Source: Halorarum halophilum (GTDB taxonomy: Archaea > Halobacteriota > Halobacteria > Halobacteriales > Haloferacaceae). Taken from it: a stretch of 64,000 bases of DNA. The stretch is taken from positions 124,001-188,000 of the forward strand of contig NZ_CP058530.1 in assembly GCF_013401515.1 (NCBI RefSeq), read 5' to 3'. The translations under genes and the position numbers were made by a program. Positions 1 to 64,000 of the stretch are shown in pieces (position 1 is the stretch's first letter; each line of letters opens with the position of its first letter). Below the pieces are notes generated by a model, which ran no database searches, had not been told where the DNA came from, and saw nothing but the letters and a program-made list of their open reading frames with translations.

Positions 1-246
1 AACGTTCCCCGGACGCTGAAACCGGAGTCCGACACGGAGATCTATCGCGCGGTCGAGATCGCCAAGGGCGAACTCGGCGTCTACATCCGCTCGGACGGCA
101 CCGACAGCCCCGCGCGGTTCAAGATCCGGAGCCCGTGTTTCCACAACCTCTCGGCGCTGCCCGAGATGTCGGTCGGCGAGTACGTGCCCGACCTCGTCGC
201 GGCGCTGGGTAGCCTCGACATCGTCCTCGGGAGCGTCGATCGGTGA
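1..246 (+). CDS. nuoD: NADH dehydrogenase-like subunit D (NuoD), C-terminal end, partial
   Basis: The reading frame is open from base 1 to a TGA at 244-246 and gives the last 81 residues of a complex I 49-kDa (NuoD/NuoCD) subunit. The motifs are the family C-terminus: AKGELGVYI, RFKIRSPCFHNL and a final GSLDIVLGSVDR. In this family the region lies beside the quinone-binding cavity of the membrane-bound proton-pumping complex. The 5' part is outside the window. In haloarchaeal nuo operons nuoH normally follows directly; here a decayed unrelated fragment follows, so this may be the end of a rearranged or extra copy. The family call is firm; whether the gene is intact cannot be judged. Confidence 0.88.
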   Translation, partial: NVPRTLKPESDTEIYRAVEIAKGELGVYIRSDGTDSPARFKIRSPCFHNLSALPEMSVGEYVPDLVAALGSLDIVLGSVDR

Positions 247-418
247 GCGTGCCGGCGGGAGTGCTCGTCGCCACGACGCTCGCGTTCCTGCTCGCAAGGG
301 GGCCCTCGCCGGCGGCATCGTCCTCAACGTCATCGAGGAGGAACTGCCCGCCGAGCGCAAGAGCCGGTTCGGGACGTTCGCGCTCGGCGCCGGAGAAACG
401 CCGTCCTACTATCACTAG
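243..418 (+). pseudogene. Frameshifted C-terminal fragment of a membrane protein
   Basis: Two adjacent frames together read like the end of a small hydrophobic protein. From 243 the frame gives PAGVLVATTLAFLLA. After the five-G run at 298-302 the continuation lies in another frame, starting at 302, as ALAGGIVLNVIEEELP and ending at TAG 416-418. The GGIVLNV..EELP segment resembles the C-terminus of haloarchaeal ZIP-like or related integral membrane proteins, but that identification is from memory and weak. There is no N-terminal region, because the fragment begins at the nuoD stop codon. I infer a remnant left by deletion or recombination, carrying a one-base frameshift. Confidence 0.4.
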
Positions 419-510
419 TGTGAATTACCCATCGTTGCGGACTGTTGCAGACCAGATGCAAACGAATGCAAGGGCGGAAGGGCTAACACTCCAGCCGGGG
501 ATGGGGAACC

Positions 511-693
511 ATGGCGCGATACCCGCGGCCAGTGAGGGACGCCCGCATCAAGTGCATCGAGTGCAACGCGCCCGTCGTGGAGACCGTCGACGAGGGGTAC
601 CACTGCGTCGACTGCGGCGGCTCCCCGATAACGTCGCACTCGGATGCGTCCTCGGGCTCCGAGGCGTCGTCGCTCAACGAAGCGGATGACTGA
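511..693 (+). CDS. Small zinc-ribbon protein
   Basis: A 60-residue acidic protein starting at ATG 511. Two CxxC knuckles (CIECN at residues 15-19 and CVDCG at 32-36) separated by about 15 residues form a one-zinc rubredoxin/zinc-ribbon fold. The Ser/Asp/Glu-rich tail is probably disordered. Mini zinc-finger proteins of 40-70 residues are abundant in haloarchaea and most have no assigned role. The gene lies 45 bases upstream of the uracil-DNA glycosylase-like gene on the same strand and could be co-transcribed. Being real is likely from codon use and the paired cysteines; function is unknown. Confidence 0.75.
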   Translation: MARYPRPVRDARIKCIECNAPVVETVDEGYHCVDCGGSPITSHSDASSGSEASSLNEADD

Positions 694-738
694 GTCGGCG
701 GCGGCGGTATCCTTCCCGGGACTGGGTGGCCGGCTCGC

Positions 739-1287
739 GTGAGTGACTTCGAGGACCGCTTCGGGGACGCGCTCGAGGCCGTCCCCGAGGAGCACGTCGA
801 CCGGTCGCGCTTCGTGCCGGGCGTCGGCCCGCTCGACGCGGACGTCGTGCTGGTCGGCGAGGCGCCCGGAGAGAACGAGGTCGCGGAGGGCGAGCCGTTC
901 GTCGGCCAGGCCGGCAGGGAGCTCGACCGCGTGCTCGCGGACCTCGGCGTCGACCGCTCGTCGGTGTACGTCACGAACCTGGTGAAGGTCCGGCCGCCGG
1001 AGAACCGGACCCCCTACGTCGCCGAGATCGACGCCTGGCGTCCGGTGCTCGACGCCGAACTCGAGCGCATCTCGCCGACCGTCGTCGTCCCGCTCGGCAC
1101 CACCGCGACGCGGGCCGTGCTCGACACGGACGAGGGCGTCACCGACCTGCACGGCCGGCAGTTCGAACGGGACGGGTGGACGGTCGTCCCCGCGTTCCAC
1201 CCCGCGGCGACCTTCTACGACGAGACCAAGCGCGACGAGTTCGAGGCCGACATCCTGGCCGCCTTCGAGGCCGCCGGGCTGGTGTGA
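739..1287 (+). CDS. Uracil-DNA glycosylase family protein (family-4-like, no Fe-S cysteines)
   Basis: A 182-residue protein from GTG 739. It carries the UDG-superfamily motifs: GEAPGENE (40-47) with GEPFVGQAGR (51-60) for the catalytic water and uracil pocket, TNLVKVRPPENRTP (79-92), VPLGTTATRAVL (117-128) and AFHPAA (152-157), the DNA-intercalating motif. The expected activity is removal of uracil from deaminated cytosine in DNA. Classical family-4 enzymes hold a 4Fe-4S cluster with four cysteines, two of them in the KCRPP region. This protein contains no cysteine at all (V84 and W100 fall near two ligand positions). It is therefore a cluster-free relative, and glycosylase activity is inferred only. 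Confidence 0.85.
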   Translation: MSDFEDRFGDALEAVPEEHVDRSRFVPGVGPLDADVVLVGEAPGENEVAEGEPFVGQAGRELDRVLADLGVDRSSVYVTNLVKVRPPENRTPYVAEIDAWRPVLDAELERISPTVVVPLGTTATRAVLDTDEGVTDLHGRQFERDGWTVVPAFHPAATFYDETKRDEFEADILAAFEAAGLV

Positions 1288-1567
1288 GGGACGCCGGAAG
1301 CGGCCGCCTTCCACTGTTCGTTCGTGTCCGAGTCGAGTACTACGGGCAGCCGACACGCTACCGGTCGGCGGCGTGCCGGACTGGAACCCGGCGACGGGGC
1401 GGACGTCCCGGCGTTCCTCACTCCCGTACGCGCGGTACTCCCGGAGGAAACCCGCTTGCGGTGCTTCCCCGGAAACCACGGAGTAGTCACCTTATTTACA
1501 TTCCAGCACACCCTCAACAATTAGGGGAACCTCTCTTATCCGATAGTTGTGTAGCAACCGTCACACC

Positions 1568-2236
1568 ATGACGACCATTGTGCGAGCCACCCTGCCGGCG
1601 GAACAGTTCGCGCTCGACGAGACGTTCAATCGCGTTCCGTCGGCCGAGTTCGAGATCGTTCGGGTGGTCGCCGACAGCACCGACCGCGTGCTGCCGCTGC
1701 TGTGGGCGACTGCCGACGAAGGGGAGCCGTTCGACTCGCTACCGGAGGTGATCTCCGAGGACCCGACGACCCAGGAGATGTCCGTCGTCACCGAGTTCGA
1801 CACCGAGTACCTCCTGAAGATGGACTGGGAGATGCACGTGCGCGTGCTGTTCTACATCCTGAAGGAGGAGGACGCGACCATCCTCGACGCGCGCACGAAG
1901 GACGGCGAGTGGCACTTCCGGGTGCTGTTCCCCGAACACGACTCGGTCGGGACCATGTACCAGTCGTGCAAGGACTACGACATCACCCTCGACATCAAGC
2001 AGATCACCCAGCTGTCCGACTCGTTCCGCCGCGGCTGGTTCGGCCTGACCGAGCACCAGTACGAGACCATCGTCGGCGCGTACCGCGAGGGGTACTACTC
2101 CGTCCCGCGGAAGGCGAACCTGGAGGAACTGGCGGACCGCTTCGGCGTCTCCCACCAGGCGCTCTCCGAGCGGCTCCGGCGGGGCCACGAGAAGCTCATC
2201 GCGAACGCGATGCACCTCGAGTCGACCCCGGTGTAG
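1568..2236 (+). CDS. Bat-type HTH-10 transcriptional regulator
   Basis: A 222-residue protein; ATG 1568 is preferred over a TTG at 1547 because of codon choice and a compact leader. Residues 1-160 form the beta-rich sensor half typical of bacterio-opsin-activator-like proteins. The C-terminus from LTEHQYETIVGAYREGYY onward, through LEELADRFGVSHQALSERL, is the HTH-10 DNA-binding domain that defines this haloarchaeal family. There is no PAS or GAF domain, so it is one of the short stand-alone members. TATA-like stretches (TTATTTA near 1493, CTTATCC near 1536) lie upstream. The gene is monocistronic and its target genes cannot be deduced. Confidence 0.85.
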   Translation: MTTIVRATLPAEQFALDETFNRVPSAEFEIVRVVADSTDRVLPLLWATADEGEPFDSLPEVISEDPTTQEMSVVTEFDTEYLLKMDWEMHVRVLFYILKEEDATILDARTKDGEWHFRVLFPEHDSVGTMYQSCKDYDITLDIKQITQLSDSFRRGWFGLTEHQYETIVGAYREGYYSVPRKANLEELADRFGVSHQALSERLRRGHEKLIANAMHLESTPV

Positions 2237-2544
2237 CTGGAACCCGACGGCCGTCGTGAGCGGCGGCCACGTCGAACGAGCACCGTGCCCGGTGACGGCC
2301 GCGGGGACCGTGCCCGCGTCGGATCCCCGCCGACAATGGTTTTCTCGATAAAGTAGCAACTCCGAACTGACCTTATGTCCATCTCTTTATAAGTCTTCTC
2401 TCCCGCCACCCGCCCCGCTACCGGCCGAATTCGGCCAGTACGCGAAACGCGGCGACGTGTCGGTGCGAACCGGCCTCCATCCGGACGGAACACACCGCGA
2501 CGTGGGAAGGAACCAAACCCTCTCCCGGGAAACGTTCTCCCGGC
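2237..2544. other. Intergenic region with an orphan TATA-like box
   Basis: A 308-base gap between two regulator genes. A good TATA-like stretch (CTTTATAAG) lies at about 2389-2397, roughly 150 bases before the next start codon. A transcript starting there would have an unusually long leader for this kind of organism, or could be a small RNA. No convincing small protein is seen. The 2450-2540 part is GC-rich and featureless. Confidence 0.3.
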
Positions 2545-2841
2545 ATGGAAGGCGTGCTCTGGTACCTGCTCGCGAGTTCCCGCGGGGGACCGACGCGGAC
2601 TCGGCTCCTTCGGGTGCTCGAGGACCAGCCACGCAACGCCAACCAGCTCGCGGACGAACTGGACCTCGACTACACCACCGTCCGACACCACCTCGACGTC
2701 CTGATGGACAACAACGTCGTCCGTCGCGCCGGCGGCGACTACGGGGCGGTGTACCTGTTCACCGACCAGGTCCGGACGAACTGGGACACGGTCGAGGAGA
2801 TACTCGAGGCGGTCGACGCGGGGGGGAACGACGACCCATGA
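2545..2841 (+). CDS. ArsR-like winged-helix regulator
   Basis: A 98-residue winged-helix protein. The order is an N-terminal strand-helix, a helix-turn-helix (NANQLADELDLDYTTVRHHL, residues 32-51, with recognition helix YTTVRHHLDVL), a wing ending YGAVYLFTD, then a C-terminal helix probably for dimerisation. It has no cysteines that would make it a metal sensor. It is followed by a small membrane protein and then the COG4315 lipoprotein, an arrangement that suggests local control of that cassette. The regulator family call is firm; the signal sensed is unknown. Confidence 0.85.
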   Translation: MEGVLWYLLASSRGGPTRTRLLRVLEDQPRNANQLADELDLDYTTVRHHLDVLMDNNVVRRAGGDYGAVYLFTDQVRTNWDTVEEILEAVDAGGNDDP

Positions 2842-2899
2842 ATACGGACGAACTTTGGACAGCACCTATGAGGGTTGCGGGCGGACCGGGGAGGCGACC

Positions 2900-3202
2900 A
2901 TGACCGTCTGGCTCGACGTCGCGAGGGCCGCTGCGGGGGTGAACGTGCTGCTGCTGCTCGCGCTGGGCTCCGTGTGGCTCCGCAACTACCGCCAGCACGG
3001 CGCCCGGCACACGCTGGGGCTCCTCGTCGTCGGAGCCTTCCTCCTCGTGGAGAACGCCCTCTGGCTCTACTTCTACGTCGTCCACCCGGCGTTCGTCGGC
3101 TGGTTCGTTGCCGCCGACGCGGACGTGCAGGTCGGGATGGCGATGCTGTGCGGGCTGGAACTCGTCGCGCTGGCCGTCCTCGCCCGGATCACCTGGCGCT
3201 GA
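2900..3202 (+). CDS. Small three-helix membrane protein
   Basis: A 100-residue hydrophobic protein; ATG 2900 is chosen over an upstream GTG because it gives a short N-terminus leading straight into the first membrane helix. Three membrane segments are visible (about residues 5-23, 34-58 and 76-96), separated by the basic loop RNYRQHGARH. It matches in size and topology the 106-residue membrane protein on the other side of the lipoprotein, and both sit beside an HTH gene. No catalytic motif is visible. A role as membrane sensor or anchor for the regulator is a guess from the neighbourhood. Confidence 0.75.
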   Translation: MTVWLDVARAAAGVNVLLLLALGSVWLRNYRQHGARHTLGLLVVGAFLLVENALWLYFYVVHPAFVGWFVAADADVQVGMAMLCGLELVALAVLARITWR

Positions 3203-3348
3203 TCGCCGGACCGTCGCGTGTCCCAAGCGGTTACGTATCTCAGGCGGTCACGTATCCCGGCCTCTTCCCCGCTCCGAACACCGACGTGGGACGAAGTTTG
3301 GACGGAGTTCGGAAAACGCTCTTTCGCGGGGTCGGCGTCCCGTCGGCT

Positions 3349-4317
3349 ATGGCACTCACCCGACGGCGGCTGCTCGGTGCGACCGTGGTAACGCTCCCCC
3401 TCGCGGGCTGTACGAGCGGCAGTGGCAGCAGCGGCGGTGGCGGAGGCGGGAACCAGCCCACCGCGACGGAACCCACCGACGGCGACGACTCCACGCCGAC
3501 CGGGACCGGAACCGGAACCGACGCCGGGATGGACGGCGCGACGGTCGCCGTCAGCACGCATCCCGACCACGGCGAGCTCCTGGTGGGGCCCGACGGGATG
3601 ACGCTGTACATGTTCGACCAGGATACGCGGGGCGAACCGGCCAGCACCTGCTACGAGGGGTGCGCCGAGGCGTGGCCGCCGCTCACCGTCGAAGGGGAAC
3701 CGACCGCTGGCGAGGGCGTCTCGGCCGAGTTGACCACGTTCGAGCGGGACGACGGCTCCACTCAGGTCGCGGCCGGCGGCTGGCCGCTGTACCACTTCGC
3801 CTCCGACTCGGAACCGGGGGACGCGACCGGCCAGGGCGTCAACGACGTCTGGTGGGTCATCCGCCCCGACGGCACGCCCGTCAGGCCCGGCCAGGGGACG
3901 GCCACCGGAACCGGGATGGACGGGGCGACCGTGAACGTCAGGTCACATCCCGACCTCGGCGAGCTTTTGGTGGGACCCGACGGGATGACGCTGTACATGT
4001 TCGACCAGGACACGCAGGGGGAGTCAGCGAGCGCGTGTTACCACGGCTGCGCGGAGGCGTGGCCCCCGTTCACCGTCGATGGCGAGCCGACCGCCGGTGA
4101 CGGCGTGAGCGCGGAACTGACGACGTTTGAACGCGAGGACGGGACGAGCCAGGTCGCGGCCGGCGGCTGGCCGCTGTACCACTTCGCTTCGGACACGCAA
4201 CCCGGGGACGCGACCGGCCAGGGCGTCAACGACGTCTGGTGGGTGCTGCGGCCGGACGGGACACCCGTGAAGCCGGATCAGGGGACGGCAACGGGCACGA
4301 ACGGCGCGTACAACTGA
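3349..4317 (+). CDS. Tandem COG4315 (PF03640-type) lipoprotein
   Basis: A 322-residue exported lipoprotein from ATG 3349. It has a basic N-terminus (RRRLLG), a hydrophobic core and a lipobox ending LAGC (Cys21), then a Gly/Thr/Asp-rich linker to about residue 65. Two near-identical domains follow (about 66-180 and 190-310). Each contains LLVGPDGMTLYMFDQD, a CY.GCAEAWPP cysteine pair, GGWPLYHFASD and GQGVNDVWWV, the hallmarks of the 'secreted repeat' family. The family is widespread in bacteria and haloarchaea with no settled biochemical role; a redox or metal-linked function has been suspected because of the conserved Cys/Met/His/Trp residues. It sits between two small membrane proteins and two HTH genes. 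Confidence 0.85.
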   Translation: MALTRRRLLGATVVTLPLAGCTSGSGSSGGGGGGNQPTATEPTDGDDSTPTGTGTGTDAGMDGATVAVSTHPDHGELLVGPDGMTLYMFDQDTRGEPASTCYEGCAEAWPPLTVEGEPTAGEGVSAELTTFERDDGSTQVAAGGWPLYHFASDSEPGDATGQGVNDVWWVIRPDGTPVRPGQGTATGTGMDGATVNVRSHPDLGELLVGPDGMTLYMFDQDTQGESASACYHGCAEAWPPFTVDGEPTAGDGVSAELTTFEREDGTSQVAAGGWPLYHFASDTQPGDATGQGVNDVWWVLRPDGTPVKPDQGTATGTNGAYN

Positions 4318-4371
4318 CCACGCCGTCCCGGACCGAAAGGCCGACGTGGTCCCCGCGCCCACTCAGGGTCG

Positions 4372-4692
4372 ATGAATCCCGCGTCCCTCGAGATCGGCCA
4401 CGTTGGCGGGCCCTGGTACGTGCTCGTCCTCGGTCTCGCGGCCGCCGGGGGAGCTGTGTTGCTCGGCGGGGGACTGGCCGCGTTCCTCCAGCGCAGGTCG
4501 CGCCCGTACCTGCTCGTCGCGCTCGCGCTCGGCACGCTCCTCGCGCGCACGGCGCTGGCCGTCGGCGCGACGTGGGGGGCAGTGGGCGAGGAGGTCCACC
4601 ACTTCGGCGAGCACGTCCTCGACGTGGCGATGGCCGGGCTGGTCATCGCCGCGGTCGTCTACGCCCGTCGCGCGGGGGGGACGACGACGTGA
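4372..4692 (+). CDS. Small three-helix membrane protein
   Basis: A 106-residue hydrophobic protein from ATG 4372. Predicted membrane helices lie at about residues 14-38, 46-68 and 82-99, with a basic loop QRRSRPY between the first two and a His-containing segment EEVHHFGEH before the third. Size, topology and loop position mirror the protein at 2900-3202. Its stop overlaps the next start codon (GTG 4689) by four bases, so the two are translationally coupled. The fixed pairing with an HTH protein suggests membrane-linked control of the regulator; no function is known. Confidence 0.78.
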   Translation: MNPASLEIGHVGGPWYVLVLGLAAAGGAVLLGGGLAAFLQRRSRPYLLVALALGTLLARTALAVGATWGAVGEEVHHFGEHVLDVAMAGLVIAAVVYARRAGGTTT

Positions 4693-5207
4693 GCGATACC
4701 CCGACCCGAGAGCGCGTCGCGTCCTACGTCCGGACCCACCCCGGACTCCACTTCAACGAGCTCGTCCGTCGGCTCGACCTCGCCCCCGGTCAGGCCCAGT
4801 ACCACCTTCGGGGGCTCACCGACGACGGCGACCTGTGCCGCGAGGAGGTGTCCGGCCGGACCCACTACTTCCCGCCGGAGTTCGCCCCCGCCGACCGGCT
4901 GCTCGTCTCGCTGTTGCGCCGCGAGACGGCCCGCGACGTCTGCCTCGAACTGCTGGATCGTCCCTGGCGGCCGGCGTCGCTCGCGGACGACCTGGGGGTC
5001 GCCCGAAGCACGCTGGAGTGGCACCTCGACAGGCTCGTCGACGTCGACGTGGTCCGCAAGCGCCGCGACGAGCGAGGTAGGGTGACGCTCGTGCTCGCGG
5101 ACCCGGAACGAACCGCTCGGGGACTTCGGACCGTCCGGCCGTCGCTCCCGGACCGCCTGCTCGACCGGTTCACCCGGCTGGTGGACGGGCTGCTGGAGGG
5201 CGACTGA
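4689..5207 (+). CDS. Transcriptional regulator with two winged helices
   Basis: A 172-residue protein starting at GTG 4689 inside the previous stop. Two winged-helix units are visible. The first spans about residues 5-62 (HFNELVRRLDLAPGQAQYHL plus wing). The second spans about 80-140 (ASLADDLGVARSTLEWHL with a basic wing RKRRDERG). Tandem HTH proteins of this kind are common in haloarchaea and usually act as repressors or activators of the adjacent membrane gene. Coupling to the membrane protein supports a membrane-sensor/DNA-binding pair. The ligand is unknown. Confidence 0.83.
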   Translation: MSDTPTRERVASYVRTHPGLHFNELVRRLDLAPGQAQYHLRGLTDDGDLCREEVSGRTHYFPPEFAPADRLLVSLLRRETARDVCLELLDRPWRPASLADDLGVARSTLEWHLDRLVDVDVVRKRRDERGRVTLVLADPERTARGLRTVRPSLPDRLLDRFTRLVDGLLEGD

Positions 5208-5310
5208 CCGGCGGGGGCCCGGATTCCGTCGGCCACCGGCTCATGGAGGCAGACACGGAGGGGAAACATAGTGCAGAAGACATTTAGCTACTCGGCCGGG
5301 CGTGAGAACG

Positions 5311-5691
5311 ATGGCGCTTCCACGCTCCCGTGGGCTGCTTCTCTGCCTCTGCTGTCTCGTGGTGAGTGCTACAATCGCGGGCTGTCTCGGGGGGGCCGGG
5401 GTGGGCGACGCGGAAGCGAGGGAACGCGCGCTCGCCGCCGAGGGGGACCACATCGCCGAGCAGTTGGAGAACGCGACCTGCGTCGAGGGCTGGGGGCCGA
5501 CCTCGTACGCGGGGGTGGAGAGGGAGGCGACGGTCACGAACCGAACTGCTGACGGGGTGTACGTGGAGGTCACGCACCCGTACTGGTACTCGACGGGGCG
5601 GGACGAGGCCGACGTCGGTTCGAACGCACGCTACCTCGTCACCGCCGACGCCGTCCGCCGTGTCGGCGGTACCGACGTGTCGCCCTGTTAG
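5311..5691 (+). CDS. Small exported lipoprotein
   Basis: A roughly 126-residue protein with a strongly hydrophobic leader and the lipobox IAGC (Cys near residue 24). The mature part is short, acidic and beta-rich, with two further cysteines (ATCVEGWG and the C-terminal SPC) that could form a disulfide outside the cell. GTG 5302, three codons upstream, is an equally possible start. I do not recognise the family. It is not obviously part of the neighbouring cassette, lying about 100 bases after the double-HTH gene on the same strand. Confidence 0.72.
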   Translation: MALPRSRGLLLCLCCLVVSATIAGCLGGAGVGDAEARERALAAEGDHIAEQLENATCVEGWGPTSYAGVEREATVTNRTADGVYVEVTHPYWYSTGRDEADVGSNARYLVTADAVRRVGGTDVSPC

Positions 5692-5810
5692 GCTCGAGCC
5701 CGACCGTGTGATCCGTGCGTCACCGTACCGGGCTGGCTGGCGAACTCCCCGTTGACGGTAGTTCAGCCGACCGAGGGAAGAAATGGGGAGTCGAGAGGCG
5801 TTCCGTCGGC

Positions 5811-6215
5811 TCAGTCGGCACCCGCCGATGCCGCCTGTTGTTCCTCGATGTGGTCGACGATCTGGGACGTCTCCTCGACGAAGTCGTCGAGGTCGACCTG
5901 GCTCCCGTGGAGGATCGTCGAGAAGTACTGCACGTTGGCCGCGACGTTCACCGCTTCGGTTACTCCGCCCTCCGTGACCTCCTCCAGTTTCGCCTCCTCC
6001 GTGTGGAAGTGGATGCAGTAGGGACAGTTCAGCGCGGCCGCCGCCCCGAGCGCGACGAGCGCCTTCTCCCGGTTCGGAAGCTCCGTCTCCCCCAACTCGA
6101 GGTCGCGCACGACCTGCCAGCTGTGGTCGGCGGCGGGCTCCGAGAGTCCGTCTATCCAGCTCGGTACCTGTCCGAGGTACTCTTCGATTTCTTGCCGCGT
6201 TTGATCCGAGACCAT
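5811..6215 (-). CDS. AhpD-like / carboxymuconolactone decarboxylase family protein
   Basis: A 134-residue all-helical protein. The signature is NCPYCIHFH (residues 63-71), a CxxC pair (Cys64, Cys67) with following histidines, as in the AhpD alkylhydroperoxidase core. Members reduce peroxides through the cysteine pair or act as decarboxylases in aromatic degradation; the CxxC-H pattern favours the peroxidase-like branch. The N-terminal helix and the acidic C-terminal tail are typical for a cytoplasmic haloarchaeal protein. It is convergent with the upstream lipoprotein gene and monocistronic. Substrate is unknown. Confidence 0.85.
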   Translation of the reverse strand: MVSDQTRQEIEEYLGQVPSWIDGLSEPAADHSWQVVRDLELGETELPNREKALVALGAAAALNCPYCIHFHTEEAKLEEVTEGGVTEAVNVAANVQYFSTILHGSQVDLDDFVEETSQIVDHIEEQQAASAGAD

Positions 6216-6623
6216 GGGTTCTCCTGAATTCCACGAGCGTCACCACACCATCCCACCTGCGTGCCGCAACAGCTCTGAAATCCGGGCGGCTATACATCAC
6301 GAACAATCATGTAACTACCTCAAACGGTCACGCTCGGGGTGTCACGGAATATGAGGAATCGAACGCAAATCCAACAGGAGGTACTCTAGTTCACAACGCA
6401 GATCCGTGTTCGTGCCGCTTCCCATGCCGCCGGCGCCGTTGAACCCACTTCCTCACACTCGCTGTCGCGCGAATCAACCGCCGAGATAAGCCCGCGCATG
6501 GGGTGGAGCGGGTCGAACTCGGATGGGATCCAGCCCCCATCGTGCTGCGTCACCCAGTTACTCACACGTTCAGCGAAACGAAAATAGTGGGAAAATTATC
6601 CCTGTTTGCCACTTCGAGGGGAT
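6216..6623. other. Intergenic region, no gene recognised
   Basis: About 400 bases between the divergent AhpD-like and DUF7344 genes. Base composition is less GC-rich than the neighbours. An AT-rich stretch (AAAATTATC, about 6591-6599) about 30 bases before ATG 6624 is a plausible promoter for the downstream gene. I see no protein with normal codon use here. Confidence 0.35.
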
Positions 6624-6953
6624 ATGGAGAACATCGGCCGGACGCTTTCGTTCGACGACATGATCGACGCGTTAGCGGACGTTCAGCGTCGGAAACTGTT
6701 GATCGCGCTCATGGAGCACAACCCCCAGAACGATTCGCCGGTGGCCATCGCGGACTCCGACAGCGAAGCGGACGCCATCAAGCGCCTCGTGACGATGAAT
6801 CACGTCCACCTGCCGAAACTAGCCGACTACGGGTTTATCGAGTGGGATTCGGAGAGTCACCAAGTGACGAAGGGTCCGAACTTCGACGAGATCAGGCCCC
6901 TGCTCGAACTGCTGGACGGCCACGAGGACGAACTCCCCACCGACTGGCTGTAA
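6624..6953 (+). CDS. DUF7344-type winged-helix protein
   Basis: A 109-residue acidic protein from ATG 6624. The pattern DALADVQRRKLLIALMEHNP followed by KRLVTMNHVHLPKLADYGFIEWD is the haloarchaeal DUF7344 winged helix, in which the first helix 'L...RRR.LL..L' and the H.HLPKL helix are conserved. There is no membrane segment, so this is the soluble form. Such proteins are taken as transcription regulators but none in this subgroup has a known target. An AT-rich box about 30 bases upstream fits a leaderless promoter. Confidence 0.8.
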   Translation: MENIGRTLSFDDMIDALADVQRRKLLIALMEHNPQNDSPVAIADSDSEADAIKRLVTMNHVHLPKLADYGFIEWDSESHQVTKGPNFDEIRPLLELLDGHEDELPTDWL

Positions 6954-7053
6954 CGTACTACACCCGTGACCGATTCGACCTCGTCCTGAAGGCTACACCT
7001 GTCACGCGTACCTGGCACGCGTCATCGACGGGTAACCGGATGCCAGGGGAGCG

Positions 7054-7191
7054 CTAGTGAACGAGGTGGAACTCGAGGATGTGGCGGTCGCCGTACTCCG
7101 CCTGGTGTCGTTCCTGGAGTTCGAGCACCTCCTCCGGGTCTTCGATCTCGTCCCGAATATTACACTCGGAACAGGAAACGATGTACGTCAT
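7054..7191 (-). CDS. 45-residue CxxC mini-protein
   Basis: A short open frame, ATG at 7191-7189 and TAG at 7056-7054. The protein begins MTYIVSCSECN and ends HILEFHLVH, with one CxxC (residues 7-10) and two histidines in the last third that could complete a zinc site. Acidic, charged composition and third-position GC bias fit haloarchaeal coding. Similar minimal proteins with one CxxC occur widely in haloarchaea but are usually missed in annotation. Function is unknown; a wrong call is possible because of the length. Confidence 0.55.
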   Translation of the reverse strand: MTYIVSCSECNIRDEIEDPEEVLELQERHQAEYGDRHILEFHLVH

Positions 7192-7435
7192 GGTGGACTC
7201 AATTAACTGAACGTACGCCCCGAACTCGCATCAGTTCCGACCTTGCAAAGTTCGACTGGTATCATATCGTTGTCTAGTTAGAGACCAGTACCGACCGACC
7301 CACGTTCCATCTCCGATAGCAGCCGTTCGTACCTGCTTGTCGGTGAACCCGGATGTTGTCAACTGCCGCAATCGGAGTCGCGCGTTCGACGCGCACACCA
7401 CAACCGCCTTTCCCGCGGACCGACTACGGCCGCCA

Positions 7436-8779
7436 ATGAGTGACAGCGACGGGCCGGGGGGACGCGCCAGGGCGCGGGACCGGCGCGTTCCGGACGCCGA
7501 CGGCGGGCTCTCGCGCCGCGATTTCGGGAGGGCGGCCGTGGCCGCCGGCGGGGCCGCCGCCCTCTCCGCCTGCGTCGAGCGCCTCCGACCGGCCGAGCCG
7601 ATTCCGACCGGCGACGGCGCAGCCGCCCATCCGACCGGCCAGCACGAGTGGAACGAGTTCCTGGACGCCGACGACGCCGGCAACGACCGCCTGCCGCGCC
7701 ACCACGTCTTCCTCTACTGCTCGCTCCCCGGCGACGGCCCGCCCGACGAGGACGCCCGGACCGCCGTCGGCGACGCCCTCGACGCGCTGGACGACGCGTT
7801 CGCGTGGGGGCCCGAGGGCCTGCTCCACTCGACCGCCTACTCCCCGGCGTACTTCGACCGCTACGACGCGTCCCTCCCCGACTCCGTCGACCTCCCCCAC
7901 CCGCGGACGCTCGCGCCGTTCGAGACGCCGACGTTCGACGAACAGGACCTGCTCGTCCACCTCGCCTCCGACCGTTCGGACGCCATACTGGCGGCCGAGG
8001 AGGCGCTGACGGGGGAGCGCGACTCGGCCAACGAGACCCAGTTCCGGGCGGCGCTCACCGACGCCGTGACCGTCGACTCCCGACGGACCGGGTTCATGGA
8101 GGCCGGCAAGCCCCACGAGGAGGGGGACGACCTCTCCGGGGTCCCGCAGCCGAACCCGATTCCCGAGGAATCGCCGCTGTTCATGGGGTTCATCGCCGGC
8201 CTCCGGGCGAACCAGGCGTCCGAGTCGTACGTCGCCATCCCGGACGGGCCGTTCGCCGGCGGCACCACGAAGGTCGTCTCGAACTGGCGCCAGCGCCTGA
8301 ACGACTGGTACGGCGAGCAGGACTTCGACCAGCGGGTGATGGAGATGTTCTCGCCCGCCCACAGCACGCAGGGACTCGTCGAGGGCGTCGGCGAGGACCT
8401 CGGCGACGACAGCGGCATCGACGAGTTCCTCGACGACGTGGTCGCCGACGCGAAGGAGCACGGCCGCGTCGGCCACGCGCAGAAGGCCGCGCGGGCGAAC
8501 CGGGACGAGGAGGGGAACGTGAAGCTGCTCCGCCGGCACGTCGAGTCGACCGACGACGACGAGGCGAGCCTCCACTTCCCGGCGCTCCAGCGCGGCATCT
8601 CCGACTTCGAGGCGGTGCGGGAGGCGATGAACGGGGTCGACGCGACCGAGGCGACGCCCGCGGTCCGCCAGCGGGTGAACAACGGCATCCTCGAGTACAT
8701 CTTCGTCAGGCGGCGGGGCTACTTCCTCGTCCCGCCGCGCGAACTGCGGGCGTTGCCACGGCCCGACGGGAGCGCGTGA
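7436..8779 (+). CDS. Tat-exported DyP-peroxidase-like protein (DUF7405-like)
   Basis: A 447-residue protein from ATG 7436. A twin-arginine motif (LSRRDFGRAA, RR at 27-28) is followed by an Ala-rich core and a lipobox-like LSAC (Cys46). The C-terminal half follows the order of dye-decolorizing peroxidases: a GxxxG-type segment GFMEAGKP (219-226), a mid-domain helix WRQRLNDWYGEQDF, then GHAQKAARAN (from 346) with H347 where the proximal heme His falls, then LLRRH and LHFPALQRGISDFE. The canonical distal GxxDG motif is altered (no Asp). Heme binding and peroxidase activity are therefore uncertain. It is likely exported folded with cofactor and anchored to the membrane. Confidence 0.7.
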   Translation: MSDSDGPGGRARARDRRVPDADGGLSRRDFGRAAVAAGGAAALSACVERLRPAEPIPTGDGAAAHPTGQHEWNEFLDADDAGNDRLPRHHVFLYCSLPGDGPPDEDARTAVGDALDALDDAFAWGPEGLLHSTAYSPAYFDRYDASLPDSVDLPHPRTLAPFETPTFDEQDLLVHLASDRSDAILAAEEALTGERDSANETQFRAALTDAVTVDSRRTGFMEAGKPHEEGDDLSGVPQPNPIPEESPLFMGFIAGLRANQASESYVAIPDGPFAGGTTKVVSNWRQRLNDWYGEQDFDQRVMEMFSPAHSTQGLVEGVGEDLGDDSGIDEFLDDVVADAKEHGRVGHAQKAARANRDEEGNVKLLRRHVESTDDDEASLHFPALQRGISDFEAVREAMNGVDATEATPAVRQRVNNGILEYIFVRRRGYFLVPPRELRALPRPDGSA

Positions 8780-8809
8780 GGTGCGCGCGAGACCCTCCAC
8801 GGGCTCACG

Positions 8810-9079
8810 ATGCACGCGGGCCACGAGGCCGCCGTCGACCTCCTCGACCGCGTCGAGGAGAACGCCCGGTTCCACGTCGAGTCCCTCAGCGGGAACGCGT
8901 TCGCGACCGCGAAGGCGGAGTTCAGGCGTCACGCCCCGCTCTCGTTCGTCGACGCGTGCATCGTCGCGTACATGCGGACCGAGGGGCTCGGCTACCTGTA
9001 CGCGTTCGACGACGACTTCGACCGTGCCGAGGAAGTGTACCGGCTCGACACGGCCGTGAACCCCTACGACCCGGAGTAG
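8810..9079 (+). pseudogene. N-terminally truncated PIN-domain (VapC-like) toxin
   Basis: An 89-residue open frame matching the C-terminal two thirds of a PIN nuclease. LSFVDACIVAYMRTEG carries the mid Asp of the acidic triad, and YLYAFDDDFDRAEEV the last acidic residues. The N-terminal strand with the first catalytic Asp (normally in the first ten residues) is missing, and the frame upstream is closed by the stop codon of the preceding gene. No antitoxin gene is adjacent. I infer a decayed toxin gene whose 5' end was lost; a short translated product is still possible. Confidence 0.6.
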
Positions 9080-9109
9080 CGGCCGTTCGGCTTCTATCCC
9101 CGGGCGGTC

Positions 9110-9898
9110 TCAGTTGATGTCCCGCCGCGCGAACCAGAGTTCGCTGGCGCCCACCAGGACGAGCGCGGCGACGAGCAGCAGCGCTGCCCCGCCGAGGTCG
9201 TACGTTCCCTCCACCAGTACGGCCGTCGGGTCGTAGTACCGCATCGGGGCGAGCGCGCCGAGCCAGGCGTAGTCGGTGCCGCTGGCGACCGAGTTCACGA
9301 GGAAGAGGCCGAACAGCGCGGCGAGTGCGGCGCGCTGGGCGATACTGACCCGGTCGAACGCGACCGACGCGAGGAGGCCAACGCTCGCGGTCGCCAGGAG
9401 GTACGGAACCGACAGGGCGTGGACGGCGAGGAGGTCGGCGACGGCGATCGGGTCGTCGATGAGCGCGGTCGCGACGTAGACGACGACCGGGACGGCGACG
9501 TTGAGCACCGCCATCGGCACGAGCAGGGAGAGGAACTTCTCCGTGACGAGTCGCGACCGGGTCACCGGCAGCGAGAGGAGCAGGTCCATCCGACCGCGCT
9601 CGACGTCGTCCGCGACGAGCCCCGCGGCGGCGTACGCGAAGTAGAGCCCGAGCAGGAGCACCCAGCCGAACGCGTACAGTTCGGCCGCGAGGAACCCCTC
9701 GATGGTGCTCAGGGTGGCGATGCCGAACGCCTCCCGGAGCGCGGGCGGGAACGCCCGCATGTACTCGTCGAGGTCCACCGACGACGACACCGAGGGGAAC
9801 ATGGCGACGTACAGCGCGACGAGTGCGCTCAGCCCGACCGTGAGCGCGAGCGCCCCCCTGATCCGGTGGCGACCCTCGTACCGCGCGAGTTCAAACAT
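9110..9898 (-). CDS. ABC-2 type transporter permease
   Basis: A 262-residue membrane protein with six hydrophobic segments (about residues 15-35, 68-92, 125-150, 160-180, 185-205 and 235-255). The conserved cytoplasmic loop DDVERGRMDLLLSLPVTRSRLV is the coupling segment typical of ABC-2 exporters. The start ATG at 9898 overlaps the end of the ATPase gene by eight bases; an ATG three codons further upstream (9907) is possible. It forms an export system with the ATPase at 9891-10868. Substrate is unknown; drug, antibiotic or lipid export are usual for this type. Confidence 0.88.
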   Translation of the reverse strand: MFELARYEGRHRIRGALALTVGLSALVALYVAMFPSVSSSVDLDEYMRAFPPALREAFGIATLSTIEGFLAAELYAFGWVLLLGLYFAYAAAGLVADDVERGRMDLLLSLPVTRSRLVTEKFLSLLVPMAVLNVAVPVVVYVATALIDDPIAVADLLAVHALSVPYLLATASVGLLASVAFDRVSIAQRAALAALFGLFLVNSVASGTDYAWLGALAPMRYYDPTAVLVEGTYDLGGAALLLVAALVLVGASELWFARRDIN

Positions 9899-10868
9899 CG
9901 GACCCACCCCCGCCGGTCGACGCGGCTGCCGGACGGGCGCTCTCGCCGTCGGTTCCGGTCCCGCTCCCGTCGACGCCCTCGCCGTAGAACCGCATGAACA
10001 CGTCCTCCAGCGGGGCCTCCTCGACGGCCAGGTCGACGAGGTCGAACCGGGCGAGTCGCTCGAGCAGGGCGTTCACGTCGCCGGTGTAGGTGAGCGACGC
10101 CTCGGCGACCGCGTCGCCGTCGCTCCCGTGGACGTCGACGTCGTGTGCGCCCGCGAAGTCGAAGTTCGCGGCGGTGAGCGCCTCCGCGGCCCGCACGCGA
10201 ACCACCTTCCCGCTCCGCCCGAGCAGGTCCGCGACGCGCTCGGTCGTGACGAGTCGGCCGTCGCGGAGGACGCCGACCCGGTCGCAGACCCGCCGCACCT
10301 CGCCGAGGACGTGGCTGGAGAAGAACACCGTCACCCCGCGATCGCGCTCGGCGCGGACGAACTCCTCGAAGCGGCGCTGCATCAGCGGGTCGAGCCCGGA
10401 CGTGGGCTCGTCGAGCACGACCAGGTCGGGGTCGTGCATGAACGCCTGCACGATGCCGAGTTTCTGCTCGTTCCCGGTCGAGTACTCCCGGACGGGCCGG
10501 TCGACCGGCGGGTCGAACAGGTCGAGCAGTTCCGCGCTCCGTTCGTCGCCCTTGATGGACGCGTGGAGGTCGAGGATCTCCCGGCCGGTGGCCGTCCCGT
10601 CGAACGCCGGACTCGCCGGCAGGTAGCCGATCCGCCGCTTCGCCTCGACGAGGGCGGCCTCGTCGCGCGCGTCGGCGCCCAGTACCGTCGCCGTGCCCGC
10701 CGTCGGCGACTGGAAGCCCAGCAGTGTCCGGATGGTCGTCGTCTTCCCCGCGCCGTTCGGCCCCAGGAAGCCGAATATCTCCCCCTCCTCGACGGCGAAC
10801 GAGAGCGAATCCACCCCCCGGACGTCGCCGTACTCCTTCGTCAGATCCGCCACCTCGATGGCTGCCAT
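9891..10868 (-). CDS. ABC transporter ATP-binding protein
   Basis: A 325-residue ATPase. Walker A GPNGAGKTT is at residues 36-44, the signature motif is the variant YSTGNEQKL in place of LSGGQ, Walker B is LVVLDEPTSGLDP, and the switch His is in FFSSHVL. The C-terminal 100 residues form the accessory domain of DrrA/CcmA-type exporters, ending in a Gly/Ser/Asp-rich tail. It precedes and overlaps the permease gene, giving a two-gene exporter operon. It is divergent from a TetR gene across a 96-base region with repeats, so control by that TetR protein is likely. Confidence 0.92.
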   Translation of the reverse strand: MAAIEVADLTKEYGDVRGVDSLSFAVEEGEIFGFLGPNGAGKTTTIRTLLGFQSPTAGTATVLGADARDEAALVEAKRRIGYLPASPAFDGTATGREILDLHASIKGDERSAELLDLFDPPVDRPVREYSTGNEQKLGIVQAFMHDPDLVVLDEPTSGLDPLMQRRFEEFVRAERDRGVTVFFSSHVLGEVRRVCDRVGVLRDGRLVTTERVADLLGRSGKVVRVRAAEALTAANFDFAGAHDVDVHGSDGDAVAEASLTYTGDVNALLERLARFDLVDLAVEEAPLEDVFMRFYGEGVDGSGTGTDGESARPAAASTGGGGSDV

Positions 10869-10891
10869 ACCACTCTCGTCACTCTATGACC

Positions 10892-10946
10892 GGATATCTT
10901 TTTCGTTCATGAATTCATGACCGATGACCGTTTCGTTTATGAAATC
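10892..10946. promoter_or_regulatory. Divergent promoter/operator between ABC exporter and TetR gene
   Basis: Two copies of TTTCGTTYATGAAWTC lie exactly 30 bases apart (10901-10916 and 10931-10946). The first contains the start of a perfect 14-base palindrome TCATGAATTCATGA (10907-10920). An AT-rich box at 10892-10902 sits about 25-30 bases before the exporter start on the minus strand, and TTTATGAAA at 10937-10945 sits about 25 bases before ATG 10965. The repeats overlap both promoters, as expected for a TetR-family autorepressor. Binding is inferred, not shown. Confidence 0.6.
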
Positions 10947-10964
10947 TCGAAGCCAACCGGCCGT

Positions 10965-11579
10965 ATGCGCGGGTTCAGCGACGAGGAGCGGGAACGAATC
11001 AGGGAGGAACTCGTCGAGACGGGGCGGGAGCTGCTGGTAACCTACGGCCCGGAGAAGACGAACGTCGCGGACGTGACCGAGCCGGTCGGCATCGCTAAGA
11101 GCACCTTCTACCGTTTCTTCGACTCCAAGACGGACCTGTACCTCGAGGTCTTCACGCGGGAGAGCGAGGACTTCCAAGAGCGAGTCGAGGCCAAACTGGC
11201 GGGCGTGAATGACCCGCAGGAGGGGCTCGAACGGCTGTTCCGGTGTTACGCCGAGTTCGCCGAGGGGAACCTGCTCGTCCAGCGGATGATCACGAGCGAC
11301 AACTACCGGGAGCTGTTCGGCGACGTGTCGCCCGAACGGATGGCGGAGTACCAGGCGGAAGGGATGGCCGCCTACGCGCCGTTCGTCGAGCGCTTCCAGG
11401 CGAAGGGGAGCGGCCCGCTTGAGGGGATGGAGCCGCGGACCGTGCTCGGGGTGATGGGGACCATCGGACTGCTCGTCCTCCACGAGGAGGAGTACGAGCA
11501 GTACGGCGAGGGGTACTACGAGGAGGTCCGCGACGCGCTCGTCACGACGCTCGCGCGCGGGCTGACGGCCGGGGAGTAG
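10965..11579 (+). CDS. TetR family transcriptional regulator
   Basis: A 204-residue regulator. The N-terminal HTH is clear: VTEPVGIAKSTFYRFFDSKTDLYL, with the recognition helix STFYRFF. The remaining residues are the helical ligand-binding and dimer domain. I place the start at ATG 10965 (MRGFSDEER...) because a TATA-like box sits 25 bases upstream and the operator-like repeats lie before it. An in-frame ATG at 10917 falls inside the palindrome and would add 16 residues. The protein is encoded divergently from the ABC exporter and probably represses it until a ligand binds. Confidence 0.85.
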   Translation: MRGFSDEERERIREELVETGRELLVTYGPEKTNVADVTEPVGIAKSTFYRFFDSKTDLYLEVFTRESEDFQERVEAKLAGVNDPQEGLERLFRCYAEFAEGNLLVQRMITSDNYRELFGDVSPERMAEYQAEGMAAYAPFVERFQAKGSGPLEGMEPRTVLGVMGTIGLLVLHEEEYEQYGEGYYEEVRDALVTTLARGLTAGE

Positions 11580-11754
11580 ACGCGCGTCGGTCCGTGACGC
11601 CGATCGAAGCGGGACCGATCGGCACCGCGGCCGACCGCCTCGACGGTCGATAGCTGACAGGACCACCCTCACGCAGTCGGGGGGTTCCCTGGCGAAGTAC
11701 GCGTGACGGGCGCCGTGAGCAGACGTTATCAGTACCGGGGGGTAACAGGGGGGT

Positions 11755-12546
11755 ATGACTGGACGGGGAACCACGGGTCGGCGCGCCTTCCTCAGCGCGG
11801 CCGGCGTGACCGGCGCGGCGCTGCTCGCCGGCTGTCTCGGCGGGTCGGGCGGCGGAAACGGAACGACGGAGGGGAACGACGGCTACCCGCCGACGCCCGA
11901 CGAACAGCCCGAGGAGCGATCGATCGACACTAGCGGCTTCGCCCGGAAGACGGTCAACGGCACCGAAGTTCCGCTCGCCCCCATCGACGTCACGCACTAC
12001 TGGCATCTCCGCCGCGAGGCCCGGTTCGTCGACGCCCGGGGGTCGACGCAGTACGGCAAGTCGCACGTCCTCGGGGCGGTCCTCAGCACCGCGCCGGACG
12101 GCGTGAACGACGACCCGACGGCCTCCTGGCCGAAGGAGGACCGCGTCGTCTGCTACTGCGGGTGTCCCCACCACCTCTCCTCGCTCCGAGCGGCGAACCT
12201 CATCGACAACGGCTACGAGAACGTCTTCGTCATCGACGAGGGGTTCTGGGAGTGGTACGAGCGCGGCTACCCGATGTCGGGAAGCAAGATCTCGAACCGC
12301 CCGGCCTCCTACGAGATTCGGGGGGAGGTCGGCGCCGAGTACGCCGGAGAGACGGCATGGGCGTGGCACGACTCGTCGGGCCAGCGCGAGGCTGGGCCGA
12401 TCGGCGACGACGGGAGTTACCTGCTGGAACTGACGTTCTCGGGGATCACGCGGTCCTCGCCGATCCGCATCGAGACGCCCACCTACGAACTCGAGGCGCC
12501 CCTCTCCGACCTCCTCTCGGGGGTCGTGACGGCGCCGGACGCGTAG
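11755..12546 (+). CDS. Rhodanese-domain lipoprotein
   Basis: A 263-residue exported protein. A Tat-like RRAFLSAAG leader and lipobox LAGC (Cys27) are followed by a low-complexity linker and a rhodanese domain at about residues 78-175. The substrate Asp-Ala-Arg segment FVDARGSTQY and the active-site loop VVCYCGCPHH (131-140) are visible; the loop has three cysteines rather than the usual single one. The C-terminal 80 residues form a beta-rich extension. It is probably a surface-anchored sulfurtransferase or thiol protein. It is co-directional with the P19-like lipoprotein 90 bases downstream, suggesting a shared metal or sulfur role. Confidence 0.82.
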   Translation: MTGRGTTGRRAFLSAAGVTGAALLAGCLGGSGGGNGTTEGNDGYPPTPDEQPEERSIDTSGFARKTVNGTEVPLAPIDVTHYWHLRREARFVDARGSTQYGKSHVLGAVLSTAPDGVNDDPTASWPKEDRVVCYCGCPHHLSSLRAANLIDNGYENVFVIDEGFWEWYERGYPMSGSKISNRPASYEIRGEVGAEYAGETAWAWHDSSGQREAGPIGDDGSYLLELTFSGITRSSPIRIETPTYELEAPLSDLLSGVVTAPDA

Positions 12547-12636
12547 GCCGGCCACGACCGGCGGTGATCGCCCGGGCGGGACGCCGTTCGAGAGGCGTAC
12601 CAGAACCGCCTTTCCAGAGAGGGCGCTACCGGGGGT

Positions 12637-13716
12637 ATGGACAGACGTTCCTTCCTCCGGGCCGCCTCCGCGACGGGGCTCGCCGGCACCGCCGCGACCG
12701 CCGGCTGTCTCGGCTTCGAACTCTCCCAGGGCGGCGTCCCGCCGGTGCTCGAGGAGCGCCCCGACGCGGTGTACTACCCGACCCACGTCGAGGCGATGGA
12801 GATGGCCGGGATGGGGAGCGGCGGCGACTACGCGGTCGCGGTGATGTACTCGCTCCCGCACCGCTTCTGGAACGTCAACGGCGAGTCCGTCGAGCGGACC
12901 GACATCCGGCAGGACGACGCGGTCCACCTGATGGCCGCCGTCTGGGACCCCGGCTCCGGGAAGGTGCTCCCCGACACGGGGCTCTCGGTCGAGATCCTCC
13001 AGGGAGGGGACCTCGTGTCCCAGGAGGTCATCTACCCGATGCTCTCCCAGCCGATGGGGTTCCACTACGGCGCCAACTTCCCCCTCCCGGAGGACGGCAC
13101 CTACACCGTCCGCGCCGACGTCGGCGCGGTGGGGACCCGCAAGACCGGCGACTTCCGGGAGAAGTTCGCGGAGCCGGCACAGATCGACGTGGAGTTCGAG
13201 TACAGCGAGTCGACCGTGAACGACATCGAGGTGCGGAACCTCGACAACGCGGGCGAACCGGGCGCCGTCGAGCCGATGTCGATGGACATGGTCCCGAACT
13301 CGATGGCGCCGGAGACGGGGGACCTCCCCGGACGGCTGCTCGGCGAGGCGACCAGCAACGACGCGGTGCTCGTCGCGACGGTCCTCGACTCGCCGCCGTC
13401 GGGCGTCGACGGGGACGGCTCGTACCTCGCGGTCTCGGCGCGGACGCCGTACAATCGGATGCTCCTCCCCGCGATGGCGCTCGACGCGACGCTCACCCGC
13501 GGCGGCGAGTCGGTCTACGACGACGCGCTGACGGCGACGCTCGACCCCGACCTCTCGTACCACTACGGCGCCGTCGTCGACGGGGTCGAGTCGGGCGACG
13601 AACTCGAACTGACGCCCACCGTCCAGCCACAGACCGCCCGGCACGAGGGGTACGAGACGGCGTTCGGCGCGCTGCTGGGCGGGATGCCGCCGGCGACGAT
13701 TTCGGTCGAGGGGTGA
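12637..13716 (+). CDS. P19/Tp34-like iron-transport lipoprotein
   Basis: A 359-residue exported protein with twin arginine (MDRRSFLRAA) and lipobox TAGC (Cys24). Residues about 40-180 resemble the periplasmic P19/Tp34 iron- and copper-binding fold: a Met-rich EAMEMAGMG segment, then LSQPMGFHYGANFPLPEDGTY matching the conserved 'M...HYG.N...G.Y' core whose Met and His bind metal. A second beta domain follows (about 230-355). Known P19 proteins work with an FtrA-type permease in iron uptake; no such permease is adjacent here. Function is inferred from the fold. It follows the rhodanese lipoprotein, possibly in one operon. Confidence 0.72.
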   Translation: MDRRSFLRAASATGLAGTAATAGCLGFELSQGGVPPVLEERPDAVYYPTHVEAMEMAGMGSGGDYAVAVMYSLPHRFWNVNGESVERTDIRQDDAVHLMAAVWDPGSGKVLPDTGLSVEILQGGDLVSQEVIYPMLSQPMGFHYGANFPLPEDGTYTVRADVGAVGTRKTGDFREKFAEPAQIDVEFEYSESTVNDIEVRNLDNAGEPGAVEPMSMDMVPNSMAPETGDLPGRLLGEATSNDAVLVATVLDSPPSGVDGDGSYLAVSARTPYNRMLLPAMALDATLTRGGESVYDDALTATLDPDLSYHYGAVVDGVESGDELELTPTVQPQTARHEGYETAFGALLGGMPPATISVEG

Positions 13717-13825
13717 CCCCGTACGGTGTAGTCATCTCGTAGTGAGTGAAGCGCGATGACTCGCCGAATTTCCCTGCCACGGGACAGGGTTTTCACCGAC
13801 GTCGACGATAGTTCTCGGGGGACGA

Positions 13826-14983
13826 TCACGACTCCGTCCCTTCGGGGGCGCTCAGCCGGGCGTTTAGACGGTCGAGCAGTTCTTTTCCGGTCGGGCCCGC
13901 ACACTCCTCGCAGGGTTCGCAGAACGTCGAAAACGTGCCGACGAGGTAGTCGTCGTCGTCGAGGAACGGGCCGCCGGAGTCGCCGTTAGTGACCTCGTTC
14001 GGCGAGTAGTCCGCCTGGTACTCGACGCTCGCGGTCCTCGACGTAGCGTAACACTCCGTGGTAGCGTAGCACGTCGAACGGCCGGCGAACTTCACGGGGA
14101 GCGTCTTGCTACCGGACGTCCGATCGGTCAGTCCGGAGTGCGTCCACGCACCTGACAACTCCCCGAGATCGTCACCGGCGTTCTCGCGGACGCCCGGTTC
14201 TACGGCGTCGGGCCGATGCCTGTACTTGATCACGTCCAGACCAGAGTCGCCGAGGGGACTGTGGTCCTCGTAGCTTCCGACGTCCTCGGAACGTGGATTC
14301 CCGTCGGAGTCCGTCCCCCCGTGGCGGAGATAATCGGCGTACTCGCCACCCTGCTCCGCGACGTGTGCGGCAGTGATATAGCACTCGTAGGGATCGTCAG
14401 CGTCGTCGTTGTAGCACACGATCCCGAGCGTTCCTTCGCCGTGTTTGTTCCCGTCACCGTCGACGGCGCCGACCTCGGGGGTGGCGGGTAGTGGATCGTA
14501 GAAGTCGAGGATCCGACGTTCGCAGACGCGAGCGAGCGTCCGATCGACCGTCCGTTCCTCCAGAGTGACGGGGATCTTCCGTACCCGGTTGGGTACCTTG
14601 CGGCGGACCCTCCGAACGTTGTTATCGACGAGCACTTTGAGGGCCAGATCGGTCGGATCGTCGGACTGCTGAACGAGTCTGATGCCGTTGACCCCGTCGG
14701 TCCGCTCGTAGATGGTGCTCGGGGGAAGCCGGTTGTACACCTGAATACGGCGATACCGCTCCTTCGAGAGGTACCGGACGGTTTCTGGGTTGCCGAACCG
14801 ATCGTATCGCCAGACGAGCGGCTTCCCGTCCGGCTTCTCGCCGAACGCTCGCGCGGTGGCGTTCCGAAGCGCAGCGATTCCAGCGCCGGACGCGGCGAGC
14901 GTGCGGAGGAACACGCGGCGCGTTCTCTCGGTGTCGAGCCGGTAGAGACCGTCCATTTCGACGTCGGGTGTGGCTCTCGACAC
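13826..14983 (-). CDS. Tat-exported trypsin-like serine protease
   Basis: A 385-residue protein with a twin-arginine leader (RTRRVFLRTLAASG, RR at 22-23). The chymotrypsin-fold catalytic triad is complete: H207 in TAAHVAE, D250 in GLDVIKY and S336 in TNGDSGGPF. Cysteine pairs near residues 190/201, 305/311 and 355/358/361 suggest disulfides outside the cell. Residues 45-170 form a long N-terminal region, perhaps a propeptide. Its codons are less GC-rich than the neighbours, and a very AT-rich stretch lies directly upstream, which suggests acquisition by transfer. Substrate is unknown. Confidence 0.78.
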   Translation of the reverse strand: MSRATPDVEMDGLYRLDTERTRRVFLRTLAASGAGIAALRNATARAFGEKPDGKPLVWRYDRFGNPETVRYLSKERYRRIQVYNRLPPSTIYERTDGVNGIRLVQQSDDPTDLALKVLVDNNVRRVRRKVPNRVRKIPVTLEERTVDRTLARVCERRILDFYDPLPATPEVGAVDGDGNKHGEGTLGIVCYNDDADDPYECYITAAHVAEQGGEYADYLRHGGTDSDGNPRSEDVGSYEDHSPLGDSGLDVIKYRHRPDAVEPGVRENAGDDLGELSGAWTHSGLTDRTSGSKTLPVKFAGRSTCYATTECYATSRTASVEYQADYSPNEVTNGDSGGPFLDDDDYLVGTFSTFCEPCEECAGPTGKELLDRLNARLSAPEGTES

Positions 14984-15319
14984 GACCCTAGAGTTGTAGG
15001 TAATATAATAAAGTAATAAATAGAATACTGTGAGTAAATACAGATGAAAGCGATAGTGATGACCAGTTTGTTATCTTTTTTGAGCACGACGTACGGATAG
15101 CGAAGCCGTCCCTCTGCGTCGTGACCCCCGAAGACGTGGTCCGATCCGAACTCCCATCGAAGGCCTTCGCGGTAAGCGTGCGGTCCAGATCGCCGAACGC
15201 GCCGTTCGTCACGGGCCCTATTCTCCTTCGACGACCATCACGGTCGAGGAGTCACAACGCCCGCTTACCGCGCCATACTGGGGGGATAACAACCACCGCT
15301 CCGACGGACGCCTACGTAG
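14984..15319. other. AT-rich intergenic region
   Basis: About 336 bases between the divergent protease and MFS genes. Bases 14996-15080 are strikingly AT-rich for this genome, with several TATA-like boxes readable toward the protease (for example near 15005-15020). The half near the MFS gene is GC-rich again. No protein with normal codon use is seen. The region probably carries the protease promoter and may mark the edge of transferred DNA. Confidence 0.45.
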
Positions 15320-16510
15320 ATGTCGAGTCGGAGCGACGGGGAGGGTCGGCTGCCGACGGCGATCCCGTGGGAGTCGCCGACCGTCCGCGTGGCCCTCCTG
15401 AGCACGTTACTGGCCCCGCTGGGCGTACCGCTCGTCAGCCCCGCGCTGCCGACCATCAGGGACGCCCTCGCGCTCACCGACGCGCAGGCGAGCCTGCTCG
15501 TCTCGGCGTACTTCCTCACGGGCATCGTCCTCTCGCCGTTCATCGGCCTGCTCGCCGACCGGGTGGGTCGACGGCGCGTGCTCGTCCCGTCGCTGTTCGT
15601 CTTCAGCGTCGCCGGCGCGGCCATCGCGCTCCGGCCGGGCTACGCGGTCATCCTCGGGATCCGGGTCGTCCAGGGGACGGCCGCCGCCGCGCTGTTCATC
15701 ACGACCGTCACGCTCATCGCGGACACCGTCGAGGGCGTCCAGCGGAACACCGTCCTCGGGGTGAACACCGCGGTCCTGTCGGCCGGCGCGGCGATCTACC
15801 CGCTCGTCGGCGGGGCGCTCGCGACGGTGTCCTGGAACGCCCTCTTCGCCGTCTACCTCGTCGGCCTCCCGGTCGCCGTCTTCGCCCACCGGGTCCTGCC
15901 CGAACCCCCGGTCGAGCGGGAGACGCGCACCCTCGCGTACCTCCGGCGATCCGTCTCGGCGCTGTCGCTGCGTGAGGCCTCCGTCTACTACGGCGCGGCG
16001 TTCCTCGTCGAACTCCTGCTGTTCGGGGCGGTGTTGACGACGGTGCCGTTCCTCCTCGCGGGCACCTACCGGCTCTCGCCGGTGCTCATCGGCGGGGTGG
16101 TGACGCTGGCGGAGGTGGCCTCGGTCGTCACGTCCGGGCTGAACGGCCGGTTCGCCAAGCGGATCTCGAATCACGCCATCGTCGCGGCCGGGTTCGCGGC
16201 CGTCACCGTGGGCCTCCTCGGAACGTGGTGGGCGCCGACCCTGGCCGCGGTGGTCGCCGCCACGACCCTCCTCGGCGCGGGGTGGGGGACGGTGTTGCCG
16301 TCCATCGACGCCGGCGTCAGCGGCCTCGTCCCGACGCGGTTCCGCGCCGGCGCGTTCAGCATCCGGAACAGCACGACGTTCCTCGGCCGGGCGCTCGGAC
16401 CGGTGCTGTTCACCACGCTCGCCGTCGGAACCGGCTACCGCCCGCTGCTGCTCGCGGCCGCCGTCGTCTCGCTGGCGTTCGTCCTCGTCGTGCTCCTGCT
16501 GTCGCGGTGA
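15320..16510 (+). CDS. Major facilitator superfamily transporter
   Basis: A 396-residue integral membrane protein with about twelve hydrophobic segments. It has the MFS motif between helices 2 and 3 (GLLADRVGRRRVLVPS) and the helix 4/5 pattern RVVQGTAAAALF typical of drug:H+ antiporters. No signal peptide or extra domain is present. The gene is followed by an HTH/TumE-like pair separated by a repeat-bearing promoter, so co-regulation is unclear. The class is secure; substrate (multidrug or other small molecule) is not determinable. Confidence 0.9.
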   Translation: MSSRSDGEGRLPTAIPWESPTVRVALLSTLLAPLGVPLVSPALPTIRDALALTDAQASLLVSAYFLTGIVLSPFIGLLADRVGRRRVLVPSLFVFSVAGAAIALRPGYAVILGIRVVQGTAAAALFITTVTLIADTVEGVQRNTVLGVNTAVLSAGAAIYPLVGGALATVSWNALFAVYLVGLPVAVFAHRVLPEPPVERETRTLAYLRRSVSALSLREASVYYGAAFLVELLLFGAVLTTVPFLLAGTYRLSPVLIGGVVTLAEVASVVTSGLNGRFAKRISNHAIVAAGFAAVTVGLLGTWWAPTLAAVVAATTLLGAGWGTVLPSIDAGVSGLVPTRFRAGAFSIRNSTTFLGRALGPVLFTTLAVGTGYRPLLLAAAVVSLAFVLVVLLLSR

Positions 16511-16541
16511 CCGCTCGTCCGTTCGTCCGTCCGCGTTTTTC

Positions 16542-16601
16542 GATATCCTCCGTGGGAGTACGCGGGCAGATATATCTCCGCTCTGCGAAAGATATATCTC
16601 C
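16542..16601 (+). promoter_or_regulatory. Repeated GATATATCTCC boxes upstream of HTH/TumE-like pair
   Basis: GATATATCTCC occurs at 16569-16579 and again at 16591-16601, 22 bases apart, with a related GATATCCTCC at 16542-16551. The core GATATATC is palindromic. The copy at 16591 lies about 28 bases before ATG 16623, the position of an archaeal TATA box, so the repeat overlaps the promoter. This fits autoregulation by the downstream HTH protein. Confidence 0.6.
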
Positions 16602-16622
16602 CTCAGCGGTCGACGTGGACGT

Positions 16623-17183
16623 ATGACCGAGGATCGGACCGGGTCGACGCCGTCCCAGTCCCGCGCCGGCGATGCACGGAGCCAGTGGCGCGAGACGCGA
16701 ACGACGTTCCAGCGGGTGTACGACGTCGTCACCGGAACCACCGACTACGAGACCGCGAGCGGCGTCGCCGACCTGGCCGACTGTTCGACCGACGGCGCAC
16801 GGGACGCGCTCTCACAGCTCGTCGAGATGGGAATCGCCGAGAAACGCGAGGGACGGCCGGCCGAGTACCGCCGGAACGAGTCCTACTTCCGCTGGCGGCG
16901 GGTCGAGGAGCTCGCGCGGGACAACACCGCGGCGGAACTCAGGGACGAGGTCGATGCACTCCTGCAGGAGGACCGGGAGTTCCAGGAGCGGTTCGGCGTC
17001 ACCGACCCGGCAGCGGTCCCGCCGTCGTCGTTCGAGACGAGCGATCACGGCGAGATCCACGAACGGTGGGAGGCGCTCTCGCGATGGCGGAGCGTCCGCC
17101 GGGACGTCGAGGTCCTCCAGCGGGCGGCCCACCGCGCCGACGGGTACGAACACGACGACGCCAACGACGCGGCGTCGGCCTGA
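16623..17183 (+). CDS. HTH regulator, putative antitoxin (DUF7342-like)
   Basis: A 186-residue soluble protein. An N-terminal winged helix (about residues 28-85) contains ASGVADLADCSTDGARDALSQL, with a wing KREGRPAEYRR. It is followed by a helical, charged C-terminus with a coiled-coil character (ARDNTAAELRDEVDALLQ). Such HTH proteins regularly precede a small protein of the type found 20 bases downstream, which suggests a toxin-antitoxin pair with the HTH protein as antitoxin and autorepressor. Repeats overlapping its promoter support self-control. The role is inferred from context. Confidence 0.75.
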   Translation: MTEDRTGSTPSQSRAGDARSQWRETRTTFQRVYDVVTGTTDYETASGVADLADCSTDGARDALSQLVEMGIAEKREGRPAEYRRNESYFRWRRVEELARDNTAAELRDEVDALLQEDREFQERFGVTDPAAVPPSSFETSDHGEIHERWEALSRWRSVRRDVEVLQRAAHRADGYEHDDANDAASA

Positions 17184-17203
17184 GCCACGGGGTCACGGAC
17201 GCG

Positions 17204-17650
17204 ATGCCGGAGTTCCCGCACAAGGGCGACTCGCCACCGGACGGTGCCCTCGACGTCACGACCCTTCAGACCGTCGGGCAACGGGCGGCGAGTCACCCGC
17301 TCGTCGAGTCCTGGTCGTTCACCCCCTCGAACGCCTCGCCGCGAACGCTCGAGATCCACCTTGACCCGGACGCGTATCCGACCGAAACGGACGCCGTTCG
17401 CCTCGACGTTCACTGGTTCCGTTCGGGTGACTACTACGTCCACTACGTCGAGACAGCGGGGGAGGAGCGGTACCAGTGTAGATGGGACCGACACCCGAAG
17501 ACGAACGCACCGAGGGCGCACTTTCACCCGCCGCCGGACGCGGGCGACGCCGTGGACGCACGGCTCGGCACGCATCCGCTCGACGTCCTGTTTACGGTGC
17601 TCGACTGGGTGAGCGAGCGAGTGGAGTCACTCCACGCGGGCGGGGACTGA
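17204..17650 (+). CDS. TumE-like (DUF6516) putative toxin
   Basis: A 148-residue protein from ATG 17204, 20 bases after the HTH gene. The middle contains the pattern of the TumE/DUF6516 family: a beta-meander with LDVHWFRSGDYYVHYV, then YQCRWDRHP...PRAHFHPPPDA with the conserved W-D and H-x-H residues. The characterised partner arrangement is an HTH antitoxin (TumA) with TumE. The downstream stop nearly meets the convergent P-type ATPase gene. Toxin activity, probably on RNA or translation, is inferred; the match is from motif memory, not a search. Confidence 0.6.
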   Translation: MPEFPHKGDSPPDGALDVTTLQTVGQRAASHPLVESWSFTPSNASPRTLEIHLDPDAYPTETDAVRLDVHWFRSGDYYVHYVETAGEERYQCRWDRHPKTNAPRAHFHPPPDAGDAVDARLGTHPLDVLFTVLDWVSERVESLHAGGD

Positions 17651-17653
17651 CCG

Positions 17654-20251
17654 TCAGTCGGCAGACGCCGCCACGTCGTCCTCGGAGATCCCGTCCTCGG
17701 GTGAGATGCGCGCCAGCCGCATCGCGTTGGCCGTCACGCCCGTCGTCATCCCCGCGTCGCCGACGAGGACGGCCGCCCAGATGGGCACCAGCCCGAACGG
17801 CACGCCGACCGCGAGCGCGGCCTTCGCCCCGAGGCTCGTCCAGACGTTCTGCCGGATGATGCCGTTGCCCGCGTGGGCGAGGTCGTAGAGGTACGGGAGC
17901 TTCGTGAGGTCGTCAGCCATCAGGGCGATGTCGGCCGTCTCCAGCGCCGTGTCGGTGCCGGCGGCGCCCATGGCGATGCCGACCGTCGCGGTCGCCAGCG
18001 CCGGCGCGTCGTTGATGCCGTCGCCGACCATCGCCACGGTGCCGTGCTCGTCCAGCAGCGCCTCGACGGCCTCGACCTTGTCCTCCGGGAGCAGTTCGGC
18101 GCGGTACTCGTCGACGCCGACCTCCTCGGCGATGGCCCGCGCGGTCCGGTCGTTGTCGCCGGTGAGCATCGCGGTGGCGACGCCGGCCTCGCGGAGGCGC
18201 TCGACCGTCCGCTTCGCCTCCGGGCGGACCTCGTCCGCGACGGCGATGACGCCCTCGAGTTCGTCCTCGGTCCCGACGAGCACGACCGTCTTCCCCTCCG
18301 ACTGCAGCGCGGGGACGGTGTCCTCCAGCAGGTCGAGGCAGTTGTGTCGCTCGCAGAGCTGTCGGGTGGTACGGGTGACGACGCCGCCGTCGGTCGCGGC
18401 GTGGACGTGCGAGAGGTCGAAGCCGAGCTCCTCGAACAACCCCGGCTTGCCGGCGTAGTGCTGGCGGCCGCCGAGTTCGGCGGCGACGCCCTTGCCGGTG
18501 ATGCTCTCGAACGCGGTGACCTCGCGGTCGGCGGCAGAGCCGTTCGATCCGGCCGAGGCGCCCCCGTTACCCTCCGCGTGCGCGACGATGGCGTCGCCGA
18601 TGGGGTGCTCGGAGCGCAGTTCGAGGCCGCGGGCGCACTCCAGCACGTCCGCCTCCGAGCGGTCGCCCAGCGGCACGACGTCGGTGACGGCGAGTTCGCC
18701 CCGCGTCAGCGTGCCAGTCTTGTCGAACGCCACCGCGTCGACGTCGCCCATCGCCTCCAGGTGGTCGCCGCCCTTCACGAGCACGCCGTTGCGCGCCGCG
18801 CTCGTCAGCCCCGAGACGACCGTGACCGGCGTCGAGATGACGAACGCGCACGGGCACGCGAGGACGATCAGCGTCAGCCCGTACACGACGTACGTCCCCC
18901 ACGGCGCGCCGAACGCGAGCGGCGGGACGACCGCGAGCAGGGCGGCCGCCGTCACGACGATCGGGGTGTAGTAGCCCGCGAAACGCTCGACGAACTGCTC
19001 GCGCTCGGTCCGGTTCGCCTGCGCGTCCTCGACGAGTTCGACCACGCGCGCGAGGGTGTCCTCGCCCACGGCCGAGGTGACCTCGATCTCCAGGTAGCCC
19101 TCCTCGGCCACCGTGCCGGCGAACACCTCGTCGCCGGCGGTCTTGTCGACCGGGACGCTCTCGCCGGTCACGGGCGCCTGGTTCACGGCGCTGCCGCCGT
19201 CGCGGACGACTCCGTCGCGGGGGATCTTCTCGCCCGGCCGCACGACGACCGTCTCGCCCACGTCCACGTCCTCCGCCGGGACGGTCACCTCGGCGCCGTC
19301 GCGGACGACCGTCGCCTCGTCGGGCGAGAGGTCCATCAGCTCCCGGAGCGAGGTGCGCGCGCGGTCCATCGCGTACTCCTCGAGCAGCTCGGCGACGCCG
19401 AACAGCGTCGCCAGCATCGCGGCCTCGAAGTAGAACGGCTCCGCGAAGACGACGCTGACGATCACCGCGCCGGCGATGGCGATGCTCATCAGCAGGTCCA
19501 TGTCGAGGCTGCGGTTGCGGAGCGAGTAGTAGCCGTTCCGGAACACCGCGGCGCCGGCGAGCGCCACGGCCGCGAGGTAGAACAGCGCCCCCACCGACAC
19601 GGACGTCCCGCCGATCCCGATCGTCGGCCCGGTCGCCTCCGTGATCGGGTTCGCCAGCAGGAAGCCGACGGCCGTCAGCCCGGCCGCGAGCCACGTCACC
19701 ACCGCGCGCCTGCTCCGCCAGACGCTCTCGCGGTCGGCGTCGGCGCTCGTCCCGCCCTCGGTCGACGAGTCGACCACCTCGTAGCCGGCCGCCTCGACGG
19801 CGGCGACGAGCGCGTCGAGGTCAGTTCGGTCCGGGTCGAACCGCACCACCGCGGTCCCGGTCGTCGGGAGCGTGTCGTACTCCTCGACCCCGTCGACGCC
19901 GTCGAGCGCGTTCCCCACCTTCCCGGCGCAGGATGCGCAGTCCATCGACGGGACCGAGAGCCGGACGGTCCCGTCCCCGTCGGCTCTGTCGGCGGCGACC
20001 TCGTAGCCGGCCGCCTCGACGCGCTCGACCACGGCGTCGGCGTCGGTTCGGTCTCCGTCGTAGGTGACCCGCAGCCGACCGGTCGTCGGCCGGGCGTCGA
20101 TCTCGGCGACGCCGTCCAGCCGGGAGACGCTGGACTCCACCTTCCCGGCGCAGGCGGCGCAGTCCATCCCCGGCACGGAGAGGTCGACCTCGCCGATGGC
20201 GTCGCTCCCCACATCCTGCCGGTCCGTCGGTCGATCCCGCTGATCGGTCAT
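17654..20251 (-). CDS. Heavy-metal P1B-type ATPase, Zn/Cd type
   Basis: An 865-residue metal-exporting ATPase. Two N-terminal HMA domains each carry CxxC (Cys31/34 in GMDCAACAGK; Cys105/108 in SMDCASCAGK). The membrane CPC motif is ACPCAFVIST, the phosphorylation site DKTGTLT, the nucleotide-binding SEHPIGDAI, and the hinge GDGINDAPAL. The last helices show the P1B-2 signature: QN...GAKAAL...W.AVLVGDAG (N, K and D-x-G), which points to Zn, Cd or Pb rather than copper. The CPCAFVIST form also resembles ZntA. It probably pumps metal out of the cell. The gene is convergent with the TumE-like gene. Confidence 0.9.
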   Translation of the reverse strand: MTDQRDRPTDRQDVGSDAIGEVDLSVPGMDCAACAGKVESSVSRLDGVAEIDARPTTGRLRVTYDGDRTDADAVVERVEAAGYEVAADRADGDGTVRLSVPSMDCASCAGKVGNALDGVDGVEEYDTLPTTGTAVVRFDPDRTDLDALVAAVEAAGYEVVDSSTEGGTSADADRESVWRSRRAVVTWLAAGLTAVGFLLANPITEATGPTIGIGGTSVSVGALFYLAAVALAGAAVFRNGYYSLRNRSLDMDLLMSIAIAGAVIVSVVFAEPFYFEAAMLATLFGVAELLEEYAMDRARTSLRELMDLSPDEATVVRDGAEVTVPAEDVDVGETVVVRPGEKIPRDGVVRDGGSAVNQAPVTGESVPVDKTAGDEVFAGTVAEEGYLEIEVTSAVGEDTLARVVELVEDAQANRTEREQFVERFAGYYTPIVVTAAALLAVVPPLAFGAPWGTYVVYGLTLIVLACPCAFVISTPVTVVSGLTSAARNGVLVKGGDHLEAMGDVDAVAFDKTGTLTRGELAVTDVVPLGDRSEADVLECARGLELRSEHPIGDAIVAHAEGNGGASAGSNGSAADREVTAFESITGKGVAAELGGRQHYAGKPGLFEELGFDLSHVHAATDGGVVTRTTRQLCERHNCLDLLEDTVPALQSEGKTVVLVGTEDELEGVIAVADEVRPEAKRTVERLREAGVATAMLTGDNDRTARAIAEEVGVDEYRAELLPEDKVEAVEALLDEHGTVAMVGDGINDAPALATATVGIAMGAAGTDTALETADIALMADDLTKLPYLYDLAHAGNGIIRQNVWTSLGAKAALAVGVPFGLVPIWAAVLVGDAGMTTGVTANAMRLARISPEDGISEDDVAASAD

Positions 20252-20479
20252 TGTCGGAACTCAGCGCCGGGTTCCTATTAACTTGGCTGCTATCGGTCGG
20301 CGTCTAAGCGGGAATCTTTACTAAAAATAGCTGTCTGAGTTAATAACCCGGGCGACAATCGCAGCGCAGCGTGATAGGACTTCGACGGGTGACTGAGCAT
20401 CGACGCGTGAGGGGATATCGACGGGAAATGGGGGGATCGACGGGAGATCGCGGGCCGGTGCGTGGTATCGGCGACGGCG
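20252..20479. other. Intergenic region with short degenerate ATCGACGGG repeats
   Basis: A 228-base gap between two minus-strand genes. AT-rich sequence near 20300-20345 is probably the ATPase promoter. Between about 20371 and 20450 the motif TCGACGSG recurs (GACTTCGACGGG, ATCGACGCG, ATCGACGGG twice), a short degenerate repeat of unknown meaning. No gene is seen. Confidence 0.35.
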
Positions 20480-21475
20480 TCACCGTAGGCGTTTGTACAG
20501 CCTCGCGGCCGCCTTCATCTCCCAGCTCCCCCGGTTCAGCGCCTGGTACGTGCGGAGGTCGGGGGCAAACTTCGCCTTGTACGTGCAGAGGTCCGGGTTG
20601 TTCGCGCCGAGGAGGTCGTACGACTCGCAGCCGCGCGCCTTCGCCGCCCGGAAGGCGTGCCAGTACATGAGATCGTACACCGGGACCGAGCGGGAGACGT
20701 CCCCGGCGGACTGCCACCCGTAGACGGTGCCGTCGTGCTCGAGGGACACCTCCCCGCCGCAGAACTCGCCGTGCTCGCGACACACGTGGGCGTGCAGCAT
20801 CCCGTCCGGGAGTTCGCGGGCGACGTCGGCGACGAACGACGGCGTCACGTTGTAGTCGGCGCCCTTCTCCGCGTGGCGGGCCGCCGCCGCCTCGACGATC
20901 CGCTCGATCCCGTCGGTCCCCGCCTCGGCGATCTCGAAGCCGTCCGCCTCCCGCCGGACCGCCCTGCGGAGGTCCTTGCTGAACGCCGTGAGCAGGTCCT
21001 CCTCGTCCCGGGTCAGGTCGAGCACGTACGTGTAGCGGGGGGTAGCGTCGTAGCCGGCCCAGAGGAACGGCCGTTCGTCGTCGTAGGCCGGACTCGTCCG
21101 GACGTTCACGTACCGCGGGTCGAACTCCCGGTCGACCCTGTCGAGGACCGCCTCGACGAACCGCCGGTTCCGGCGGTCGCGCTTGCGCCGCTTGAGCCCC
21201 CCGGGGTTCAGCGGGGCCGGCCCGAGGTAGTGGACCTTGAGGTCCGGCGGCGGGGAGAACGCCGCCGTGAACGGGCCCTTCCGCATCTCGAACACCGGGA
21301 AGAGGCCGATCGGTTCCGCCCCCCTGTACCCGACGAAGGGGTGGAGCGTCGCGCCCGCGTGGTCGGCACAGACCTCGAGGAACTCGAACCGGTGGAACGG
21401 GGACGCCCCCGGGCTCCGCGCGAGGAGGTCGTTCCAGGCGTCGCCGTCGGAGACCTCCTCGACCGTGACGCTCAC
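20480..21475 (-). CDS. FemAB/GNAT-fold acyltransferase-like protein
   Basis: About 331 residues from GTG 21475; an ATG at 21535 would add 20 residues. The protein has the double-GNAT layout of FemAB-like 'peptidoglycan biosynthesis/ lipid II' transferases: an N-terminal SPFHRFEFLEVCADH segment, a middle SKDLRRAVRREADGF, and a C-terminal half with AFRAAKARGCESYDLLGA and the final YKAKFAP. In archaea such proteins are not linked to murein and often lie in surface polysaccharide or lipid modification loci. Here it is isolated, downstream of the cobalamin region and divergent from cobT. Substrate is unknown. Confidence 0.75.
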   Translation of the reverse strand: MSVTVEEVSDGDAWNDLLARSPGASPFHRFEFLEVCADHAGATLHPFVGYRGAEPIGLFPVFEMRKGPFTAAFSPPPDLKVHYLGPAPLNPGGLKRRKRDRRNRRFVEAVLDRVDREFDPRYVNVRTSPAYDDERPFLWAGYDATPRYTYVLDLTRDEEDLLTAFSKDLRRAVRREADGFEIAEAGTDGIERIVEAAAARHAEKGADYNVTPSFVADVARELPDGMLHAHVCREHGEFCGGEVSLEHDGTVYGWQSAGDVSRSVPVYDLMYWHAFRAAKARGCESYDLLGANNPDLCTYKAKFAPDLRTYQALNRGSWEMKAAARLYKRLR

Positions 21476-21581
21476 CGATCGAACACCCCTGATTCGGCGC
21501 CGTCGGACGACGCTCGATCCAGCCACCCCCTGCATCGAATCCGGACAGACTGGCCCGAGGCGACCGGCCGGGGAGAATACC

Positions 21582-21597
21582 ATTGGTTGATACCAAT
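21582..21597. promoter_or_regulatory. Inverted repeat ATTGGT-TGAT-ACCAAT
   Basis: A perfect six-base inverted repeat with a four-base centre between the divergent FemAB-like gene and cobT. The surroundings are AT-richer than the coding DNA. It could be an operator for either gene. No cobalamin riboswitch-like structure was recognised in this gap. Function is inferred only from position and symmetry. Confidence 0.35.
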
Positions 21598-21758
21598 CAC
21601 GGCTAATCCGACGGCCGGATACGGACTTCGTTATGGACACGTTACCGTCAATTCAAGACGTTTAATTACCAGATGGTGTACGAGGGAGGGCTGTCGGAGG
21701 ACAACTCGGGTTGTAGTAGGACCAGTTAACTCATGGTCCGGGGTCGCCATCGCCCCAC

Positions 21759-22853
21759 ATGAACGGAGCCGGCGGAACGACGTTCGCGCTCGCCGCAGGG
21801 ACGACGCACACGGCGGCCATCCCCGGTATCAGCGCCGCCGGCGCGGACGCCGCCCTGCGCGTCCACACGCCGAGCGCCGACGCGGAACTGTTCGCGCTCG
21901 GGCGGTCGGTCGAGGCCCCGGTCGTGCCGGTCAGCCCGACCGGCTGTCCCACGCCCGCCGTCGTCACCCGTGCGGCACTCGAGGCGCTCGACGTCGACAA
22001 CTCCGCCGACCCCGTCTCGACGCTCGTGCTCGACTGCGGGCTGGCTCGACCGACCGGTACGCCGACCGTCGACCTGGGCGCCGCACCGGGCGCCGACGTC
22101 CGCGAGCGAGTCGCCGTCCCCGGCGCCGAAGCGGTGTTCGAGGCCGCCCGCGACCGCGGCCGAGACCTGGAGTGCGAGCGCCTCGTCGTCGGCGAGACGG
22201 TCCCCGGCGGCACGACGACGGCGATGGCCACGCTGGCCGCGCTCGGCGAGCGCCGGGCCGTCTCCTCGTCGCTCCCCGAGAACCCCCTCGACCGCAAGCG
22301 CGAGGTGGTCGAGGCCGCGCTCGCAGCGAGCGACCTCGCACCCGGCGACTGCGCGGGCGACCCGCTCCGGGCGGTCGAACTGGTCGGCGACCCGACGCTG
22401 GCCGGCGTCGCGGGGCTCGCGACCGGCGCGCTCGACGCCGGCGTCGACGTGACCCTCGCCGGCGGGACCCAGCTCGCGACTGCCGGCCTGCTCTGCCGAC
22501 ACGCCGGCGTCGACGATCCAGTGACCCTCGCGACGACGTCGTTCGTCGCGGCCGACGACTCGGCGGACGTGGCCGGCCTCGCGGCCGACGCCGACCTCGA
22601 CCTCGTCGTCACCGACCCCGGGTTCACCGACGACCATCCCGCGATGGCGGCCTACCGCCGGGGCGAGGCGAAGGAGGGCGTCGGCATGGGCGGCGCGCTC
22701 GCGCTGGCGGCGGAGGCGGACGCGCTGTCTGCCGTCCGCGACCGGCTGGTGGTGGTGTACGACCGGGTCGCCGACGACGCCAGCGGCACCGACGACGCCG
22801 ACGACACCGGCGACGCGGGGGCCGAGGAGTGCGCGGAGGCGGAGACGCCGTGA
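21759..22853 (+). CDS. cobT: Archaeal CobT: nicotinate-nucleotide phosphoribosyltransferase, cobalamin nucleotide loop
   Basis: A 364-residue protein from ATG 21759 resembling the archaeal CobT family, which activates the lower-ligand base as a riboside phosphate during cobalamin assembly. Visible features are the N-terminal [15 protein letters not shown], the Gly-rich [18 protein letters not shown] (residues 149-166), [13 protein letters not shown] and the end [16 protein letters not shown]. The acidic tail after about residue 335 is low-complexity. Its stop overlaps the start of cbiA by four bases, so the two are translationally coupled and belong to one late-cobalamin operon. Confidence 0.85.
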
Positions 22854-24202
22854 GGGGGGTCGTGGTCGCCGGCACCAGTTCCGGCGTCGGCAAGACGGTC
22901 GCCACCCTGGCGGTCTGCCACGCGCTCGCCGCGGCGGGGCACACGGTCCAGCCGGCGAAGGCGGGGCCGGACTTCATCGACCCGAGCCACCACGAGGCCG
23001 TGGCGGGCGTCCCGTCGCGGACGCTCGACTGCTGGCTCCAGGGCGAGGACGGCCTCCGGCGGAACTACTGGCGGGGGACGGGCGGCACCGACGGGCACAG
23101 CCCGTCTTCTCGGGGGACGAGGTCCCCCGCTATCTGCGTCGTCGAGGGCGTGATGGGACTGTACGACGGCGACGGCTCCAGCACCGCGATGGTCGCCGAG
23201 GCGCTCGACCTCCCGGTCGTCCTCGTCGTCGACGCGAGCGCCGGGCTGGAGAGCGTCGCCGCGACGGCGCTCGGGTTCCGCGAGTACGCCGAACGTGCCG
23301 GACGCGACGTCGACGTCACGGGCGTGCTCCTCCAGCGCTGTCACGGCGGGCGACACGAGCGCGGCATCCGCGAGGCGCTCCCGGACGATATGTCCTACGT
23401 CGGTCGTATCCCGCCGAACGACGACCTCGCCGTACCGGATCGCCACCTCGGACTCCACATGGGCTCGGAGGCGCCGATCCCGGACGACGCGCTCGACGCC
23501 GCCGCCGAGCACGTGGAGACGGATCGACTGCTCGAATTGGCGCGGGAGCCGCCGCGTCCCGACCCCGTCGAGGAATCCCCGGCTGCCGACGATGTGGACG
23601 CCACCGTCGCCGTCGCCAGCGACGCGGCGTTCGCGTTCCGCTACCCCGCGACGATCGAACGGCTCCGCGAGCGCGCGACCGTCCGGACGTTCTCGCCCGT
23701 CGCGGACGACCCGCTCCCCGACTGTGACGCCGTCTACCTCCCCGGCGGCTACCCCGAACTCCACGCCGACGCCCTGGAGGCGAGCGACGCGCTGGCGACG
23801 CTGGCCGACCGGGCCGCCGATGGCCTGCCGGTTCTGGGCGAGTGCAGCGGGCTGATGGCGCTCGCGGAGTCGCTCACGACCGTCGACGGCGACACCCGGC
23901 GGATGGCCAGCGTCCTGCCGGGCGACGTGCGGATGCACGAGCGGTACCAGGCGCTCGATCACGTCGAACTGGAAGCGCGCGATGGAACCCTCACGGCGCC
24001 GGCCGGCGGACGGCTCCGCGGCCACGAGTTCCATTACTCGAGCGTCGACGTGCCGGGGGACGCTCGGTTCGCGTTCGACGTGCGTCGCGGCGACGGCATC
24101 GACGGCGAGCACGACGGGCTGACCGAGCACCGGGCGCTCGGGACGTACTGCCACGTCCACCCCGAGAGCGGGGCGTTCGACGCGCTGCTCGACTCCCTCT
24201 AG
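22850..24202 (+). CDS. cbiA: Cobyrinate a,c-diamide synthase (CbiA)
   Basis: A 450-residue glutamine-dependent ligase starting at GTG 22850. The N-terminal P-loop GTSSGVGKT and [12 protein letters not shown] form the ATP/substrate-binding half; [11 protein letters not shown] is the conserved second motif. The C-terminal class-I glutamine amidotransferase domain has the nucleophile in [10 protein letters not shown] and the late His in the GHEFHYS region. It amidates the a and c side chains of cobyrinate in the cytoplasm. A low-complexity stretch around residues 80-93 ([14 protein letters not shown]) is an insertion. Overlapping cobT supports co-translation. Confidence 0.93.
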
Positions 24203-24285
24203 GTCGTCGCGGCCGACGCGTCCACCGATTCGACGGCCACCACCCCGACCGGCGGAAACTAAACCCTGGCTGTACAGGTCCAAGT

Positions 24286-25008
24286 ATGAGCGAACAAGAC
24301 GATTCGGACGGGCAACCCGGCGACGACGAACGCTCGCGCGACGACCGATTAGCGAACACGCCGGGGAAGGGCGTCACCCCGGAGGCGTCGGCCATCGAAC
24401 CCGCCGCCCCCGAGGAGTTCGGGCTGGTACAGGCCTGGTGGGGCGACGGCAAGGGGAAGACGACCGCGGCGCTCGGCCTGGGGATGCGCGCAGCCGGTCA
24501 CGGCTACCGCGTCCACCTGCTTCAGTTCATGAAGGGCGGAACCGCGAGCGTCGAGGCCGTCCGCGGCGAGTACAACGCCATCGCCGCGCTCCCGGGGTTC
24601 AGCTACGAGACGACCGGGAACTTCGGCTGGCACGGCTTCCTCGACGGGACCGACGACGGCGAGCACGCCGCCCGCGCCGAGGCCGCCCTCGCGCGCACGA
24701 GTGAACTAGTAGAGGCCGCGGGGGAGGCCGACCTCGACGCGCCGCTCCCCCTCGACGGCGACCCCGAGGACGGCGTCCACCTGCTCCTGCTCGACGAGGC
24801 GCTGTACGCCGCCAACCGGGGACTGATCGACTCTGAGGAACTCGTCGCGCTCGTCGAGGGGAAGCCCGAGGGGCTCGAACTCGTCCTCACCGGCGGACAC
24901 GAGTCGCCCGACTACCTGCTCGACGCGGCGGACCTCGTCACGAACGTCCGCAAGGTGAAACACCCGTTCGACGAGGGCCAGCGGGCGCGGAAGGGCACCG
25001 AGTACTGA
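24286..25008 (+). CDS. cobA: Cob(I)alamin adenosyltransferase (CobA/BtuR/CobO type)
   Basis: A 240-residue protein from ATG 24286. The P-loop is [14 protein letters not shown] (about residues 53-66), which binds ATP in the unusual reversed mode of this family. [24 protein letters not shown] and [14 protein letters not shown] are the conserved corrinoid and ATP contacts. It transfers the adenosyl group to cob(I)alamin. An acidic 45-residue N-terminal extension is probably disordered. Eighty-three bases separate it from cbiA and only four from cbiP downstream. Confidence 0.93.
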
Positions 25009-25012
25009 GCGG

Positions 25013-26671
25013 ATGACCGGTCCAGCAGATTCGTCCAAGTCGTCAAAACCGTCCGAACCATCCAAACCCCCTGGGCGGTCAGGATCCGAGGAGCGGTCCG
25101 AGTCGGACGAAGGGGGAGAACCCGGCCGGGCGCCGACGCTGCTGGTCGTCGGCACCGCGAGCCACGTCGGCAAGTCCACCGTCGCGGCGGGGCTCTGCCG
25201 CCTGCTCGCCGACCGGGGGGACGACGTCGCGCCGTTCAAGGCCCAGAACATGAGCAACAACGGCCGCGTCGTCCCGACGCCCGACGGCGACTGGGGCGAG
25301 ATCGGCGTGTCGCAGTACACCCAGGCGCAGGCCGCCCGGACGCCCGCGACGACGGACTGCAACCCGGTCCTGCTCAAGCCGCGCGGGGCCGGCGAGAGCC
25401 AGCTCGTCCTGAACGGCGAGGCCGTCGCCCACTACCCGGCCGGCGAGTACTACGAGGAGCACTGGGACGACGCGCTCGCGGCCGCCGAGGCGGCCCACGC
25501 GCGACTCGCCGCCGAACACGACGTCGTCGTCGCCGAGGGAGCCGGCTCGGCCGCGGAGCCGAACCTCAGCGAGCGCGACCTCGCGAACGTCGAGACCGCG
25601 CGCTTCGCCGACGCCCGGGTCGTCCTCGTCGCGGACATCGAGCGCGGGGGCGCGTTCGCGAGCATCGTCGGCACGCTCGAACTGATGCCCGAGGCGCTGG
25701 CCGACCGCGTCGCCGGCGCGGTGATCACGAAGTTCCGCGGCGACGACGCCATCCTCGCGCCGGCGCTGGAGGACCTGACGGAGCGGACCGGCGTCCCCGT
25801 GCTCGGCGTCCTCCCCCACGACGACCCGGGGCTCCCGGCGGAGGACAGCGTCTCGCTCCCCGCCGAGGGGGAGTTCGCGGTCGTCGGCGACGACGACGGC
25901 GTTCTGACCGGGCGGACGGTCACGGTGGGCGTCCCGCGGCTTCCCCGCGTCTCGAACTTCACGGACTTCGACCCCCTCGCCCGCGTTCCGGGTGTCCGCG
26001 TCGCGTACCTCCCGCTCGGCGCCGACCTCGACGGCTGCGACGCGCTCGTTCTCCCGGGGACGAAGAACACCGTCGACGACCTGCTGGCGCTCCGGACGTC
26101 CGGGTTCGACGAGCGCCTGGCCGACTTCGAGGGGCCGGTCCTCGGGCTCTGCGGCGGCTACCAGCTGCTCGGCGAGCGCATCACGAACGCGGACGTGGAG
26201 GGGACGGGGGAGTACGAGGACGCCGACGAGTTCGGTGGGATGGACGGGGTCGACGACGGCGCCGTCGTCGAGGGGTTCGGCCTGCTCCCCGTCGAGACGG
26301 CGTTCTCGCCGGAGAAGCGCGTCGAGGTGACGGAGGCGGCCCTCGACGGCACGGCCGAGGGTCCGTTCGCCGGCTCGACCGGGACGGTGTCCGGCTACGA
26401 GATCCACATGGGCGAGACGACCGCCACGGGTGCGGTCTCCCGGCCGCTCGGGCCCGGCAGCGCGGCGCGGGGGCTGACGGCGGGGACGTACCTCCACGGC
26501 CTGTTCGAGAACGAGTCGGCGCTGGAGGGGTTCGTCGACGCGACGTTCCGGGCTGCAGGGCGCGAGCGTCCCCCGGTCGACGACGAGACGGGGAACCCGT
26601 ACGACGCGGCCGCCGAGTTGCTCCGGGAGCACGTCGATCCGGAGTCGCTGCTCGGGCCGGTCGTCGAATGA
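25013..26671 (+). CDS. cbiP: Cobyric acid synthase (CbiP/CobQ)
   Basis: A 552-residue glutamine-dependent amidase. After a Ser/Pro/Lys/Glu-rich N-terminal extension (about residues 1-40) come the P-loop GTASHVGKS, the [11 protein letters not shown] substrate loop and [14 protein letters not shown]. The C-terminal amidotransferase domain has the nucleophile Cys in [10 protein letters not shown] and the His in GYEIHMG. It amidates the b, d, e and g carboxyls of adenosylcobyrinate diamide. The start lies four bases after the adenosyltransferase stop, consistent with the order of reactions (adenosylation before CbiP). Confidence 0.93.
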
Positions 26672-27030
26672 GATAGCGTCACGGTGGGGATTGGATTTCG
26701 GCGCGCGGCGGCCGCGCCTCGTGCGCGGCCGATGCGTTCGAGGGATGAGCACCGCAGTGAGCGAAGCGAACGAGGAGCGCAAGAGGCTGGGGAGGGTGAG
26801 GCTACGGCTGGGTAGGACTGAAAGGGGCCGCGGTCTGCGCGAACCCCGGGGACGCAAGCACTGCAGCGAACGACCGAAGGGAGTGAGCGAAGCGCACAGC
26901 GAGCCGCGGGAGCGCAGACCGCGGGGGCTTTCGAGGTGTTCTTCCCGTCAGGACCCCCGATCCGAATCCATCCAAACGACACCACTTCCTCGAACGCGAC
27001 ACACTTGTCCCGGGGAGGTCTCGATCCACC
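26672..27030. repeat. Structured non-coding stretch with 13-base inverted repeat and GAGCGAAGCGAA motifs
   Basis: A 359-base gap with no normal coding frame. GTGAGCGAAGCG recurs (about 26757-26768 and 26883-26894, once followed by AACG and once by CACA). CCGCGGTCTGCGC (26828-26840) pairs perfectly with GCGCAGACCGCGG (26912-26924), enclosing about 71 bases. The segment GGTAGGACTGAAAGGGGC just before the stem is of a kind I have seen repeated between genes in other haloarchaea, though I cannot verify that here. It could be a dispersed repeat, a small RNA or a palindromic element. Bases 26930-27030 hold the promoter of the next gene at most. Confidence 0.5.
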
Positions 27031-28320
27031 ATGGTCGGAGAAGCCGAGCACCCGTCCGAGGACGCCGGGCCGCTCGACGGCGTGACGGTGCTCGACGCCT
27101 CGCGCGTGCTCGTGGGACCGTTCTGTACGATGCAACTGGGCGACCTCGGCGCGGAGGTCGTCAAGGTCGAGCGGCCGGGGACGGGCGATCAGACGCGGGG
27201 GTGGCACCCGCCGCGGTACGGCGACGCCGAGGAGAGCGCCTACTACATGAGCGTGAACCGGAACAAGCGCTCGATCACGCTCGCGCTCGACACGGCGGAG
27301 GGGCGCGAGGCGTTCCGCGACCTGGCCGCCGAGGCGGACGTGCTCGTCGAGAACTTCCGTGTCGGGCGGATGGAGAAGTGGGGGCTCGGCTACGCCGACC
27401 TCCGCGAGGCGAACCCCGGGCTCGTCTACTGCGCGCTCTCGGGGTACGGCGAGTGGGGGCCGGACCGCGACCGCCCGGCCTACGACATCATGATGCAGGC
27501 CGAGGGCGGGCTGATGTCCATCACAGGCGTCGACGGGGGCGAGCCGGTCCGGGTCGGCGTCGCGCTCGCGGATATCGGCGCCGGGATGTACGCGACCCAG
27601 GCGATCCTGGCCGCGCTGTTCGAGCGGGAGTTCGGCGACGGGACGGGCCAGAAGGTGGACGTGAGCCTGCTCGACGGGCAGGCGGCGTGGATGACCTACA
27701 TGGCGACGAACTACTTCGCCACCGGCGACCCACCGGGGCGGATGGGGAGCAAGCATCCGACGATCGTCCCCTACCGCGCGTTCGAGACGGCCGACGACTA
27801 CGTCGTCGTCGCGGTCGCCTCGGAGCCGACCTGGGAGCGGTTCTGTCGCGCGCTCGACCGCCCCGACCTGTACGCGGACGACCGGTTCGAGGTCAACACC
27901 GACCGGGTGAACAACCGCGAGGCGCTCGACGCGGAGCTGGAACCCTGGTTCGCGGGGCGCGAGACGGCGGAGACGCTGGAGCGCCTGGACGCCCACGACG
28001 TGCCGGCCAGCGGGGTGAACGACATGGCCGACGTGTTCTCGCACCCGCAGGTGCTCGCCCGGGGGATGCGCGCAAGCGTGTCGCACCCGACGGCCGGGGA
28101 GGTCGAGTTCCCCGGCAGCCCGATGCACCTCTCGCGGACGCCGACGACCGTCCGCCGGCACCCGCCCCTGCTGGGCGAGCACACCGAGGAGGTGCTCCGC
28201 GACCGGGGGTACTCCGACGAGGACCTCGAGGACCTGTACGCGGCGGGCGCGCTCGGCGACCGGTTCGAGGGGGAGTCGTTCGACGGAGGGGCGTTCGACG
28301 GGGAGGCGTCGGACGGTTGA
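27031..28320 (+). CDS. Class III CoA transferase (CaiB/BaiF family)
   Basis: A 429-residue enzyme from ATG 27031. The family order is clear: LDASRVLVGPFCTMQLGDLGAEVVKVE at the start, then NRNKRSITL, then AYDIMMQAEGGLMSITG with the catalytic Asp (about residue 152), then MGSKHPTIVPYRAF. It moves CoA between acyl groups through an Asp-CoA thioester. The C-terminal 30 residues are Gly/Asp/Glu-rich. Substrates (for example succinyl-CoA with an organic acid) cannot be read from sequence. It lies after the cobalamin operon and the repeat region and seems monocistronic. Confidence 0.9.
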   Translation: MVGEAEHPSEDAGPLDGVTVLDASRVLVGPFCTMQLGDLGAEVVKVERPGTGDQTRGWHPPRYGDAEESAYYMSVNRNKRSITLALDTAEGREAFRDLAAEADVLVENFRVGRMEKWGLGYADLREANPGLVYCALSGYGEWGPDRDRPAYDIMMQAEGGLMSITGVDGGEPVRVGVALADIGAGMYATQAILAALFEREFGDGTGQKVDVSLLDGQAAWMTYMATNYFATGDPPGRMGSKHPTIVPYRAFETADDYVVVAVASEPTWERFCRALDRPDLYADDRFEVNTDRVNNREALDAELEPWFAGRETAETLERLDAHDVPASGVNDMADVFSHPQVLARGMRASVSHPTAGEVEFPGSPMHLSRTPTTVRRHPPLLGEHTEEVLRDRGYSDEDLEDLYAAGALGDRFEGESFDGGAFDGEASDG

Positions 28321-28339
28321 GGAGGCGGTGTGGCGGGCC

Positions 28340-28816
28340 CTACTCCTGGACGTTCCCGCACTCGGTGCAGGTCAGCCGGAAGCGGCCGTCGGCCATCGCC
28401 ACGTCCTTCGTCCGCTCGGCGTCGCACTCCGGGCAGTAGGCGCGCGACTGGAGGTCGTCCCAGTCGTGTCTCGCGCCCGGCGCGCCGAGCGCCCACCCGA
28501 CGACGCGCTCGTCGGCGTCGTTGTACCCCGTCTGGAACTCGCCCGGCGGGAAGCGGATCAGCTCCCCGGCGTCGACGACGACCGACTCGCGGTCGACCCC
28601 GACGTCGAACGTGACGGTCCCCTCCTCCACGTAGAACACCTCCTCCTGGTCGTCGTGCCGGTGGAGACCGCCCGAGAACGACTCGCCCGGCTCCAGTTCG
28701 AAGTAGTTCATCGCGAAGTCGGTCGTCCCGAGCGCCCGCGAGACGGGCTTGCGGACGCTGTGGACCTCCATCGGGTTCAGTTCGGTGTCGACCTCGTCGA
28801 CCGCGACCTTCTCCAT
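28340..28816 (-). CDS. Cupin domain protein with C-terminal zinc ribbon
   Basis: A 158-residue protein. Cupin motif 1 is GGLHRHDDQEEVFYVEEG with the metal-binding H-x-H and Glu; motif 2 is GELIRFPPGEFQTGYN. The last 35 residues carry CPECD and CTECG, a zinc ribbon. The combination suggests a nucleic-acid or metal-linked sensor rather than a plain enzyme. A paralogue with the same N-terminal sequence lies at 48578-49219. It is convergent with the CoA transferase. Function is unknown. Confidence 0.85.
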   Translation of the reverse strand: MEKVAVDEVDTELNPMEVHSVRKPVSRALGTTDFAMNYFELEPGESFSGGLHRHDDQEEVFYVEEGTVTFDVGVDRESVVVDAGELIRFPPGEFQTGYNDADERVVGWALGAPGARHDWDDLQSRAYCPECDAERTKDVAMADGRFRLTCTECGNVQE

Positions 28817-28922
28817 GGCCGGTGGGTGGGACGAGTTCGTGAAAAAACGGTGTCCCTCGTCCCCGTCGCCGACCGCGAACGCGCGTCGAACCGCTTTTGC
28901 CCGCAGCGCACCGCTACCCGGC

Positions 28923-29261
28923 GTGTCCAGCCGAACCGTCCACGGCGTCCGGGTCCGCGGCGTCGACGTCGGTCCGGAGACTCGATGCTCCCACTACGGG
29001 ACCGACCGGGACGTCGTCGCGCTCCGGTTCGGCTGCTGTGAGGCGTACTACCCCTGCTTCGAGTGCCACGAGACCGTCGCGGACCACGACTCCGAGCCGT
29101 GGCCCCGCGAACGGTTCGACGAGCCGGCGGTGCTGTGTGGCGTCTGCGGCGCGGAACTGACGGTCGGCGAGTACCGAGACTGCGGCCACTCCTGCCCGGA
29201 CTGCGACGCGGCGTTCAACCCCGGCTGTGCGGCCCACGAGGACCGGTACTTCGAATCGTGA
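28923..29261 (+). CDS. CHY zinc-finger protein
   Basis: A 112-residue protein from GTG 28923. It shows the CHY-type pattern: RCSHYGTDRD, then CCEAYYPCFECHE, CGVCG and CGHSCPDCDAAFNPGCAAH, nine or more Cys/His ligands for about three zincs. In plants and fungi CHY fingers occur in ubiquitin ligases and chaperone-like proteins; stand-alone prokaryotic ones have no known role. The gene lies 107 bases from the divergent cupin gene and overlaps nothing. The fold is secure, the function is not. Confidence 0.85.
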   Translation: MSSRTVHGVRVRGVDVGPETRCSHYGTDRDVVALRFGCCEAYYPCFECHETVADHDSEPWPRERFDEPAVLCGVCGAELTVGEYRDCGHSCPDCDAAFNPGCAAHEDRYFES

Positions 29262-29295
29262 GGCCGGGTTCGTCGTGCGAGCTCTTGGCGTCGAG

Positions 29296-29649
29296 TCAAC
29301 CGAGATAGTCAACCAGTGCTCCGATCGCCTCGTCGACGAGCGTCCGATCGAGTCGCCCCTGCCAGAAGTCGATGTCCGCAGCGTCGAGCGACTGGACGCC
29401 CCACGGTACGATGTAGCTCCGAGTGGGCGTGCCACCGTGGGTCCAGTCCGCTTCGGGAATCGCCAGCAGTCCATCGGGCCACGTTCGCGTCGTCAGCGTC
29501 AGGGTGATGTACTGGTCGCCGTGGAACGGTCGCCCATCGTGGTTCGATATCACGATCCAGGGACGCGCGGCGCCGGCGCCCTTGAACGGGTCCTCGCCGT
29601 ATACGACGTCCCCCGGTTCGTACACCGTGTTCGTTCCGGAATCGGTCAC
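29296..29649 (-). CDS. PemK/MazF-family toxin
   Basis: A 117-residue protein from GTG 29649. The SH3-like barrel motifs are present: GDVVYGEDPFKG, RPWIVISNH, QYITLTLTTRT, and SYIVPWGVQSLD. In the characterised family these form an mRNA interferase. The start overlaps the end of the upstream HTH gene by four bases, giving a two-gene operon with the antitoxin first. The partner is a MarR/winged-helix protein rather than the usual AbrB- or RHH-type antitoxin. Cleavage activity has not been shown for this branch. Confidence 0.82.
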   Translation of the reverse strand: MTDSGTNTVYEPGDVVYGEDPFKGAGAARPWIVISNHDGRPFHGDQYITLTLTTRTWPDGLLAIPEADWTHGGTPTRSYIVPWGVQSLDAADIDFWQGRLDRTLVDEAIGALVDYLG

Positions 29650-30017
29650 TCGGCGTCCTCCGAACCCGGATGAGGACCGTCGGCGGCGTGGGCCCGCCAC
29701 GCCTCCTCGTCCTCCTCACCGAGGCGATCGTTGAACAGCGCCGTCGCCCGCTCGTACCCCGAGTATTCGCGGAGGCGCGACTCGTCGTCCGTCACCGCCC
29801 AGTAGGCCGCCTTGTGCTCGACGAGGTCGCGACCCTTGAGTCGCGTCAGCGCCGTACTGACCGCGCCCTCGTCGACGTCAAGCCGTGCGGCGAGTTCGCG
29901 AGCCTTGAACGCGCGGTCGCGGTTCGCGAGGAGGTAGCCCAGCACCTGTTCGGGAACGGAGGCCTCCGAGAGTTCGTCCTCGCTGGCACGCTCGAACGTG
30001 TCCCGGTCGATCGACAT
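29646..30017 (-). CDS. Winged-helix protein, probable PemK antitoxin
   Basis: A 123-residue protein. A winged helix occupies about residues 22-80: VLGYLLANRDRAFKARELAARLDVDEGAVSTALTRL, with a short wing. The C-terminal 40 residues are acidic and Arg/Glu-rich, a likely flexible toxin-neutralising tail. It directly precedes and overlaps the PemK-like toxin gene, which makes it the probable cognate antitoxin and autorepressor. Pairing of PemK with this type of HTH protein is known from neighbourhoods in haloarchaea but, as far as I know, little tested. Confidence 0.75.
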   Translation of the reverse strand: MSIDRDTFERASEDELSEASVPEQVLGYLLANRDRAFKARELAARLDVDEGAVSTALTRLKGRDLVEHKAAYWAVTDDESRLREYSGYERATALFNDRLGEEDEEAWRAHAADGPHPGSEDAE

Positions 30018-30123
30018 TCCTGTCCGAAGGTAGCGTATGAGGTGATGTAAGTGTTCGTGCTGAAATCAGCGTGATCGACGTAAGAAGCGTCGGCATCGTC
30101 CGACCACCCCCATAAATACTAAG

Positions 30124-30135
30124 CCTTAATAATCG
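30124..30135 (+). promoter_or_regulatory. TATA-like promoter of nikR-like gene
   Basis: CCTTAATAATCG at 30124-30135 lies about 25-30 bases before ATG 30155 and stands out in GC-rich DNA, as expected for a leaderless or short-leader archaeal promoter. A second AT-rich stretch (ATAAATACTAAG, 30112-30123) precedes it. Confidence 0.5.
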
Positions 30136-30154
30136 AAACCACCTCAGTTCATAC

Positions 30155-30574
30155 ATGACAGTCGTCAGCGTGTCCATGCCGGACGACCTCGTCGACCGCA
30201 TCGACGAGTTCACCGAGGAGCACGGCTACACGGGCCGGAGCGAACTGCTCCGCGAGGCGTCAAGGAACCTCCTCGGGGAGTTCGAGGACAAACGACTCGA
30301 GGACCGGGAGCTGATGGGCATCGTCACGGTCGTCTTCGACTACGAGGGCACCGCCGTCGAGGAGCGCATGATGCAGCTCCGCCACGAGCACGAGGAGCTC
30401 GTCGCCTCGAACCTCCACAGCCACGTCGGCGACCACAACTGCATGGAACTGTTCATCCTCGAGGGGACGCTCGAGGAGATCTCCACGTTCGTCGGGAAGA
30501 TCCGCGCGACCCAGGACACGACGACGGTGGACTACTCGGTGACGCCCATCGACAGCGGCGACCTGCTGGAGTAG
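30155..30574 (+). CDS. nikR: NikR-like nickel-responsive regulator
   Basis: A 139-residue protein. The N-terminal ribbon-helix-helix ([23 protein letters not shown], residues 2-24) binds DNA. The C-terminal ACT-like domain (50-135) has the nickel-site pattern [23 protein letters not shown], with the His-x-His and Cys ligands of NikR. In characterised species NikR represses nickel uptake genes when nickel is plentiful. No nickel transporter gene is adjacent here, so targets lie elsewhere. Length and domain order match the family. Confidence 0.9.
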
Positions 30575-30684
30575 TCGCCGGGACGGTTCACCCCCAGTCG
30601 TGGGGTACGGAGTCCCGGGCCAAACTCCGGAAAGCACTCGAAAACTGGGGTGGGTGTTATCGCGGACGGTGCCGTCAGGTCCGT

Positions 30685-31089
30685 ATGGACCCCCACATCA
30701 CCCTGGTCACGCTCGGCGTCGAGGACCTCGACCGGTCGATCGAGTTCTACCGCGACGGGCTCGACCTGCCGATGCAGGAGCGACCCGAGGACGAGACCAT
30801 CGCCTTCTTCGACCTCGAAGGGGCGATGCTGGGGCTCTACCCCCGGGACCTGCTCGCCGAGGACGCGACCGTGTCGCCGGAGGGCTCCGGCTTCGGCGGC
30901 GTCACGATCGCCCACAACGTCGCGGATCGGGACGCCGTCGACGCCGTCCTCGCGGAGGCCGAATCCGCGGGCGGGGAACTCGTCAAATCGGGGCGAGAGG
31001 CCGACTGGGGCGGCTACTCGGGCTACTTCGCCGACCCCGACGGCCACCTGTGGGAGGTGGCGTGGAACCCCTACCTCTCGGCGGACTGA
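30685..31089 (+). CDS. VOC-family (glyoxalase-fold) protein
   Basis: A 134-residue single-chain VOC protein with two beta-alpha-beta-beta-beta units: ITLVTLGVEDLDRSIEFYRDGLDL at the start and GYFADPDGHLWEVAWNP at the end. The terminal 'DPDG..WEV' Glu is the usual metal ligand, but the N-terminal position usually occupied by His is T6/T9, so a full metal site is uncertain. Families with this fold include glyoxalase I, dioxygenases and antibiotic-binding proteins. It is alone between nikR and a GNAT gene. Confidence 0.82.
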   Translation: MDPHITLVTLGVEDLDRSIEFYRDGLDLPMQERPEDETIAFFDLEGAMLGLYPRDLLAEDATVSPEGSGFGGVTIAHNVADRDAVDAVLAEAESAGGELVKSGREADWGGYSGYFADPDGHLWEVAWNPYLSAD

Positions 31090-31239
31090 TCCGTCCGCCG
31101 CGGCGGAGGCGCCGCCCCGACGGATCGCCCCCGAACCACCCGCACGGAACCCGGAGTCGCACGCCACCTGGTATTCTACGTGATATTTTAACGGGAACAC
31201 CTATGAACGAGTTCGAGCGATTCGCACTCGGATACTTAT

Positions 31240-31881
31240 ATGGAGAACGCTTTACTCGGTTCCGAATTCGATGCTCGCCCTCCGGATTCCTCTTCAAGCG
31301 GGGACCACGTCGGCTCCCGTTCGCTGCCGACGTGGACCGCGATTGACGGCCGGGACCGCGAACTCGCGTTCGCGGCGATCGAGTACGCGTCCTGGGAGGA
31401 GATCGACGGCGTCGTCGCGATGTACGACGACTTCGAGGAGAAGCACGCCGCACAGGGGCTCCCGCCCCGGAAGGGGGACGATATCCGCGAGTGGCTGACC
31501 GCCCTCCGATGCGGCCTCCACGTCGTCGCGCGCCACGACGGGCGGACCGTCGGGCACGCGACCCTCGTGTCGGGCGAGGAGAGCGATGTAGGGAGTGGCT
31601 CGGGCGACGAGCGCGAAGCGGGACACGAACTCGCCATCTTCGTCCACCAGGACTACCGGAACGCCGGAGTCGGCACGCACCTGCTCCGAACGTTGCTCTC
31701 GTACGCGGGGACCGTCGGCGTCGAGCGCGTCTGGCTCATGGTCGAACGGCACAACCGCGCGGCTATCGCGCTCTACGACGACGTCGGGTTCGAGACGGTC
31801 GAGGTGTCGGGGGGAACTGTGGAGATGGAACTCGATCTCGACGAGTCGGCCGTCTCGCGGCTGCCGGCGAATCCGGCCTGA
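31240..31881 (+). CDS. GNAT family N-acetyltransferase
   Basis: A 213-residue protein from ATG 31240. The acetyl-CoA-binding segment is LAIFVHQDYRNAGVGTHLLRTLL (motif A, with R-N-A-G-V-G as the pyrophosphate loop), followed by VWLMVERHNRAAIALYDDVGFETV (motif B). An N-terminal region of about 45 residues rich in Ser/Asp precedes the fold. Such enzymes acetylate amines on proteins, tRNA or small molecules. No partner gene is adjacent and the substrate is unknown. Confidence 0.85.
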   Translation: MENALLGSEFDARPPDSSSSGDHVGSRSLPTWTAIDGRDRELAFAAIEYASWEEIDGVVAMYDDFEEKHAAQGLPPRKGDDIREWLTALRCGLHVVARHDGRTVGHATLVSGEESDVGSGSGDEREAGHELAIFVHQDYRNAGVGTHLLRTLLSYAGTVGVERVWLMVERHNRAAIALYDDVGFETVEVSGGTVEMELDLDESAVSRLPANPA

Positions 31882-32109
31882 CCGGTCGGGGATCCAACCG
31901 AGAGCAGGGTTCGAGTTCCCGAGTAGTCGGAACGCGCGACCCCGATTCGGGGTCGTCGCAGGCGTACCGCATCCCCGTCTGATGGGCGACTGTCAACGAC
32001 CGTGCCGGGAGCTGGTAACCATTCGTCCACTTGTTTTCGTACAGTAGTCCTTGCAGCGAACAGGCTTATTGAAATTCGCGGCCGCTTCGAACCCGGAGTA
32101 ACTCCCCAC

Positions 32110-32958
32110 ATGTTCTACCACGACGACAGGCTCCAGTACGAGGTCGAGGTCGAGGAACCGAACCCGGTGTTCGCGAAGATGCTCCAGCAGGCGATCGGCG
32201 GCGTCGAGGGCGAGATCCGCGTCGCCATGCAGTACATGTTCCAGGCGTGGGCGATCCCCGACGAGCACGCCGAGTACCGCGCGATGGTGATGGACACGGC
32301 CGCCGAGGAGCTGGGACACATCGAGATGCTCGCGACCGCCGTCAGCAAGAACCTGGAGGGGTCGCCGCTCTCCCTGGCGGACGTGAGCAACGACGGGGAG
32401 ATGGGGCTCGCCACCCTCGCCGGGATGCAGCCCCGCCAGATCCTCTCCACGGGGCTGAACGCGATGCCCGTCGACTCGAACGGCGTCCCATTCAACGGGA
32501 GCTGGGTCGTCGCCAGCGGGAACCTCGCGGCGGACATGTACGCGAACATCATGGCCGAATCGACCGGACGGCTCCTCGCGACCCGCCTCCACGAGATGAC
32601 CGATGACCCCGGGATGAAGGACATGCTCGAGTACCTCATCGCCCGGGACACCATGCACCAGAACCAGTGGGTCGAACTCCTGAAGAGCCTCGGCGACCCC
32701 GAGGAACTGCTCGACGTCCATCCCATCCCCGACAGCTTCCCGGACGAGGTGGAGAACCAGGAGTTCAACTACGCGTTCCTCTCGACGAACGCGGAGCGGC
32801 AGGACGACCCGGGCATGCCGTGGACGGAGGGCGAGTCACCGGACGGCGAGGGGACGTTCTCGTACACGACCCAGCATGACATCGAGGGGGCGCCGCGCAA
32901 CGTCGACAAGGCCGACCCGCAGACGTTCAACGAGCCCGCGCCCCAGGACGAGGACTGA
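32110..32958 (+). CDS. Manganese catalase
   Basis: A 282-residue ferritin-like protein from ATG 32110. The dimanganese site is visible: Glu in GGVEGEIRVAMQYMFQA, Glu-His in AAEELGHIEMLATAV, then Glu in ANIMAESTGRLLATRLHEM, and Glu/His region near ARDTMHQNQW. The acidic C-terminal tail (about 240-282) is typical for haloarchaeal members. It converts hydrogen peroxide to water and oxygen without heme. A TATA-like CTTATTGAAA at 32065-32074 lies upstream. It is followed by a DUF892 ferritin-like gene, together suggesting an oxidative or desiccation stress locus. Confidence 0.92.
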   Translation: MFYHDDRLQYEVEVEEPNPVFAKMLQQAIGGVEGEIRVAMQYMFQAWAIPDEHAEYRAMVMDTAAEELGHIEMLATAVSKNLEGSPLSLADVSNDGEMGLATLAGMQPRQILSTGLNAMPVDSNGVPFNGSWVVASGNLAADMYANIMAESTGRLLATRLHEMTDDPGMKDMLEYLIARDTMHQNQWVELLKSLGDPEELLDVHPIPDSFPDEVENQEFNYAFLSTNAERQDDPGMPWTEGESPDGEGTFSYTTQHDIEGAPRNVDKADPQTFNEPAPQDED

Positions 32959-33135
32959 CCCGAGCGATCGACGGACGCCGGACGGATGGGCGCGTCGACC
33001 CCCCGAGACGGGGACCGGTCACCCTGGCCGACGGTGGCAGCGGCGCCAGGTCGTGACCACGTTCACCCCGGTTCCTGATCCGTTACCCCACGTCTCCGAG
33101 CGATTATCGCCGTTCCGAACGACGGTTCGTCCGCG

Positions 33136-33648
33136 ATGGCCGCGCAATTCGACACCATGCACGACCTGTTCGTGCACGAACTCCGGGGCGCGTATCACAT
33201 GGAACGCCGTCTCGTCGAAATCCTCGACGAGATGGCCATGAACGCGACGAACGACCGCATCAGCACCGGGTTCGCGGACCACCGCGACGAGACGCGCCAG
33301 CACGTCGAGCGTGTCGAGGAGGCCTTCCGGGCGCTTGGTCTCGAACCCGAGGAACGGCAGTGCGCCGTGGTCGAGGCGCTGGACGAGGAACGGGAAATCG
33401 TCGAGGAGGGCGTGACGGACCCCGACCTCCTCAACCAGTTCTACCTCGGCGCGGGGATGAAGACCGAGCGCATCGAGATCACGACGTACGACAGCCTCCT
33501 GACGATGGCCGACCGGCTGGACCTCGGCGACGACGTGACGGACCCGCTCCAGCGGAACCGGGACAGCGAGGACACCGCGCTCAAGGAACTGAAGGCGCTG
33601 AGCACCGCGTCCGACCTCAAGGACCTCTGGGACAGTCTCACGCCCTGA
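33136..33648 (+). CDS. YciE/YciF-type ferritin-like protein (DUF892)
   Basis: A 170-residue all-helical protein. The opening MHDLFVHELRGAYHMERRLVEIL carries the first Glu/His ligands, and the repeat FADHRDETRQHVERVEEAF is the second di-metal helix; a third helix follows at AGMKTERIEITTYDSLL. These four-helix bundles are stress-induced and bind two metal ions, but their reaction is not established. Its position about 180 bases after the manganese catalase fits a shared stress function. Confidence in the family is high. Confidence 0.88.
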   Translation: MAAQFDTMHDLFVHELRGAYHMERRLVEILDEMAMNATNDRISTGFADHRDETRQHVERVEEAFRALGLEPEERQCAVVEALDEEREIVEEGVTDPDLLNQFYLGAGMKTERIEITTYDSLLTMADRLDLGDDVTDPLQRNRDSEDTALKELKALSTASDLKDLWDSLTP

Positions 33649-33885
33649 GCTGCGGGGGCGGGGACCCCCGATAGCGGACTCCGTCCTGCCGGAGCGAGCC
33701 ACGGCCGAGCGCCGACGGCCGATAGACCGAACTCCCCCGGGCGGCACGGTCACGGTAGCGATGAGCCGAACGAACGGGAACGACTCGGACGGGAAGCGCA
33801 ACTGACGCGGCCGGGAGGAGGGCGCGACCGGAACGAGCGGGGCGATCTGCCCTGGCATTAAGACGCGCCCGCTCGGACCGTCGGC

Positions 33886-34587
33886 ATGGTCCTCCCGATC
33901 GCGTTCGGCTGGCGCCACCTCCTGTTCGCGAACTGGCCCGTGGACGCCGACCTGATCGACGCCCACCTGCCCGACGCCCTCTCGGTCCAGACGTACGACG
34001 GCACCGGCTGGCTCTCGGTCGTCCCGCTCACGAACGTCCACGTCCGGCCGCGCGGCCTCCCGAGGGCCGCCGGCGTCACCCTCCCGGAACTGAACCTGCG
34101 GACGTACGCCACCTGCGAGGGGGAGCCGGGAACCTACTTCTTCAGCCTCGACGCGCAGGGGGTCGCGAGCGTCGTCGGCGCGCGGTTGCTCCACCACCTG
34201 CCGTACTTCTACGCGCGGATCGACCACCGGGTGGACGACGGGCGCGTCCGGTTCCGGAGCCGGCGGCTCCACCCCGGCGCGCGGCCGGCCCACTACGCGG
34301 CGAGCTACCGGCCGGACGGCGACCCCTTCGAGGCGGATCCCGGGTCGCTCGCCGAGTTCCTGACCGAGCGACGGCGGCTGTACACGCAGGGCTACGACGG
34401 CGCGGTCAGGTACACGGACGTGGAACACGACCGGTGGACGCTCTACCCCGCGTCCGTCTCGACGAAGCAGAACACGCTCTTCGAGGGGGACGGGTTCGAC
34501 CATCCCGACACGGAGCCCGTGTACTACTACACCCCCGGCACCGACGTCGTCACCAGCAGGAACAAGCGGTGGACGCCGACGGGGTGA
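33886..34587 (+). CDS. DUF2071 (YqjF-like) protein
   Basis: A 233-residue beta-rich protein from ATG 33886. The DUF2071 pattern is clear: WRHLLFANWPVDADLI, GWLSVVPLTNVHVRPRGLP, ELNLRTYATC...GTYFFSLDA and the C-terminal YPASVSTKQNTLFEG and YYYTPGTDV. No catalytic residues are known for the family. It stands alone, with an AT-poor upstream region containing a possible box ATTAAG (33857-33862). Function is unknown. Confidence 0.85.
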   Translation: MVLPIAFGWRHLLFANWPVDADLIDAHLPDALSVQTYDGTGWLSVVPLTNVHVRPRGLPRAAGVTLPELNLRTYATCEGEPGTYFFSLDAQGVASVVGARLLHHLPYFYARIDHRVDDGRVRFRSRRLHPGARPAHYAASYRPDGDPFEADPGSLAEFLTERRRLYTQGYDGAVRYTDVEHDRWTLYPASVSTKQNTLFEGDGFDHPDTEPVYYYTPGTDVVTSRNKRWTPTG

Positions 34588-34628
34588 GGCGGCCTCACCC
34601 CTCGTCGTCGCTCGCTCGGTAATCGGTC

Positions 34629-34648
34629 AAAAAAACCCCGCGACGGGG
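34629..34648 (-). terminator. Intrinsic-type terminator hairpin
   Basis: On the minus strand CCCCG-TCG-CGGGG (34648-34636) is followed by seven T residues (34635-34629). It lies about 50 bases beyond the stop codon of the minus-strand membrane protein at 34697-35371. Hairpin plus T-run is not the normal archaeal signal, but T-rich tracts do stop archaeal RNA polymerase, so this is a plausible 3' end. Confidence 0.6.
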
Positions 34649-34696
34649 ACGATCGAATCCCGCTCGCCGCCACGGAGGGACGCGGGACGGCCCGCG

Positions 34697-35371
34697 CTAC
34701 TCCTCGTCGTCCTCGCTCCCCTCCTCGGCGCTCGCCTCGCCCTCGCTCTCGTCGCCCTCGACCTCCTCGGCGACGCTCTCGGTGGTCTCCGCGACCTCCT
34801 CGATCTGCTCGGAAGCGTCCTCGCCGCCCTCCTGGACGCGGTCGGCGGTCTCCTCGCCGACCTGCTGAATCCGGTCGGCGGCCTGGTCGGTGACGGCGTC
34901 GATCCGCTGGGCCGCCCACCCGGCCCGGCTGGCCGTCATCTCGGCGACCGACTGGGTCCGGCCGCTGGCCTCGTCGATGTTCTCCCCGACGGAGCCGGAC
35001 CGCCGCTTCATCGCGTAGCCGAGCGCGGCGACGGCCCCGACGCGGAACAGCATCGAGAGGAAGCGTCGACCCCTGGAACGCCCGCCGGTGGACTCCTCGG
35101 TCGTCTCGGTGATCGACTCCGACATCAGGTCGGACCCCTCGTCGCCGCCGTCCATCGTCCGCCGCCACCGGACGAGGTAGCCGAGGGCCGCGCCGAACCC
35201 GACGAGCGTGAGGGTGCCGAGGATGCCCCGACCGCCGGACGACCCCTTCGTGTCGGAGTCCGGTGGCCCTCTCGCCGCCTCCTTGATCCCCTCCCGGACG
35301 GCGGTGCTCATCGATCTCGCCAACGTTTCCTTCCGCTCTTCTGTCAGAATACCGTCCGTACTTGCCCGCAT
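34697..35371 (-). CDS. Membrane-anchored apolipoprotein-like coiled-coil protein
   Basis: A 224-residue protein from ATG 35371. Two glycine-rich hydrophobic segments (GILGTLTLVGFGAALGYLV, about residues 50-68, and FLSMLFRVGAVAALGYAM, about 105-122) each end at a basic cluster. After residue 130 a long amphipathic, Glu/Gln-rich helix repeats Ala-Asp/Arg-x-x patterns (DQAADRIQQVGEETADRV), ending in an acidic tail. It probably sits in the membrane with the helix in the cytoplasm. I do not recognise a function; haloarchaea have many similar proteins of unknown role. Confidence 0.72.
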   Translation of the reverse strand: MRASTDGILTEERKETLARSMSTAVREGIKEAARGPPDSDTKGSSGGRGILGTLTLVGFGAALGYLVRWRRTMDGGDEGSDLMSESITETTEESTGGRSRGRRFLSMLFRVGAVAALGYAMKRRSGSVGENIDEASGRTQSVAEMTASRAGWAAQRIDAVTDQAADRIQQVGEETADRVQEGGEDASEQIEEVAETTESVAEEVEGDESEGEASAEEGSEDDEE

Positions 35372-35647
35372 GGTTCGAACGTACCGTAGTATGGGCAAAA
35401 CCGTTCGGCCTGCATATCCGGGTGAGGGCCCGCACACCTCGAACTGGCCATCGACGGGATCGGCCCGCGAGCGTTGTAGTGTATTCCTGTTAACTATCGG
35501 ACAACGCGCCCGAAACGTCGCCGTCTCCCCGAATCGTCCCCGGCGGGGAAGTCGACGGGCGTCGTACGCACTGTCACGGGTCGGATCGACCAGTGGCCCC
35601 GAAACGACAAAGAAGTTAAGAGAACGTCAGGTGTGGTATCAGCTAGT

Positions 35648-37156
35648 ATGGGAGCTACTGACGAGGCTGAACGGACGTACGGCGACATCGACGACGTCGA
35701 GGTCGCCCCGGAGGGCGGCTGGAACGCACAGTTCGTCGACGGCGAGTGGCGGTCGGCGGCCGGGCGGGACACGATCACGGTGAACGCGCCGGCGACCCGG
35801 AGTCCGGTGGGCGAGGTTCCCCGCGGGACGACGGACGACCTGGACGAGGCGTTCGCAGTCGCGGAGCGGGCCCAGCAGGAGTGGGCGAACACGCCCCCGC
35901 AGGCGCGCTCGCGGATCGTCTCGCGGGTCGCGTCCCTCCTGGAGGAACACGCCGGGGACGTCGCCCACCTGACCGCGATCGAGGGCGGCGGGGTTCGGGC
36001 GAAAGCCGAGTTCGAGGCCGGCGCGGCCGGCGGGGTGGCCGCACACGCCGCCGGGATGTCGCTCCGCAACCGGGGGGAGCAGTCCGACTCCATCGTCCCG
36101 GGGAAGGAGAACATCGTCGTCGAGGAGCCGGTCGGGGTCGTCGGGGTGATCACGCCGTGGAACTTCCCGCTCGTCCTCTCGATGCGGGCGGTCGCGCCGG
36201 CGCTCGCGCTCGGCAACGCCGTCGTCCTGAAGCCCGACGAGCACACCCCCGTCACCGGCGGCCTCCTGCTCGCCCGGCTGTTCGAGCTGGCGGGGCTTCC
36301 CGACGGCCTCCTCAACGTCGTCACCGGGTACGGCTCCGACGTCGGCGACCACCTCTCCGGCCACGAGACGCCGTCGGTCATCTCGTTCACCGGGTCGACC
36401 GAGGTGGGTCGCCGCGTGGCGAGGAACGCGGCCGAGAACCTCCACCTCCCCGCGCTGGAACTTGGCGGGAACAACGCACACGTGGTCACCGACGACGTCG
36501 ACCTCGACCGTGCGATCGAGGCGGGCGCGTTCGGGTCGTTCACCCACCAGGGCCAGGTGTGCATCTCCATCAACCGCCACCTCGTCCACGAGGACGTCTA
36601 CGACGAGTACGTCGCGGGACTCGCCGCGGCCGCGGAGAGCCTGCCGGTCGGCGACCCCCTCGACGAGGAGTCGGTCGTCGGGCCGATCGTCAACGAGTCG
36701 CAGTTCGAGCGGATGATCAGCTTCCTCGAGGACTCCATCGAGATGGGCGCCGAGGTCGAGGCGGGCGGCGACTACGACGACCCGTACGTGGAGCCGACGG
36801 TGCTCTCGAACGCCACCAACGGGATGCCGACGGCGTGCAACGAGCACTTCGGCCCCATCGCGCCCGTCATCCCCTTCTCGAGCGACGAGGAGGCCGTGGA
36901 ACTCGCCAACGACACGGAGTTCGGACTGTCCGGGTCCGTCCACTGCCGGGACGTCGGACGGGCACGGTCGATCGCCGACCGGATGGAGACCGGGATGGTC
37001 CACATCAACGACCAGCCGCTCAACGACGACCCGCAGGCGCCGTTCGGCGGCGTGAAAGCGTCGGGAATGGGGCGGTACAACGATCGGTGGATCGCGGACG
37101 AGTTCACGACCACCCGGTGGATCTCCGTCCAGCACGAGCCCCGCGACTACCACTGA
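35648..37156 (+). CDS. Aldehyde dehydrogenase family protein
   Basis: A 502-residue NAD(P)-dependent dehydrogenase from ATG 35648. Catalytic features are present: Asn in ITPWNFPLV, the cofactor loop FTGSTEVGR, the general base Glu in ALELGGNN and the nucleophile Cys in HQGQVCISINR. Length and the C-terminal PFGGVKASGMGRYN match succinate-semialdehyde or benzaldehyde-type members. It oxidises an aldehyde to the acid in the cytoplasm. An AT-rich box about 30-40 bases upstream serves as promoter. Substrate is not determinable. Confidence 0.9.
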   Translation: MGATDEAERTYGDIDDVEVAPEGGWNAQFVDGEWRSAAGRDTITVNAPATRSPVGEVPRGTTDDLDEAFAVAERAQQEWANTPPQARSRIVSRVASLLEEHAGDVAHLTAIEGGGVRAKAEFEAGAAGGVAAHAAGMSLRNRGEQSDSIVPGKENIVVEEPVGVVGVITPWNFPLVLSMRAVAPALALGNAVVLKPDEHTPVTGGLLLARLFELAGLPDGLLNVVTGYGSDVGDHLSGHETPSVISFTGSTEVGRRVARNAAENLHLPALELGGNNAHVVTDDVDLDRAIEAGAFGSFTHQGQVCISINRHLVHEDVYDEYVAGLAAAAESLPVGDPLDEESVVGPIVNESQFERMISFLEDSIEMGAEVEAGGDYDDPYVEPTVLSNATNGMPTACNEHFGPIAPVIPFSSDEEAVELANDTEFGLSGSVHCRDVGRARSIADRMETGMVHINDQPLNDDPQAPFGGVKASGMGRYNDRWIADEFTTTRWISVQHEPRDYH

Positions 37157-37407
37157 CGACAGCGTCGATCGCGTCCTCGCCGGCCGACGGGCGGCACGGA
37201 CCGACCCTTTTACGCGGGGGCCCTCCCGGGAAGGTGGACTCGAACCGCTCACGGGAGCACGGCCGTCGCGGTAACGGAACGTATAAGTCCGTTATCCCTT
37301 TTACACCGTACAAACATTAGCTGGCCGAGAAAACACGGTATGTTCCCGGGCCGGAGCGAAGTAAGCGAATGCTATATGTGTAACCACAGAATGGGTCTCA
37401 GGTAGAC

Positions 37408-38874
37408 GTGACCGACGGTTCCAGGAAGCGGAGGGGCGGCGACTGGTTGGGGCGGAGCGCCACGTACGTCGTTCTCTTGCTCCTTTTCCTCTCGCTCGTG
37501 ACGGCCCCGGCCGCCGCGGCCGCGGGTGTCGAACGGACCACGCAGGGTCCGACGATCGGGAACGTGTCGTTCCAGGAGGGCAGCGGGCTGGCCGACGTAC
37601 AGGGGAACACGACGTTCCTCTGGCTGGGCGAACCACAGACCCTTACGGTCCAGGTCGGCGACGACGGGAAGATCACCGGCCGCGAGCTGTGCGTCTTCTC
37701 GAGGCCGGAGCCGAGCGGCTCCTCGCAGGAACTCGCCTGCGAGCCCATCCGTTCGGCCGGGCAGAACAACGTCACCGTCGACAGCTGGCCCGAGGACCTC
37801 ACCGGCGAACAGACGGTCACGGTCACCATCAGGAGCGTCGTCAACTCGAGCAACGTGACCGACGAGACGACGCTCCCCGTCCACGTCCTCAACCGGACGG
37901 ACGACCTCGACAGCGACGGCCTGACGAACGAGGAGGAGGTCGAGGCCGGGACGGACATCCACTCGGCCGACACGGACAAGGACGGGGTCGAGGACGGTCC
38001 CGAGGTGAACACCTACGGGACGAACCCGACCGACCCGGACACCGACAGCGACGGGCTCCGGGACAACACCGAGATAAACGGCGGGACGAACGTCACCGTC
38101 CCGGACTCGGACGGCGACAGCCTCCTCGACGGCGAGGAGGTCAACCAGCACGACACCGACCCCCTCAACCCGGACACGGACGGTGACGGGCTGAACGACG
38201 GCGAGGAGGTCAACCAGCACGACACCGACCCGAACAACCCCGATTCCGACGGTGACGGGCTGAACGACGGCGAGGAGATCAACGAGCACGACACCGACCC
38301 GCTCGAGCCGGACACGGACGGCGACGGGCTGAACGACGGCGAGGAGGTCAACCGGTACGGCACCGACCCGGACAGCGCGGACACCGACGGCGACGGGCTC
38401 GGGGACGGCACGGAACGGCGGATCGGCACCTCCCCGACCTCGTCGGCCGACGTGCTCGTGCTCGGATTCGTGGTCCTGCTCGCGCTCGTCGGGGCCGGCT
38501 ACGCGCTCACCCGAATAGACCGCGAGGAGGCGCTCGACCGGCTCCCGTTCTCCCTCGGATCGGGCGGCGCGGACAGGCGGAACCGGGCGAACGGGAGCGC
38601 CGGCCGGGCGCCGACGAACCCGGGGAACGACGGGTACTCGGACACCGAGGTGCTGACCGACGAGGATCGCGTGATGAAGCTCCTGCGCGAGTACGGCGGC
38701 CCCATGCCCCAGAAGGAGCTCTCCGACGAGACCGGCTGGTCCGCCTCGAAGGTGAGCCGCCTGCTCTCGAGCATGGAGGAGGACGACAAGATCACGAAGA
38801 TCACGATCGGCCGCGAGAACGTCATCAAACTCGGCGGCGAACACCAGAACAGCCCCTTCGACCAGGAACGGTAG
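37408..38874 (+). CDS. Surface Ca-binding (TSP3-repeat) protein with cytoplasmic HTH domain
   Basis: A 488-residue single-pass membrane protein from GTG 37408. The order is a signal peptide (about 15-40), an extracellular beta-domain (42-162) with several N-x-S/T sites, then eight aspartate-rich thrombospondin-type-3 repeats (about 165-335) of the type DTDGDGLNDGEEV, a calcium-binding pattern. A membrane helix follows at about 348-368, a flexible linker, and a C-terminal winged helix (about 416-475, KELSDETGWSASKVSRLLSSME). The layout places calcium-binding repeats outside and a DNA-binding domain inside, suggesting a one-protein signal-transducing regulator. Direct action on DNA is inferred. 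Confidence 0.8.
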   Translation: MTDGSRKRRGGDWLGRSATYVVLLLLFLSLVTAPAAAAAGVERTTQGPTIGNVSFQEGSGLADVQGNTTFLWLGEPQTLTVQVGDDGKITGRELCVFSRPEPSGSSQELACEPIRSAGQNNVTVDSWPEDLTGEQTVTVTIRSVVNSSNVTDETTLPVHVLNRTDDLDSDGLTNEEEVEAGTDIHSADTDKDGVEDGPEVNTYGTNPTDPDTDSDGLRDNTEINGGTNVTVPDSDGDSLLDGEEVNQHDTDPLNPDTDGDGLNDGEEVNQHDTDPNNPDSDGDGLNDGEEINEHDTDPLEPDTDGDGLNDGEEVNRYGTDPDSADTDGDGLGDGTERRIGTSPTSSADVLVLGFVVLLALVGAGYALTRIDREEALDRLPFSLGSGGADRRNRANGSAGRAPTNPGNDGYSDTEVLTDEDRVMKLLREYGGPMPQKELSDETGWSASKVSRLLSSMEEDDKITKITIGRENVIKLGGEHQNSPFDQER

Positions 38875-39113
38875 TCGCCCGTCGTCGCGGCGGGGGAAGG
38901 GATCGGTCCGCGCCCGGCGAGCGGGCCGACACCGACGCGGTTCTAGCGGCGTTCACGACGGTCCCCCAGGCGACCGTACGGCCCCATCCTGCAATCAGAT
39001 GGTAAGTAAACCTTCGGTAAACAGTTGCAAACCCTTTCAAACACGTCCATTGGGTGCAATTCGACCGAACAATCTCGAGTACATATGACCCCGCTCCTCT
39101 CTGTACCGACCAC

Positions 39114-39404
39114 ATGCACGAGTTGACGGGATTCCAGCGCGACCTCCTGTTCGTCCTCAGCGGGATCGGCACCTCGAACGGCCAGCAGCTGAAGCGCGAA
39201 CTGCAGCGCACGCTCGACCAGTCCGTCCTGTCGGGACGGATCTACAGCAACCTCGAGACGCTCGTCGAGGGGGGGTACGTACTGAAGAGCGAGCGCGACG
39301 GGCGGACGAACGAGTACCGCCTCTCCTCGCGGGGGGAGGAGGTGATCCGGGGCCGGTTCGAGTGGCAACGTCGGCAGGCGGACCCGAGCCTGGTCGTGAA
39401 GTAG
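39114..39404 (+). CDS. PadR-family regulator (first of two)
   Basis: A 96-residue protein from ATG 39114; upstream in-frame codons are rejected because an ACATATGACC box sits about 30 bases before this ATG. The winged helix runs from LTGFQRDLLFVLSGIG through LKRELQ and SGRIYSNLETLVEGGYV to a wing (KSERDGRTNEYRL). This is the PadR pattern found in many haloarchaeal regulators. The paralogue at 42752-43042 shares the start F/LTxFQRDLLF and the same length. It is divergent in position from the PAP2 gene and may control it. Confidence 0.86.
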   Translation: MHELTGFQRDLLFVLSGIGTSNGQQLKRELQRTLDQSVLSGRIYSNLETLVEGGYVLKSERDGRTNEYRLSSRGEEVIRGRFEWQRRQADPSLVVK

Positions 39405-39453
39405 CGACCGCGCAACGATCCGCAACGACGGGAGGTCCGCTGGCCGACGTTTT

Positions 39454-40236
39454 TCACCGCAGACGAGTGGCGAACCATACGCAGAACGCGCCGAGCAGAC
39501 ACCCGGCCACCACGTCGGTCGCCCAGTGGATGCCGAGGTACATGGTCGAGAACACGACGCTCGCCGCGATCGGGATCGCGACGAGGGGCCACCGGGGGAA
39601 CCGCTCGCGCGTCTCCCACGCGAACAGGGCGATCGTGACCGAGAGCGACGTGTGCAGCGACGGGAAGACGTTCGTGTTCGTGTTGACCTGACTCGTGAGG
39701 ATCTGGGTCTGCGGGTAGGTCGCGTACAGCAGCGGCTCGACCTCGGTGGGGAGCATGTTCCGCGGGCCGTAGGAGACGAACAGCGTGTACAGCAGGAGGC
39801 CGATTACGTAGTTGAGCGCGACGCCGATCGAGGCCCGCTTCAGCGGGCGGAGGTCCTCGATGGACGCGTACGCGACGAAGGGGAACGAGAGCAGGAAGAC
39901 GTAGCCGCAGAGGTATACCGTCGCCAGGTACGCCGTGAGCCACGGCGTCGCGAGCGACTGCAGGTCCGCGACGAACGACCCCTCGATACCGTGGATCGCG
40001 CCCGTGATGTTCCACCCGATGACCTCCGACACCTCCGGCGAGACGGTTCGAAGCGCCTTGTTGACGCCGAGGACCGCGAAGAGGAGCCCGATCCACTGGA
40101 GCACCTCCCGTGGGCGCGACCGCAGGTTGTCCACGACCCCCGCGAGGCCGTCGCGACCGAGCAGCGCGACCGCGGTGACGGCCGTCGCGAGCGCCGCTCC
40201 ACCGACCACGACGGCGGTGACGAGGAGCAGGGACAC
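39454..40236 (-). CDS. PAP2-superfamily membrane phosphatase / lipid head-group transferase
   Basis: A 260-residue membrane protein with about six helices. Motifs are the SYGPRN segment, FPSLHTSLSVT (histidine nucleophile region) and YLGIHWATDVV (second His and Asp). The FPSLHT form resembles the PAP2_3/Aur1-type enzymes that handle inositol phospholipids, rather than classical PSGH phosphatases. It probably acts on a lipid phosphate at the cell surface. It lies 20 bases downstream of the permuted solute-binding protein on the same strand and is likely in its operon. Confidence 0.8.
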   Translation of the reverse strand: MSLLLVTAVVVGGAALATAVTAVALLGRDGLAGVVDNLRSRPREVLQWIGLLFAVLGVNKALRTVSPEVSEVIGWNITGAIHGIEGSFVADLQSLATPWLTAYLATVYLCGYVFLLSFPFVAYASIEDLRPLKRASIGVALNYVIGLLLYTLFVSYGPRNMLPTEVEPLLYATYPQTQILTSQVNTNTNVFPSLHTSLSVTIALFAWETRERFPRWPLVAIPIAASVVFSTMYLGIHWATDVVAGCLLGAFCVWFATRLR

Positions 40237-40255
40237 GGCTACGAACTCCCCCCCA

Positions 40256-42163
40256 TCACCGTGTCAGGAGCCTGCCGTCCGACGAGTACCGGTAGCCGGC
40301 CTCCCGGAAGTTCTCGCGGGCCTTGTCCACGTCCAGGTGTCCGTTCTCCCCTGCGAACGGGACCACGATGTCGCTCGCCCCGCCGCCGAGGTCGGGGGAG
40401 AGCGGCCCGTCGCGGCCGAGGGGGCTGACCGCCGGCTCCGCGAAGCCGCCGAAGAACTCCTCGACGAGGGACTCCCTGTCGAGGAGGGCGGCGACGGCCC
40501 GGCGGAAGCGGGTGTTGCTGTTCGGCGCCTCCCTGACGTTGAACCCGACGTGGTAGAACGCGTTCGGATGGGTGACCCGGAGCGCGAGGTCCGGCGCGCC
40601 CCCGATGTCGGGGACGGTCTCCGGCGGGACCGGCGAGGCCGTCGCATCGGCCGAGCCCCCCGCGACGAGTTCGACCGCCGCGGCCCCCGACGGCACGACG
40701 GAGAACTCGAGCGCGTCGAACGCGAACCCGCCGGCGTACCGCGCCGGGGGGCCCTCGATCGACTCCCGCGCGAGGAAGTGGTCGTCGAACCGCGTCAGGA
40801 CGAGCGACTCCTTCTCCTTCGACCGGTCGAACCGCAGCGGCCCGCTCCCGACGGGGGTCGGGTTGTCCCAGACGAGCGCCTCGGTGATCGAGTCCGCCGC
40901 CGCGAGCCCCGCGATGCTCGCCGGTTCGTTCCGATCTGCCCACTCGAGTTCGGGGAGGATGGGGGCCGCGAACGCCGCGGCGGCGACCCGACGGCTCGTC
41001 GGCCCGAACTCGAGCTCGACCCGGTCGTCCCCCCGAACCGACACCGACTCCACGAGCGACGCCTCCCGGCGGTAGTTCGGGGCCGGAACGGCGTTCTCGA
41101 GGGCGCCGAGGGAGGTGTCGGCGAGGAACCGGTAGGTGAATGCGACGTCGGCGGCGGTGAGCGGTTCGCCGTCGTGCCACGTGAGGTCCTCGCGGAGCGT
41201 CACGACCGCCGTCAGTCCATCGCCGTCCGCGCCGCCCCCCCACTCCCAGTCGGACGCGAGCCACGGGCCGACGGACCCGTCGATCCACCGACCCAGCGAG
41301 TCGTAGATCAGCCCCGTGACGGCGGTTCCGGTCCGGTACTCCACGGCGAGCGGGTTCAGGTTCTCGGTCGGCCGCGAGTCCCCGAGGGTCACCCGGAGCC
41401 GCGACTCCTCCGACCGATCGCCAGCCGGCCGCCCGGTGACGGCGTCGAGTTCCGCGTTCGTCCGGCTCGTCTGGGGTCGACCGGCTTCGAGGTAGTGCAG
41501 CGACGTCGACGCTCCGTCGGACGCCCAGCCCGTGACCCGGTCGGTGTGTGCGGTCCTGATCTCCTCGGGGAACGCGAGGACCGAGAACGGCTGGTCGCGA
41601 ACGACGACGCGCTCGATCTCACGCAGGGTCCGCTGGCGCGCCGTGCCCGACTGACCGCGCTGGGCGTCGAGCAGTTCGTCGAGTTCCAGGCTGGCGTAGC
41701 CGAACGGGTTCCCCCACCCCGGTTCGCCGTTGAACCGGGAGTGGAGCAGCGGCCGGAGGAAGTCGGGGTCGTGCGCGTGGGGGAACCGTGCGACGTACAG
41801 GTCGAACTTCTGGTTCAGGAGGACGTCGCGGTACAGCTCCTCCCGGCTCGCCAGCACCACCTGCGCGTCGACGCCGACGGTCGTGAGCCGGTCGGCGAGC
41901 GTGCGGGCCACGGTCGTCGCGCGCGTGTCGGCGTCCGCGGGGACGGTCTTGATCGAGAGCGACAGCTGTTCGGGGCTATCCCGGCCCACGAGTGCCCGCG
42001 ATCGCTGGATGCACCCGCTTCCGACGAGGGACGCCGCCCCCGCGAGGACCGCGCGTCGTCGCACGGAGGGGCCGGAACCGCTCCCGTCGCCGTCGGTGGG
42101 AGGACCGGAGTCGCTCGCGTCGTCGGCGGCGGAGGGCGGAGTCGAGTGGTCGCTGGATACCAT
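40256..42163 (-). CDS. Family-5 solute-binding lipoprotein with circularly permuted lobes
   Basis: A 635-residue lipoprotein: Arg-rich RRRAVLAGAASLVGSGC, lipobox Cys51. The first folded part (about 66-230) matches the C-terminal lobe of peptide/nickel-type solute-binding proteins: LSLSIKTVPADADTRATTVA, LYRDVLLNQKFDLYVARF, PDFLRPLLHSRF. The second part (about 255-635) matches the N-terminal lobe: LNPLAVEYRTGTAVTGLIYDSLGRW, LREDLTWHDGEPLTAADVAFTYRFL, and ends DVDKARENFREAGYRYSSDG, where a normal protein would continue into the C-lobe. The lobes are thus in reverse order. No permease is adjacent. Ligand is unknown. Confidence 0.82.
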   Translation of the reverse strand: MVSSDHSTPPSAADDASDSGPPTDGDGSGSGPSVRRRAVLAGAASLVGSGCIQRSRALVGRDSPEQLSLSIKTVPADADTRATTVARTLADRLTTVGVDAQVVLASREELYRDVLLNQKFDLYVARFPHAHDPDFLRPLLHSRFNGEPGWGNPFGYASLELDELLDAQRGQSGTARQRTLREIERVVVRDQPFSVLAFPEEIRTAHTDRVTGWASDGASTSLHYLEAGRPQTSRTNAELDAVTGRPAGDRSEESRLRVTLGDSRPTENLNPLAVEYRTGTAVTGLIYDSLGRWIDGSVGPWLASDWEWGGGADGDGLTAVVTLREDLTWHDGEPLTAADVAFTYRFLADTSLGALENAVPAPNYRREASLVESVSVRGDDRVELEFGPTSRRVAAAAFAAPILPELEWADRNEPASIAGLAAADSITEALVWDNPTPVGSGPLRFDRSKEKESLVLTRFDDHFLARESIEGPPARYAGGFAFDALEFSVVPSGAAAVELVAGGSADATASPVPPETVPDIGGAPDLALRVTHPNAFYHVGFNVREAPNSNTRFRRAVAALLDRESLVEEFFGGFAEPAVSPLGRDGPLSPDLGGGASDIVVPFAGENGHLDVDKARENFREAGYRYSSDGRLLTR

Positions 42164-42384
42164 GTGAGGGGAGGGTCGTCCACGTGGACGAGGTCGGAAG
42201 ACGTTATTACGCGATTGTTAAGTTGCCGAATCGGCCGTCGAGGCCGCTCCGAACCCCGCCGCGAGCGCGCCCTCCCTCCCGTTCCAGTCGCGGGTCCGTC
42301 AGGTACGCGCCAGTGTCGCGCGCGGGACGCCGTGTCACCCGTCGCGTGTCGCCCGTCGTGGGTCGTATCGGACGCGGGGCGGGT

Positions 42385-42552
42385 TCACGGGTAGAAGTAT
42401 ATCCCGAACTCGGCGCCGCACCGGTCGCAGGTCACGTCGCTTCCGAGCAGCGGGGCCTCCCCGGCGGGCGGCGCGGCGTCCTGCGGGTCGACGTCCGGAA
42501 CCGGGCCGAACGCGGTCTCGCAACTCGGACACTCCGGGTTGACAGCGGCCAT
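42385..42552 (-). CDS. Small zinc-ribbon protein
   Basis: A 55-residue protein. Two CxxC knuckles, CPSCE at residues 8-12 and CDRCG near 45-49, separated by an acidic loop, fit a one-zinc ribbon; the end is aromatic (FGIYFYP). Codon use fits coding. It lies between the solute-binding protein gene and a PadR gene with no clear operon partner. The role is unknown, as for most haloarchaeal mini zinc fingers. Confidence 0.72.
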   Translation of the reverse strand: MAAVNPECPSCETAFGPVPDVDPQDAAPPAGEAPLLGSDVTCDRCGAEFGIYFYP

Positions 42553-42751
42553 GGTCGAGCGAACTGTTCGTCCCGCAGTAGCTTTGCTATCGACACGATA
42601 AGCGCCGCCGCTCCGACCCGCTCCCGACGGGTCCGGGCCGGCCCGGACGTTCGCGGACGGTTGCACGGGCGAGCGGAACCCCTTAGATGGGATATAAGTA
42701 TCCGGACCGGGCGACGACGTGTCCTCGCGCCACCAGCGCGCGTGACACCGC

Positions 42752-43042
42752 ATGTTCGATCTCACCGCATTCCAACGCGACCTGCTGTTCACGATATCGG
42801 GCTTCGAGGAACCTCACGGGCTGAAGCTGAAGCGCAGCCTCCAGGAGGACTACGAGGAGGAGATCAGCAACGGTCGCCTCTACCCCAACCTGGGCGAACT
42901 CGTCGACCGGGGACTCATCAGGAAGGGAAAACTGGACGACCGGGCCAACACGTACCAGATCACGCGGGAGGGGCTTCGCGTGCTCCGGCGCCGGCGCCAG
43001 TGGGAGGAACGGTCCGTTCCGGACGGGCTCGTCGGGACGTAG
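42752..43042 (+). CDS. PadR-family regulator (second of two)
   Basis: A 96-residue winged-helix protein from ATG 42752. The pattern LTAFQRDLLFTISG, LKRSLQ, NGRLYPNLGELVDRGLI and a basic wing (KGKLDDRANTYQI) is the PadR fold. It shares length and many positions with the protein at 39114-39404, so the two are paralogues flanking the permuted solute-binding gene. The downstream arylsulfotransferase-like gene begins 220 bases later with its own promoter. The controlled gene is unknown. Confidence 0.87.
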   Translation: MFDLTAFQRDLLFTISGFEEPHGLKLKRSLQEDYEEEISNGRLYPNLGELVDRGLIRKGKLDDRANTYQITREGLRVLRRRRQWEERSVPDGLVGT

Positions 43043-43230
43043 GTCCGACGCGGGGGAGGCTGGTGGAGCGGCGGTCCGGTTCGTGACCGTCGGTTCGGCC
43101 GCTCCGACCGCGGAACCGAACGTGGACGACGCCCGCGACGGACCGACCCTGGGGGGGAAGCGGTCCCGAGCCGGGCGGCCGTATCCCGTGCGTAACCGCG
43201 GTCGCGCGCGCCGATTTCGGCTTACATTCT

Positions 43231-43240
43231 TTATAATAAA
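43231..43240 (+). promoter_or_regulatory. TATA box of arylsulfotransferase-like gene
   Basis: TTATAATAAA at 43231-43240 lies about 25-30 bases before ATG 43265 in otherwise GC-rich sequence. Spacing fits a short-leader or leaderless archaeal promoter. Confidence 0.6.
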
Positions 43241-43264
43241 GCCCTCGGGCCGCCGCGTGCGTGT

Positions 43265-44716
43265 ATGGAGCGCCGAAGCGGGTACCGCCTCGTGTTCGTC
43301 GTCGTCGTCGTTCTCTCGGGCGCCGTCCTCTCGGCCGGCGCGCTGTCCGGCGACGGCGGTGACGCGACCGCGTCCGCCGGGGGGAGCATCACCGGCGACG
43401 GGGAGACGGTCGCACCCCCGCGCGACGGCATCACGGTCGTCGCGACGGACTCGAACACGTGGCTGGGGAGGGAGAGCGACGGCCCGCGAGCGAACGCCGA
43501 ACTCGTCGCCGTGGGGCCGGACGGCGAGCGGATCTACTACAACGATAGCCACACGCGCTACTGGGACGTCGACCCGGTCGAGGGGACGGACGCCACCGTC
43601 GAGTACGTCTACGCCGACCACCTCGAACCCGAGGACTGCGGCGGCGAGGAGGTCTGTACGCGCAACGGCATCGAGCGCGTCAACCTCACGACTGGGGAGG
43701 TGACGGAGGTGTTCAGCCGGGTCACGCCGGGCAAGCACTCGACCCGGTGGCACGACGCCGACCGGATCGACGGGTCCACGATCGCCGTGGCCGACATCGA
43801 ACGCGATCGCGTGTTCGTCGTGAACACGACGACGAACAATCTGGAGTGGTCTTGGAACGCGCAGAACAAGTTCCCCGTCGCCGACAGCGGCGGGCCGTAC
43901 CCCGAGGACTGGACGCACCTCAACGACGTCGAGGTGCTCGAGGACGGTCGGATCATGGTGAGCCTCCGGAACCACGACCAGGTCGTCTTCCTCGACCGCG
44001 AGGAGGGGCTGCTCGGGAACCGGACGCTCGGGTCCGACGACGACCACGACGTCGTCTACGAACAGCACAACCCGGACTACATCCCGGCCGAGCGCGGGGG
44101 CCCGTCGGTGCTGGTCGCCGACTCGGAGAACAACCGCGTCGTGGAGTACCGCAACGAGAACGAGGCGGGGGACGGCGCGTGGGAGCGGACGTGGACGTGG
44201 AGCGACGGGGAGCTCCAGTGGCCCCGCGACGCCGACCGCCTCCCGAACGGGCACACCCTGATCACCGACTCGAACGGCAACCGGGTGATCGAGGTCGACG
44301 GGAACGGCGAGGTCGTCTGGACGCTCCCGGTCGCCTTCCCGTACGAGTCCGAGCGGCTGGGGACCGGTGACGAGAGCGCGGGCGGGCCCGCCCGCGAGGC
44401 GGACGGGAACGGGACCGCGTCCGGGGCGTCCGGAGGCGCCGGCGAGTCCGGCGGGGAGAGTGAGTCCGGCGCCGAGGCGGGCGAGTCGTCCGGCGGCGCC
44501 GACAACACCGACGACGCCGGCTTCCTCGCGGGGCTCCTCTCCGGCCCGACGGTCAACGCCGTAATGTACGTCACCCCGGTCTGGATGGGCCTGGGTGAGC
44601 TCCTCGCGCTCGTGGTACTGGTCGTGGCGGGTCTCGGCTGGCTCGTCGCGGAACTCCGCTGGTCGCCGCTCGGCGCGACCGTTCGGTCCCCCGTGGACCT
44701 GGAGTGGCGACGATGA
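43265..44716 (+). CDS. Arylsulfotransferase (ASST)-like propeller protein
   Basis: A 483-residue membrane-anchored protein: N-terminal hydrophobic segment (about 8-28), a beta-propeller body, then a Gly/Glu/Ser-rich linker and a C-terminal helix (about 446-465). Repeated blades show patterns typical of ASST proteins: WHDADRIDGSTIAVADIERDRVFVV, DWTHLNDVEVLEDGRIMVSLRN and LQWPRDADRLPNGHTLITDSNGNR. The family includes enzymes that transfer sulfate between aryl groups at the cell surface; His ligands of the active site are present in WHDAD and WTHLND. Catalysis is inferred. It precedes a GT-C-type membrane protein by 69 bases, likely one operon. Confidence 0.78.
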   Translation: MERRSGYRLVFVVVVVLSGAVLSAGALSGDGGDATASAGGSITGDGETVAPPRDGITVVATDSNTWLGRESDGPRANAELVAVGPDGERIYYNDSHTRYWDVDPVEGTDATVEYVYADHLEPEDCGGEEVCTRNGIERVNLTTGEVTEVFSRVTPGKHSTRWHDADRIDGSTIAVADIERDRVFVVNTTTNNLEWSWNAQNKFPVADSGGPYPEDWTHLNDVEVLEDGRIMVSLRNHDQVVFLDREEGLLGNRTLGSDDDHDVVYEQHNPDYIPAERGGPSVLVADSENNRVVEYRNENEAGDGAWERTWTWSDGELQWPRDADRLPNGHTLITDSNGNRVIEVDGNGEVVWTLPVAFPYESERLGTGDESAGGPAREADGNGTASGASGGAGESGGESESGAEAGESSGGADNTDDAGFLAGLLSGPTVNAVMYVTPVWMGLGELLALVVLVVAGLGWLVAELRWSPLGATVRSPVDLEWRR

Positions 44717-44785
44717 CGGGGGGATCGCCCGCGATCGGTCTCGCCGGCGACCCCCTCCCGCCGTCCCTGTCCGGGGTGGTACTCC

Positions 44786-46477
44786 GTGCGTAGCATCGAG
44801 GACACCGGGTCGAGGGGGCTACAGAACCTCAGCGACCGGCCGTCGCTTTCCCTCGAGGAACTGCCGTGGCTGGGGGTCGCGCTCTCCGTCGGGACGCTCG
44901 TCGGGGCCGTCTACCTCATCACCCACCCGTACCCCGCCTACGGCGCCGGGCTGTTCCTGGAGATAGCCGAGCGCATCGCGACGAACGGCTACCGCCTCCC
45001 GTCCCACGTGTCCCACTACACGGCGGACGGCGTCCCCCTCGCGTACCCGCCGCTGATGTTCTACGTCAGCGCGCTGCTGATGAACGGTGCGGGGGTCGAC
45101 CCGGTCGCGCTCACGCGCTACCTCCCGGTCGTCTGCACCACGCTCTACCTGGTGCCGTACTACTTCATCTCGCGGGAGCTCCTGAGCTCGAAACTCGAGG
45201 CGACGGTCGCCACGACGCTGCTGGCGGTTACGCCGCCGGCCCTCCAGTGGCACCTCTCGGCCGGCGGGCTGGTCCGGGCGCCGGCGTTCCTGTTCTCGCT
45301 CACCGGCATCTACGTCGGTATCCGCCTGTTCAGGTCGGGGTCGGCGAGGCTGACCGTGCCGGGGGCGGTCCTGTTCGGCCTCACGGTGCTCACGCACCCG
45401 GTGTACACGGTGTTCTTTGGGCTGAGCTACCTGCTCCTCTACGCCGCGTTCGACCGGACGCTCAGGGGGCTCGTCCTCGGCGCCGTCGTCGCGGGCGGGG
45501 GGGTCGCGCTCGCCGCGCCGTGGTGGACGCAGGTGATCGCCATGCACGGGACGGACGTGTTCGCGTCGGCTGCGGGGACCCACTCTGGGCTGCTCGGCGG
45601 CGCACAGCGGTTCGCCGCCGCGTTCGTGTATACGCTGGTCTCGAGCCCGCCGATCCCGGTGTTCTTCGTCAGCGCGTACGCCGGGATGTTCTACTTCCTC
45701 GGGACGCGCCGGCTCCTGCTCCCGACGTGGCTGGTCACGTCGGCGATGGTGATCGGGAAGGAGCGCTTCCAGTTCGTCGCCGGGTCGATGATGGCCGCGG
45801 TGCTGCTGTGTGCCGTGGTTCGCGGGGTGGTACACCGGCGACTCCCGGCCGAGAGCTGGCGCTGGGGCTCGCGCGTCGTGCTCGCTGCCGTCGTCGTCAG
45901 CGGGGTCGCCATCGGCGCGCTGTACGGCGCGGGCGCGCTGTCGATGGCCCACGCCGGGAGTCCGGGCCAGCCCCAGTTCATCGACCAGTCCGACCGGACC
46001 GCGATGACGTGGGTCGACCAGCACACGAACGCGAACGCCGAGTTCGTCGTCCTCGGCGACGCGGCCGAGTGGTTCCCCGCGTTCACCGACCGGACGATCC
46101 TCGTCGGCCCGTGGGGCGTCGAGTGGACGAGTCCCGCCCGCTACGCCGCACAGCTGTCGCTGTACCAGCAGCTCTCGACCTGTGAGAGCGAGCAGTGCGT
46201 GACGACGGCGCTGGCGTCGGCGAGCCTCGAACCCGAGTACATCTACGTGCCGAAGGGCCACTACACCGTCCGGGGGAACGCCCACGACGGGACCGATCGG
46301 CTCCGCCAGTCGCTGGCCTTCTCCGACCGGTACCGGCTGGTGTACGAGAACGAGGGCGTGGCCGTCTTCCGCGTCGAGGACGACCCCGAATCGGCCGACT
46401 CCCGACTCGACGACGGGAGCGCGACCGGGGGCGACGGGGGCAGCAGCGGCGGGGAACGCTCCGCCACCGCGGTCTGA
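44786..46477 (+). CDS. GT-C-type membrane glycosyltransferase-like protein
   Basis: A 563-residue protein from GTG 44786 with about ten membrane helices and a C-terminal soluble domain of about 150 residues. GT-C features are visible: an acidic motif in the first outer loop (AERIATNGYRLPSHV), YPPLMFYVSALLM after the second helix, and THPVYTVFFGLSYLL. The C-terminal part (WVDQHTNANAEFVVLGDAAEW) resembles the globular region of oligosaccharyl and dolichol-dependent mannosyl transferases. It probably adds a sugar from a lipid carrier on the outer side. It follows the arylsulfotransferase-like gene. Confidence 0.68.
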   Translation: MRSIEDTGSRGLQNLSDRPSLSLEELPWLGVALSVGTLVGAVYLITHPYPAYGAGLFLEIAERIATNGYRLPSHVSHYTADGVPLAYPPLMFYVSALLMNGAGVDPVALTRYLPVVCTTLYLVPYYFISRELLSSKLEATVATTLLAVTPPALQWHLSAGGLVRAPAFLFSLTGIYVGIRLFRSGSARLTVPGAVLFGLTVLTHPVYTVFFGLSYLLLYAAFDRTLRGLVLGAVVAGGGVALAAPWWTQVIAMHGTDVFASAAGTHSGLLGGAQRFAAAFVYTLVSSPPIPVFFVSAYAGMFYFLGTRRLLLPTWLVTSAMVIGKERFQFVAGSMMAAVLLCAVVRGVVHRRLPAESWRWGSRVVLAAVVVSGVAIGALYGAGALSMAHAGSPGQPQFIDQSDRTAMTWVDQHTNANAEFVVLGDAAEWFPAFTDRTILVGPWGVEWTSPARYAAQLSLYQQLSTCESEQCVTTALASASLEPEYIYVPKGHYTVRGNAHDGTDRLRQSLAFSDRYRLVYENEGVAVFRVEDDPESADSRLDDGSATGGDGGSSGGERSATAV

Positions 46478-46496
46478 GGGATTCGCGGCTCGGGGG

Positions 46497-47021
46497 TCAG
46501 TTCCACGCCACGTCGAGCGACGCGAGCAGGGCGAACAGGCAGACCACCGCGCCCGAGACGACGGTCGCGGGGAGCCCGGCGAACGGTCCGAGCGCGGCGA
46601 CCTCCGCCCCGAGCAGCAGCATCGAGAGGACCGCTACCCCGAAGTAGTACGCCGCCCACTGATTCTGGTCGGCCCCGACGCTGGGGGGGCCGCCGTCCCC
46701 CGTCGTGCGGGGCGGGGCGGGGTCCCGGCGGGCGAACTGCCGCGCGCCCCCCTCACCCCGGCGCGTGACGAGGCCGCGCTCGGCGTCGAAGACGAGCAGG
46801 CCCGCGCTGTCCAGCACCGGGAGGTCCTCGTCGTGGAGGGCCTCGTGGAGGTCCTCCCACGACCGGGGGTACGCGGGGGTCCCGGGGCCGGCCCGGCGGT
46901 CGGCCTCGAGTTCGTCGACGATGCGGTCGACGGTCACCGGCGTCTCCATCGTCTCGAGGAGCCTGACGACCCGGGTGCGTCGGTCCGCGATCTCCCCCTC
47001 GGCGCTGGCCAGTTCGCTCAT
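46497..47021 (-). CDS. Membrane-anchored DUF7344-like winged-helix protein
   Basis: A 174-residue protein. The N-terminal half (8-90) is the DUF7344-type winged helix: RRTRVVRLLETMETPVTVDRIVDELEAD, then SWEDLHEALHDEDLPVLDSAGLLVFD. Two membrane helices follow at about residues 122-143 and 150-170, separated by a Pro-rich linker. The layout suggests a membrane-attached regulator or partner of envelope genes. It is convergent with the GT-C-like gene. Such HTH-plus-two-helix proteins are common in haloarchaeal envelope loci. Confidence 0.78.
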   Translation of the reverse strand: MSELASAEGEIADRRTRVVRLLETMETPVTVDRIVDELEADRRAGPGTPAYPRSWEDLHEALHDEDLPVLDSAGLLVFDAERGLVTRRGEGGARQFARRDPAPPRTTGDGGPPSVGADQNQWAAYYFGVAVLSMLLLGAEVAALGPFAGLPATVVSGAVVCLFALLASLDVAWN

Positions 47022-47255
47022 CCGTCGGCACCACCGGCCGGCGGCGCTGTACCCGGTCCGCCCGGCGGCATCCGGCCCCGGTGCGCGACCCCGTTATCAG
47101 CCATTGGAACCGTATATGTTCAGCTGAAATATATAAGTTCGGTGGAACCGGCGAGCAGACGAACACCGCCGTCTCACGCCTGGAGTCCTCGAAATATCGC
47201 GCATCGGGGGTCGACGACGGTCGCGGTCGACGGTCGCGGCGGTGCCGCGTGGGCT

Positions 47256-48167
47256 TCAGCCCAGCCTGCGCTGGACGCCCGAGAACAGGGTGGCAGCGAG
47301 TCCGGGGTACTGCCGCGGCCGGGGGCGCCGCCCACGGACGAGGTATCGAGCCCCGCGGACGAGGTTCCCTTCGCCGATGAAGGCCTTCCCCAGCATGTAC
47401 CGGTGGGCGCCGATGACGTCGTAGCCCTGCGCCTCGAGGTCGGACACCGTCTCGGAGAACGTCTGGAGGTAGTGCTGGTCGGCCACTTCGAGGTCCGATG
47501 CCGAGGGGTTCCCGGACTCGTGGCGCCGAACGAGCGGCGCGTTGACGTAGGCGAGTTTGCCCTGCTGGAGGACGCGGATGAGGAACTCCGAGTCCTGGAA
47601 GCGGGCGAACGACTCGTCGAAGCCGTCGATGGCCTCCACCACGTCGGAGCGGACGATGAGCGTCGACCCGGCGCTGGTGTGCAGGTCGTCCGAGAGCACC
47701 TCGCGGACGAGTTCCTCGCCGCCCTCCTTCCCCTCGGTCACCGCGCGCCGGGAGAACAGGTGGGTCGCGAGCTTTCGGATCGCCCCCGGCTCCGACTCGG
47801 AGACCATCTCGACGCCGCAGTAGGCGGCGACCCACTCGTCGGAGCGGCGTTCGAGCAGGTCGACCTGCCGTTCGAGCTTGCGGGGGAGCCACTCGTCGTC
47901 GGAGTCGAGGAACGCCATGTACTCCCCGGTCGCGTGCTCGATCCCGGTGTTCCGCGCCGCGCTCCCGCCCTTGTTCGTCTCGTGTTCGATGAACGTGACC
48001 CGCGGGTCGTCGTAGGACTCCATGACGGAGGCGGTCTCGTCGCTGGACGCGTCGTCGACGACGATCGCCTCCAGGTCCTCGTGTGTCTGTGCGAGCACGC
48101 TATCGAGCGTCCGCTGGAGCGGCTTCGCCCGGTTGTACGTCGGAATGATGACGCTGACGGTGGGCAT
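47256..48167 (-). CDS. Family 2 glycosyltransferase
   Basis: A 303-residue soluble enzyme from ATG 48167. The GT-A fold markers are VSVIIPTYNRAKPLQRTL, VVDDASSDET, GGSAARNTGIEHATGEYMAFLDSDDEW (with the DxD) and a later acidic FDESFARFQDSEFLIRVL. It would transfer a sugar from a nucleotide diphosphate in the cytoplasm, in exopolysaccharide, S-layer glycan or glycolipid synthesis. No membrane helix is present. It belongs to the same envelope region as the GT-C- and ASST-like genes. Acceptor is unknown. Confidence 0.88.
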   Translation of the reverse strand: MPTVSVIIPTYNRAKPLQRTLDSVLAQTHEDLEAIVVDDASSDETASVMESYDDPRVTFIEHETNKGGSAARNTGIEHATGEYMAFLDSDDEWLPRKLERQVDLLERRSDEWVAAYCGVEMVSESEPGAIRKLATHLFSRRAVTEGKEGGEELVREVLSDDLHTSAGSTLIVRSDVVEAIDGFDESFARFQDSEFLIRVLQQGKLAYVNAPLVRRHESGNPSASDLEVADQHYLQTFSETVSDLEAQGYDVIGAHRYMLGKAFIGEGNLVRGARYLVRGRRPRPRQYPGLAATLFSGVQRRLG

Positions 48168-48577
48168 CTTTCTAGACCGGACGCGACCGGGCCACGTTAT
48201 TATCGGCCCGCTAAGGGGGCGACCCCCCGGGCGGAAGGGTCGCCGAACAGGGACGGGGATAATACTCGATTCCTGATTAGAACGCGTTATTGTAACTGGA
48301 TTTTCTCTTCTTTCTGAGGGATAGTCGGACACCCTTCGGTCGCTCGGCCATCGCCGTTTCCGGGAAAGCTGCCGGTTTAACACCTTTTCAAGACGTGGAC
48401 CACGTCGTCCTCGGTGAGAGTGTTGTCGTGGCCGTAGTGTATCTATCATAATATCTGATTGTATGAAAGGTCGCGATAGCGGTGCACTGGCTCGACGGTG
48501 GAACTGGACCACCAGTGACGACGGGCAGCCCCCCTCGACCCTCAACACATTAGTCGGCTGGAGGGCATCCGGTTGAC
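48168..48577. other. Intergenic region, no gene recognised
   Basis: About 410 bases between divergent genes. GC content drops between 48270 and 48470, with several AT-rich boxes. A short minus-strand open stretch ending near 48378 (reading ...YGHDNTLTEDDVVHVL) looks protein-like but has no start and no recognised match; it may be a relic. The last 40 bases before the cupin gene hold a possible promoter. Nothing else is supported. Confidence 0.35.
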
Positions 48578-49219
48578 ATGAAGCGCGTTGCGGTCGAGGA
48601 CGTGGAACCGGAGCACCCCGGGAGCGGTATCGATCGTCACGGCCTGTCGGACCCGCTGGGAACGACCGACCTCGCCGTCAACCGCTACCGGCTCGCCCCC
48701 GGCGAGGGGTTCCCCGGCGGGCTCCACGCCCACCCAGATCAGGAGGAGGTGTTCGTCGTGGTCGAGGGGGAAGCGACGTTCGAGGCGTACGTTCCGCGAG
48801 GCGACGGCAATCGACCGGTTCGGGGCCGCGAGGTCACCGTCGCAGCTGGCGAGGCGATCAGGTTCGCGCCGGGCGAGTTCCAGTCGGGCAGGAACGACGC
48901 CGACGGCGACCTCGTGGCGTTCGCGATGGGCGCACCCCGGGACGCCGGGGACGTGCGGCTCCCCCTGGAGTGCCCCGACTGTGGCCGCGCCGACGTACGC
49001 CTGGCGACGGACGAAGGGGGACCGTCCTTCGTCTGTCCGGACTGCGACGCCGAACGCGTTCCGCGAGCGTGTCCCGCCTGCGGCCACGACGAGATGCGCG
49101 TCGCGCTCGGCGAGGAGGCCCGGCCGGTCGTCGCCTGCCGGGGCTGCGACGACGAGTTCGAGGACCCCCCGGTCCGGGGCGACGGTGAGAGGGATGGGAC
49201 GACGCCGACCGAGGGCTAA
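48578..49219 (+). CDS. Cupin protein with repeated zinc knuckles
   Basis: A 213-residue paralogue of the cupin at 28340-28816. The cupin part has GGLHAHPDQEEVFVVVEGEATF (motif 1) and GEAIRFAPGEFQSGRN (motif 2), with the shared start VAVEDVEPE and LGTTDLAVN. The C-terminal 85 residues have CPDCGRADVRL, CPDCDAERVPRACPACGHDEMRV and CRGCDDEFE, so two zinc ribbons rather than one. It may bind metal and nucleic acid or protein. It lies 70 bases before moxR on the same strand. Function is unknown. Confidence 0.83.
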   Translation: MKRVAVEDVEPEHPGSGIDRHGLSDPLGTTDLAVNRYRLAPGEGFPGGLHAHPDQEEVFVVVEGEATFEAYVPRGDGNRPVRGREVTVAAGEAIRFAPGEFQSGRNDADGDLVAFAMGAPRDAGDVRLPLECPDCGRADVRLATDEGGPSFVCPDCDAERVPRACPACGHDEMRVALGEEARPVVACRGCDDEFEDPPVRGDGERDGTTPTEG

Positions 49220-49289
49220 CGACGGCTTACCCGCCAGCTGGTTCCATTATCAGTGCCATAATAAACTGCAAGCAGGGGCAGTGGTCGGT

Positions 49290-50258
49290 ATGGACGCCTC
49301 TGTCGCCCACCAGCATGGGGAAGCGGTTCTCGACGAGCTCTCGCGCGCCGTCATCGTCGAGCGGGACGTGCTCCGCACGATCCTGACCGGCGTGATGGCG
49401 AACGGCCACGTCCTGCTCGAGGACGTTCCCGGCACCGGGAAGACGCTCACCGCCCGGAGCTTCGCGACGGTGCTCGGGCTGTCGTTCAACCGCATCCAGT
49501 TCACCCCGGACCTCCTGCCGGCCGACGTCACCGGGACGTTCGTGTTCAACGAGCGCTCCCGCGAGTTCGACTTCAGCGAGGGTCCCCTCTTCGCCAACGT
49601 CGTCCTCGCCGACGAGATCAACCGCGCCTCGCCGAAGACCCAGGCCGCCCTGCTCGAGGCGATGGAGGAGGGGCAGGTCACCGTCGACGGCGAGACGTTC
49701 CCGCTGCCGGACCCGTTCTTCGTCATCGCCACCCAGAACCCGGTCGAACGCGGGGAGGGGACCTTCCCGCTCCCGGAGGCCCAGAAGGACCGCTTCCTCG
49801 TCAAGAGCAGCATCGGCTACCCCGACGAGGCGGGCGAACTCGAACTCATCAACCGGCGCGCAGCGCGCGAGACATCCGCGCCCACCGTGTCCCAGCAACT
49901 GGGCCCGGAGGACGTCCGGGGGATCCGCCAGGCGCCCGAACACGTGCGCGTCCACGACGACGTCAAGCAGTACGTCGTGGACCTCGTCCGCGCGACGCGC
50001 GAGGACGGCCGGGTCGACGTGGGCGTCTCCCCGCGCGGGTGCCAGCGCCTCTTCGAGGTCGCCCGGGCCTGGGCCGCGGTCGGCGGCCGGGCGTACGTGA
50101 CGCCGGACGACGTGGCCGACATCGCCCACCCCGTGCTCGACCACCGGCTGGTGCTGACCGCGGACGCGACGGTGAACGACGTCGACCGCTCGACGGTGAT
50201 CGACGACCTCCTCGACCAGGTCCACGTGCCGACGCTCAAGCGCGAAGCCCCCCGGTGA
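49290..50258 (+). CDS. moxR: MoxR-type AAA+ ATPase
   Basis: A 322-residue AAA+ protein from ATG 49290. Walker A is LEDVPGTGKTLTA, Walker B VVLADEINRASPKTQAALLEAMEE, sensor 1 FVIATQNPVE, and the sensor 2 region is in VSPRGCQRLFEVARAWA. MoxR ATPases act as chaperones with DUF58 and von Willebrand-domain proteins to assemble surface or metal-dependent enzymes. The DUF58 and DUF4129 partners are encoded close by on the opposite strand (50611-53976), which points to one functional unit split into convergent operons. Confidence 0.92.
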   Translation: MDASVAHQHGEAVLDELSRAVIVERDVLRTILTGVMANGHVLLEDVPGTGKTLTARSFATVLGLSFNRIQFTPDLLPADVTGTFVFNERSREFDFSEGPLFANVVLADEINRASPKTQAALLEAMEEGQVTVDGETFPLPDPFFVIATQNPVERGEGTFPLPEAQKDRFLVKSSIGYPDEAGELELINRRAARETSAPTVSQQLGPEDVRGIRQAPEHVRVHDDVKQYVVDLVRATREDGRVDVGVSPRGCQRLFEVARAWAAVGGRAYVTPDDVADIAHPVLDHRLVLTADATVNDVDRSTVIDDLLDQVHVPTLKREAPR

Positions 50259-50360
50259 TCGGCTAGGAAGCGTAGAGGATCGCTCTCGAGGCGATTCGGC
50301 GGTCGGAATCGAACGCGATGTTCTGCTACGAACGCGTGCGTCCCGGATGGCAGAAAGTAC

Positions 50361-50576
50361 ATGCTCTCCCGAATAGCTGTTACAGCAGTGAACGTCGCCG
50401 GCATCTCGCTCTGTCTCGTCGGCCTCGCGGGGGTCCTCTGGCCGGAACCGACGCTTCGGTTCTGGTTTCTCGGGATGCTCGAGGAGGGCTCGTTGAGCGA
50501 TAACGGGCGGGCGTTCTTTCGAGGGCTGGGAGTGCTCTGTGTGCTCGTCGGGTTGCTGGTGGCGACGAGTACGTAG
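50361..50576 (+). CDS. Small two-helix membrane protein
   Basis: A 71-residue hydrophobic protein. Helices at about residues 5-27 and 53-69 flank a loop with EEGSLSDNGRAFFRG. Codon use fits coding. It follows moxR by about 100 bases and faces the DUF58-type operon tail. No family is recognised. Possibly a small subunit of that membrane complex, but only position supports this. Confidence 0.6.
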   Translation: MLSRIAVTAVNVAGISLCLVGLAGVLWPEPTLRFWFLGMLEEGSLSDNGRAFFRGLGVLCVLVGLLVATST

Positions 50577-50610
50577 GCGATGCCGGATGACGGCCGGCGT
50601 GACCCCCGGG

Positions 50611-51303
50611 CTACCCGTGGAGCGCGCCGGCCAGCAGGAGGACCGACGCGAGGAGCAGCGCCAGCGCCGGCAGCGGGAGGCCGGACGACCCGACGCCGGA
50701 GATGACGGTGCCCGCGCCGACCGCGACGCCGCCCACGAGCACGCTCCCGGCGCCGTGGGCCGCCTCGAGCCGTCGGGTCTCGACGTGCCGGCCGAGCTGC
50801 TCGCCGACGTTGACAGCGTGTTCGCCCAGGTCCCACGCGACGATGGTCGCCGCGCCGCAGATCAGGAGCGTCCGGAGCGACACCGACATGAACAGCCCGG
50901 CGGCGAGGACGCTCAGCGTGACGCCCGCCGTGCCGAGCTTGAGGAGCCCCCGCGAGCCGGAGCCGCGGAGCGGCGCCAGCCCGAGCGCGAGCGCGAGGAG
51001 GCCCGCCATCCCCGGCAGGGTGACGAGCATCTGGCCGAGGTCGGCAGTCGTCGTCGCGGCGAACGCGAGCGCGACGACCCACGCCCCGACTCCGACGACC
51101 GAGACCGCGACGCCGAGCAGGCGGCGGTCACGGTGGAACAGGACGAGCCCGCCGACGAGGACACCGAGCGTGACGAGTTGGCCGAGCAGCGCCAGCTCCG
51201 CCGTCTCGTTCGGCGCGAGCAGCCACACGGCGACGGCCGCGATCAGCACCGACGCCGTCGCGCTCAGCGCGGTCGGTCGCTTGACCGGGTCGGCGACGGT
51301 CAC
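50611..51303 (-). CDS. Multi-helix membrane protein (DUF7519-like)
   Basis: A 230-residue protein from GTG 51303 with about seven hydrophobic helices and very few charged residues inside them. The short soluble part (DLGEHAVNVGEQLGRHVETRRLEAAH) lies before the last two helices. The start overlaps the DUF58 stop by four bases, so it is the last gene of a tightly coupled operon. Proteins of this type follow DUF58 in many haloarchaea. The fold is otherwise unknown. Confidence 0.75.
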   Translation of the reverse strand: MTVADPVKRPTALSATASVLIAAVAVWLLAPNETAELALLGQLVTLGVLVGGLVLFHRDRRLLGVAVSVVGVGAWVVALAFAATTTADLGQMLVTLPGMAGLLALALGLAPLRGSGSRGLLKLGTAGVTLSVLAAGLFMSVSLRTLLICGAATIVAWDLGEHAVNVGEQLGRHVETRRLEAAHGAGSVLVGGVAVGAGTVISGVGSSGLPLPALALLLASVLLLAGALHG

Positions 51304-52562
51304 GCTCGACCCACCTCGGCGTTCGCGAGCGCCGCGGCGAGCGGCGACGACGGCTCCCACTCGGTGACCGGGATGTCGGACTGGCGGAGCCGTCGGATCC
51401 GGTTCTCCCGTTCGACGGCCGCCAGCCGTCGCCCGGTGGTCCCCCCCTCGGTCACCTCGGGCGAGACGACGCTGACGGAGTGGCCCTCCGCCTCGAACTC
51501 CCGGGCCACCGCCACGGCGTCGTCGTCACACAGCGGCGAGACGAAGACGATCTGGGCGTTGGAGGGGAGGCGCTCCCGGAGCCGCGTCGTCTGCGCGTCC
51601 ACCGGCGGCTCCTCGTCGGCCGCGGGCGGCTGTGAGGAGAACGCGGGGTGGGTCGCGAGCATCGTCTGGGCCCGGACGCGGTGGTCCCGGCCGGCCGCCG
51701 GCGCCAGCCAGCACTCCGTCCGGCCGAGCGCGGCGATGCCGACCTGGTTGCGCTCGTCGAGGGAGGCGACGAGCAACTGTTCGGCCGCCGCGACGCCGTA
51801 GGAGACGGCGTGCGGCTCGTCGGTCCCGCCCCGGTAGGCGGACGCCCTGGCGTCCACGAGCACCACGACCGAGGCCGCCCGCTCCTCGCGGAACTCGACC
51901 GTGGTGAGTTCGCCCCGCTTCGCGTAGCGGTTCCAGTCGATGCGGCGCATCGAGTCCCCGCGCTGGTACTCCCGCGTGCTGTAGAACTCGATGCCGGTCC
52001 CGCCGTGGCTCGCCGGGATCTGTCCGAACGCGTCGACCGTCTGCGAGCGCAGCGGCGGCGACGTCGCCTCCGCGCTGCACTCGATCTCCGTCTCGTCCGT
52101 GACCGTCGTCTCGCCCTCGCGCGCGCCGCTGACGTCCCGCACCACGACGGTCGTCGGCTCGAACAGGTGTCGCCCCTCCGCGGCCTCCATCTCGTAGGAG
52201 AACGTCGCGGCCTCGCCCGCGCGGAGCGCCGTCCCGTGACGCGGCGTGCCGTCGGTGACGGCCAGCGCCGGCGGGACGCCGTCGACGATGCGGACGTCCG
52301 CCAGGGGCCGGTCGCCGACGTTCCGGACCGTGACCGTCACCTCGACGGGCTGACCCTGGCGCGGCGCGCTGTCGCTCACCCGCCGCTCCAGGTCGAGCTC
52401 GACACGCGGCGTCGGCGTCACTCGCGGGTACGCCGCGTAGACGACGCCGACCCCCGCGAGGACGAGCAGGCTCGCACGGTTCGCGATCAGCCCGAGCGCC
52501 CCGGCGGCCAGCGTGAACGCGAGGACGCCCCGCCAGCGGTTCGTCCGGGTGAACTTGGTCAT
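51300..52562 (-). CDS. DUF58 domain protein
   Basis: A 420-residue membrane-anchored protein. Two N-terminal helices (about 10-50) precede an immunoglobulin-like domain (VEVTVTVRNVGDRPLADVRIVDG), then the DUF58 core with FYSTREYQRGDSMRRIDWNRYAKRGELTTVEF and a von Willebrand A-like stretch (SVVVLVDARASAYRG; INQVGIAALG type). DUF58 proteins work with MoxR ATPases, probably in folding or assembling surface proteins. It overlaps both flanking genes by four bases. Partner MoxR is convergent nearby. Confidence 0.9.
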   Translation of the reverse strand: MTKFTRTNRWRGVLAFTLAAGALGLIANRASLLVLAGVGVVYAAYPRVTPTPRVELDLERRVSDSAPRQGQPVEVTVTVRNVGDRPLADVRIVDGVPPALAVTDGTPRHGTALRAGEAATFSYEMEAAEGRHLFEPTTVVVRDVSGAREGETTVTDETEIECSAEATSPPLRSQTVDAFGQIPASHGGTGIEFYSTREYQRGDSMRRIDWNRYAKRGELTTVEFREERAASVVVLVDARASAYRGGTDEPHAVSYGVAAAEQLLVASLDERNQVGIAALGRTECWLAPAAGRDHRVRAQTMLATHPAFSSQPPAADEEPPVDAQTTRLRERLPSNAQIVFVSPLCDDDAVAVAREFEAEGHSVSVVSPEVTEGGTTGRRLAAVERENRIRRLRQSDIPVTEWEPSSPLAAALANAEVGRA

Positions 52563-53155
52563 CCGTCCCCCCTCGCGCCGGGCGCGCGAGCCACGATCTC
52601 CTCCGCGGTCCGTCGCGCCCGTCGCTGGGACGGGGTCTCGCCGCGGAGGCCCGCCCCGAGGAGCTCCGGGAACGACGCCGGGTTCGACCCCGACAGGAAC
52701 GCCGCCGCGTCGGGGTCGTCGGTCCAGCGTCCGTCGGCGACCATGCGCTCGGCCTCCTCCCTGCTACAGCCCTCCGAGCGCATCGTCACGTCGACGGCGG
52801 ACGTGCGGAGCCGCTCGCGGACGGACTCGCGCGTCGAATCCCCGACGACGGGGAGCCCGAACCGGACGCTCCCGATCCGGTCGTCGAACCCCGCCCCGGG
52901 CGTGGGCACGGCGACCGGCCGCTCGGGGTCCGGCATCCGCGCCTGTCGGAGGTTCCCCGACCGGCCGGAGACGACCATCGCGGACGCCACGACCAGCCCG
53001 CCGGCGGCGATGGCCACCAGGAACAGGTAGTCGTTGCCGAGCGCGGTCACGGCGGCGTCGACGAGGTCGGCGAGCGGCCCGTCGCCCGAACCGAGCAGGG
53101 CGAGCCCCAGCAGGACCACGCCGGCGGCCCCCAGCACGACGCGTCGTCGCTTCAT
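52559..53155 (-). CDS. Two-helix membrane protein (DUF7269-like)
   Basis: A 198-residue protein from ATG 53155. Two N-terminal helices (about 6-25 and 41-63) are followed by a cytoplasmic acidic domain (GFDDRIGSVRFGLPVVGDSTRESVRERLRTSAVDV...). No catalytic motif is seen. It overlaps the DUF4129 gene upstream and the DUF58 gene downstream by four bases each. In haloarchaeal genomes a protein of this layout sits in the same place, so it is probably an auxiliary subunit of the DUF58/MoxR system. Confidence 0.78.
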   Translation of the reverse strand: MKRRRVVLGAAGVVLLGLALLGSGDGPLADLVDAAVTALGNDYLFLVAIAAGGLVVASAMVVSGRSGNLRQARMPDPERPVAVPTPGAGFDDRIGSVRFGLPVVGDSTRESVRERLRTSAVDVTMRSEGCSREEAERMVADGRWTDDPDAAAFLSGSNPASFPELLGAGLRGETPSQRRARRTAEEIVARAPGARGDG

Positions 53156-53976
53156 CGGTTCCCCCCGTCGCGGATCTGGGCGCGGAACCGCTCGAGCGCC
53201 TCCTGGGCGCGGGCGCGCCGTTCCTCGGTCACCGGCGCGCCGCCGTAGCGGACCTCCTCGAACGGCCGGGTGATCCCCTCGACCACCTCGCGGTCGACGC
53301 CGGCGTCGACCGCCGCGCCGGCGACCTCTCCCGGCGTCGCCGCCAGCTCGTCGTCCAGGTCGAGTCGTTGCACCATCTCGTACCACGCGCGCTCGACGTC
53401 GTTCGTCGGCGACGGGACGAGCAGGGTCCCCGCGTCGCCGCCGTCACCGTTTCGGGCCAGCCCGAACCGCTCCAGCACCGCCGTGAGCAGCGCCTCGAGC
53501 CGGCGGGGATGTCTGGCCGCCGCCGCCACGGCGCCGACCACGAGGAACACCGGCAGGAGCGACACCAGCAGGTCGAGCAGCGCCAGGAGGAGCGCGAGCA
53601 GGCGGTCGAGGAGGTCGGGCTCGTCGTCCGTCGCGCCCTCGCCCCCGTTCTGCACGGATGCGGACTGGTCACCTGACTGGTCCGACGAGCCGCTCTCGGC
53701 CGAGTTGTCGTCCGACGAGCCGCCGCTCTCGCGGTCGGACGAGTCGCTGGAGGAGGACGAACTCCGTTCCTCGGACTGCGGGTCCTCGGGGTCCGACTGG
53801 ATCTGCTCCTTCAGGCTGCCCACCTCGTCGGAGGGGAGCGGGAGCGAGGCCTGGTCGAAGGTGATGACGTCGTCCGGCGTCGTGTCGACGGAGGCGTCGA
53901 GCGTCGCCGCCGACGTTCCCAGCGCGAACAGGCAGCAGAGTGCGAGCGCCGCTGTCAGGACCTGTTCCCCGGTCAC
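53152..53976 (-). CDS. DUF4129 domain membrane protein
   Basis: A 274-residue protein from GTG 53976. A signal/first helix (about 5-25), a long Ser/Asp/Glu-rich exposed linker (60-115), a second helix (about 128-150) and the cytoplasmic DUF4129 domain with ERAWYEMVQRLDLDDELAATPGEVA and the final YGGAPVTEERRARAQEAL. DUF4129 occurs with transglutaminase and DUF58 proteins; here no transglutaminase is present. It is the first gene of the operon running down to 50611, all coupled by four-base overlaps. Confidence 0.88.
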   Translation of the reverse strand: MTGEQVLTAALALCCLFALGTSAATLDASVDTTPDDVITFDQASLPLPSDEVGSLKEQIQSDPEDPQSEERSSSSSSDSSDRESGGSSDDNSAESGSSDQSGDQSASVQNGGEGATDDEPDLLDRLLALLLALLDLLVSLLPVFLVVGAVAAAARHPRRLEALLTAVLERFGLARNGDGGDAGTLLVPSPTNDVERAWYEMVQRLDLDDELAATPGEVAGAAVDAGVDREVVEGITRPFEEVRYGGAPVTEERRARAQEALERFRAQIRDGGNR

Positions 53977-54129
53977 GCCGCTCCGTCACCTCGAACCCGT
54001 AGCCGTCTCGCTTGATCTGCCAATCTGGGAACCGCTTCGACGTGCAGGGCCTTTATTATGGCCACCGTAAGTGGCCGGCTATCAAATTGATAATAAACTA
54101 ACTCCGGTGACTCTACCCGACCGTCCGAT

Positions 54130-55101
54130 ATGGGAACCGATAGATCGCGATCGAGACGACATGCCATCACGCTACTTCTCGTCGGCGTCCTCGTGGCGTC
54201 CGCCGGGTGCTCCGGGCTCGGAGCCGGTGGCGAAACGCCGACGTCGACGTCGGAGATGACCGACTCGCCGACGGCGGACGAGACGACCCCGGCGGCGACC
54301 GACTCGCCGACGGGAACGGCGACGGGGGACGGCCACGGCCACTCGCACGGCAACGAGACCGAGGGTGAGAACGGGTCGTCGACGAACGGGACCGACGGCG
54401 CGAACGGGAAGCTGACAGTCGTCGTCGCGGGCAACGAGGTCCCGCTCCAGGAGCAGTCCCAGTCCGAGGGGAGTTCGTTCTACATCGACGAGGACGACCC
54501 GCACACCTGGCACGGCTCCACCTCCGGCCAGACACTCGCCGAGGCGCTCTCCACGCTCGGGATCGACGCCGGGCCCCAGGAGCTCAGCTACGACGGCGAG
54601 ACCTACACCGAGTCCACCGAGGGCACGGGGATCTACGTCCGCGTCAACGGCGAGGAGGTCGACCCGACGCAGTACGAGCTCTCCGACGGGGACGAGATCT
54701 GGGTGACGGTCGAGACGGCCGACATGGACGTCGAGACGCCCGGAGAGTACATCAAGGCCGACCAGCAGCACATCCACGGCCCCATCACGTTCGAGGTCGA
54801 GGGAGAGGAACTCGACTTCAGCGAGGACCGGTACCAGACCAACCACCAGCTGTTCCACTTCGAGGGCGGGCACGCCGAGCCCTGGCACGCCCACTCGTGG
54901 AGCATGACCCTGGAGTGGGCGATGAACTCGCTCGACGGGATCAACGTGACCGAGAACTCCGTCACGTACGACGGGACGACGTACGACGGGAGCGACTCGG
55001 ACACGACCGTAACCATCGAGGTGAACGGCGAGTCGGTCGACCCCTCCGAGTACTACCTGAAGGACGGTGACAACGTGAACATCGTCGTGGAGACGGAGTA
55101 A
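54130..55101 (+). CDS. His-rich lipoprotein with duplicated beta domain
   Basis: A 323-residue exported lipoprotein with lipobox SAGC (Cys27). A Thr/Asp/Glu linker includes GHGHSHGN. Two similar domains follow (about 95-200 and 210-320). Each ends with a repeated pattern, VNGEEVDPTQYELSDGDEI and VNGESVDPSEYYLKDGDNV, that resembles the end of beta-grasp/DUF4430-type folds. Clusters such as DDPHTWHG, QQHIHGP and HFEGGHAEPWHAHSW point to metal binding, perhaps zinc or copper. It is divergent from the DUF4129 operon. The family is not recognised with certainty and the function is unknown. Confidence 0.72.
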   Translation: MGTDRSRSRRHAITLLLVGVLVASAGCSGLGAGGETPTSTSEMTDSPTADETTPAATDSPTGTATGDGHGHSHGNETEGENGSSTNGTDGANGKLTVVVAGNEVPLQEQSQSEGSSFYIDEDDPHTWHGSTSGQTLAEALSTLGIDAGPQELSYDGETYTESTEGTGIYVRVNGEEVDPTQYELSDGDEIWVTVETADMDVETPGEYIKADQQHIHGPITFEVEGEELDFSEDRYQTNHQLFHFEGGHAEPWHAHSWSMTLEWAMNSLDGINVTENSVTYDGTTYDGSDSDTTVTIEVNGESVDPSEYYLKDGDNVNIVVETE

Positions 55102-55418
55102 ACCGGTCACACACCTCCGCCGGCGACTACCGTCGTCTTCACGGCGAACGGAGCGCCCGACCGCGGCCGGCCGACGACGGATAGCCGTGAGCAGGTAACC
55201 GACGGCCGACCGGAGACGACCAGCTACCAACCGGAAGCGATTGATTTCGGGGCCTCGAAAGTCGCTCGTGACGGAATAGCTACCGGTTGAGTTCTAGCTA
55301 CCGACGCTTCTCGTTCGAGTTCCGGCCCACACGTGTTGGTCCACGCTTTATTTCATCGCCCACGCGCGCGTGAGGATGTGAGCCGTCCGGGTACTGGCTC
55401 GGCCGTCCGAGTACCGGC
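55102..55418. other. Intergenic region with 20-base tandem repeat
   Basis: A 317-base gap between two convergent genes. Bases 55382-55440 contain three copies of a 20-base unit (GCCGTCCGGGTACTGGCTCG and variants; the third is 19 bases to 55440), the last of which is the 3' end of the beta-helix gene coding PDG-stop. This is a short tandem duplication of the gene terminus. The rest of the gap is featureless, apart from an AT-richer patch near 55340-55360. Confidence 0.5.
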
Positions 55419-56969
55419 TCAGCCGTCCGGGTACTCGTTGTCCCGCGTGTTGAGGTTGGCCGACCCCTTGTCCCAGATGCCGTTGTAGAGCTTGTTGCTG
55501 ATCACGTCCACGTCGCTGCTCTCGTCCAGCAGTTTGAGCGCCTCGTAGCCGTCGAACGAACGCGACGTCACGCACCGGATGTAGGTCTCGTCGCCCTCGT
55601 TGACGATGGGGATGTGGCTCGTCCCGTAGTAGCCCGAGTAGACGTAGCAGTCGTCGCCGCCGATGTAGAGGCCGCGCCGGTAGTCGGAGCCGGGCTGTTT
55701 CACGACGAGTTTGCGGAACGAGCAGTCGTCGCGCATGCACCGGATGGCGTGACGCCCGGACGACCCGTCGGCGTCGCCGGTCACCGTCACGTTCCAGCAG
55801 TCAACGACGCCGCCGCCCTCCTCGATGCGGAGGGCGTGACCGCCCTCGTTGATCTCGATTTCGGTGTCGTAGATGTCGGTCGGTCCGGAGCCCCCGCGGA
55901 CGACGATCGCGTGGTTCACCCCGTTGCTGACGGACACCGTGCTGTCCTGGATACGGGCCTTGTCGACGTCATCCATCACGGTGATGGCCTGCCCGTTGGG
56001 CTTCTCGATCCTGACCTCCGTTTTGTACACCCAGAGGTGCTCGCCGTCGTCCAGCCGGATCCCCCGCTGGTTCCCGTCCTCCGGTCGGCTGTCGTCGACG
56101 ACGATCGTCGCCTCCCGGATGTAGCTGTAGTTACCGCCGAGCCTGATGCTCGCCGAGTTGCTGTTCTTATAGAGGCCGCCCTGCACGACGACACGTCCCT
56201 TGCTGCCGGAGACGTAGAGGCCGTTGTCCGGGAACGGGCCGACCTCGCAGTCGCGGAACCAGAGCTTCCCCTCGTGGCTATCCGGGACGAGGATGCCCGT
56301 CGGTCCGGTCTCGATCGAACCGATGGTGTTCTCGGAGTGCGCCCCGCCGTCGGGTGCGCGGAACCCCTCGACGTACGAGATGCCGTTCGGGTCGAGGACG
56401 CTGAACACCGCCGGGCCGTACGAGCCGATGTCGTGCTGGCCGACGATGTCGATGTCGCGGACCACCATATCCTGCTCCACGTACGCCTCGATCGCGCGGA
56501 ACCCGCTCTGGTCGCGGGTGAAATCGAACGTCAGCCCCTCGAACCGGAGTTCGTTGCCCGGATCGTAGGTGACGCCCAGCCGGAAGAGGCGCGTCGGCCC
56601 CTCGAAGGAGCCCTCGGTGGCGCTCCGGCCGTCCATCTCCTCGACGGTGCCGGGGACGATCGTCGCGTCGTCGCCGACGATACCGAAGTGCTCGTAGCCC
56701 GTGAACCGGAACTGCTCGGTCATCAGGTACTCCCCCTCCGGAAGCTCGATCAGCGTGTCGTCGTCCGCGTGCTCCTCGAGGAGCGGGACGATGTTCTCGT
56801 CGCCGTTCGGGTCGGCACCCTCCTCGACGAGGTCGACAACCTCGTCGTACCCGCTGGACGCGGTCGCGGTTCCGACAGCAGAGAGAGAAGCCGCTCCACC
56901 GATGACGCCTCCCAGATATGCCCGTCGACTCAACCCCTGTCCCTCGTTCAAACCGTGTCGCTCCGACAT
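55419..56969 (-). CDS. Tat-exported right-handed beta-helix protein A
   Basis: A 516-residue protein with a twin-arginine leader (LSRRAYLGGVIGGAASLSAVG). From about residue 60 it reads as stacked beta-helix coils: DTLIELPEGEYLMTEQFRFTG, FGIVGDDATIVPG, then many rungs of about 24-28 residues such as KLWFRDCEVGPFPDNGLYV and ARIQDSTVSVSNGVNHAIVV. Such proteins often act as surface pectate-lyase-like enzymes or adhesins; no catalytic Asp cluster is obvious. It is about 60-70% identical by eye over long stretches to the next gene. The two form a tandem duplicated pair. Confidence 0.82.
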   Translation of the reverse strand: MSERHGLNEGQGLSRRAYLGGVIGGAASLSAVGTATASSGYDEVVDLVEEGADPNGDENIVPLLEEHADDDTLIELPEGEYLMTEQFRFTGYEHFGIVGDDATIVPGTVEEMDGRSATEGSFEGPTRLFRLGVTYDPGNELRFEGLTFDFTRDQSGFRAIEAYVEQDMVVRDIDIVGQHDIGSYGPAVFSVLDPNGISYVEGFRAPDGGAHSENTIGSIETGPTGILVPDSHEGKLWFRDCEVGPFPDNGLYVSGSKGRVVVQGGLYKNSNSASIRLGGNYSYIREATIVVDDSRPEDGNQRGIRLDDGEHLWVYKTEVRIEKPNGQAITVMDDVDKARIQDSTVSVSNGVNHAIVVRGGSGPTDIYDTEIEINEGGHALRIEEGGGVVDCWNVTVTGDADGSSGRHAIRCMRDDCSFRKLVVKQPGSDYRRGLYIGGDDCYVYSGYYGTSHIPIVNEGDETYIRCVTSRSFDGYEALKLLDESSDVDVISNKLYNGIWDKGSANLNTRDNEYPDG

Positions 56970-57111
56970 TGCGTCCGGTACACAGGATTTGCTTGCAATA
57001 AGACTTTATAGTGGAATAAATGTATTCGGTACTGAATTGGTAAACGTTCAGTTACTACGACACTTCAGGTAAAACAGGGAAGCGAGCCCGCGACGGGCGG
57101 TGTAGCGGCCC

Positions 57112-58740
57112 TCAGACGATCTCGAGGTTGCTCGTCGTGAGGTCGATCGTACCCTTGTCGGAGATCCCGTTGTAGATGGTCGAGTCGGTGACCGAGACGC
57201 CCGAGTAGTCGGAGTAGAGCTTCAGACCGGTGTAGCCGTCGTACGAGCGGAGCGTCATGTCGTCGATGCGGGTGCCGTCGGCGGCGCTCACGATGGGGTG
57301 GTGGGTCGACTCGATGACGCCGCCGTCGATGTTGCAGTCGTCGCCGAGGACGTCGATGCCGCGGCGGTAGTGGCTCCCGTCCATCTTAATGGTGCTGTCG
57401 AGGATGTCGACGCCCTTGCGGGTGATCCGGATGGCCTCACGGCCGTTTCGGCCCGAACCGCTCCCGGTGATGTGCGTCCGGAGGAGCTTGACCGGCTCGT
57501 CGGACGAGTCGTTGTCGCCCCGGATGGTGATGGCGTTCCCGGTCCCGTCGAACTCGATGTCCGAGTCGAAGATCTCCACCTTCCCGGCCTCCTCGCTGAC
57601 GCTGACGGCGCAGTTCACCTCGCCCTCGCCGACGGTGATGTTGCAGTCCTGGATGCGGGCGCGGTCGACGTCGTTCTGGACGACGACGGCGTGGCCGCAC
57701 GGGTCCGAGAGGACGATGTCCGTGTTGTACAGCCAGAGGCCCTCGCCGCAGTCCAGGCGGACGCCCGGCTGGTTGTACTCGCCGCTGGTGTCGTCGACGA
57801 CGACCGTCGCGTTCTGGATGTAACTGTAGCTGGCCTTCAGTCGGATGTTCGACGCGCAGCTGTTCTTGTAGATGCCGCCATCCACGACGACGCGGCCGTC
57901 GAGGCTCGACGCGTAGAGGCCGTTGTCCGGGAAGCCGCCGAGTTCGCAGTCGCGGAACCAGAGCTTCCCCTTGTGGCTCTGGGGAACGAGGATGCCCGTC
58001 GGGCCCTTCCAGATCGTGCCGATGGTGTTCTCGGAGTGCTCCCCGCCGTCGGGCGCGCGGAACCCCTCGATCGACGAGATGCCGTCGGGGTCGGTGACGC
58101 TGAACAGCGCCGGGCCGAAGGAGCCGATGTCGTGCTGGCCGACGATGTCGATGTCGCGGACGAGCATGTCCTTCTCGACGTACGCCTCGATGACGCGGAA
58201 CCCGCTGTACTTGGCCGTGAAGTCGAAGTCGAAGCCCTCGAAGAGCAGCTTGTCGCCCGGCGAGTAGCTGACGCCCAGCCGGAAGAGCCGCGTCGGCCCC
58301 TCGAAGGTGCCCGCCACGGAGGTCCGGCCGTCCATCTCCTCGACGGTGCCGGGGACGATCGTCGCGTCGTTCCCGACGATGCCGAGGTTGTAGTAGCCCG
58401 TGTGCCGGAACTGCGTGGTCATCAGGTACTCGCCCGGCGGGAACATGAGGAGCGTGTCGTCGTCCGCGTACTCGTGGAGGAGCGGGCAGATGCACTCGTT
58501 CCCACTCGTGTCGGCGCCCGCCTCGCTCATGTCGACGACCGTGTCGAACCGGCTGAAGTACTCCTCGTACCGGTCGGCCGTCGACGTCGCGCTCGCCTGG
58601 CCCGCCATTCCCGCGAGCGTGGCGCCCACGCCGAGCGTGGAGAGACCGCGCATGTAGGTCCGTCGTCCGAAACCGCTCGTCTCTTCCGCGTCGCCCGTGT
58701 TGTTGGTCGAAGTCGAACTTCGCCCGCTGGTCTGTTTCAC
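57112..58740 (-). CDS. Tat-exported right-handed beta-helix protein B
   Basis: A 542-residue paralogue of the neighbouring gene, with the leader FGRRTYMRGLSTLGVGATLAG. The core shares PPGEYLMTTQFRHTGY, GTVEEMDGRTSVAG, HDIGSFGPALFSV and FRAPDGGEHSENTIG with the first copy, then diverges in the last coils (CNITVGEGEVNCAVSV, YNGISDKGTIDL). It has more cysteines (CICPLL, SCASN, CGEGL), perhaps disulfides. About 140 bases separate the two genes. Duplicate genes with diverged ends suggest variation of a surface protein; function is unproved. Confidence 0.82.
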   Translation of the reverse strand: MKQTSGRSSTSTNNTGDAEETSGFGRRTYMRGLSTLGVGATLAGMAGQASATSTADRYEEYFSRFDTVVDMSEAGADTSGNECICPLLHEYADDDTLLMFPPGEYLMTTQFRHTGYYNLGIVGNDATIVPGTVEEMDGRTSVAGTFEGPTRLFRLGVSYSPGDKLLFEGFDFDFTAKYSGFRVIEAYVEKDMLVRDIDIVGQHDIGSFGPALFSVTDPDGISSIEGFRAPDGGEHSENTIGTIWKGPTGILVPQSHKGKLWFRDCELGGFPDNGLYASSLDGRVVVDGGIYKNSCASNIRLKASYSYIQNATVVVDDTSGEYNQPGVRLDCGEGLWLYNTDIVLSDPCGHAVVVQNDVDRARIQDCNITVGEGEVNCAVSVSEEAGKVEIFDSDIEFDGTGNAITIRGDNDSSDEPVKLLRTHITGSGSGRNGREAIRITRKGVDILDSTIKMDGSHYRRGIDVLGDDCNIDGGVIESTHHPIVSAADGTRIDDMTLRSYDGYTGLKLYSDYSGVSVTDSTIYNGISDKGTIDLTTSNLEIV

Positions 58741-59205
58741 GACATATCGTACCGGACCGATCTGGAATTACCTTAGCATGGAACTATGCGGTCTTTAAGT
58801 GGAAGGCAACTTGGGCTATCAATTTTGAGAAATTGAGGTGCAATGGTCTTACAGCTGTCACGAGTGGGTGAACGACCCGAGGTTCGAGCGCGGTTGATTG
58901 GAGCTATTCGCCCGAATTCTGGCACTTCAGTGGCTTCAGAAGCACGTTTGGATTATTCGCACACATGCCGCTCGTCGCGCCCGAAACGGCGAGTTCTTAT
59001 CTTCGGGCAGACCATTTCACCCCGAAGCAACGCTGTGGGACGATGCGCAATCGTCGATGGAGGCGAAAATACTACACTGACCGTGCGTGAAAATATCACA
59101 TCCATGAGTATCGATTCCACGCTGCTACACTCCATCTGATAGATCGGTTCCCTCCGAAGCAGTCGCTCCGCGGTCGACTGACAGGGAAAATCCGGATCCG
59201 TCGCG
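58741..59205. other. Intergenic region of lower GC, no gene recognised
   Basis: A 465-base gap. Composition is less GC-rich than the genome average and codon bias is poor in all frames. Short open frames of about 60-98 codons exist, but none shows a known motif; they could be remains of a mobile element or a lost gene. The 58741-58810 part contains the promoter of the second beta-helix gene. I see no inverted repeats that would mark an insertion sequence. Confidence 0.35.
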
Positions 59206-59991
59206 TTAACTGCCTTCTCGACGGTCGAGCGACCCGAACCGCTCCTCGATGAGCTGGGCCGTCGCGCGTCGGAGCCGGTCCGACACGGCGGACGTCGAGA
59301 TGCCGAGTTCCTCCGCGAGTTCGGTCTGGCTGAACTCCCGCGGAACGTCGAAGTAGCCGGACTCGTACGCCGTCTTGAGGGTCTCGCGCTGCGATTCGCT
59401 CAGGTCGTCGGCGACGGTGCCCGGGTACTCGGTCTCGGAGAGGCTGTTGACGGTGAAGGAGATGTCGTTCGCCTCGCAGAACGCCCGGAGCGTGACCAGC
59501 GACTCCCGGTCCGGGAACTGGAAGTCCGCGTGCCACTCGCCGTTCCGCCCCTCGACTGCGACCGTTCGAGAGCCGAGTTCGAGGCTCGTCGGCGCGATCA
59601 GGACGGCCGACTCCGCGAGGGCGACCCGGTAGGTCAGCCGGTCGGGGAACGACTGGACGGCCTGGAACCCCTCGACGGTCGAATCCCCCGCGAAGGCCGC
59701 CTCGACCTCGTCGACCGAGGCGTCGACGATCGAGAGGACGAGGGATCGCTCGCCGTCCCGAGCGACCGTGTGGTGGTTCGGCTGTACCGACGCCCCGGAG
59801 ATGGCGGCGAGCGACTCCGACAGCGCGAGCGGTCCCCCCGAGAGTCGGACGCTGGCGACGATGACGGCGGGGGGCGCGTCTGTCGTCGTGTCGTCGCCGT
59901 CGTCCCCCTCCCGCGAGACGTCGGCGTGACGTCCGAACTCGTGCCCCCTCGCCCCCTCCTCGTCGAAGGGGGCTACGCCCGTCGTGTCCAT
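59206..59991 (-). CDS. Bat-type HTH-10 regulator
   Basis: A 261-residue protein. Residues 45-195 form the beta-rich sensor half of bacterio-opsin-activator proteins (VIVASVRLSGGPLALSESLAA at the start). The C-terminus is the HTH-10 domain: LSESQRETLKTAYESGYFDVP, then TELAEELGISTSAVSDRLRR. An acidic N-terminal tail of about 40 residues precedes. It lies 69 bases downstream of the large multi-sensor regulator on the same strand and is probably co-transcribed. Targets are unknown. Confidence 0.87.
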   Translation of the reverse strand: MDTTGVAPFDEEGARGHEFGRHADVSREGDDGDDTTTDAPPAVIVASVRLSGGPLALSESLAAISGASVQPNHHTVARDGERSLVLSIVDASVDEVEAAFAGDSTVEGFQAVQSFPDRLTYRVALAESAVLIAPTSLELGSRTVAVEGRNGEWHADFQFPDRESLVTLRAFCEANDISFTVNSLSETEYPGTVADDLSESQRETLKTAYESGYFDVPREFSQTELAEELGISTSAVSDRLRRATAQLIEERFGSLDRREGS

Positions 59992-60060
59992 GGGGGTTGG
60001 TTCCGGGAGCGGCGGTATGAGAGTTGCACCAATACAGATAGTGTTCCGCCTCCCGCTATA

Positions 60061-63000
60061 CTACTCACGTTGTGCCCCCTTCCGCTCGCCGAGCAGCATC
60101 GTCAGCAGCTTTCGCTCCGCGACCCGGAGGTGGTTGTTGAACGTCGGCTGGGTGATGCCGAGGAGGTCCGCGATCTCCTCCCCCGTGTTCCCCCGCGGCC
60201 ACTCGAAGTACTCGTTCAGGTACGCCGTCCGGAGCACCTCGAGCTGGCGGTCGGTGAGCCGCTCCTCGAGTTCGGCGCTGAACGTCTGTCGGGTGCGAAG
60301 CGGGCGGTCCTGCGACCGGCGCGCCACCAGTTCCGCGCCCGGGTACTCCGTCCGGAGGCGCTCGAGGAACCCCCGGACGTCCGCCGGCTGGGGGAGTTCG
60401 AGCCCGAGGGTGGTCTCGCTCCCCGTCGCCGTCAGGGTCCGGATGGCGGCCCCGGCGCCCGTGATGTGGGAGACGAGCGTCGGCTCCGACACGGTGACGA
60501 TGAACAGCCCTCCGTCGTCGACGTCCGCGACGCGCGACACGCTGTCGACGGCGGCCGACCCTCCGAGGAACGTCAGCACGGACTCGGCGGGCGCGTCGAC
60601 CACCGAGAGGTAGATCGTCGACGACGCGTCCGCGTGTGGAACGACCCCCTCGAACGTCACCCGCCCGTCGACGTGCCGGGCGGTCCGGCTCAGGACGTCG
60701 TTCGAGCCGGGGATGCGCACGTCGAGTTCGACGACGCTGTCCGAGAGCAGCGCCCGCCTGCGTTCCAGCGCGTCGAGCCCGTACGCCGTGACGTCGGCGA
60801 CCCCCTCGAACACCCGCGTCGACAGGTCGTCGAACGCGCCGGGATCGCTCGAACACACCGTCAGCACCCCGTACAGCGCGTCGTCGTGGACCAGCGGGAC
60901 GCTGAGGACGGACCGGTACCCGCGGTCGAGCAGTTCCCGGCGCCATCCGTGGGGTTCCACGCCCGACGCGTCCTGGACCACCACCGGCTCCCCCGACGTG
61001 GCCGCCCGGACCGCCGGTTCGGTACCGTCGTCGTCGAGCGCGAGGGGGACCGCCTCGACGTACCCGCCGTCCCGGCCGGCCCACTCGCGCGGTTCCAGCC
61101 GCTCCCCCGCCCCGTCGACGCTTCCGATCCAGGCGAACCCCACCCGCTCGGTCCCGACGAGGCTCTCGCACACCGCCCGCTGGAGTTCCTCGCGCGTGCC
61201 CGAGCGCGTCAGCGCGCGCTCGACCCCGAGGAGCGTCTCGACGGCCCAGTCGATCCGGTCGACCCGGTCGAGCCGCCCCTCGAGTTCGCGGACGTCCGCC
61301 TCGAGGGTGACCCGGTCGAGCGCGGCCTCGGCCGTCCCCGCGAGCAGCTCCGTCAGCTGACGCGTCCGCTCGTCGACCGCGCCCTCTCCCGTCGACGCGA
61401 CGCCGAGCACGCCGTGCCCGTCGAGTGGGACGAACAGCCAGCTCCGGCGCGTCCCCCGCCGATCCGCGTCCGGGCACTCGCCGTTCGGATCGGCCCACGC
61501 CACGGGCTCCGCCTCGGCGAACGCCTCCCAGACGGGCGACCCGTCGTCCGGACCGACCGCGGAGACCGCGTTCGACCGCCCGGCGAACGAGCCGGGCGCC
61601 GTGGCGGGGCGGAGGACGGTCTCCTCCCCGCCGAAGCGGTAGACCACCGCCTCGTCGAACTCGAGCGCGTCGGTCGCCGCCCGCTCGACCTGTTCGCACA
61701 CCTCGACGTCCGTCCCGGTCCGGAGCAGCCGCCCCGCCGCGTCCCGGAGGGCCGCCAGCGTGCGCTCGTCGTGCGTGCGCTCCGAGACGTCCCGGACGAC
61801 GCCGATCGACCCCGCGAACGCGTCGGCGTCGGGGGACACCGCCGCGAACCGGGCCTCGACCGGGAGCCGGGTGCCGTCCGCGCACGCGAGCTCCAGGTCC
61901 GTCCGGACGACGCGCCGGTCCCCCGCGAGCAGCTCCTGACGGAGCGTGCCGACGGCGGCGAGCGATCCCTCGTCGACGACCTGGGAGACGTGCATCCCGA
62001 CGAGTTCCTCGCGGGAGTAGCCCGTCATCGCGACGTACTCGTCGTTGACCATCGCGAACCGCATGTCGGCGTCCAGGGCGCAGAGGCCGTCCTCCATGGT
62101 GTCCACGACGAGCTCGTACAGCCTCCGCTGTCCCGCCTGGACCGTCCGGTCCGTGATGTCCGTGAAGAAGACGGCCAGCCCGGACTCCGACGGGTACGCG
62201 GACACCTCGAACCAGGACTCGGCCGGCGGGTAGTACGTCTCGAATGTGGCCGGGCCGCCCGTGTCCAGCGCCGTCCGGTACTCGTCGTGGAACCACGACT
62301 CGAGCGCGTCGGGGAACGCCTCGAACAGCGATTCGCCGAGGACGTCGCGCTGTTCCCGCCCGAGTAGTTCGACGGCGCGATCGTTCACGTCCGTGAAGCA
62401 CCACTCCGCGTCGAGCTCGAAGTACCCGACCGGGGCCCGTTCGAGCGTCCGCCGGTGGGCCGACGCGAGTCGCTCGCGGTCGAGGGCCGCCGAGAGCGTC
62501 GCGGCGACGCCCCGGACGACGTCGACGTCGTCCCCGGAGAGCGGTCCCTCGCCGGCCGTGTACGCCTCCAGTACGCCCCACGGTTCGTCCCCCCTGCTGA
62601 CGGGGACGGACAGGCCGTTGTCGACCGCGTGCTCCGGCTGGACGGTCGGTTCGCCGAGCCACTCGCCGTGCTCCGCGTCGGTCGCGACGATCGGCCCCCC
62701 CGACGCGAGCGCGCGACCGCCGAGGGTGCCCGGGTTCGCGGCCACCGGCCCCGTCCCGTCGAGCCCCTCCGACCAGCCGACGGCGCTCCGGACGGTGAAC
62801 GCGTCGTCGTTGGCCAGTTCCAGCACCGCGACGTAGTCGGCGTCGAGCGCGTCGGCGACGACGCGGATCGCCTCCTCGCACAGGTCCCCCACGTCGGTCG
62901 CCTCCAGGGCGTACTCGCCGAACGACGCGAGCGCCTCGGTCCCCGTTCGCGTCCCCGTCCCCGCCGACGTGCCGCCGTCCCCGCAGGCGATCGCGTTCCG

Positions 63001-63396
63001 CATCCGGCGGGAGAGGAGCGAGTCGTCCACCGTCCCGAGCGCGACCACGTCGGTCGCCCCGGCCGAGAGCGCGGCTTCCACAACCGTCTCCTCCTCGGCT
63101 GGGACGACGAGCACGAACGGGAGGTCGGGGAACCGCTCGCGAACCGCCCGGAGGAACTCGATCCCGTCCCCCTCGGGCAGCGACTGGGACGCGACGACGC
63201 AGTCGATGTCCCCCTCCGCGGCGAGCCGGCCCAGGGCGTCGGTCGGGTCCGACTCCGCCACGAGGGTCGCGCCGACGAGCGCGCGCTCGACGGCCGAGGG
63301 CGCCGGCTCGTCGCCGTCGGCCCCGCCCACGACGAGGACGCGACTGCGGATCCGGCGGGTGTCGTCGTGACGCTCGACGGTCCCGGGGGAGGTCAT
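60061..63396 (-). CDS. Multi-domain Bat-type regulator (receiver-like, GAF, PAS, HTH-10)
   Basis: A 1111-residue protein. Order: receiver-like domain (about 15-135), GAF (about 150-310), PAS (315-425), PAS (430-545), GAF (about 550-700), GAF (715-875), Bat sensor region and HTH-10 (about 1045-1105, TDRQLEVLRTAYLNEYFEWPRGNTGEEIADLLGI in outline). The receiver lacks the phosphoacceptor Asp: the motif reads VVASQSLPEGDG. The PAS repeats have the usual YFELDAEWCFTDVN and GLCALDADMRFAMVN signatures. It probably integrates redox, light or small-molecule signals and acts directly on DNA, without a phosphorelay. Confidence 0.85.
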   Translation of the reverse strand: MTSPGTVERHDDTRRIRSRVLVVGGADGDEPAPSAVERALVGATLVAESDPTDALGRLAAEGDIDCVVASQSLPEGDGIEFLRAVRERFPDLPFVLVVPAEEETVVEAALSAGATDVVALGTVDDSLLSRRMRNAIACGDGGTSAGTGTRTGTEALASFGEYALEATDVGDLCEEAIRVVADALDADYVAVLELANDDAFTVRSAVGWSEGLDGTGPVAANPGTLGGRALASGGPIVATDAEHGEWLGEPTVQPEHAVDNGLSVPVSRGDEPWGVLEAYTAGEGPLSGDDVDVVRGVAATLSAALDRERLASAHRRTLERAPVGYFELDAEWCFTDVNDRAVELLGREQRDVLGESLFEAFPDALESWFHDEYRTALDTGGPATFETYYPPAESWFEVSAYPSESGLAVFFTDITDRTVQAGQRRLYELVVDTMEDGLCALDADMRFAMVNDEYVAMTGYSREELVGMHVSQVVDEGSLAAVGTLRQELLAGDRRVVRTDLELACADGTRLPVEARFAAVSPDADAFAGSIGVVRDVSERTHDERTLAALRDAAGRLLRTGTDVEVCEQVERAATDALEFDEAVVYRFGGEETVLRPATAPGSFAGRSNAVSAVGPDDGSPVWEAFAEAEPVAWADPNGECPDADRRGTRRSWLFVPLDGHGVLGVASTGEGAVDERTRQLTELLAGTAEAALDRVTLEADVRELEGRLDRVDRIDWAVETLLGVERALTRSGTREELQRAVCESLVGTERVGFAWIGSVDGAGERLEPREWAGRDGGYVEAVPLALDDDGTEPAVRAATSGEPVVVQDASGVEPHGWRRELLDRGYRSVLSVPLVHDDALYGVLTVCSSDPGAFDDLSTRVFEGVADVTAYGLDALERRRALLSDSVVELDVRIPGSNDVLSRTARHVDGRVTFEGVVPHADASSTIYLSVVDAPAESVLTFLGGSAAVDSVSRVADVDDGGLFIVTVSEPTLVSHITGAGAAIRTLTATGSETTLGLELPQPADVRGFLERLRTEYPGAELVARRSQDRPLRTRQTFSAELEERLTDRQLEVLRTAYLNEYFEWPRGNTGEEIADLLGITQPTFNNHLRVAERKLLTMLLGERKGAQRE

Positions 63397-63593
63397 GTCC
63401 TCCCCGAGTCGTGCGCGTGGGAACTCATTGTCAGATGGGGAGGAACTATCGACGTTTACTTATACAGCGAATAAGCGCGTTTCGCGCCGCTCTGCGGCGC
63501 GTCGACCGTACCGCTCGCGGCTTACCTGAGTCATAATAAAACCCGCACGGGGCCGAAGAACGACGTAGCGGCACCCGCCGCACACGACAACAC

Positions 63594-63734
63594 ATGACCC
63601 GAAGGAAACGCCTCGCGCTGGCCGGTATCGCACTCGTACTCCTGTTCCTCGTCGCTCGGCGTCGGTCGGGGACCGAACCCGCCGACGACGGCGAGGAGGA
63701 GGAAGGAGAGACCGAAGTGGACGTGACGGTTTAG
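63594..63734 (+). CDS. Small single-pass membrane protein
   Basis: A 46-residue protein from ATG 63594. A basic start (TRRKR) leads into one membrane helix (LALAGIALVLLFLVA), then basic RRR and an acidic tail (DDGEEEEGETEVDVTV). Three bases separate its stop from the start of the GT2 gene, so the two are probably translated together. It may serve as a small anchor or partner of the glycosyltransferase; no family is recognised. Confidence 0.65.
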   Translation: MTRRKRLALAGIALVLLFLVARRRSGTEPADDGEEEEGETEVDVTV

Positions 63735-63737
63735 CGT

Positions 63738-64000
63738 ATGTACGAGGGGAAGACGGTCGGCGTCGTCATTCCGGCGTACAACGAGGAGTCGTTCATCGGG
63801 GAGGTCATCGACACCCTCCCGGAGTTCGTCGACCGCGCGTACGTCATCGACGACGCGTCGACCGACGGCACGTTGGCGGAGATCGAGGAGCACGCGGCCG
63901 AGGCGAACGAGTCGGTCCCCGAGGACCCGCCGATGACCGACGGCGGGGTGGAGCTCGACCCGCGGGTCGTCCCCATCCAGCACGAGGAGAACCGGGGCGT
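63738..64000 (+). CDS. Family 2 glycosyltransferase, N-terminal part (partial)
   Basis: Residues 1-87 of a GT2 enzyme, cut by the window edge. The start KTVGVVIPAYNEESFIGEVIDTLP and the following YVIDDASTDGT are the dolichyl-phosphate-sugar-synthase-like GT-A opening, with an insertion (about 45-70) before PIQHEENRGV, where the family has its 'N.G.G' nucleotide contact. It probably loads a sugar onto a lipid carrier at the cytoplasmic face. The acceptor and donor cannot be told from the part seen. Confidence 0.88.
   Translation, partial: MYEGKTVGVVIPAYNEESFIGEVIDTLPEFVDRAYVIDDASTDGTLAEIEEHAAEANESVPEDPPMTDGGVELDPRVVPIQHEENRG

Follow-up and report, generated by a model that had tools for sequence, protein, structure and literature searches.

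Genes at the locus

The genes examined lie on contig NZ_CP058530.1 of Halorarum halophilum (assembly GCF_013401515.1), and all coordinates refer to the window, i.e., the whole 64,000-nt stretch of DNA that was analysed (contig positions 124,001-188,000, forward strand). Five open reading frames follow one another in the order HTH regulator, membrane protein, lipoprotein, membrane protein and HTH regulator (Table 1). This arrangement had been proposed from the DNA letters and it holds, as the five frames were confirmed at the positions listed and all of them score as coding by codon usage. The four-base overlap reported between a membrane protein gene and an HTH gene is that of DUF7471 and HTH2.

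Table 1. Genes and operator-like sites of the Halorarum halophilum locus (window coordinates)
Feature	Position	Strand	Description
HTH1	2545-2841	+	98 aa; small winged-helix regulator, HTH_5/ArsR-like; Pfam HTH_5 40.1 bits
Operator-like site 1	2846-2860	+	GGACGAACTTTGGAC; HTH1-MEM1 gap; exact motif match
MEM1	2900-3202	+	100 aa; three membrane helices; no Pfam or NCBIfam match
Operator-like site 2	3289-3317	+	Lipoprotein gene; tandem 11-bp repeat GGACGAAGTTT-GGACGGAGTTC-GGAAAAC; 11-bp periodicity
LIPO	3349-4317	+	322 aa; Tat-type lipoprotein; two COG4315 domains, equal to four PF03640 repeats
DUF7471	4372-4692	+	106 aa; 3-TM protein; PF24283 105.9 bits
HTH2	4689-5207	+	172 aa; HVO_0163-type double winged-helix regulator; PF24266 111.5 bits plus HTH_20

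DNA binding by HTH1 is predicted with strong support. Winged-helix families, and none of the sigma families, match it in Pfam at E-values up to 0.1, its recognition helix is DYTTVRHHL (Thr44), and alignment of its relatives reveals a conserved N-terminal segment, MExVLWYxL...RGG. ArsR-type proteins, which share the winged-helix fold, are its nearest solved relatives by profile (best E 0.00045); HTH1 differs from the ArsR/SmtB group, however, in this N-terminal segment and in having a dedicated membrane partner. Metalloregulators of the ArsR/SmtB group bind metal through a Cys motif in the recognition region. HTH1 was rejected as a member of this group since it scores 33.2 bits against NF033788 (cut-off 55) and contains no Cys, a residue present in 5 of 80 relatives.

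The AlphaFold2 model of MEM1 (mean pLDDT 92.9) is entirely helical, with helices at residues 3-33, 36-60, 63-71 and 74-99, the short one being located between membrane helices 2 and 3. Two polar residues within the helices, N15 and N52, are invariant. None of 38 MEM1 relatives matched a Pfam family, and searches of Pfam and NCBIfam with MEM1 returned no anti-sigma family and no anti-sigma or zinc-finger domain. The model matched no solved fold among PDB chains (Foldseek, best E 1.7) and the MEM1 profile gave zero matches to PDB sequences at E-values up to 10. The two membrane proteins of the locus had been described as alike, which is correct for size and topology: each has three hydrophobic segments, three Arg/Lys residues in the first loop and a basic C-terminus. 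Common descent, however, finds no support (hhalign probability 2%, BLASTP E 0.67). To the extent that sequence comparison can tell, MEM1 and DUF7471 are analogous and not homologous, and as they lack detectable homology the left-right symmetry of the locus is a pattern of gene kinds rather than the outcome of a duplication.

LIPO, which is single-copy in its genome, has a twin-arginine signal and the lipobox LAGC (both by eye). It scores 203.6 bits against PF03640 (gathering score 24.4) over four stretches, and 235.7 bits against NF040526 (SCO0930_lipo), below the cut-off of 275. LIPO thus resembles the SCO0930 family (COG4315, Lipoprotein_15) in its lipoprotein signal and its four PF03640 repeats in two domains, but differs from it in falling under the equivalog cut-off, in the archaeal Tat-type signal and in being linked to an HTH-3TM pair rather than to a sigma/anti-sigma pair. 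By sequence, the COG4315 domain has no relative among solved structures (best E 0.82, a Pol protein), and its structure model was poor (mean pLDDT 45.5, six sequences) and was left unused. The scores of DUF7471 and HTH2 exceed the gathering scores of PF24283 (27 bits) and PF24266 (HTH_HVO_0163_N, 31 bits), respectively, and aligned DUF7471 proteins have an invariant HHxxEH.

Conservation of the regulator-membrane protein pair

Of 121 MEM1 loci examined in haloarchaea, 117 have HTH1 immediately 5' of MEM1 in the same orientation, with a median gap of 55 nt. HTH1 also precedes MEM1 in 13 of 14 loci from members of the phylum outside the haloarchaea; the exceptions are four haloarchaeal MEM1 genes and one distant gene. 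The pair stays while the cargo beside it varies (lipoprotein, DUF7282, ferritin-like, cupredoxin, or none evident). PF03640 is present in 26 of the 195 genomes searched; in 17 of these the lipoprotein gene is the next one after MEM1, and in nine it is located elsewhere. A simple pattern flagged a Tat signal or lipobox in the gene 3' of MEM1 in only 36 of 121 downstream searches; the remaining ones gave Sec-type DUF7282 proteins, TFB genes, or no gene called. No paper was found in the open-access literature on the HTH1-MEM1 pair (subscription papers being mostly outside that search), under the name COG4315, or on DUF7282/CHRD in haloarchaea; for anti-sigma factors and membrane-bound transcription factors in haloarchaea the same literature yielded a single item, which was unrelated.

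An operator-like motif at the MEM1 and lipoprotein genes

An identical 15-bp site, which had escaped the original prediction, occurs at 2846-2860 and again at 3289-3303. The 4.28-Mb genome contains exactly two copies of GGACGAAnTTTGGAC, one upstream of MEM1 and the other upstream of the lipoprotein gene, and GGACGAANTTTGGAC has two perfect matches in that genome, both at the HTH1-MEM1-lipoprotein module. The distance from site 1 to the start of MEM1 is 40 nt, counted from GGACGAACTTTGGA, and the site is followed by a weak TATA-like sequence, CCTATGA, at 2865-2871 (by eye). In 16 of 31 lipoprotein genes, including LIPO and an unlinked one (L134), the spacing between the end of the motif and the start codon is exactly 46 nt.

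The site 1 motif is conserved in the MEM1 gaps of other genera. In 195 genomes GGACGAANTTTGGA has 36 matches, 29 of which have a MEM1 gene no more than 600 nt away (backward control, 3), and the class-B motif CGAATTTGGGAAAG has 27, all of them just upstream of a MEM1 gene (control, 3). The latter has zero matches in the genome of H. halophilum allowing up to one mismatch, as it should if motif and regulator class go together. The search pattern detected no site in 37 of 117 MEM1 gaps, some of which hold variants by eye; 10 gaps, of 12 nt or less, are too short for MEM1 to have its own promoter there. Off-module sites precede genes for exported proteins (DUF7282, CHRD, DUF4397 and Ferritin_2).

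A GGAC block within the motif varies with a residue of the HTH1 recognition helix, being present in 24 of 27 cases with Thr and in 0 of 51 with Lys (Fisher value 4e-17, which ignores kinship), and the Thr plus GGAC combination recurs in three tree clusters that are apart from one another. The gene pair, its linkage to the lipoprotein, the operator-like motif, the rarity of this motif in the genome and its co-variation with the recognition helix are all apparent at the level of sequence. The new element is a motif paired at the MEM1 and lipoprotein genes and seen also at modules across the 195 genomes.

A possible membrane-coupled switch

HTH1 and MEM1 may, with a slight balance in favour, constitute a two-gene membrane-coupled transcription switch of an operator-binding regulator (HTH1) and its membrane partner (MEM1). 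HTH1 would bind a class-specific operator that either immediately precedes or overlaps the core promoter of its targets, namely MEM1 (one 11-bp unit) and a gene for exported cargo, in this case the COG4315 lipoprotein (tandem 11-bp units). MEM1 would reside in the membrane with its N-terminus outside and its Arg-rich loop (residues 26-37) and C-terminus inside, in keeping with the positive-inside rule, and an envelope signal would decide whether it holds or releases HTH1. Since the MEM1 gene carries the same operator as the cargo, the switch would limit itself through feedback, which is frequent among anti-sigma factors. Contact between MEM1 and HTH1, activation rather than repression by HTH1 and the kind of signal are presumed in this scheme. 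The cargo, an exported protein, is probably redox- or metal-linked, as the COG4315 domains of some relatives are fused to blue-copper domains.

An alternative, which is rather unlikely but the strongest of those considered, is that HTH1 is the whole switch, i.e., a cytoplasmic one-component regulator, and MEM1 an effector regulated like other cargo, for instance a membrane protein that serves the exported one in electron transfer or assembly. A site common to the MEM1 and lipoprotein promoters is what would be expected of mere targets, the invariant N15 and N52 inside the helices could act chemically, and the association of HTH1 with MEM1 is one of gene co-conservation. A dedicated effector should, however, track its substrate and not its regulator, whereas MEM1 remains with HTH1 in haloarchaeal and distant loci as the cargo changes.

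The five genes could also be a single symmetric cassette in which both HTH-membrane pairs jointly control the lipoprotein. Their order is identical in the window, a congener (L095) and Halobaculum salinum, and the gap of 54 nt between the lipoprotein and DUF7471 genes in the window would permit co-transcription. Yet only the window and the congener have DUF7471 near the module among the 17 HTH1-MEM1-lipoprotein loci, the other 15 having none within the stretch searched; the DUF7471-HTH2 pair is common without the lipoprotein (DUF7471 is present in 153 of 195 genomes, PF03640 in 26); and an exact search of the genome found no operator motif before DUF7471 or HTH2. A single cassette is therefore improbable, and the genome comparison, named beforehand as the test of this idea, shows that the five genes are not co-conserved together. 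The idea of a membrane-coupled regulatory unit for the lipoprotein, as originally proposed, gains support where the left three genes are concerned, from the conserved HTH1-MEM1 pair, the adjoining lipoprotein and the operator-like site common to MEM1 and the lipoprotein, but not for all five. Judged by gene order, the locus is made of two units, the left three genes being a conserved module and DUF7471-HTH2 a separate widespread pair (a relative of HTH2 adjoins DUF7471 in 37 of 39 loci), which in this genus has come to lie after the lipoprotein. The latter is a second pair in the style of HTH1-MEM1, with an HTH gene beside a 3-TM gene and equal predicted topology, but is unrelated to it: the membrane proteins are without detectable homology and the gene order is mostly divergent. 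In Haloferax volcanii, HVO_0163 is reported to be more abundant after hypochlorite (PMC10294847).

It is very improbable that the motif instead belongs to the core promoter or is bound by a factor other than HTH1, with mere neighbourhood linking it to HTH1. It directly precedes TATA/BRE-like sequence and adjacency by itself could preserve it, but a general promoter element would be expected in far more than two exact copies, the GGAC block tracks the recognition helix in separate lineages, and copies away from the module lie before exported genes of the same kinds.

Comparison with bacterial systems

Archaea are not known to have sigma factors, and the transfer of envelope signals to their promoters is poorly known. 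In systems of the BlaI/BlaR type a winged-helix repressor and a membrane sensor are neighbours, as are the winged-helix regulator and the membrane protein in HTH1-MEM1; MEM1, however, is too small for a protease/sensor domain (100 aa, all helix and with no family match). The proposed switch also bears comparison with ECF sigma/anti-sigma systems such as SigU/RsuA with SCO0930, in that the genes for a DNA-reading factor and a membrane protein adjoin that of a COG4315 lipoprotein and in the feedback on the membrane partner, which for HTH1-MEM1 is putative. Differences are that HTH1 is an archaeal winged-helix protein without sigma-70 region 2 and 4 domains, and that MEM1 has only 100 aa and its partner binding is suggested by co-conservation of the genes. 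HTH1-MEM1 may work like a sigma/anti-sigma pair without being one.

More tentatively, and with the balance somewhat against it, HTH1-MEM1 could be of ancient origin, an archaeal equivalent of sigma/anti-sigma control: a dedicated winged-helix/3-TM pair, retained in haloarchaea and in more distant archaea of the phylum, that links the cell surface with transcription by way of a co-evolving operator and serves interchangeable exported cargo, COG4315 lipoproteins of the kind under sigma/anti-sigma control in bacteria included. If so, it would represent a little-noticed archaeal route linking cell-surface events to gene control and would provide a shared regulatory context for exported proteins of unknown function (COG4315, DUF7282, CHRD and DUF4397). 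A module whose operator tracks its regulator would make both the regulon and the signalling route testable in culturable haloarchaea, among which Haladaptatus, Halostella and Halobaculum have the module. Of 16 bacterial COG4315 regions viewed, 8 have a sigma factor gene next to the COG4315 gene (Phaeobacter, Methylibium and Deinococcus being among the COG4315 loci), and the SigU regulon as listed in PMC6295645 includes SCO0930.

Gene Organization and Conservation

The genes for the winged-helix regulator HTH1, the three-helix membrane protein MEM1, the COG4315 lipoprotein LIPO, the three-TM protein DUF7471 and the second regulator HTH2 lie where the original prediction placed them. A gene caller based on codon usage, with the window and the fetched loci as its training set, chooses all five ORFs; those of DUF7471 and HTH2 share four bases, and the genome has no PF03640 protein besides LIPO. 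The near-symmetric HTH/membrane/lipoprotein/membrane/HTH arrangement is confirmed, and its reading as a membrane-coupled regulatory unit is supported in part, for the HTH1-MEM1 pair and its linkage to LIPO; the genes form two units rather than one, DUF7471 and an HTH2 relative being a pair of their own.

Features of the window and its neighborhood
Feature	Position	Strand	Family evidence or remarks
BAT/HTH_10 regulator and uracil-DNA glycosylase genes	739-2236	+	Upstream reach of synteny with Halobaculum salinum plasmid (L317 4938-6365)
HTH1	2545-2841		Pfam HTH_5, 40.1 bits
MEM1	2900-3202		Family scans: no match
LIPO	3349-4317		PF03640, 203.6 bits, four stretches
DUF7471	4372-4692		PF24283
HTH2	4689-5207		PF24266 and HTH_20
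Second small lipoprotein-like ORF	5311-5691	+	Past HTH2; no Pfam match
Carboxymuconolactone decarboxylase/AhpD-like protein	5811-6215	-	Downstream of the five genes
DUF7405 protein	7439-8779	+	PF24152; twin-arginine start by eye; downstream of the five genes

At the level of sequence, the HTH1-MEM1 pair, the LIPO linkage and a candidate operator with its rarity, spacing and co-variation with HTH1 are established. Of 121 loci, 117 have HTH1 immediately upstream of MEM1 on the same strand (median gap 55 nt; ten gaps of 12 nt or less). The 121 comprise the window and 120 fetched relatives, which cover most of about 155 listed places, mainly the higher-ranked ones. A profile search of the phylum recovered weak MEM1 relatives outside the order, and 13 of 14 fetched loci there have an HTH1 homologue directly upstream (the exception is L340). 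One MEM1 paralogue with an in-frame TGA (G104:C1:3247747-3248040) is probably a pseudogene.

Among 195 genomes of the order, 153 encode DUF7471, 130 MEM1 relatives and 26 PF03640 proteins. LIPO is directly 3' of MEM1 on the same strand (gap 64 to 146 nt) in 17 of these 26, always with HTH1 upstream of MEM1 (e.g., Haladaptatus salinisoli, H. halobius, Halovivax sp. KZCA124 and Halostella pelagica), and is located away from MEM1 in the other nine; the MEM1-LIPO order also occurs on the Halobaculum salinum plasmid, where the HTH1 ORF is present though the PLSDB gene table shows no gene at its place. Of the 17 loci, just the window and one congener were found to have DUF7471 nearby; it also occurs there in H. 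salinum. It pairs with an HTH2 relative in 37 of 39 loci, and in 27 of these the two genes are divergent; the 39 (30 best-scoring and nine hand-picked) are not independent genomes, as two picks re-fetch genomes among the 30.

The Membrane Proteins

None of 38 MEM1 relatives matched Pfam. The AlphaFold2 model of MEM1 (mean pLDDT 92.9) has three long helices, the second and third separated by a short one, and a Foldseek comparison with solved folds gave nothing better than E 1.7. Hydropathy and charge suggest an outer N-terminus, an Arg-rich inner loop and an inner C-terminus, and the same topology for DUF7471. Homology of the two proteins was rejected, relatedness of the families not being detectable. 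DUF7471 carries an HHxxEHxxD motif (window residues 76-84), invariant in 11 aligned members; with its predicted location at the outer end of helix 3, it may be a metal or heme site.

A Candidate Operator

A conserved block occupies the HTH1-MEM1 gap (GGACGAACTTTGGAC in the window) and GGACGAAGTTTGGAC precedes LIPO; the 4,277,959-base genome contains no other perfect match to GGACGAANTTTGGAC. With up to two mismatches the genome holds 14 matches vs. 7 for the backwards pattern, and in the window two such matches arise in 4 of 100 shuffles, so the evidence for an operator lies in exact matches and placement.

Of the 195 genomes, 23 contain GGACGAANTTTGGA, with 36 exact matches in total against 3 for the backward control, and for 29 of the 36 a MEM1 gene is no more than 600 nt away. 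A further two, at up to 2.5 kb, precede DUF4397 and Ferritin_2 proteins, and five lie elsewhere: before a DUF7282 protein in a genome whose HTH1 has Thr (G158), before a CHRD protein, before nothing clear and, twice, before one and the same protein with a weak DUF7282 match (20.1 bits, under the cut-off). The pattern of the other class, B (CGAATTTGGGAAAG), has 27 exact matches (control, 3), each of them upstream of a MEM1 gene at a distance of about 170 nt or less by comparison of places; it was not found in the genome of the window.

The upstream regions of 31 LIPO genes were compared, and in 16 the class-A site, the window type with a GGAC block, ends exactly 46 nt 5' of the start codon. These are every one of the 15 in which LIPO stands at its place beside a class-A HTH1-MEM1 pair, and an unlinked LIPO (L134). 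A tandem repeat is seen in 13 of the 16, the first 14 bases matching the copy shifted by 11 with identity 0.77 (0.42 for the next best shift, 12); the window site reads GGACGAAGTTT-GGACGGAGTTC-GGAAAAC. Two tandem LIPO genes follow a single HTH1-MEM1 pair in L101, with a class-A site at the first only.

A site could be placed in 80 of the 117 HTH1-MEM1 gaps; the other 37 belong mostly to more distant pairs, and some hold variants by eye. The recognition helix of HTH1 in the placeable cases reads DYTT or DYKT, and GGAC precedes GAA in 24 of 27 Thr cases vs. none of 51 Lys cases (Fisher p 4e-17, which ignores kinship; a row with a gap was left out and the single Asn case resembles chance placement). 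In a tree of HTH1 plus MEM1 built with FastTree, Thr with GGAC falls in three separated clusters (parsimony gives 4 changes for the residue and 7 for the site), and thus the residue-site link does not come from a single inherited event alone.

Possible Mode of Action

HTH1 would very probably bind the operator, and MEM1 could well be the membrane partner that controls it. Action of HTH1 as an activator seems somewhat more likely than repression because the site is just upstream of a TATA/BRE-like sequence (by eye) and not over the start. The pair may act in the manner of sigma and anti-sigma factors but is not itself of that type, as the sigma features looked for were not found in it, and would fall among membrane-controlled transcription factors. 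No functional study of the pair was found in the open-access literature searched.

A tblastn search of plasmids with LIPO gave 168 records. Among 16 bacterial COG4315 regions picked for diversity, a sigma-70 family factor adjoins the COG4315 gene in eight (Phaeobacter, Paenarthrobacter, Methylibium, Deinococcus grandis, Deinococcus D7000, Comamonadaceae bacterium, Roseateles and Acidovorax). Six of these eight have an annotated anti-sigma factor, one has a zf-HC2 protein and one an unnamed gene. The COG4315 gene has no sigma-70 family neighbor in P. syringae, two Rhizobiaceae, Paracoccus, Jiella, Azospirillum and two Streptomyces. One study gives SCO0930 as a SigU regulon member and rsuA as the anti-sigma gene of SigU (PMC6295645).

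Downstream Genes and Surroundings

Examples among the downstream or linked genes, with one Pfam-assigned representative for each, encode DUF7282 repeats with PGF-CTERM, Ferritin_2, copper-binding (plastocyanin/azurin) and DUF4397 proteins. The nearest downstream gene is flagged as Tat and/or lipobox by a simple pattern in 36 of the 121 MEM1 loci; the unflagged 85 include Sec-type DUF7282 proteins, TFB genes and places with no gene called. In three proteins COG4315 occurs as a fusion with a copper-binding domain, at the N-terminus (L132, L136) or C-terminus (L304), which links COG4315 to copper redox proteins. The cargo of the pair suggests extracytoplasmic redox or metal work.

Many class-B pairs (L112-L131 and similar) share a recurrent neighborhood of thioredoxin-reductase-like and TFB genes (by eye). 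An annotated Dyp-type peroxidase gene lies two genes past HTH2 in H. salinum and, with the DUF7405 and AhpD-like genes of the window, hints at an oxidative-stress neighborhood. HVO_0163, the namesake of HTH2, is described in PMC10294847 as increasing in abundance after hypochlorite.

Follow-up and report, generated by a model that had tools for sequence, protein, structure and literature searches.

The product of the open reading frame at 40256-42163 is a family-5 (cluster C; Dpp/Opp/Nik) solute-binding protein that has undergone natural circular permutation; in this lipoprotein the segment that is C-terminal in canonical members comes first in the chain. The gene lies in a window of 64,000 nucleotides from Halorarum halophilum, the window being the whole stretch of DNA that was analysed. 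The subfamily to which the protein belongs (subfamily A) is coupled by gene order and genome content to one family of PAP2-superfamily membrane enzymes. Taken as a whole, the explanation that we consider likely is that a natural circular permutation, found elsewhere as the partner of an importer, has here probably been re-employed as the extracytoplasmic partner of the PAP2 enzyme. The features discussed are collected in Table 1.

Table 1. Features of the permuted lipoprotein and of its neighbouring genes; positions are those of the window.
Feature	Position	Strand	Evidence
Circularly permuted SBP_bac_5 Tat lipoprotein, CDS, 635 aa	40256..42163	-	Pfam, homologues, HHalign, PDB matches, AlphaFold2
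Twin-arginine / lipobox region, residues 34-52, Cys51	42008..42064	-	R36, R37, G50, C51 invariant
Residues 66-232, C-terminal segment of canonical members (second part of lobe 2 and last strands)	41468..41968	-	HHalign, PDB, model
Residues 231-250, variable linker from old C-terminus to old N-terminus	41414..41473	-	Homologue lengths, pLDDT
Residues 250-625, first two thirds of a canonical chain (lobe 1 and the beginning of lobe 2), up to the cut	40289..41416	-	HHalign, PDB, Pfam
Membrane enzyme of the PAP2 superfamily (260 aa), encoded immediately downstream after 19 bp	39454..40236	-	Pfam, motifs, gene order
Arylsulfotransferase-like protein, 483 aa	43265..44716	+	Pfam Arylsulfotran_2, 39.5 bits
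Protein of 563 aa containing hydrophobic segments, without a Pfam family	44786..46477	+	ORF, Pfam scan

The reading frame is intact, with 635 codons beginning at ATG. The lipobox stands before the permuted order, as the sequence-only reading of this DNA had it; R36, R37, G50 and C51 show no variation in an alignment of 13 homologues. The protein is placed in Pfam family SBP_bac_5 (PF00496) by a score of 150.3 bits against a gathering threshold of 32.4, the match covering only residues 298-630, i.e. profile positions 2-284 of 368. In most canonical members encoded by the same genome the Pfam match runs to about position 360. There is no full-length match in canonical order; the remaining part of the profile maps to the N-terminus of the permuted protein. 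Arg355 and Asp408 of DppA, which we take to be ligands of the peptide, fall opposite positions that are not conserved within subfamily A.

The N-terminal segment is recognizably that which lies at the C-terminus of other family-5 proteins. In the first phmmer search residues 84-228 matched the C-terminal part of 6lzu (370-517), 1xoc (375-491) and 4pft (376-492). A profile of the segment (residues ~60-232, 56 sequences) compared with the PDB matched 4qfk at 383-514 (E = 1.6e-16), E. coli DppA (1dpp) at 346-487 (E = 2.1e-15) and 1xoc at 362-496 (E = 4.7e-14), and for all full-length chains listed among the 60 matches the location was C-terminal. The second part (the core) of the full profile matched DppA at 30-339 (E = 4e-62) and 1xoc at 28-345 (E = 9e-66). 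The two matches to DppA therefore place the cut between about 340 and 345 in DppA numbering.

Alignment by HHalign with a haloarchaeal binding protein of canonical order, encoded by the same genome, gave two matches in swapped order, residues 250-625 corresponding to canonical 82-401 and residues 66-206 to canonical 403-539 (probability 95.9%, E = 5.8e-9). On rotation of the profile these merge into a single alignment over canonical 83-539 (449 columns, E = 9e-46), with a score of 356.8 compared to 297.6 for the native order. Rotation likewise merges the matches to a second canonical protein (526 columns). At the joint the first piece stops at canonical 401 and the second begins at 403, with neither loss nor duplication. 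Each segment is present once, the two are swapped, and they become continuous upon rotation. HMMER scores obtained with profiles rotated every 20 residues were not discriminating, because local scoring splits the match into domains in any case, and HHalign was used instead. The proposal made from sequence of a natural circular permutation, with the canonical C-terminal segment placed first at about residues 66-230, is thus borne out. It had also been proposed that the canonical N-terminal part follows and ends at the junction with the C-terminal lobe. The order stands, but the lobe boundary does not; the cut lies inside lobe 2 and not between the lobes, and to speak of permuted lobes is therefore imprecise.

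Prediction of the mature protein by AlphaFold2 with 56 homologues gave one coherent model, with a mean pLDDT of 90.4 and a pTM of 0.89. Confidence is lowest at the extreme N-terminus, in the linker (where pLDDT drops to 62-65 at model residues 181-200, equivalent to residues 231-250) and in a loop near residue 595. The linker also differs widely in length among the homologues (alignment columns 240-303). Sequential alignment of the whole model by Foldseek matched about 400 columns of family-5 structures (E down to 4e-15), including 4oet, 1xoc, AccA, NikA, DppA and OppA. When folded alone, the N-terminal piece has a pLDDT of 88 and its top Foldseek matches are 1xoc and 4oet; these are among the PDB entries matched by both pieces. 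The permuted lipoprotein is thus predicted to fold as one unit and to keep the parent fold.

In canonical proteins the termini are near each other beside the strands of domain I (PMC10924461). The permutation therefore links neighbouring old ends through the variable linker, and reopens the chain in lobe 2, which in YejA comprises residues 287-539 (PMC10924461). With the new termini at the equivalent of DppA ~340-345, the two chain ends therefore both contribute to lobe 2. The protein shares with the cluster C proteins (e.g. E. coli DppA, OppA and NikA, and B. subtilis AppA) the same fold, all the segments, and homology over both pieces, together with export and surface location. It differs from them in that the order is rotated and the termini are in lobe 2, so that the lipid anchor is likely to have shifted from lobe 1 to lobe 2. 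The two-lobe clamp itself appears to be retained.

The permuted order is not peculiar to the protein of the window. Two further permuted groups were found in haloarchaea, and both of these, as well as alphaproteobacterial homologues, adjoin permeases. One group, comprising L090 and its relatives, is present in 20 of 194 genomes. L090 (11550-13373; C2:41549-43369 in its own genome) is a third permuted SBP_bac_5 protein in the genome of the window, and its neighbours are OppC, ATPase and OppB genes and a CoA-transferase III gene. At the loci of the other group (L088, L089 and L093-L098) OppB-, OppC- and ATPase-type genes adjoin. A search of plasmids revealed the permuted order in the Alphaproteobacteria Nitratireductor, Roseomonas, Maritalea, Ketogulonicigenium and Microvirga (L129 5839-7482, L130 5803-7488, L131 5932-7542, L132 5806-7482 and L133 4626-6377), where the proteins are annotated as ordinary substrate-binding proteins. 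Four annotated examples belong to complete Opp-type ABC operons, with two permease and two ATPase genes adjoining, and several of the loci have genes for an M28 peptidase, a hydantoinase/oxoprolinase or a racemase close by. Five importer-linked members were tested, of which four are alphaproteobacterial and one is haloarchaeal, and in all of them the match to the Pfam profile ends at position 278-285 of 368. Since these permutants are encoded with complete Opp-type importers, the permutation would be compatible with ordinary importer function, and it probably arose in an importer-linked setting. We note that a Halomarina importer-type permutant (L135, NZ_CP100455.1, 9466-10743) has a transposase gene within its ABC operon, between permease and ATPase genes.

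Subfamily A differs from other cluster C proteins in having no adjoining permease. For the protein of the window this had been noted from the sequence, and a search for BPD_transp_1 permease genes found none within the 64 kb; the protein is not encoded alongside OppB/OppC permeases and their ATPases. Of the 14 SBP_bac_5 genes in the genome, 12 are accompanied by two BPD_transp_1 genes no more than about 5 kb away; neither of the subfamily A genes, the second of which is at L023, has such a pair within that distance. The product of the gene immediately downstream scores 61 bits against PAP2_3 (threshold 27) and 54 bits against PAP2. It has the PSxH and HxxxD motifs of the superfamily, conserved as FPSLH...GIHWxxDV, and matches PgpB at 145-233 (E = 5e-7). 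It shares PAP2 motifs with the PgpB / PAP2_3 lipid phosphatases, and differs from them in forming a distinct and strongly conserved haloarchaeal family, which is confined to genomes that also encode the permuted binding protein.

At 46 of the 49 distinct subfamily A loci the next gene downstream, in the same orientation, is a PAP2 gene. Three loci lack one in that position; at one of these the binding-protein gene is the second member of a tandem pair that flanks the PAP2 gene. At L078 (7956-12528) one PAP2 gene is located between two permuted proteins (SBP-PAP2-SBP). The PAP2 family is present in 259 of 382 genomes, every one of which (259/259) has the binding protein. A single genome in both samples (G131) has a match to the binding protein without the PAP2 enzyme, and this carries an importer-type permutant. 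Shared ancestry inflates the p-values for this co-occurrence, and the argument for coupling is therefore that the two sets of genomes coincide.

Co-occurrence and gene order indicate coupling of the binding protein and the PAP2 enzyme, rather than contact or mechanism. On balance they incline us to the view that the subfamily A protein no longer serves an importer, and acts as a ligand-binding partner of the PAP2 enzyme on the outer face of the membrane. The Tat-exported, lipid-anchored protein would sit on the outer face and close on its ligand as other family-5 proteins do. It might then present or sense a lipid- or glycan-derived ligand for the PAP2 enzyme, as either substrate presenter or regulator, and the enzyme would be a lipid phosphatase or phosphotransferase in cell-surface lipid or glycan metabolism. 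If true, the partnership would constitute a binding-protein-dependent membrane lipid enzyme. The strict PAP2 coupling of this one branch suggests a widespread, uncharacterised surface system in the haloarchaea.

The main alternative is that the protein remains an importer component, an orphan that delivers a peptide-like solute to a distant OppBC permease, and that the PAP2 enzyme is merely co-expressed. There are many Opp-type permeases in the genome, permuted relatives are found in importer operons, and the predicted retention of the family-5 fold would be consistent with such a function. However, all 12 of the other SBP_bac_5 genes already have an adjoining permease pair of their own, and, even though ancestry inflates the statistics, chance adjacency does not account for a coupling to PAP2 as tight as that seen in 259 of 382 genomes. 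We regard the orphan importer as rather unlikely, and prefer the partnership with the PAP2 enzyme.

That partnership has a possible parallel in the mycobacterial lipoprotein LpqW (2grv), which is among both the sequence and the fold matches of the permuted protein. We know of no pairing of LpqW with a PAP2 enzyme. The chain of LpqW is in canonical order, the profile of the N-terminal segment matching its residues 408-468, so the permuted protein does not belong with LpqW-like regulators and the resemblance is one of logic and not of membership. LpqW has been implicated in the synthesis of envelope lipoglycans (PMC3229680), and it provides a precedent for a binding-protein fold employed in envelope synthesis.

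The haloarchaeal permutants share a terminal motif of the type ...AGYxYDxDGxL, which suggests a single permutation event. Trees calculated from the shared core and from rotated full columns did not recover the permutants as one clade, nor settle the deep order of permuted and canonical branches; a single origin of the permutants was not rejected (p-AU 0.192). The chances seem to us evenly poised that the haloarchaeal and alphaproteobacterial proteins form a cross-domain clan of permuted cluster C proteins, of which one haloarchaeal branch is now an obligate lipid-anchored PAP2 subunit. A permutation could be mimicked if parts of two distinct family-5 genes had become fused. The gain of the permuted part from another gene was considered by the authors of the TpMglB-2 study (PMC4990184), and the unsettled deep branches of the trees are compatible with such an event. 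Against this, each segment occurs only once, the two pieces fit together at canonical 401 and 403, the alignment of the rotated profile is unbroken, and one cut is common to the haloarchaeal permutant groups. We consider a fusion to be improbable, and whether the chain arose by fusion or by re-cutting the protein is a circular permutant in its topology.

The same permuted order was found at 12 haloarchaeal genome loci, with about 42-54% identity. In a sample of the class, 264 of 391 Halobacteria genomes and 69 of 86 genera match the permuted protein (E <= 1e-60). Among the matches listed in a phylum-wide sample the sole one from outside the taxonomic order is partial, covering the core only, and no relative was found in a search of viral contigs. 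Profiles of the two pieces, used separately, assigned the permuted order to 98 ORFs and the canonical order to 22, a number of them having been retrieved more than once, and both orders coexist within one genome. The 98 permuted ORFs, which are from Halobacteria, are free of stops and joins, and so the order is fixed in relatives. Given these 98 intact frames, the presence in 264 of 391 genomes, and an N-terminal part predicted to match family-5 structures, a frameshift, an assembly join or an unrelated N-terminal domain is rejected as the source of the order, no point in its favour having been found; these were the outcomes that the sequence-only reading had named as refuting it. We note that an Anaerolineae match located near the permutants in the first tree was rejected as a permutant, since the two-piece profiles show canonical order.

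There are few documented cases in which a large two-lobe binding protein has undergone circular permutation in nature. Natural permutation of an ABC binding protein is already known for a type I sugar binder, TpMglB-2 (Tp0684) of Treponema pallidum, a circularly permuted glucose-binding lipoprotein that is conserved in its clade (PMC4990184). TpMglB-2 has a Type I / cluster B sugar-binding fold in which part of the N-lobe is permuted and the cut is elsewhere, so this is a separate permutation; the protein of the window is a family-5 protein of cluster C fold with its cut in lobe 2, and does not fall in the Type Ic / cluster Bc class of TpMglB-2. For the Dpp/Opp class we found no natural circular permutation described in the open-access literature searched. 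Fixation in about two thirds of the sampled haloarchaeal genomes, together with the bacterial importer operons, therefore provides a natural test of the effect of anchor position and hinge topology on ligand binding and permease docking.

Annotation models span only part of the permutants, which in public records are called 'ABC transporter substrate-binding protein'. No NCBIfam model fits them, the matches being partial and far below cut-off. In the homologue from Haladaptatus halobius (L134, NZ_CP085338.1, 6001-7764) the public annotation places the start too late, since the match extends further upstream, and the signal and lipobox are therefore left out of it.

Some further genes recur in the neighbourhood of subfamily A. 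Relatives of the arylsulfotransferase-like and 563-aa proteins are each found near 8 of the 13 other subfamily A loci of the first set. At nine loci of the neighbourhood set there is a gene of roughly 380-510 aa (by ORF call), mostly directly upstream of the permuted protein (L001 6538-7821, L002 6338-7876, L005 6470-7936, L075 9505-10881 and others); the two members tested had no Pfam match. PadR-type regulator genes lie on either side of the SBP-PAP2 pair in the window, at 39054-39404 and 42752-43042, and a relative is located downstream of the pair in L001.
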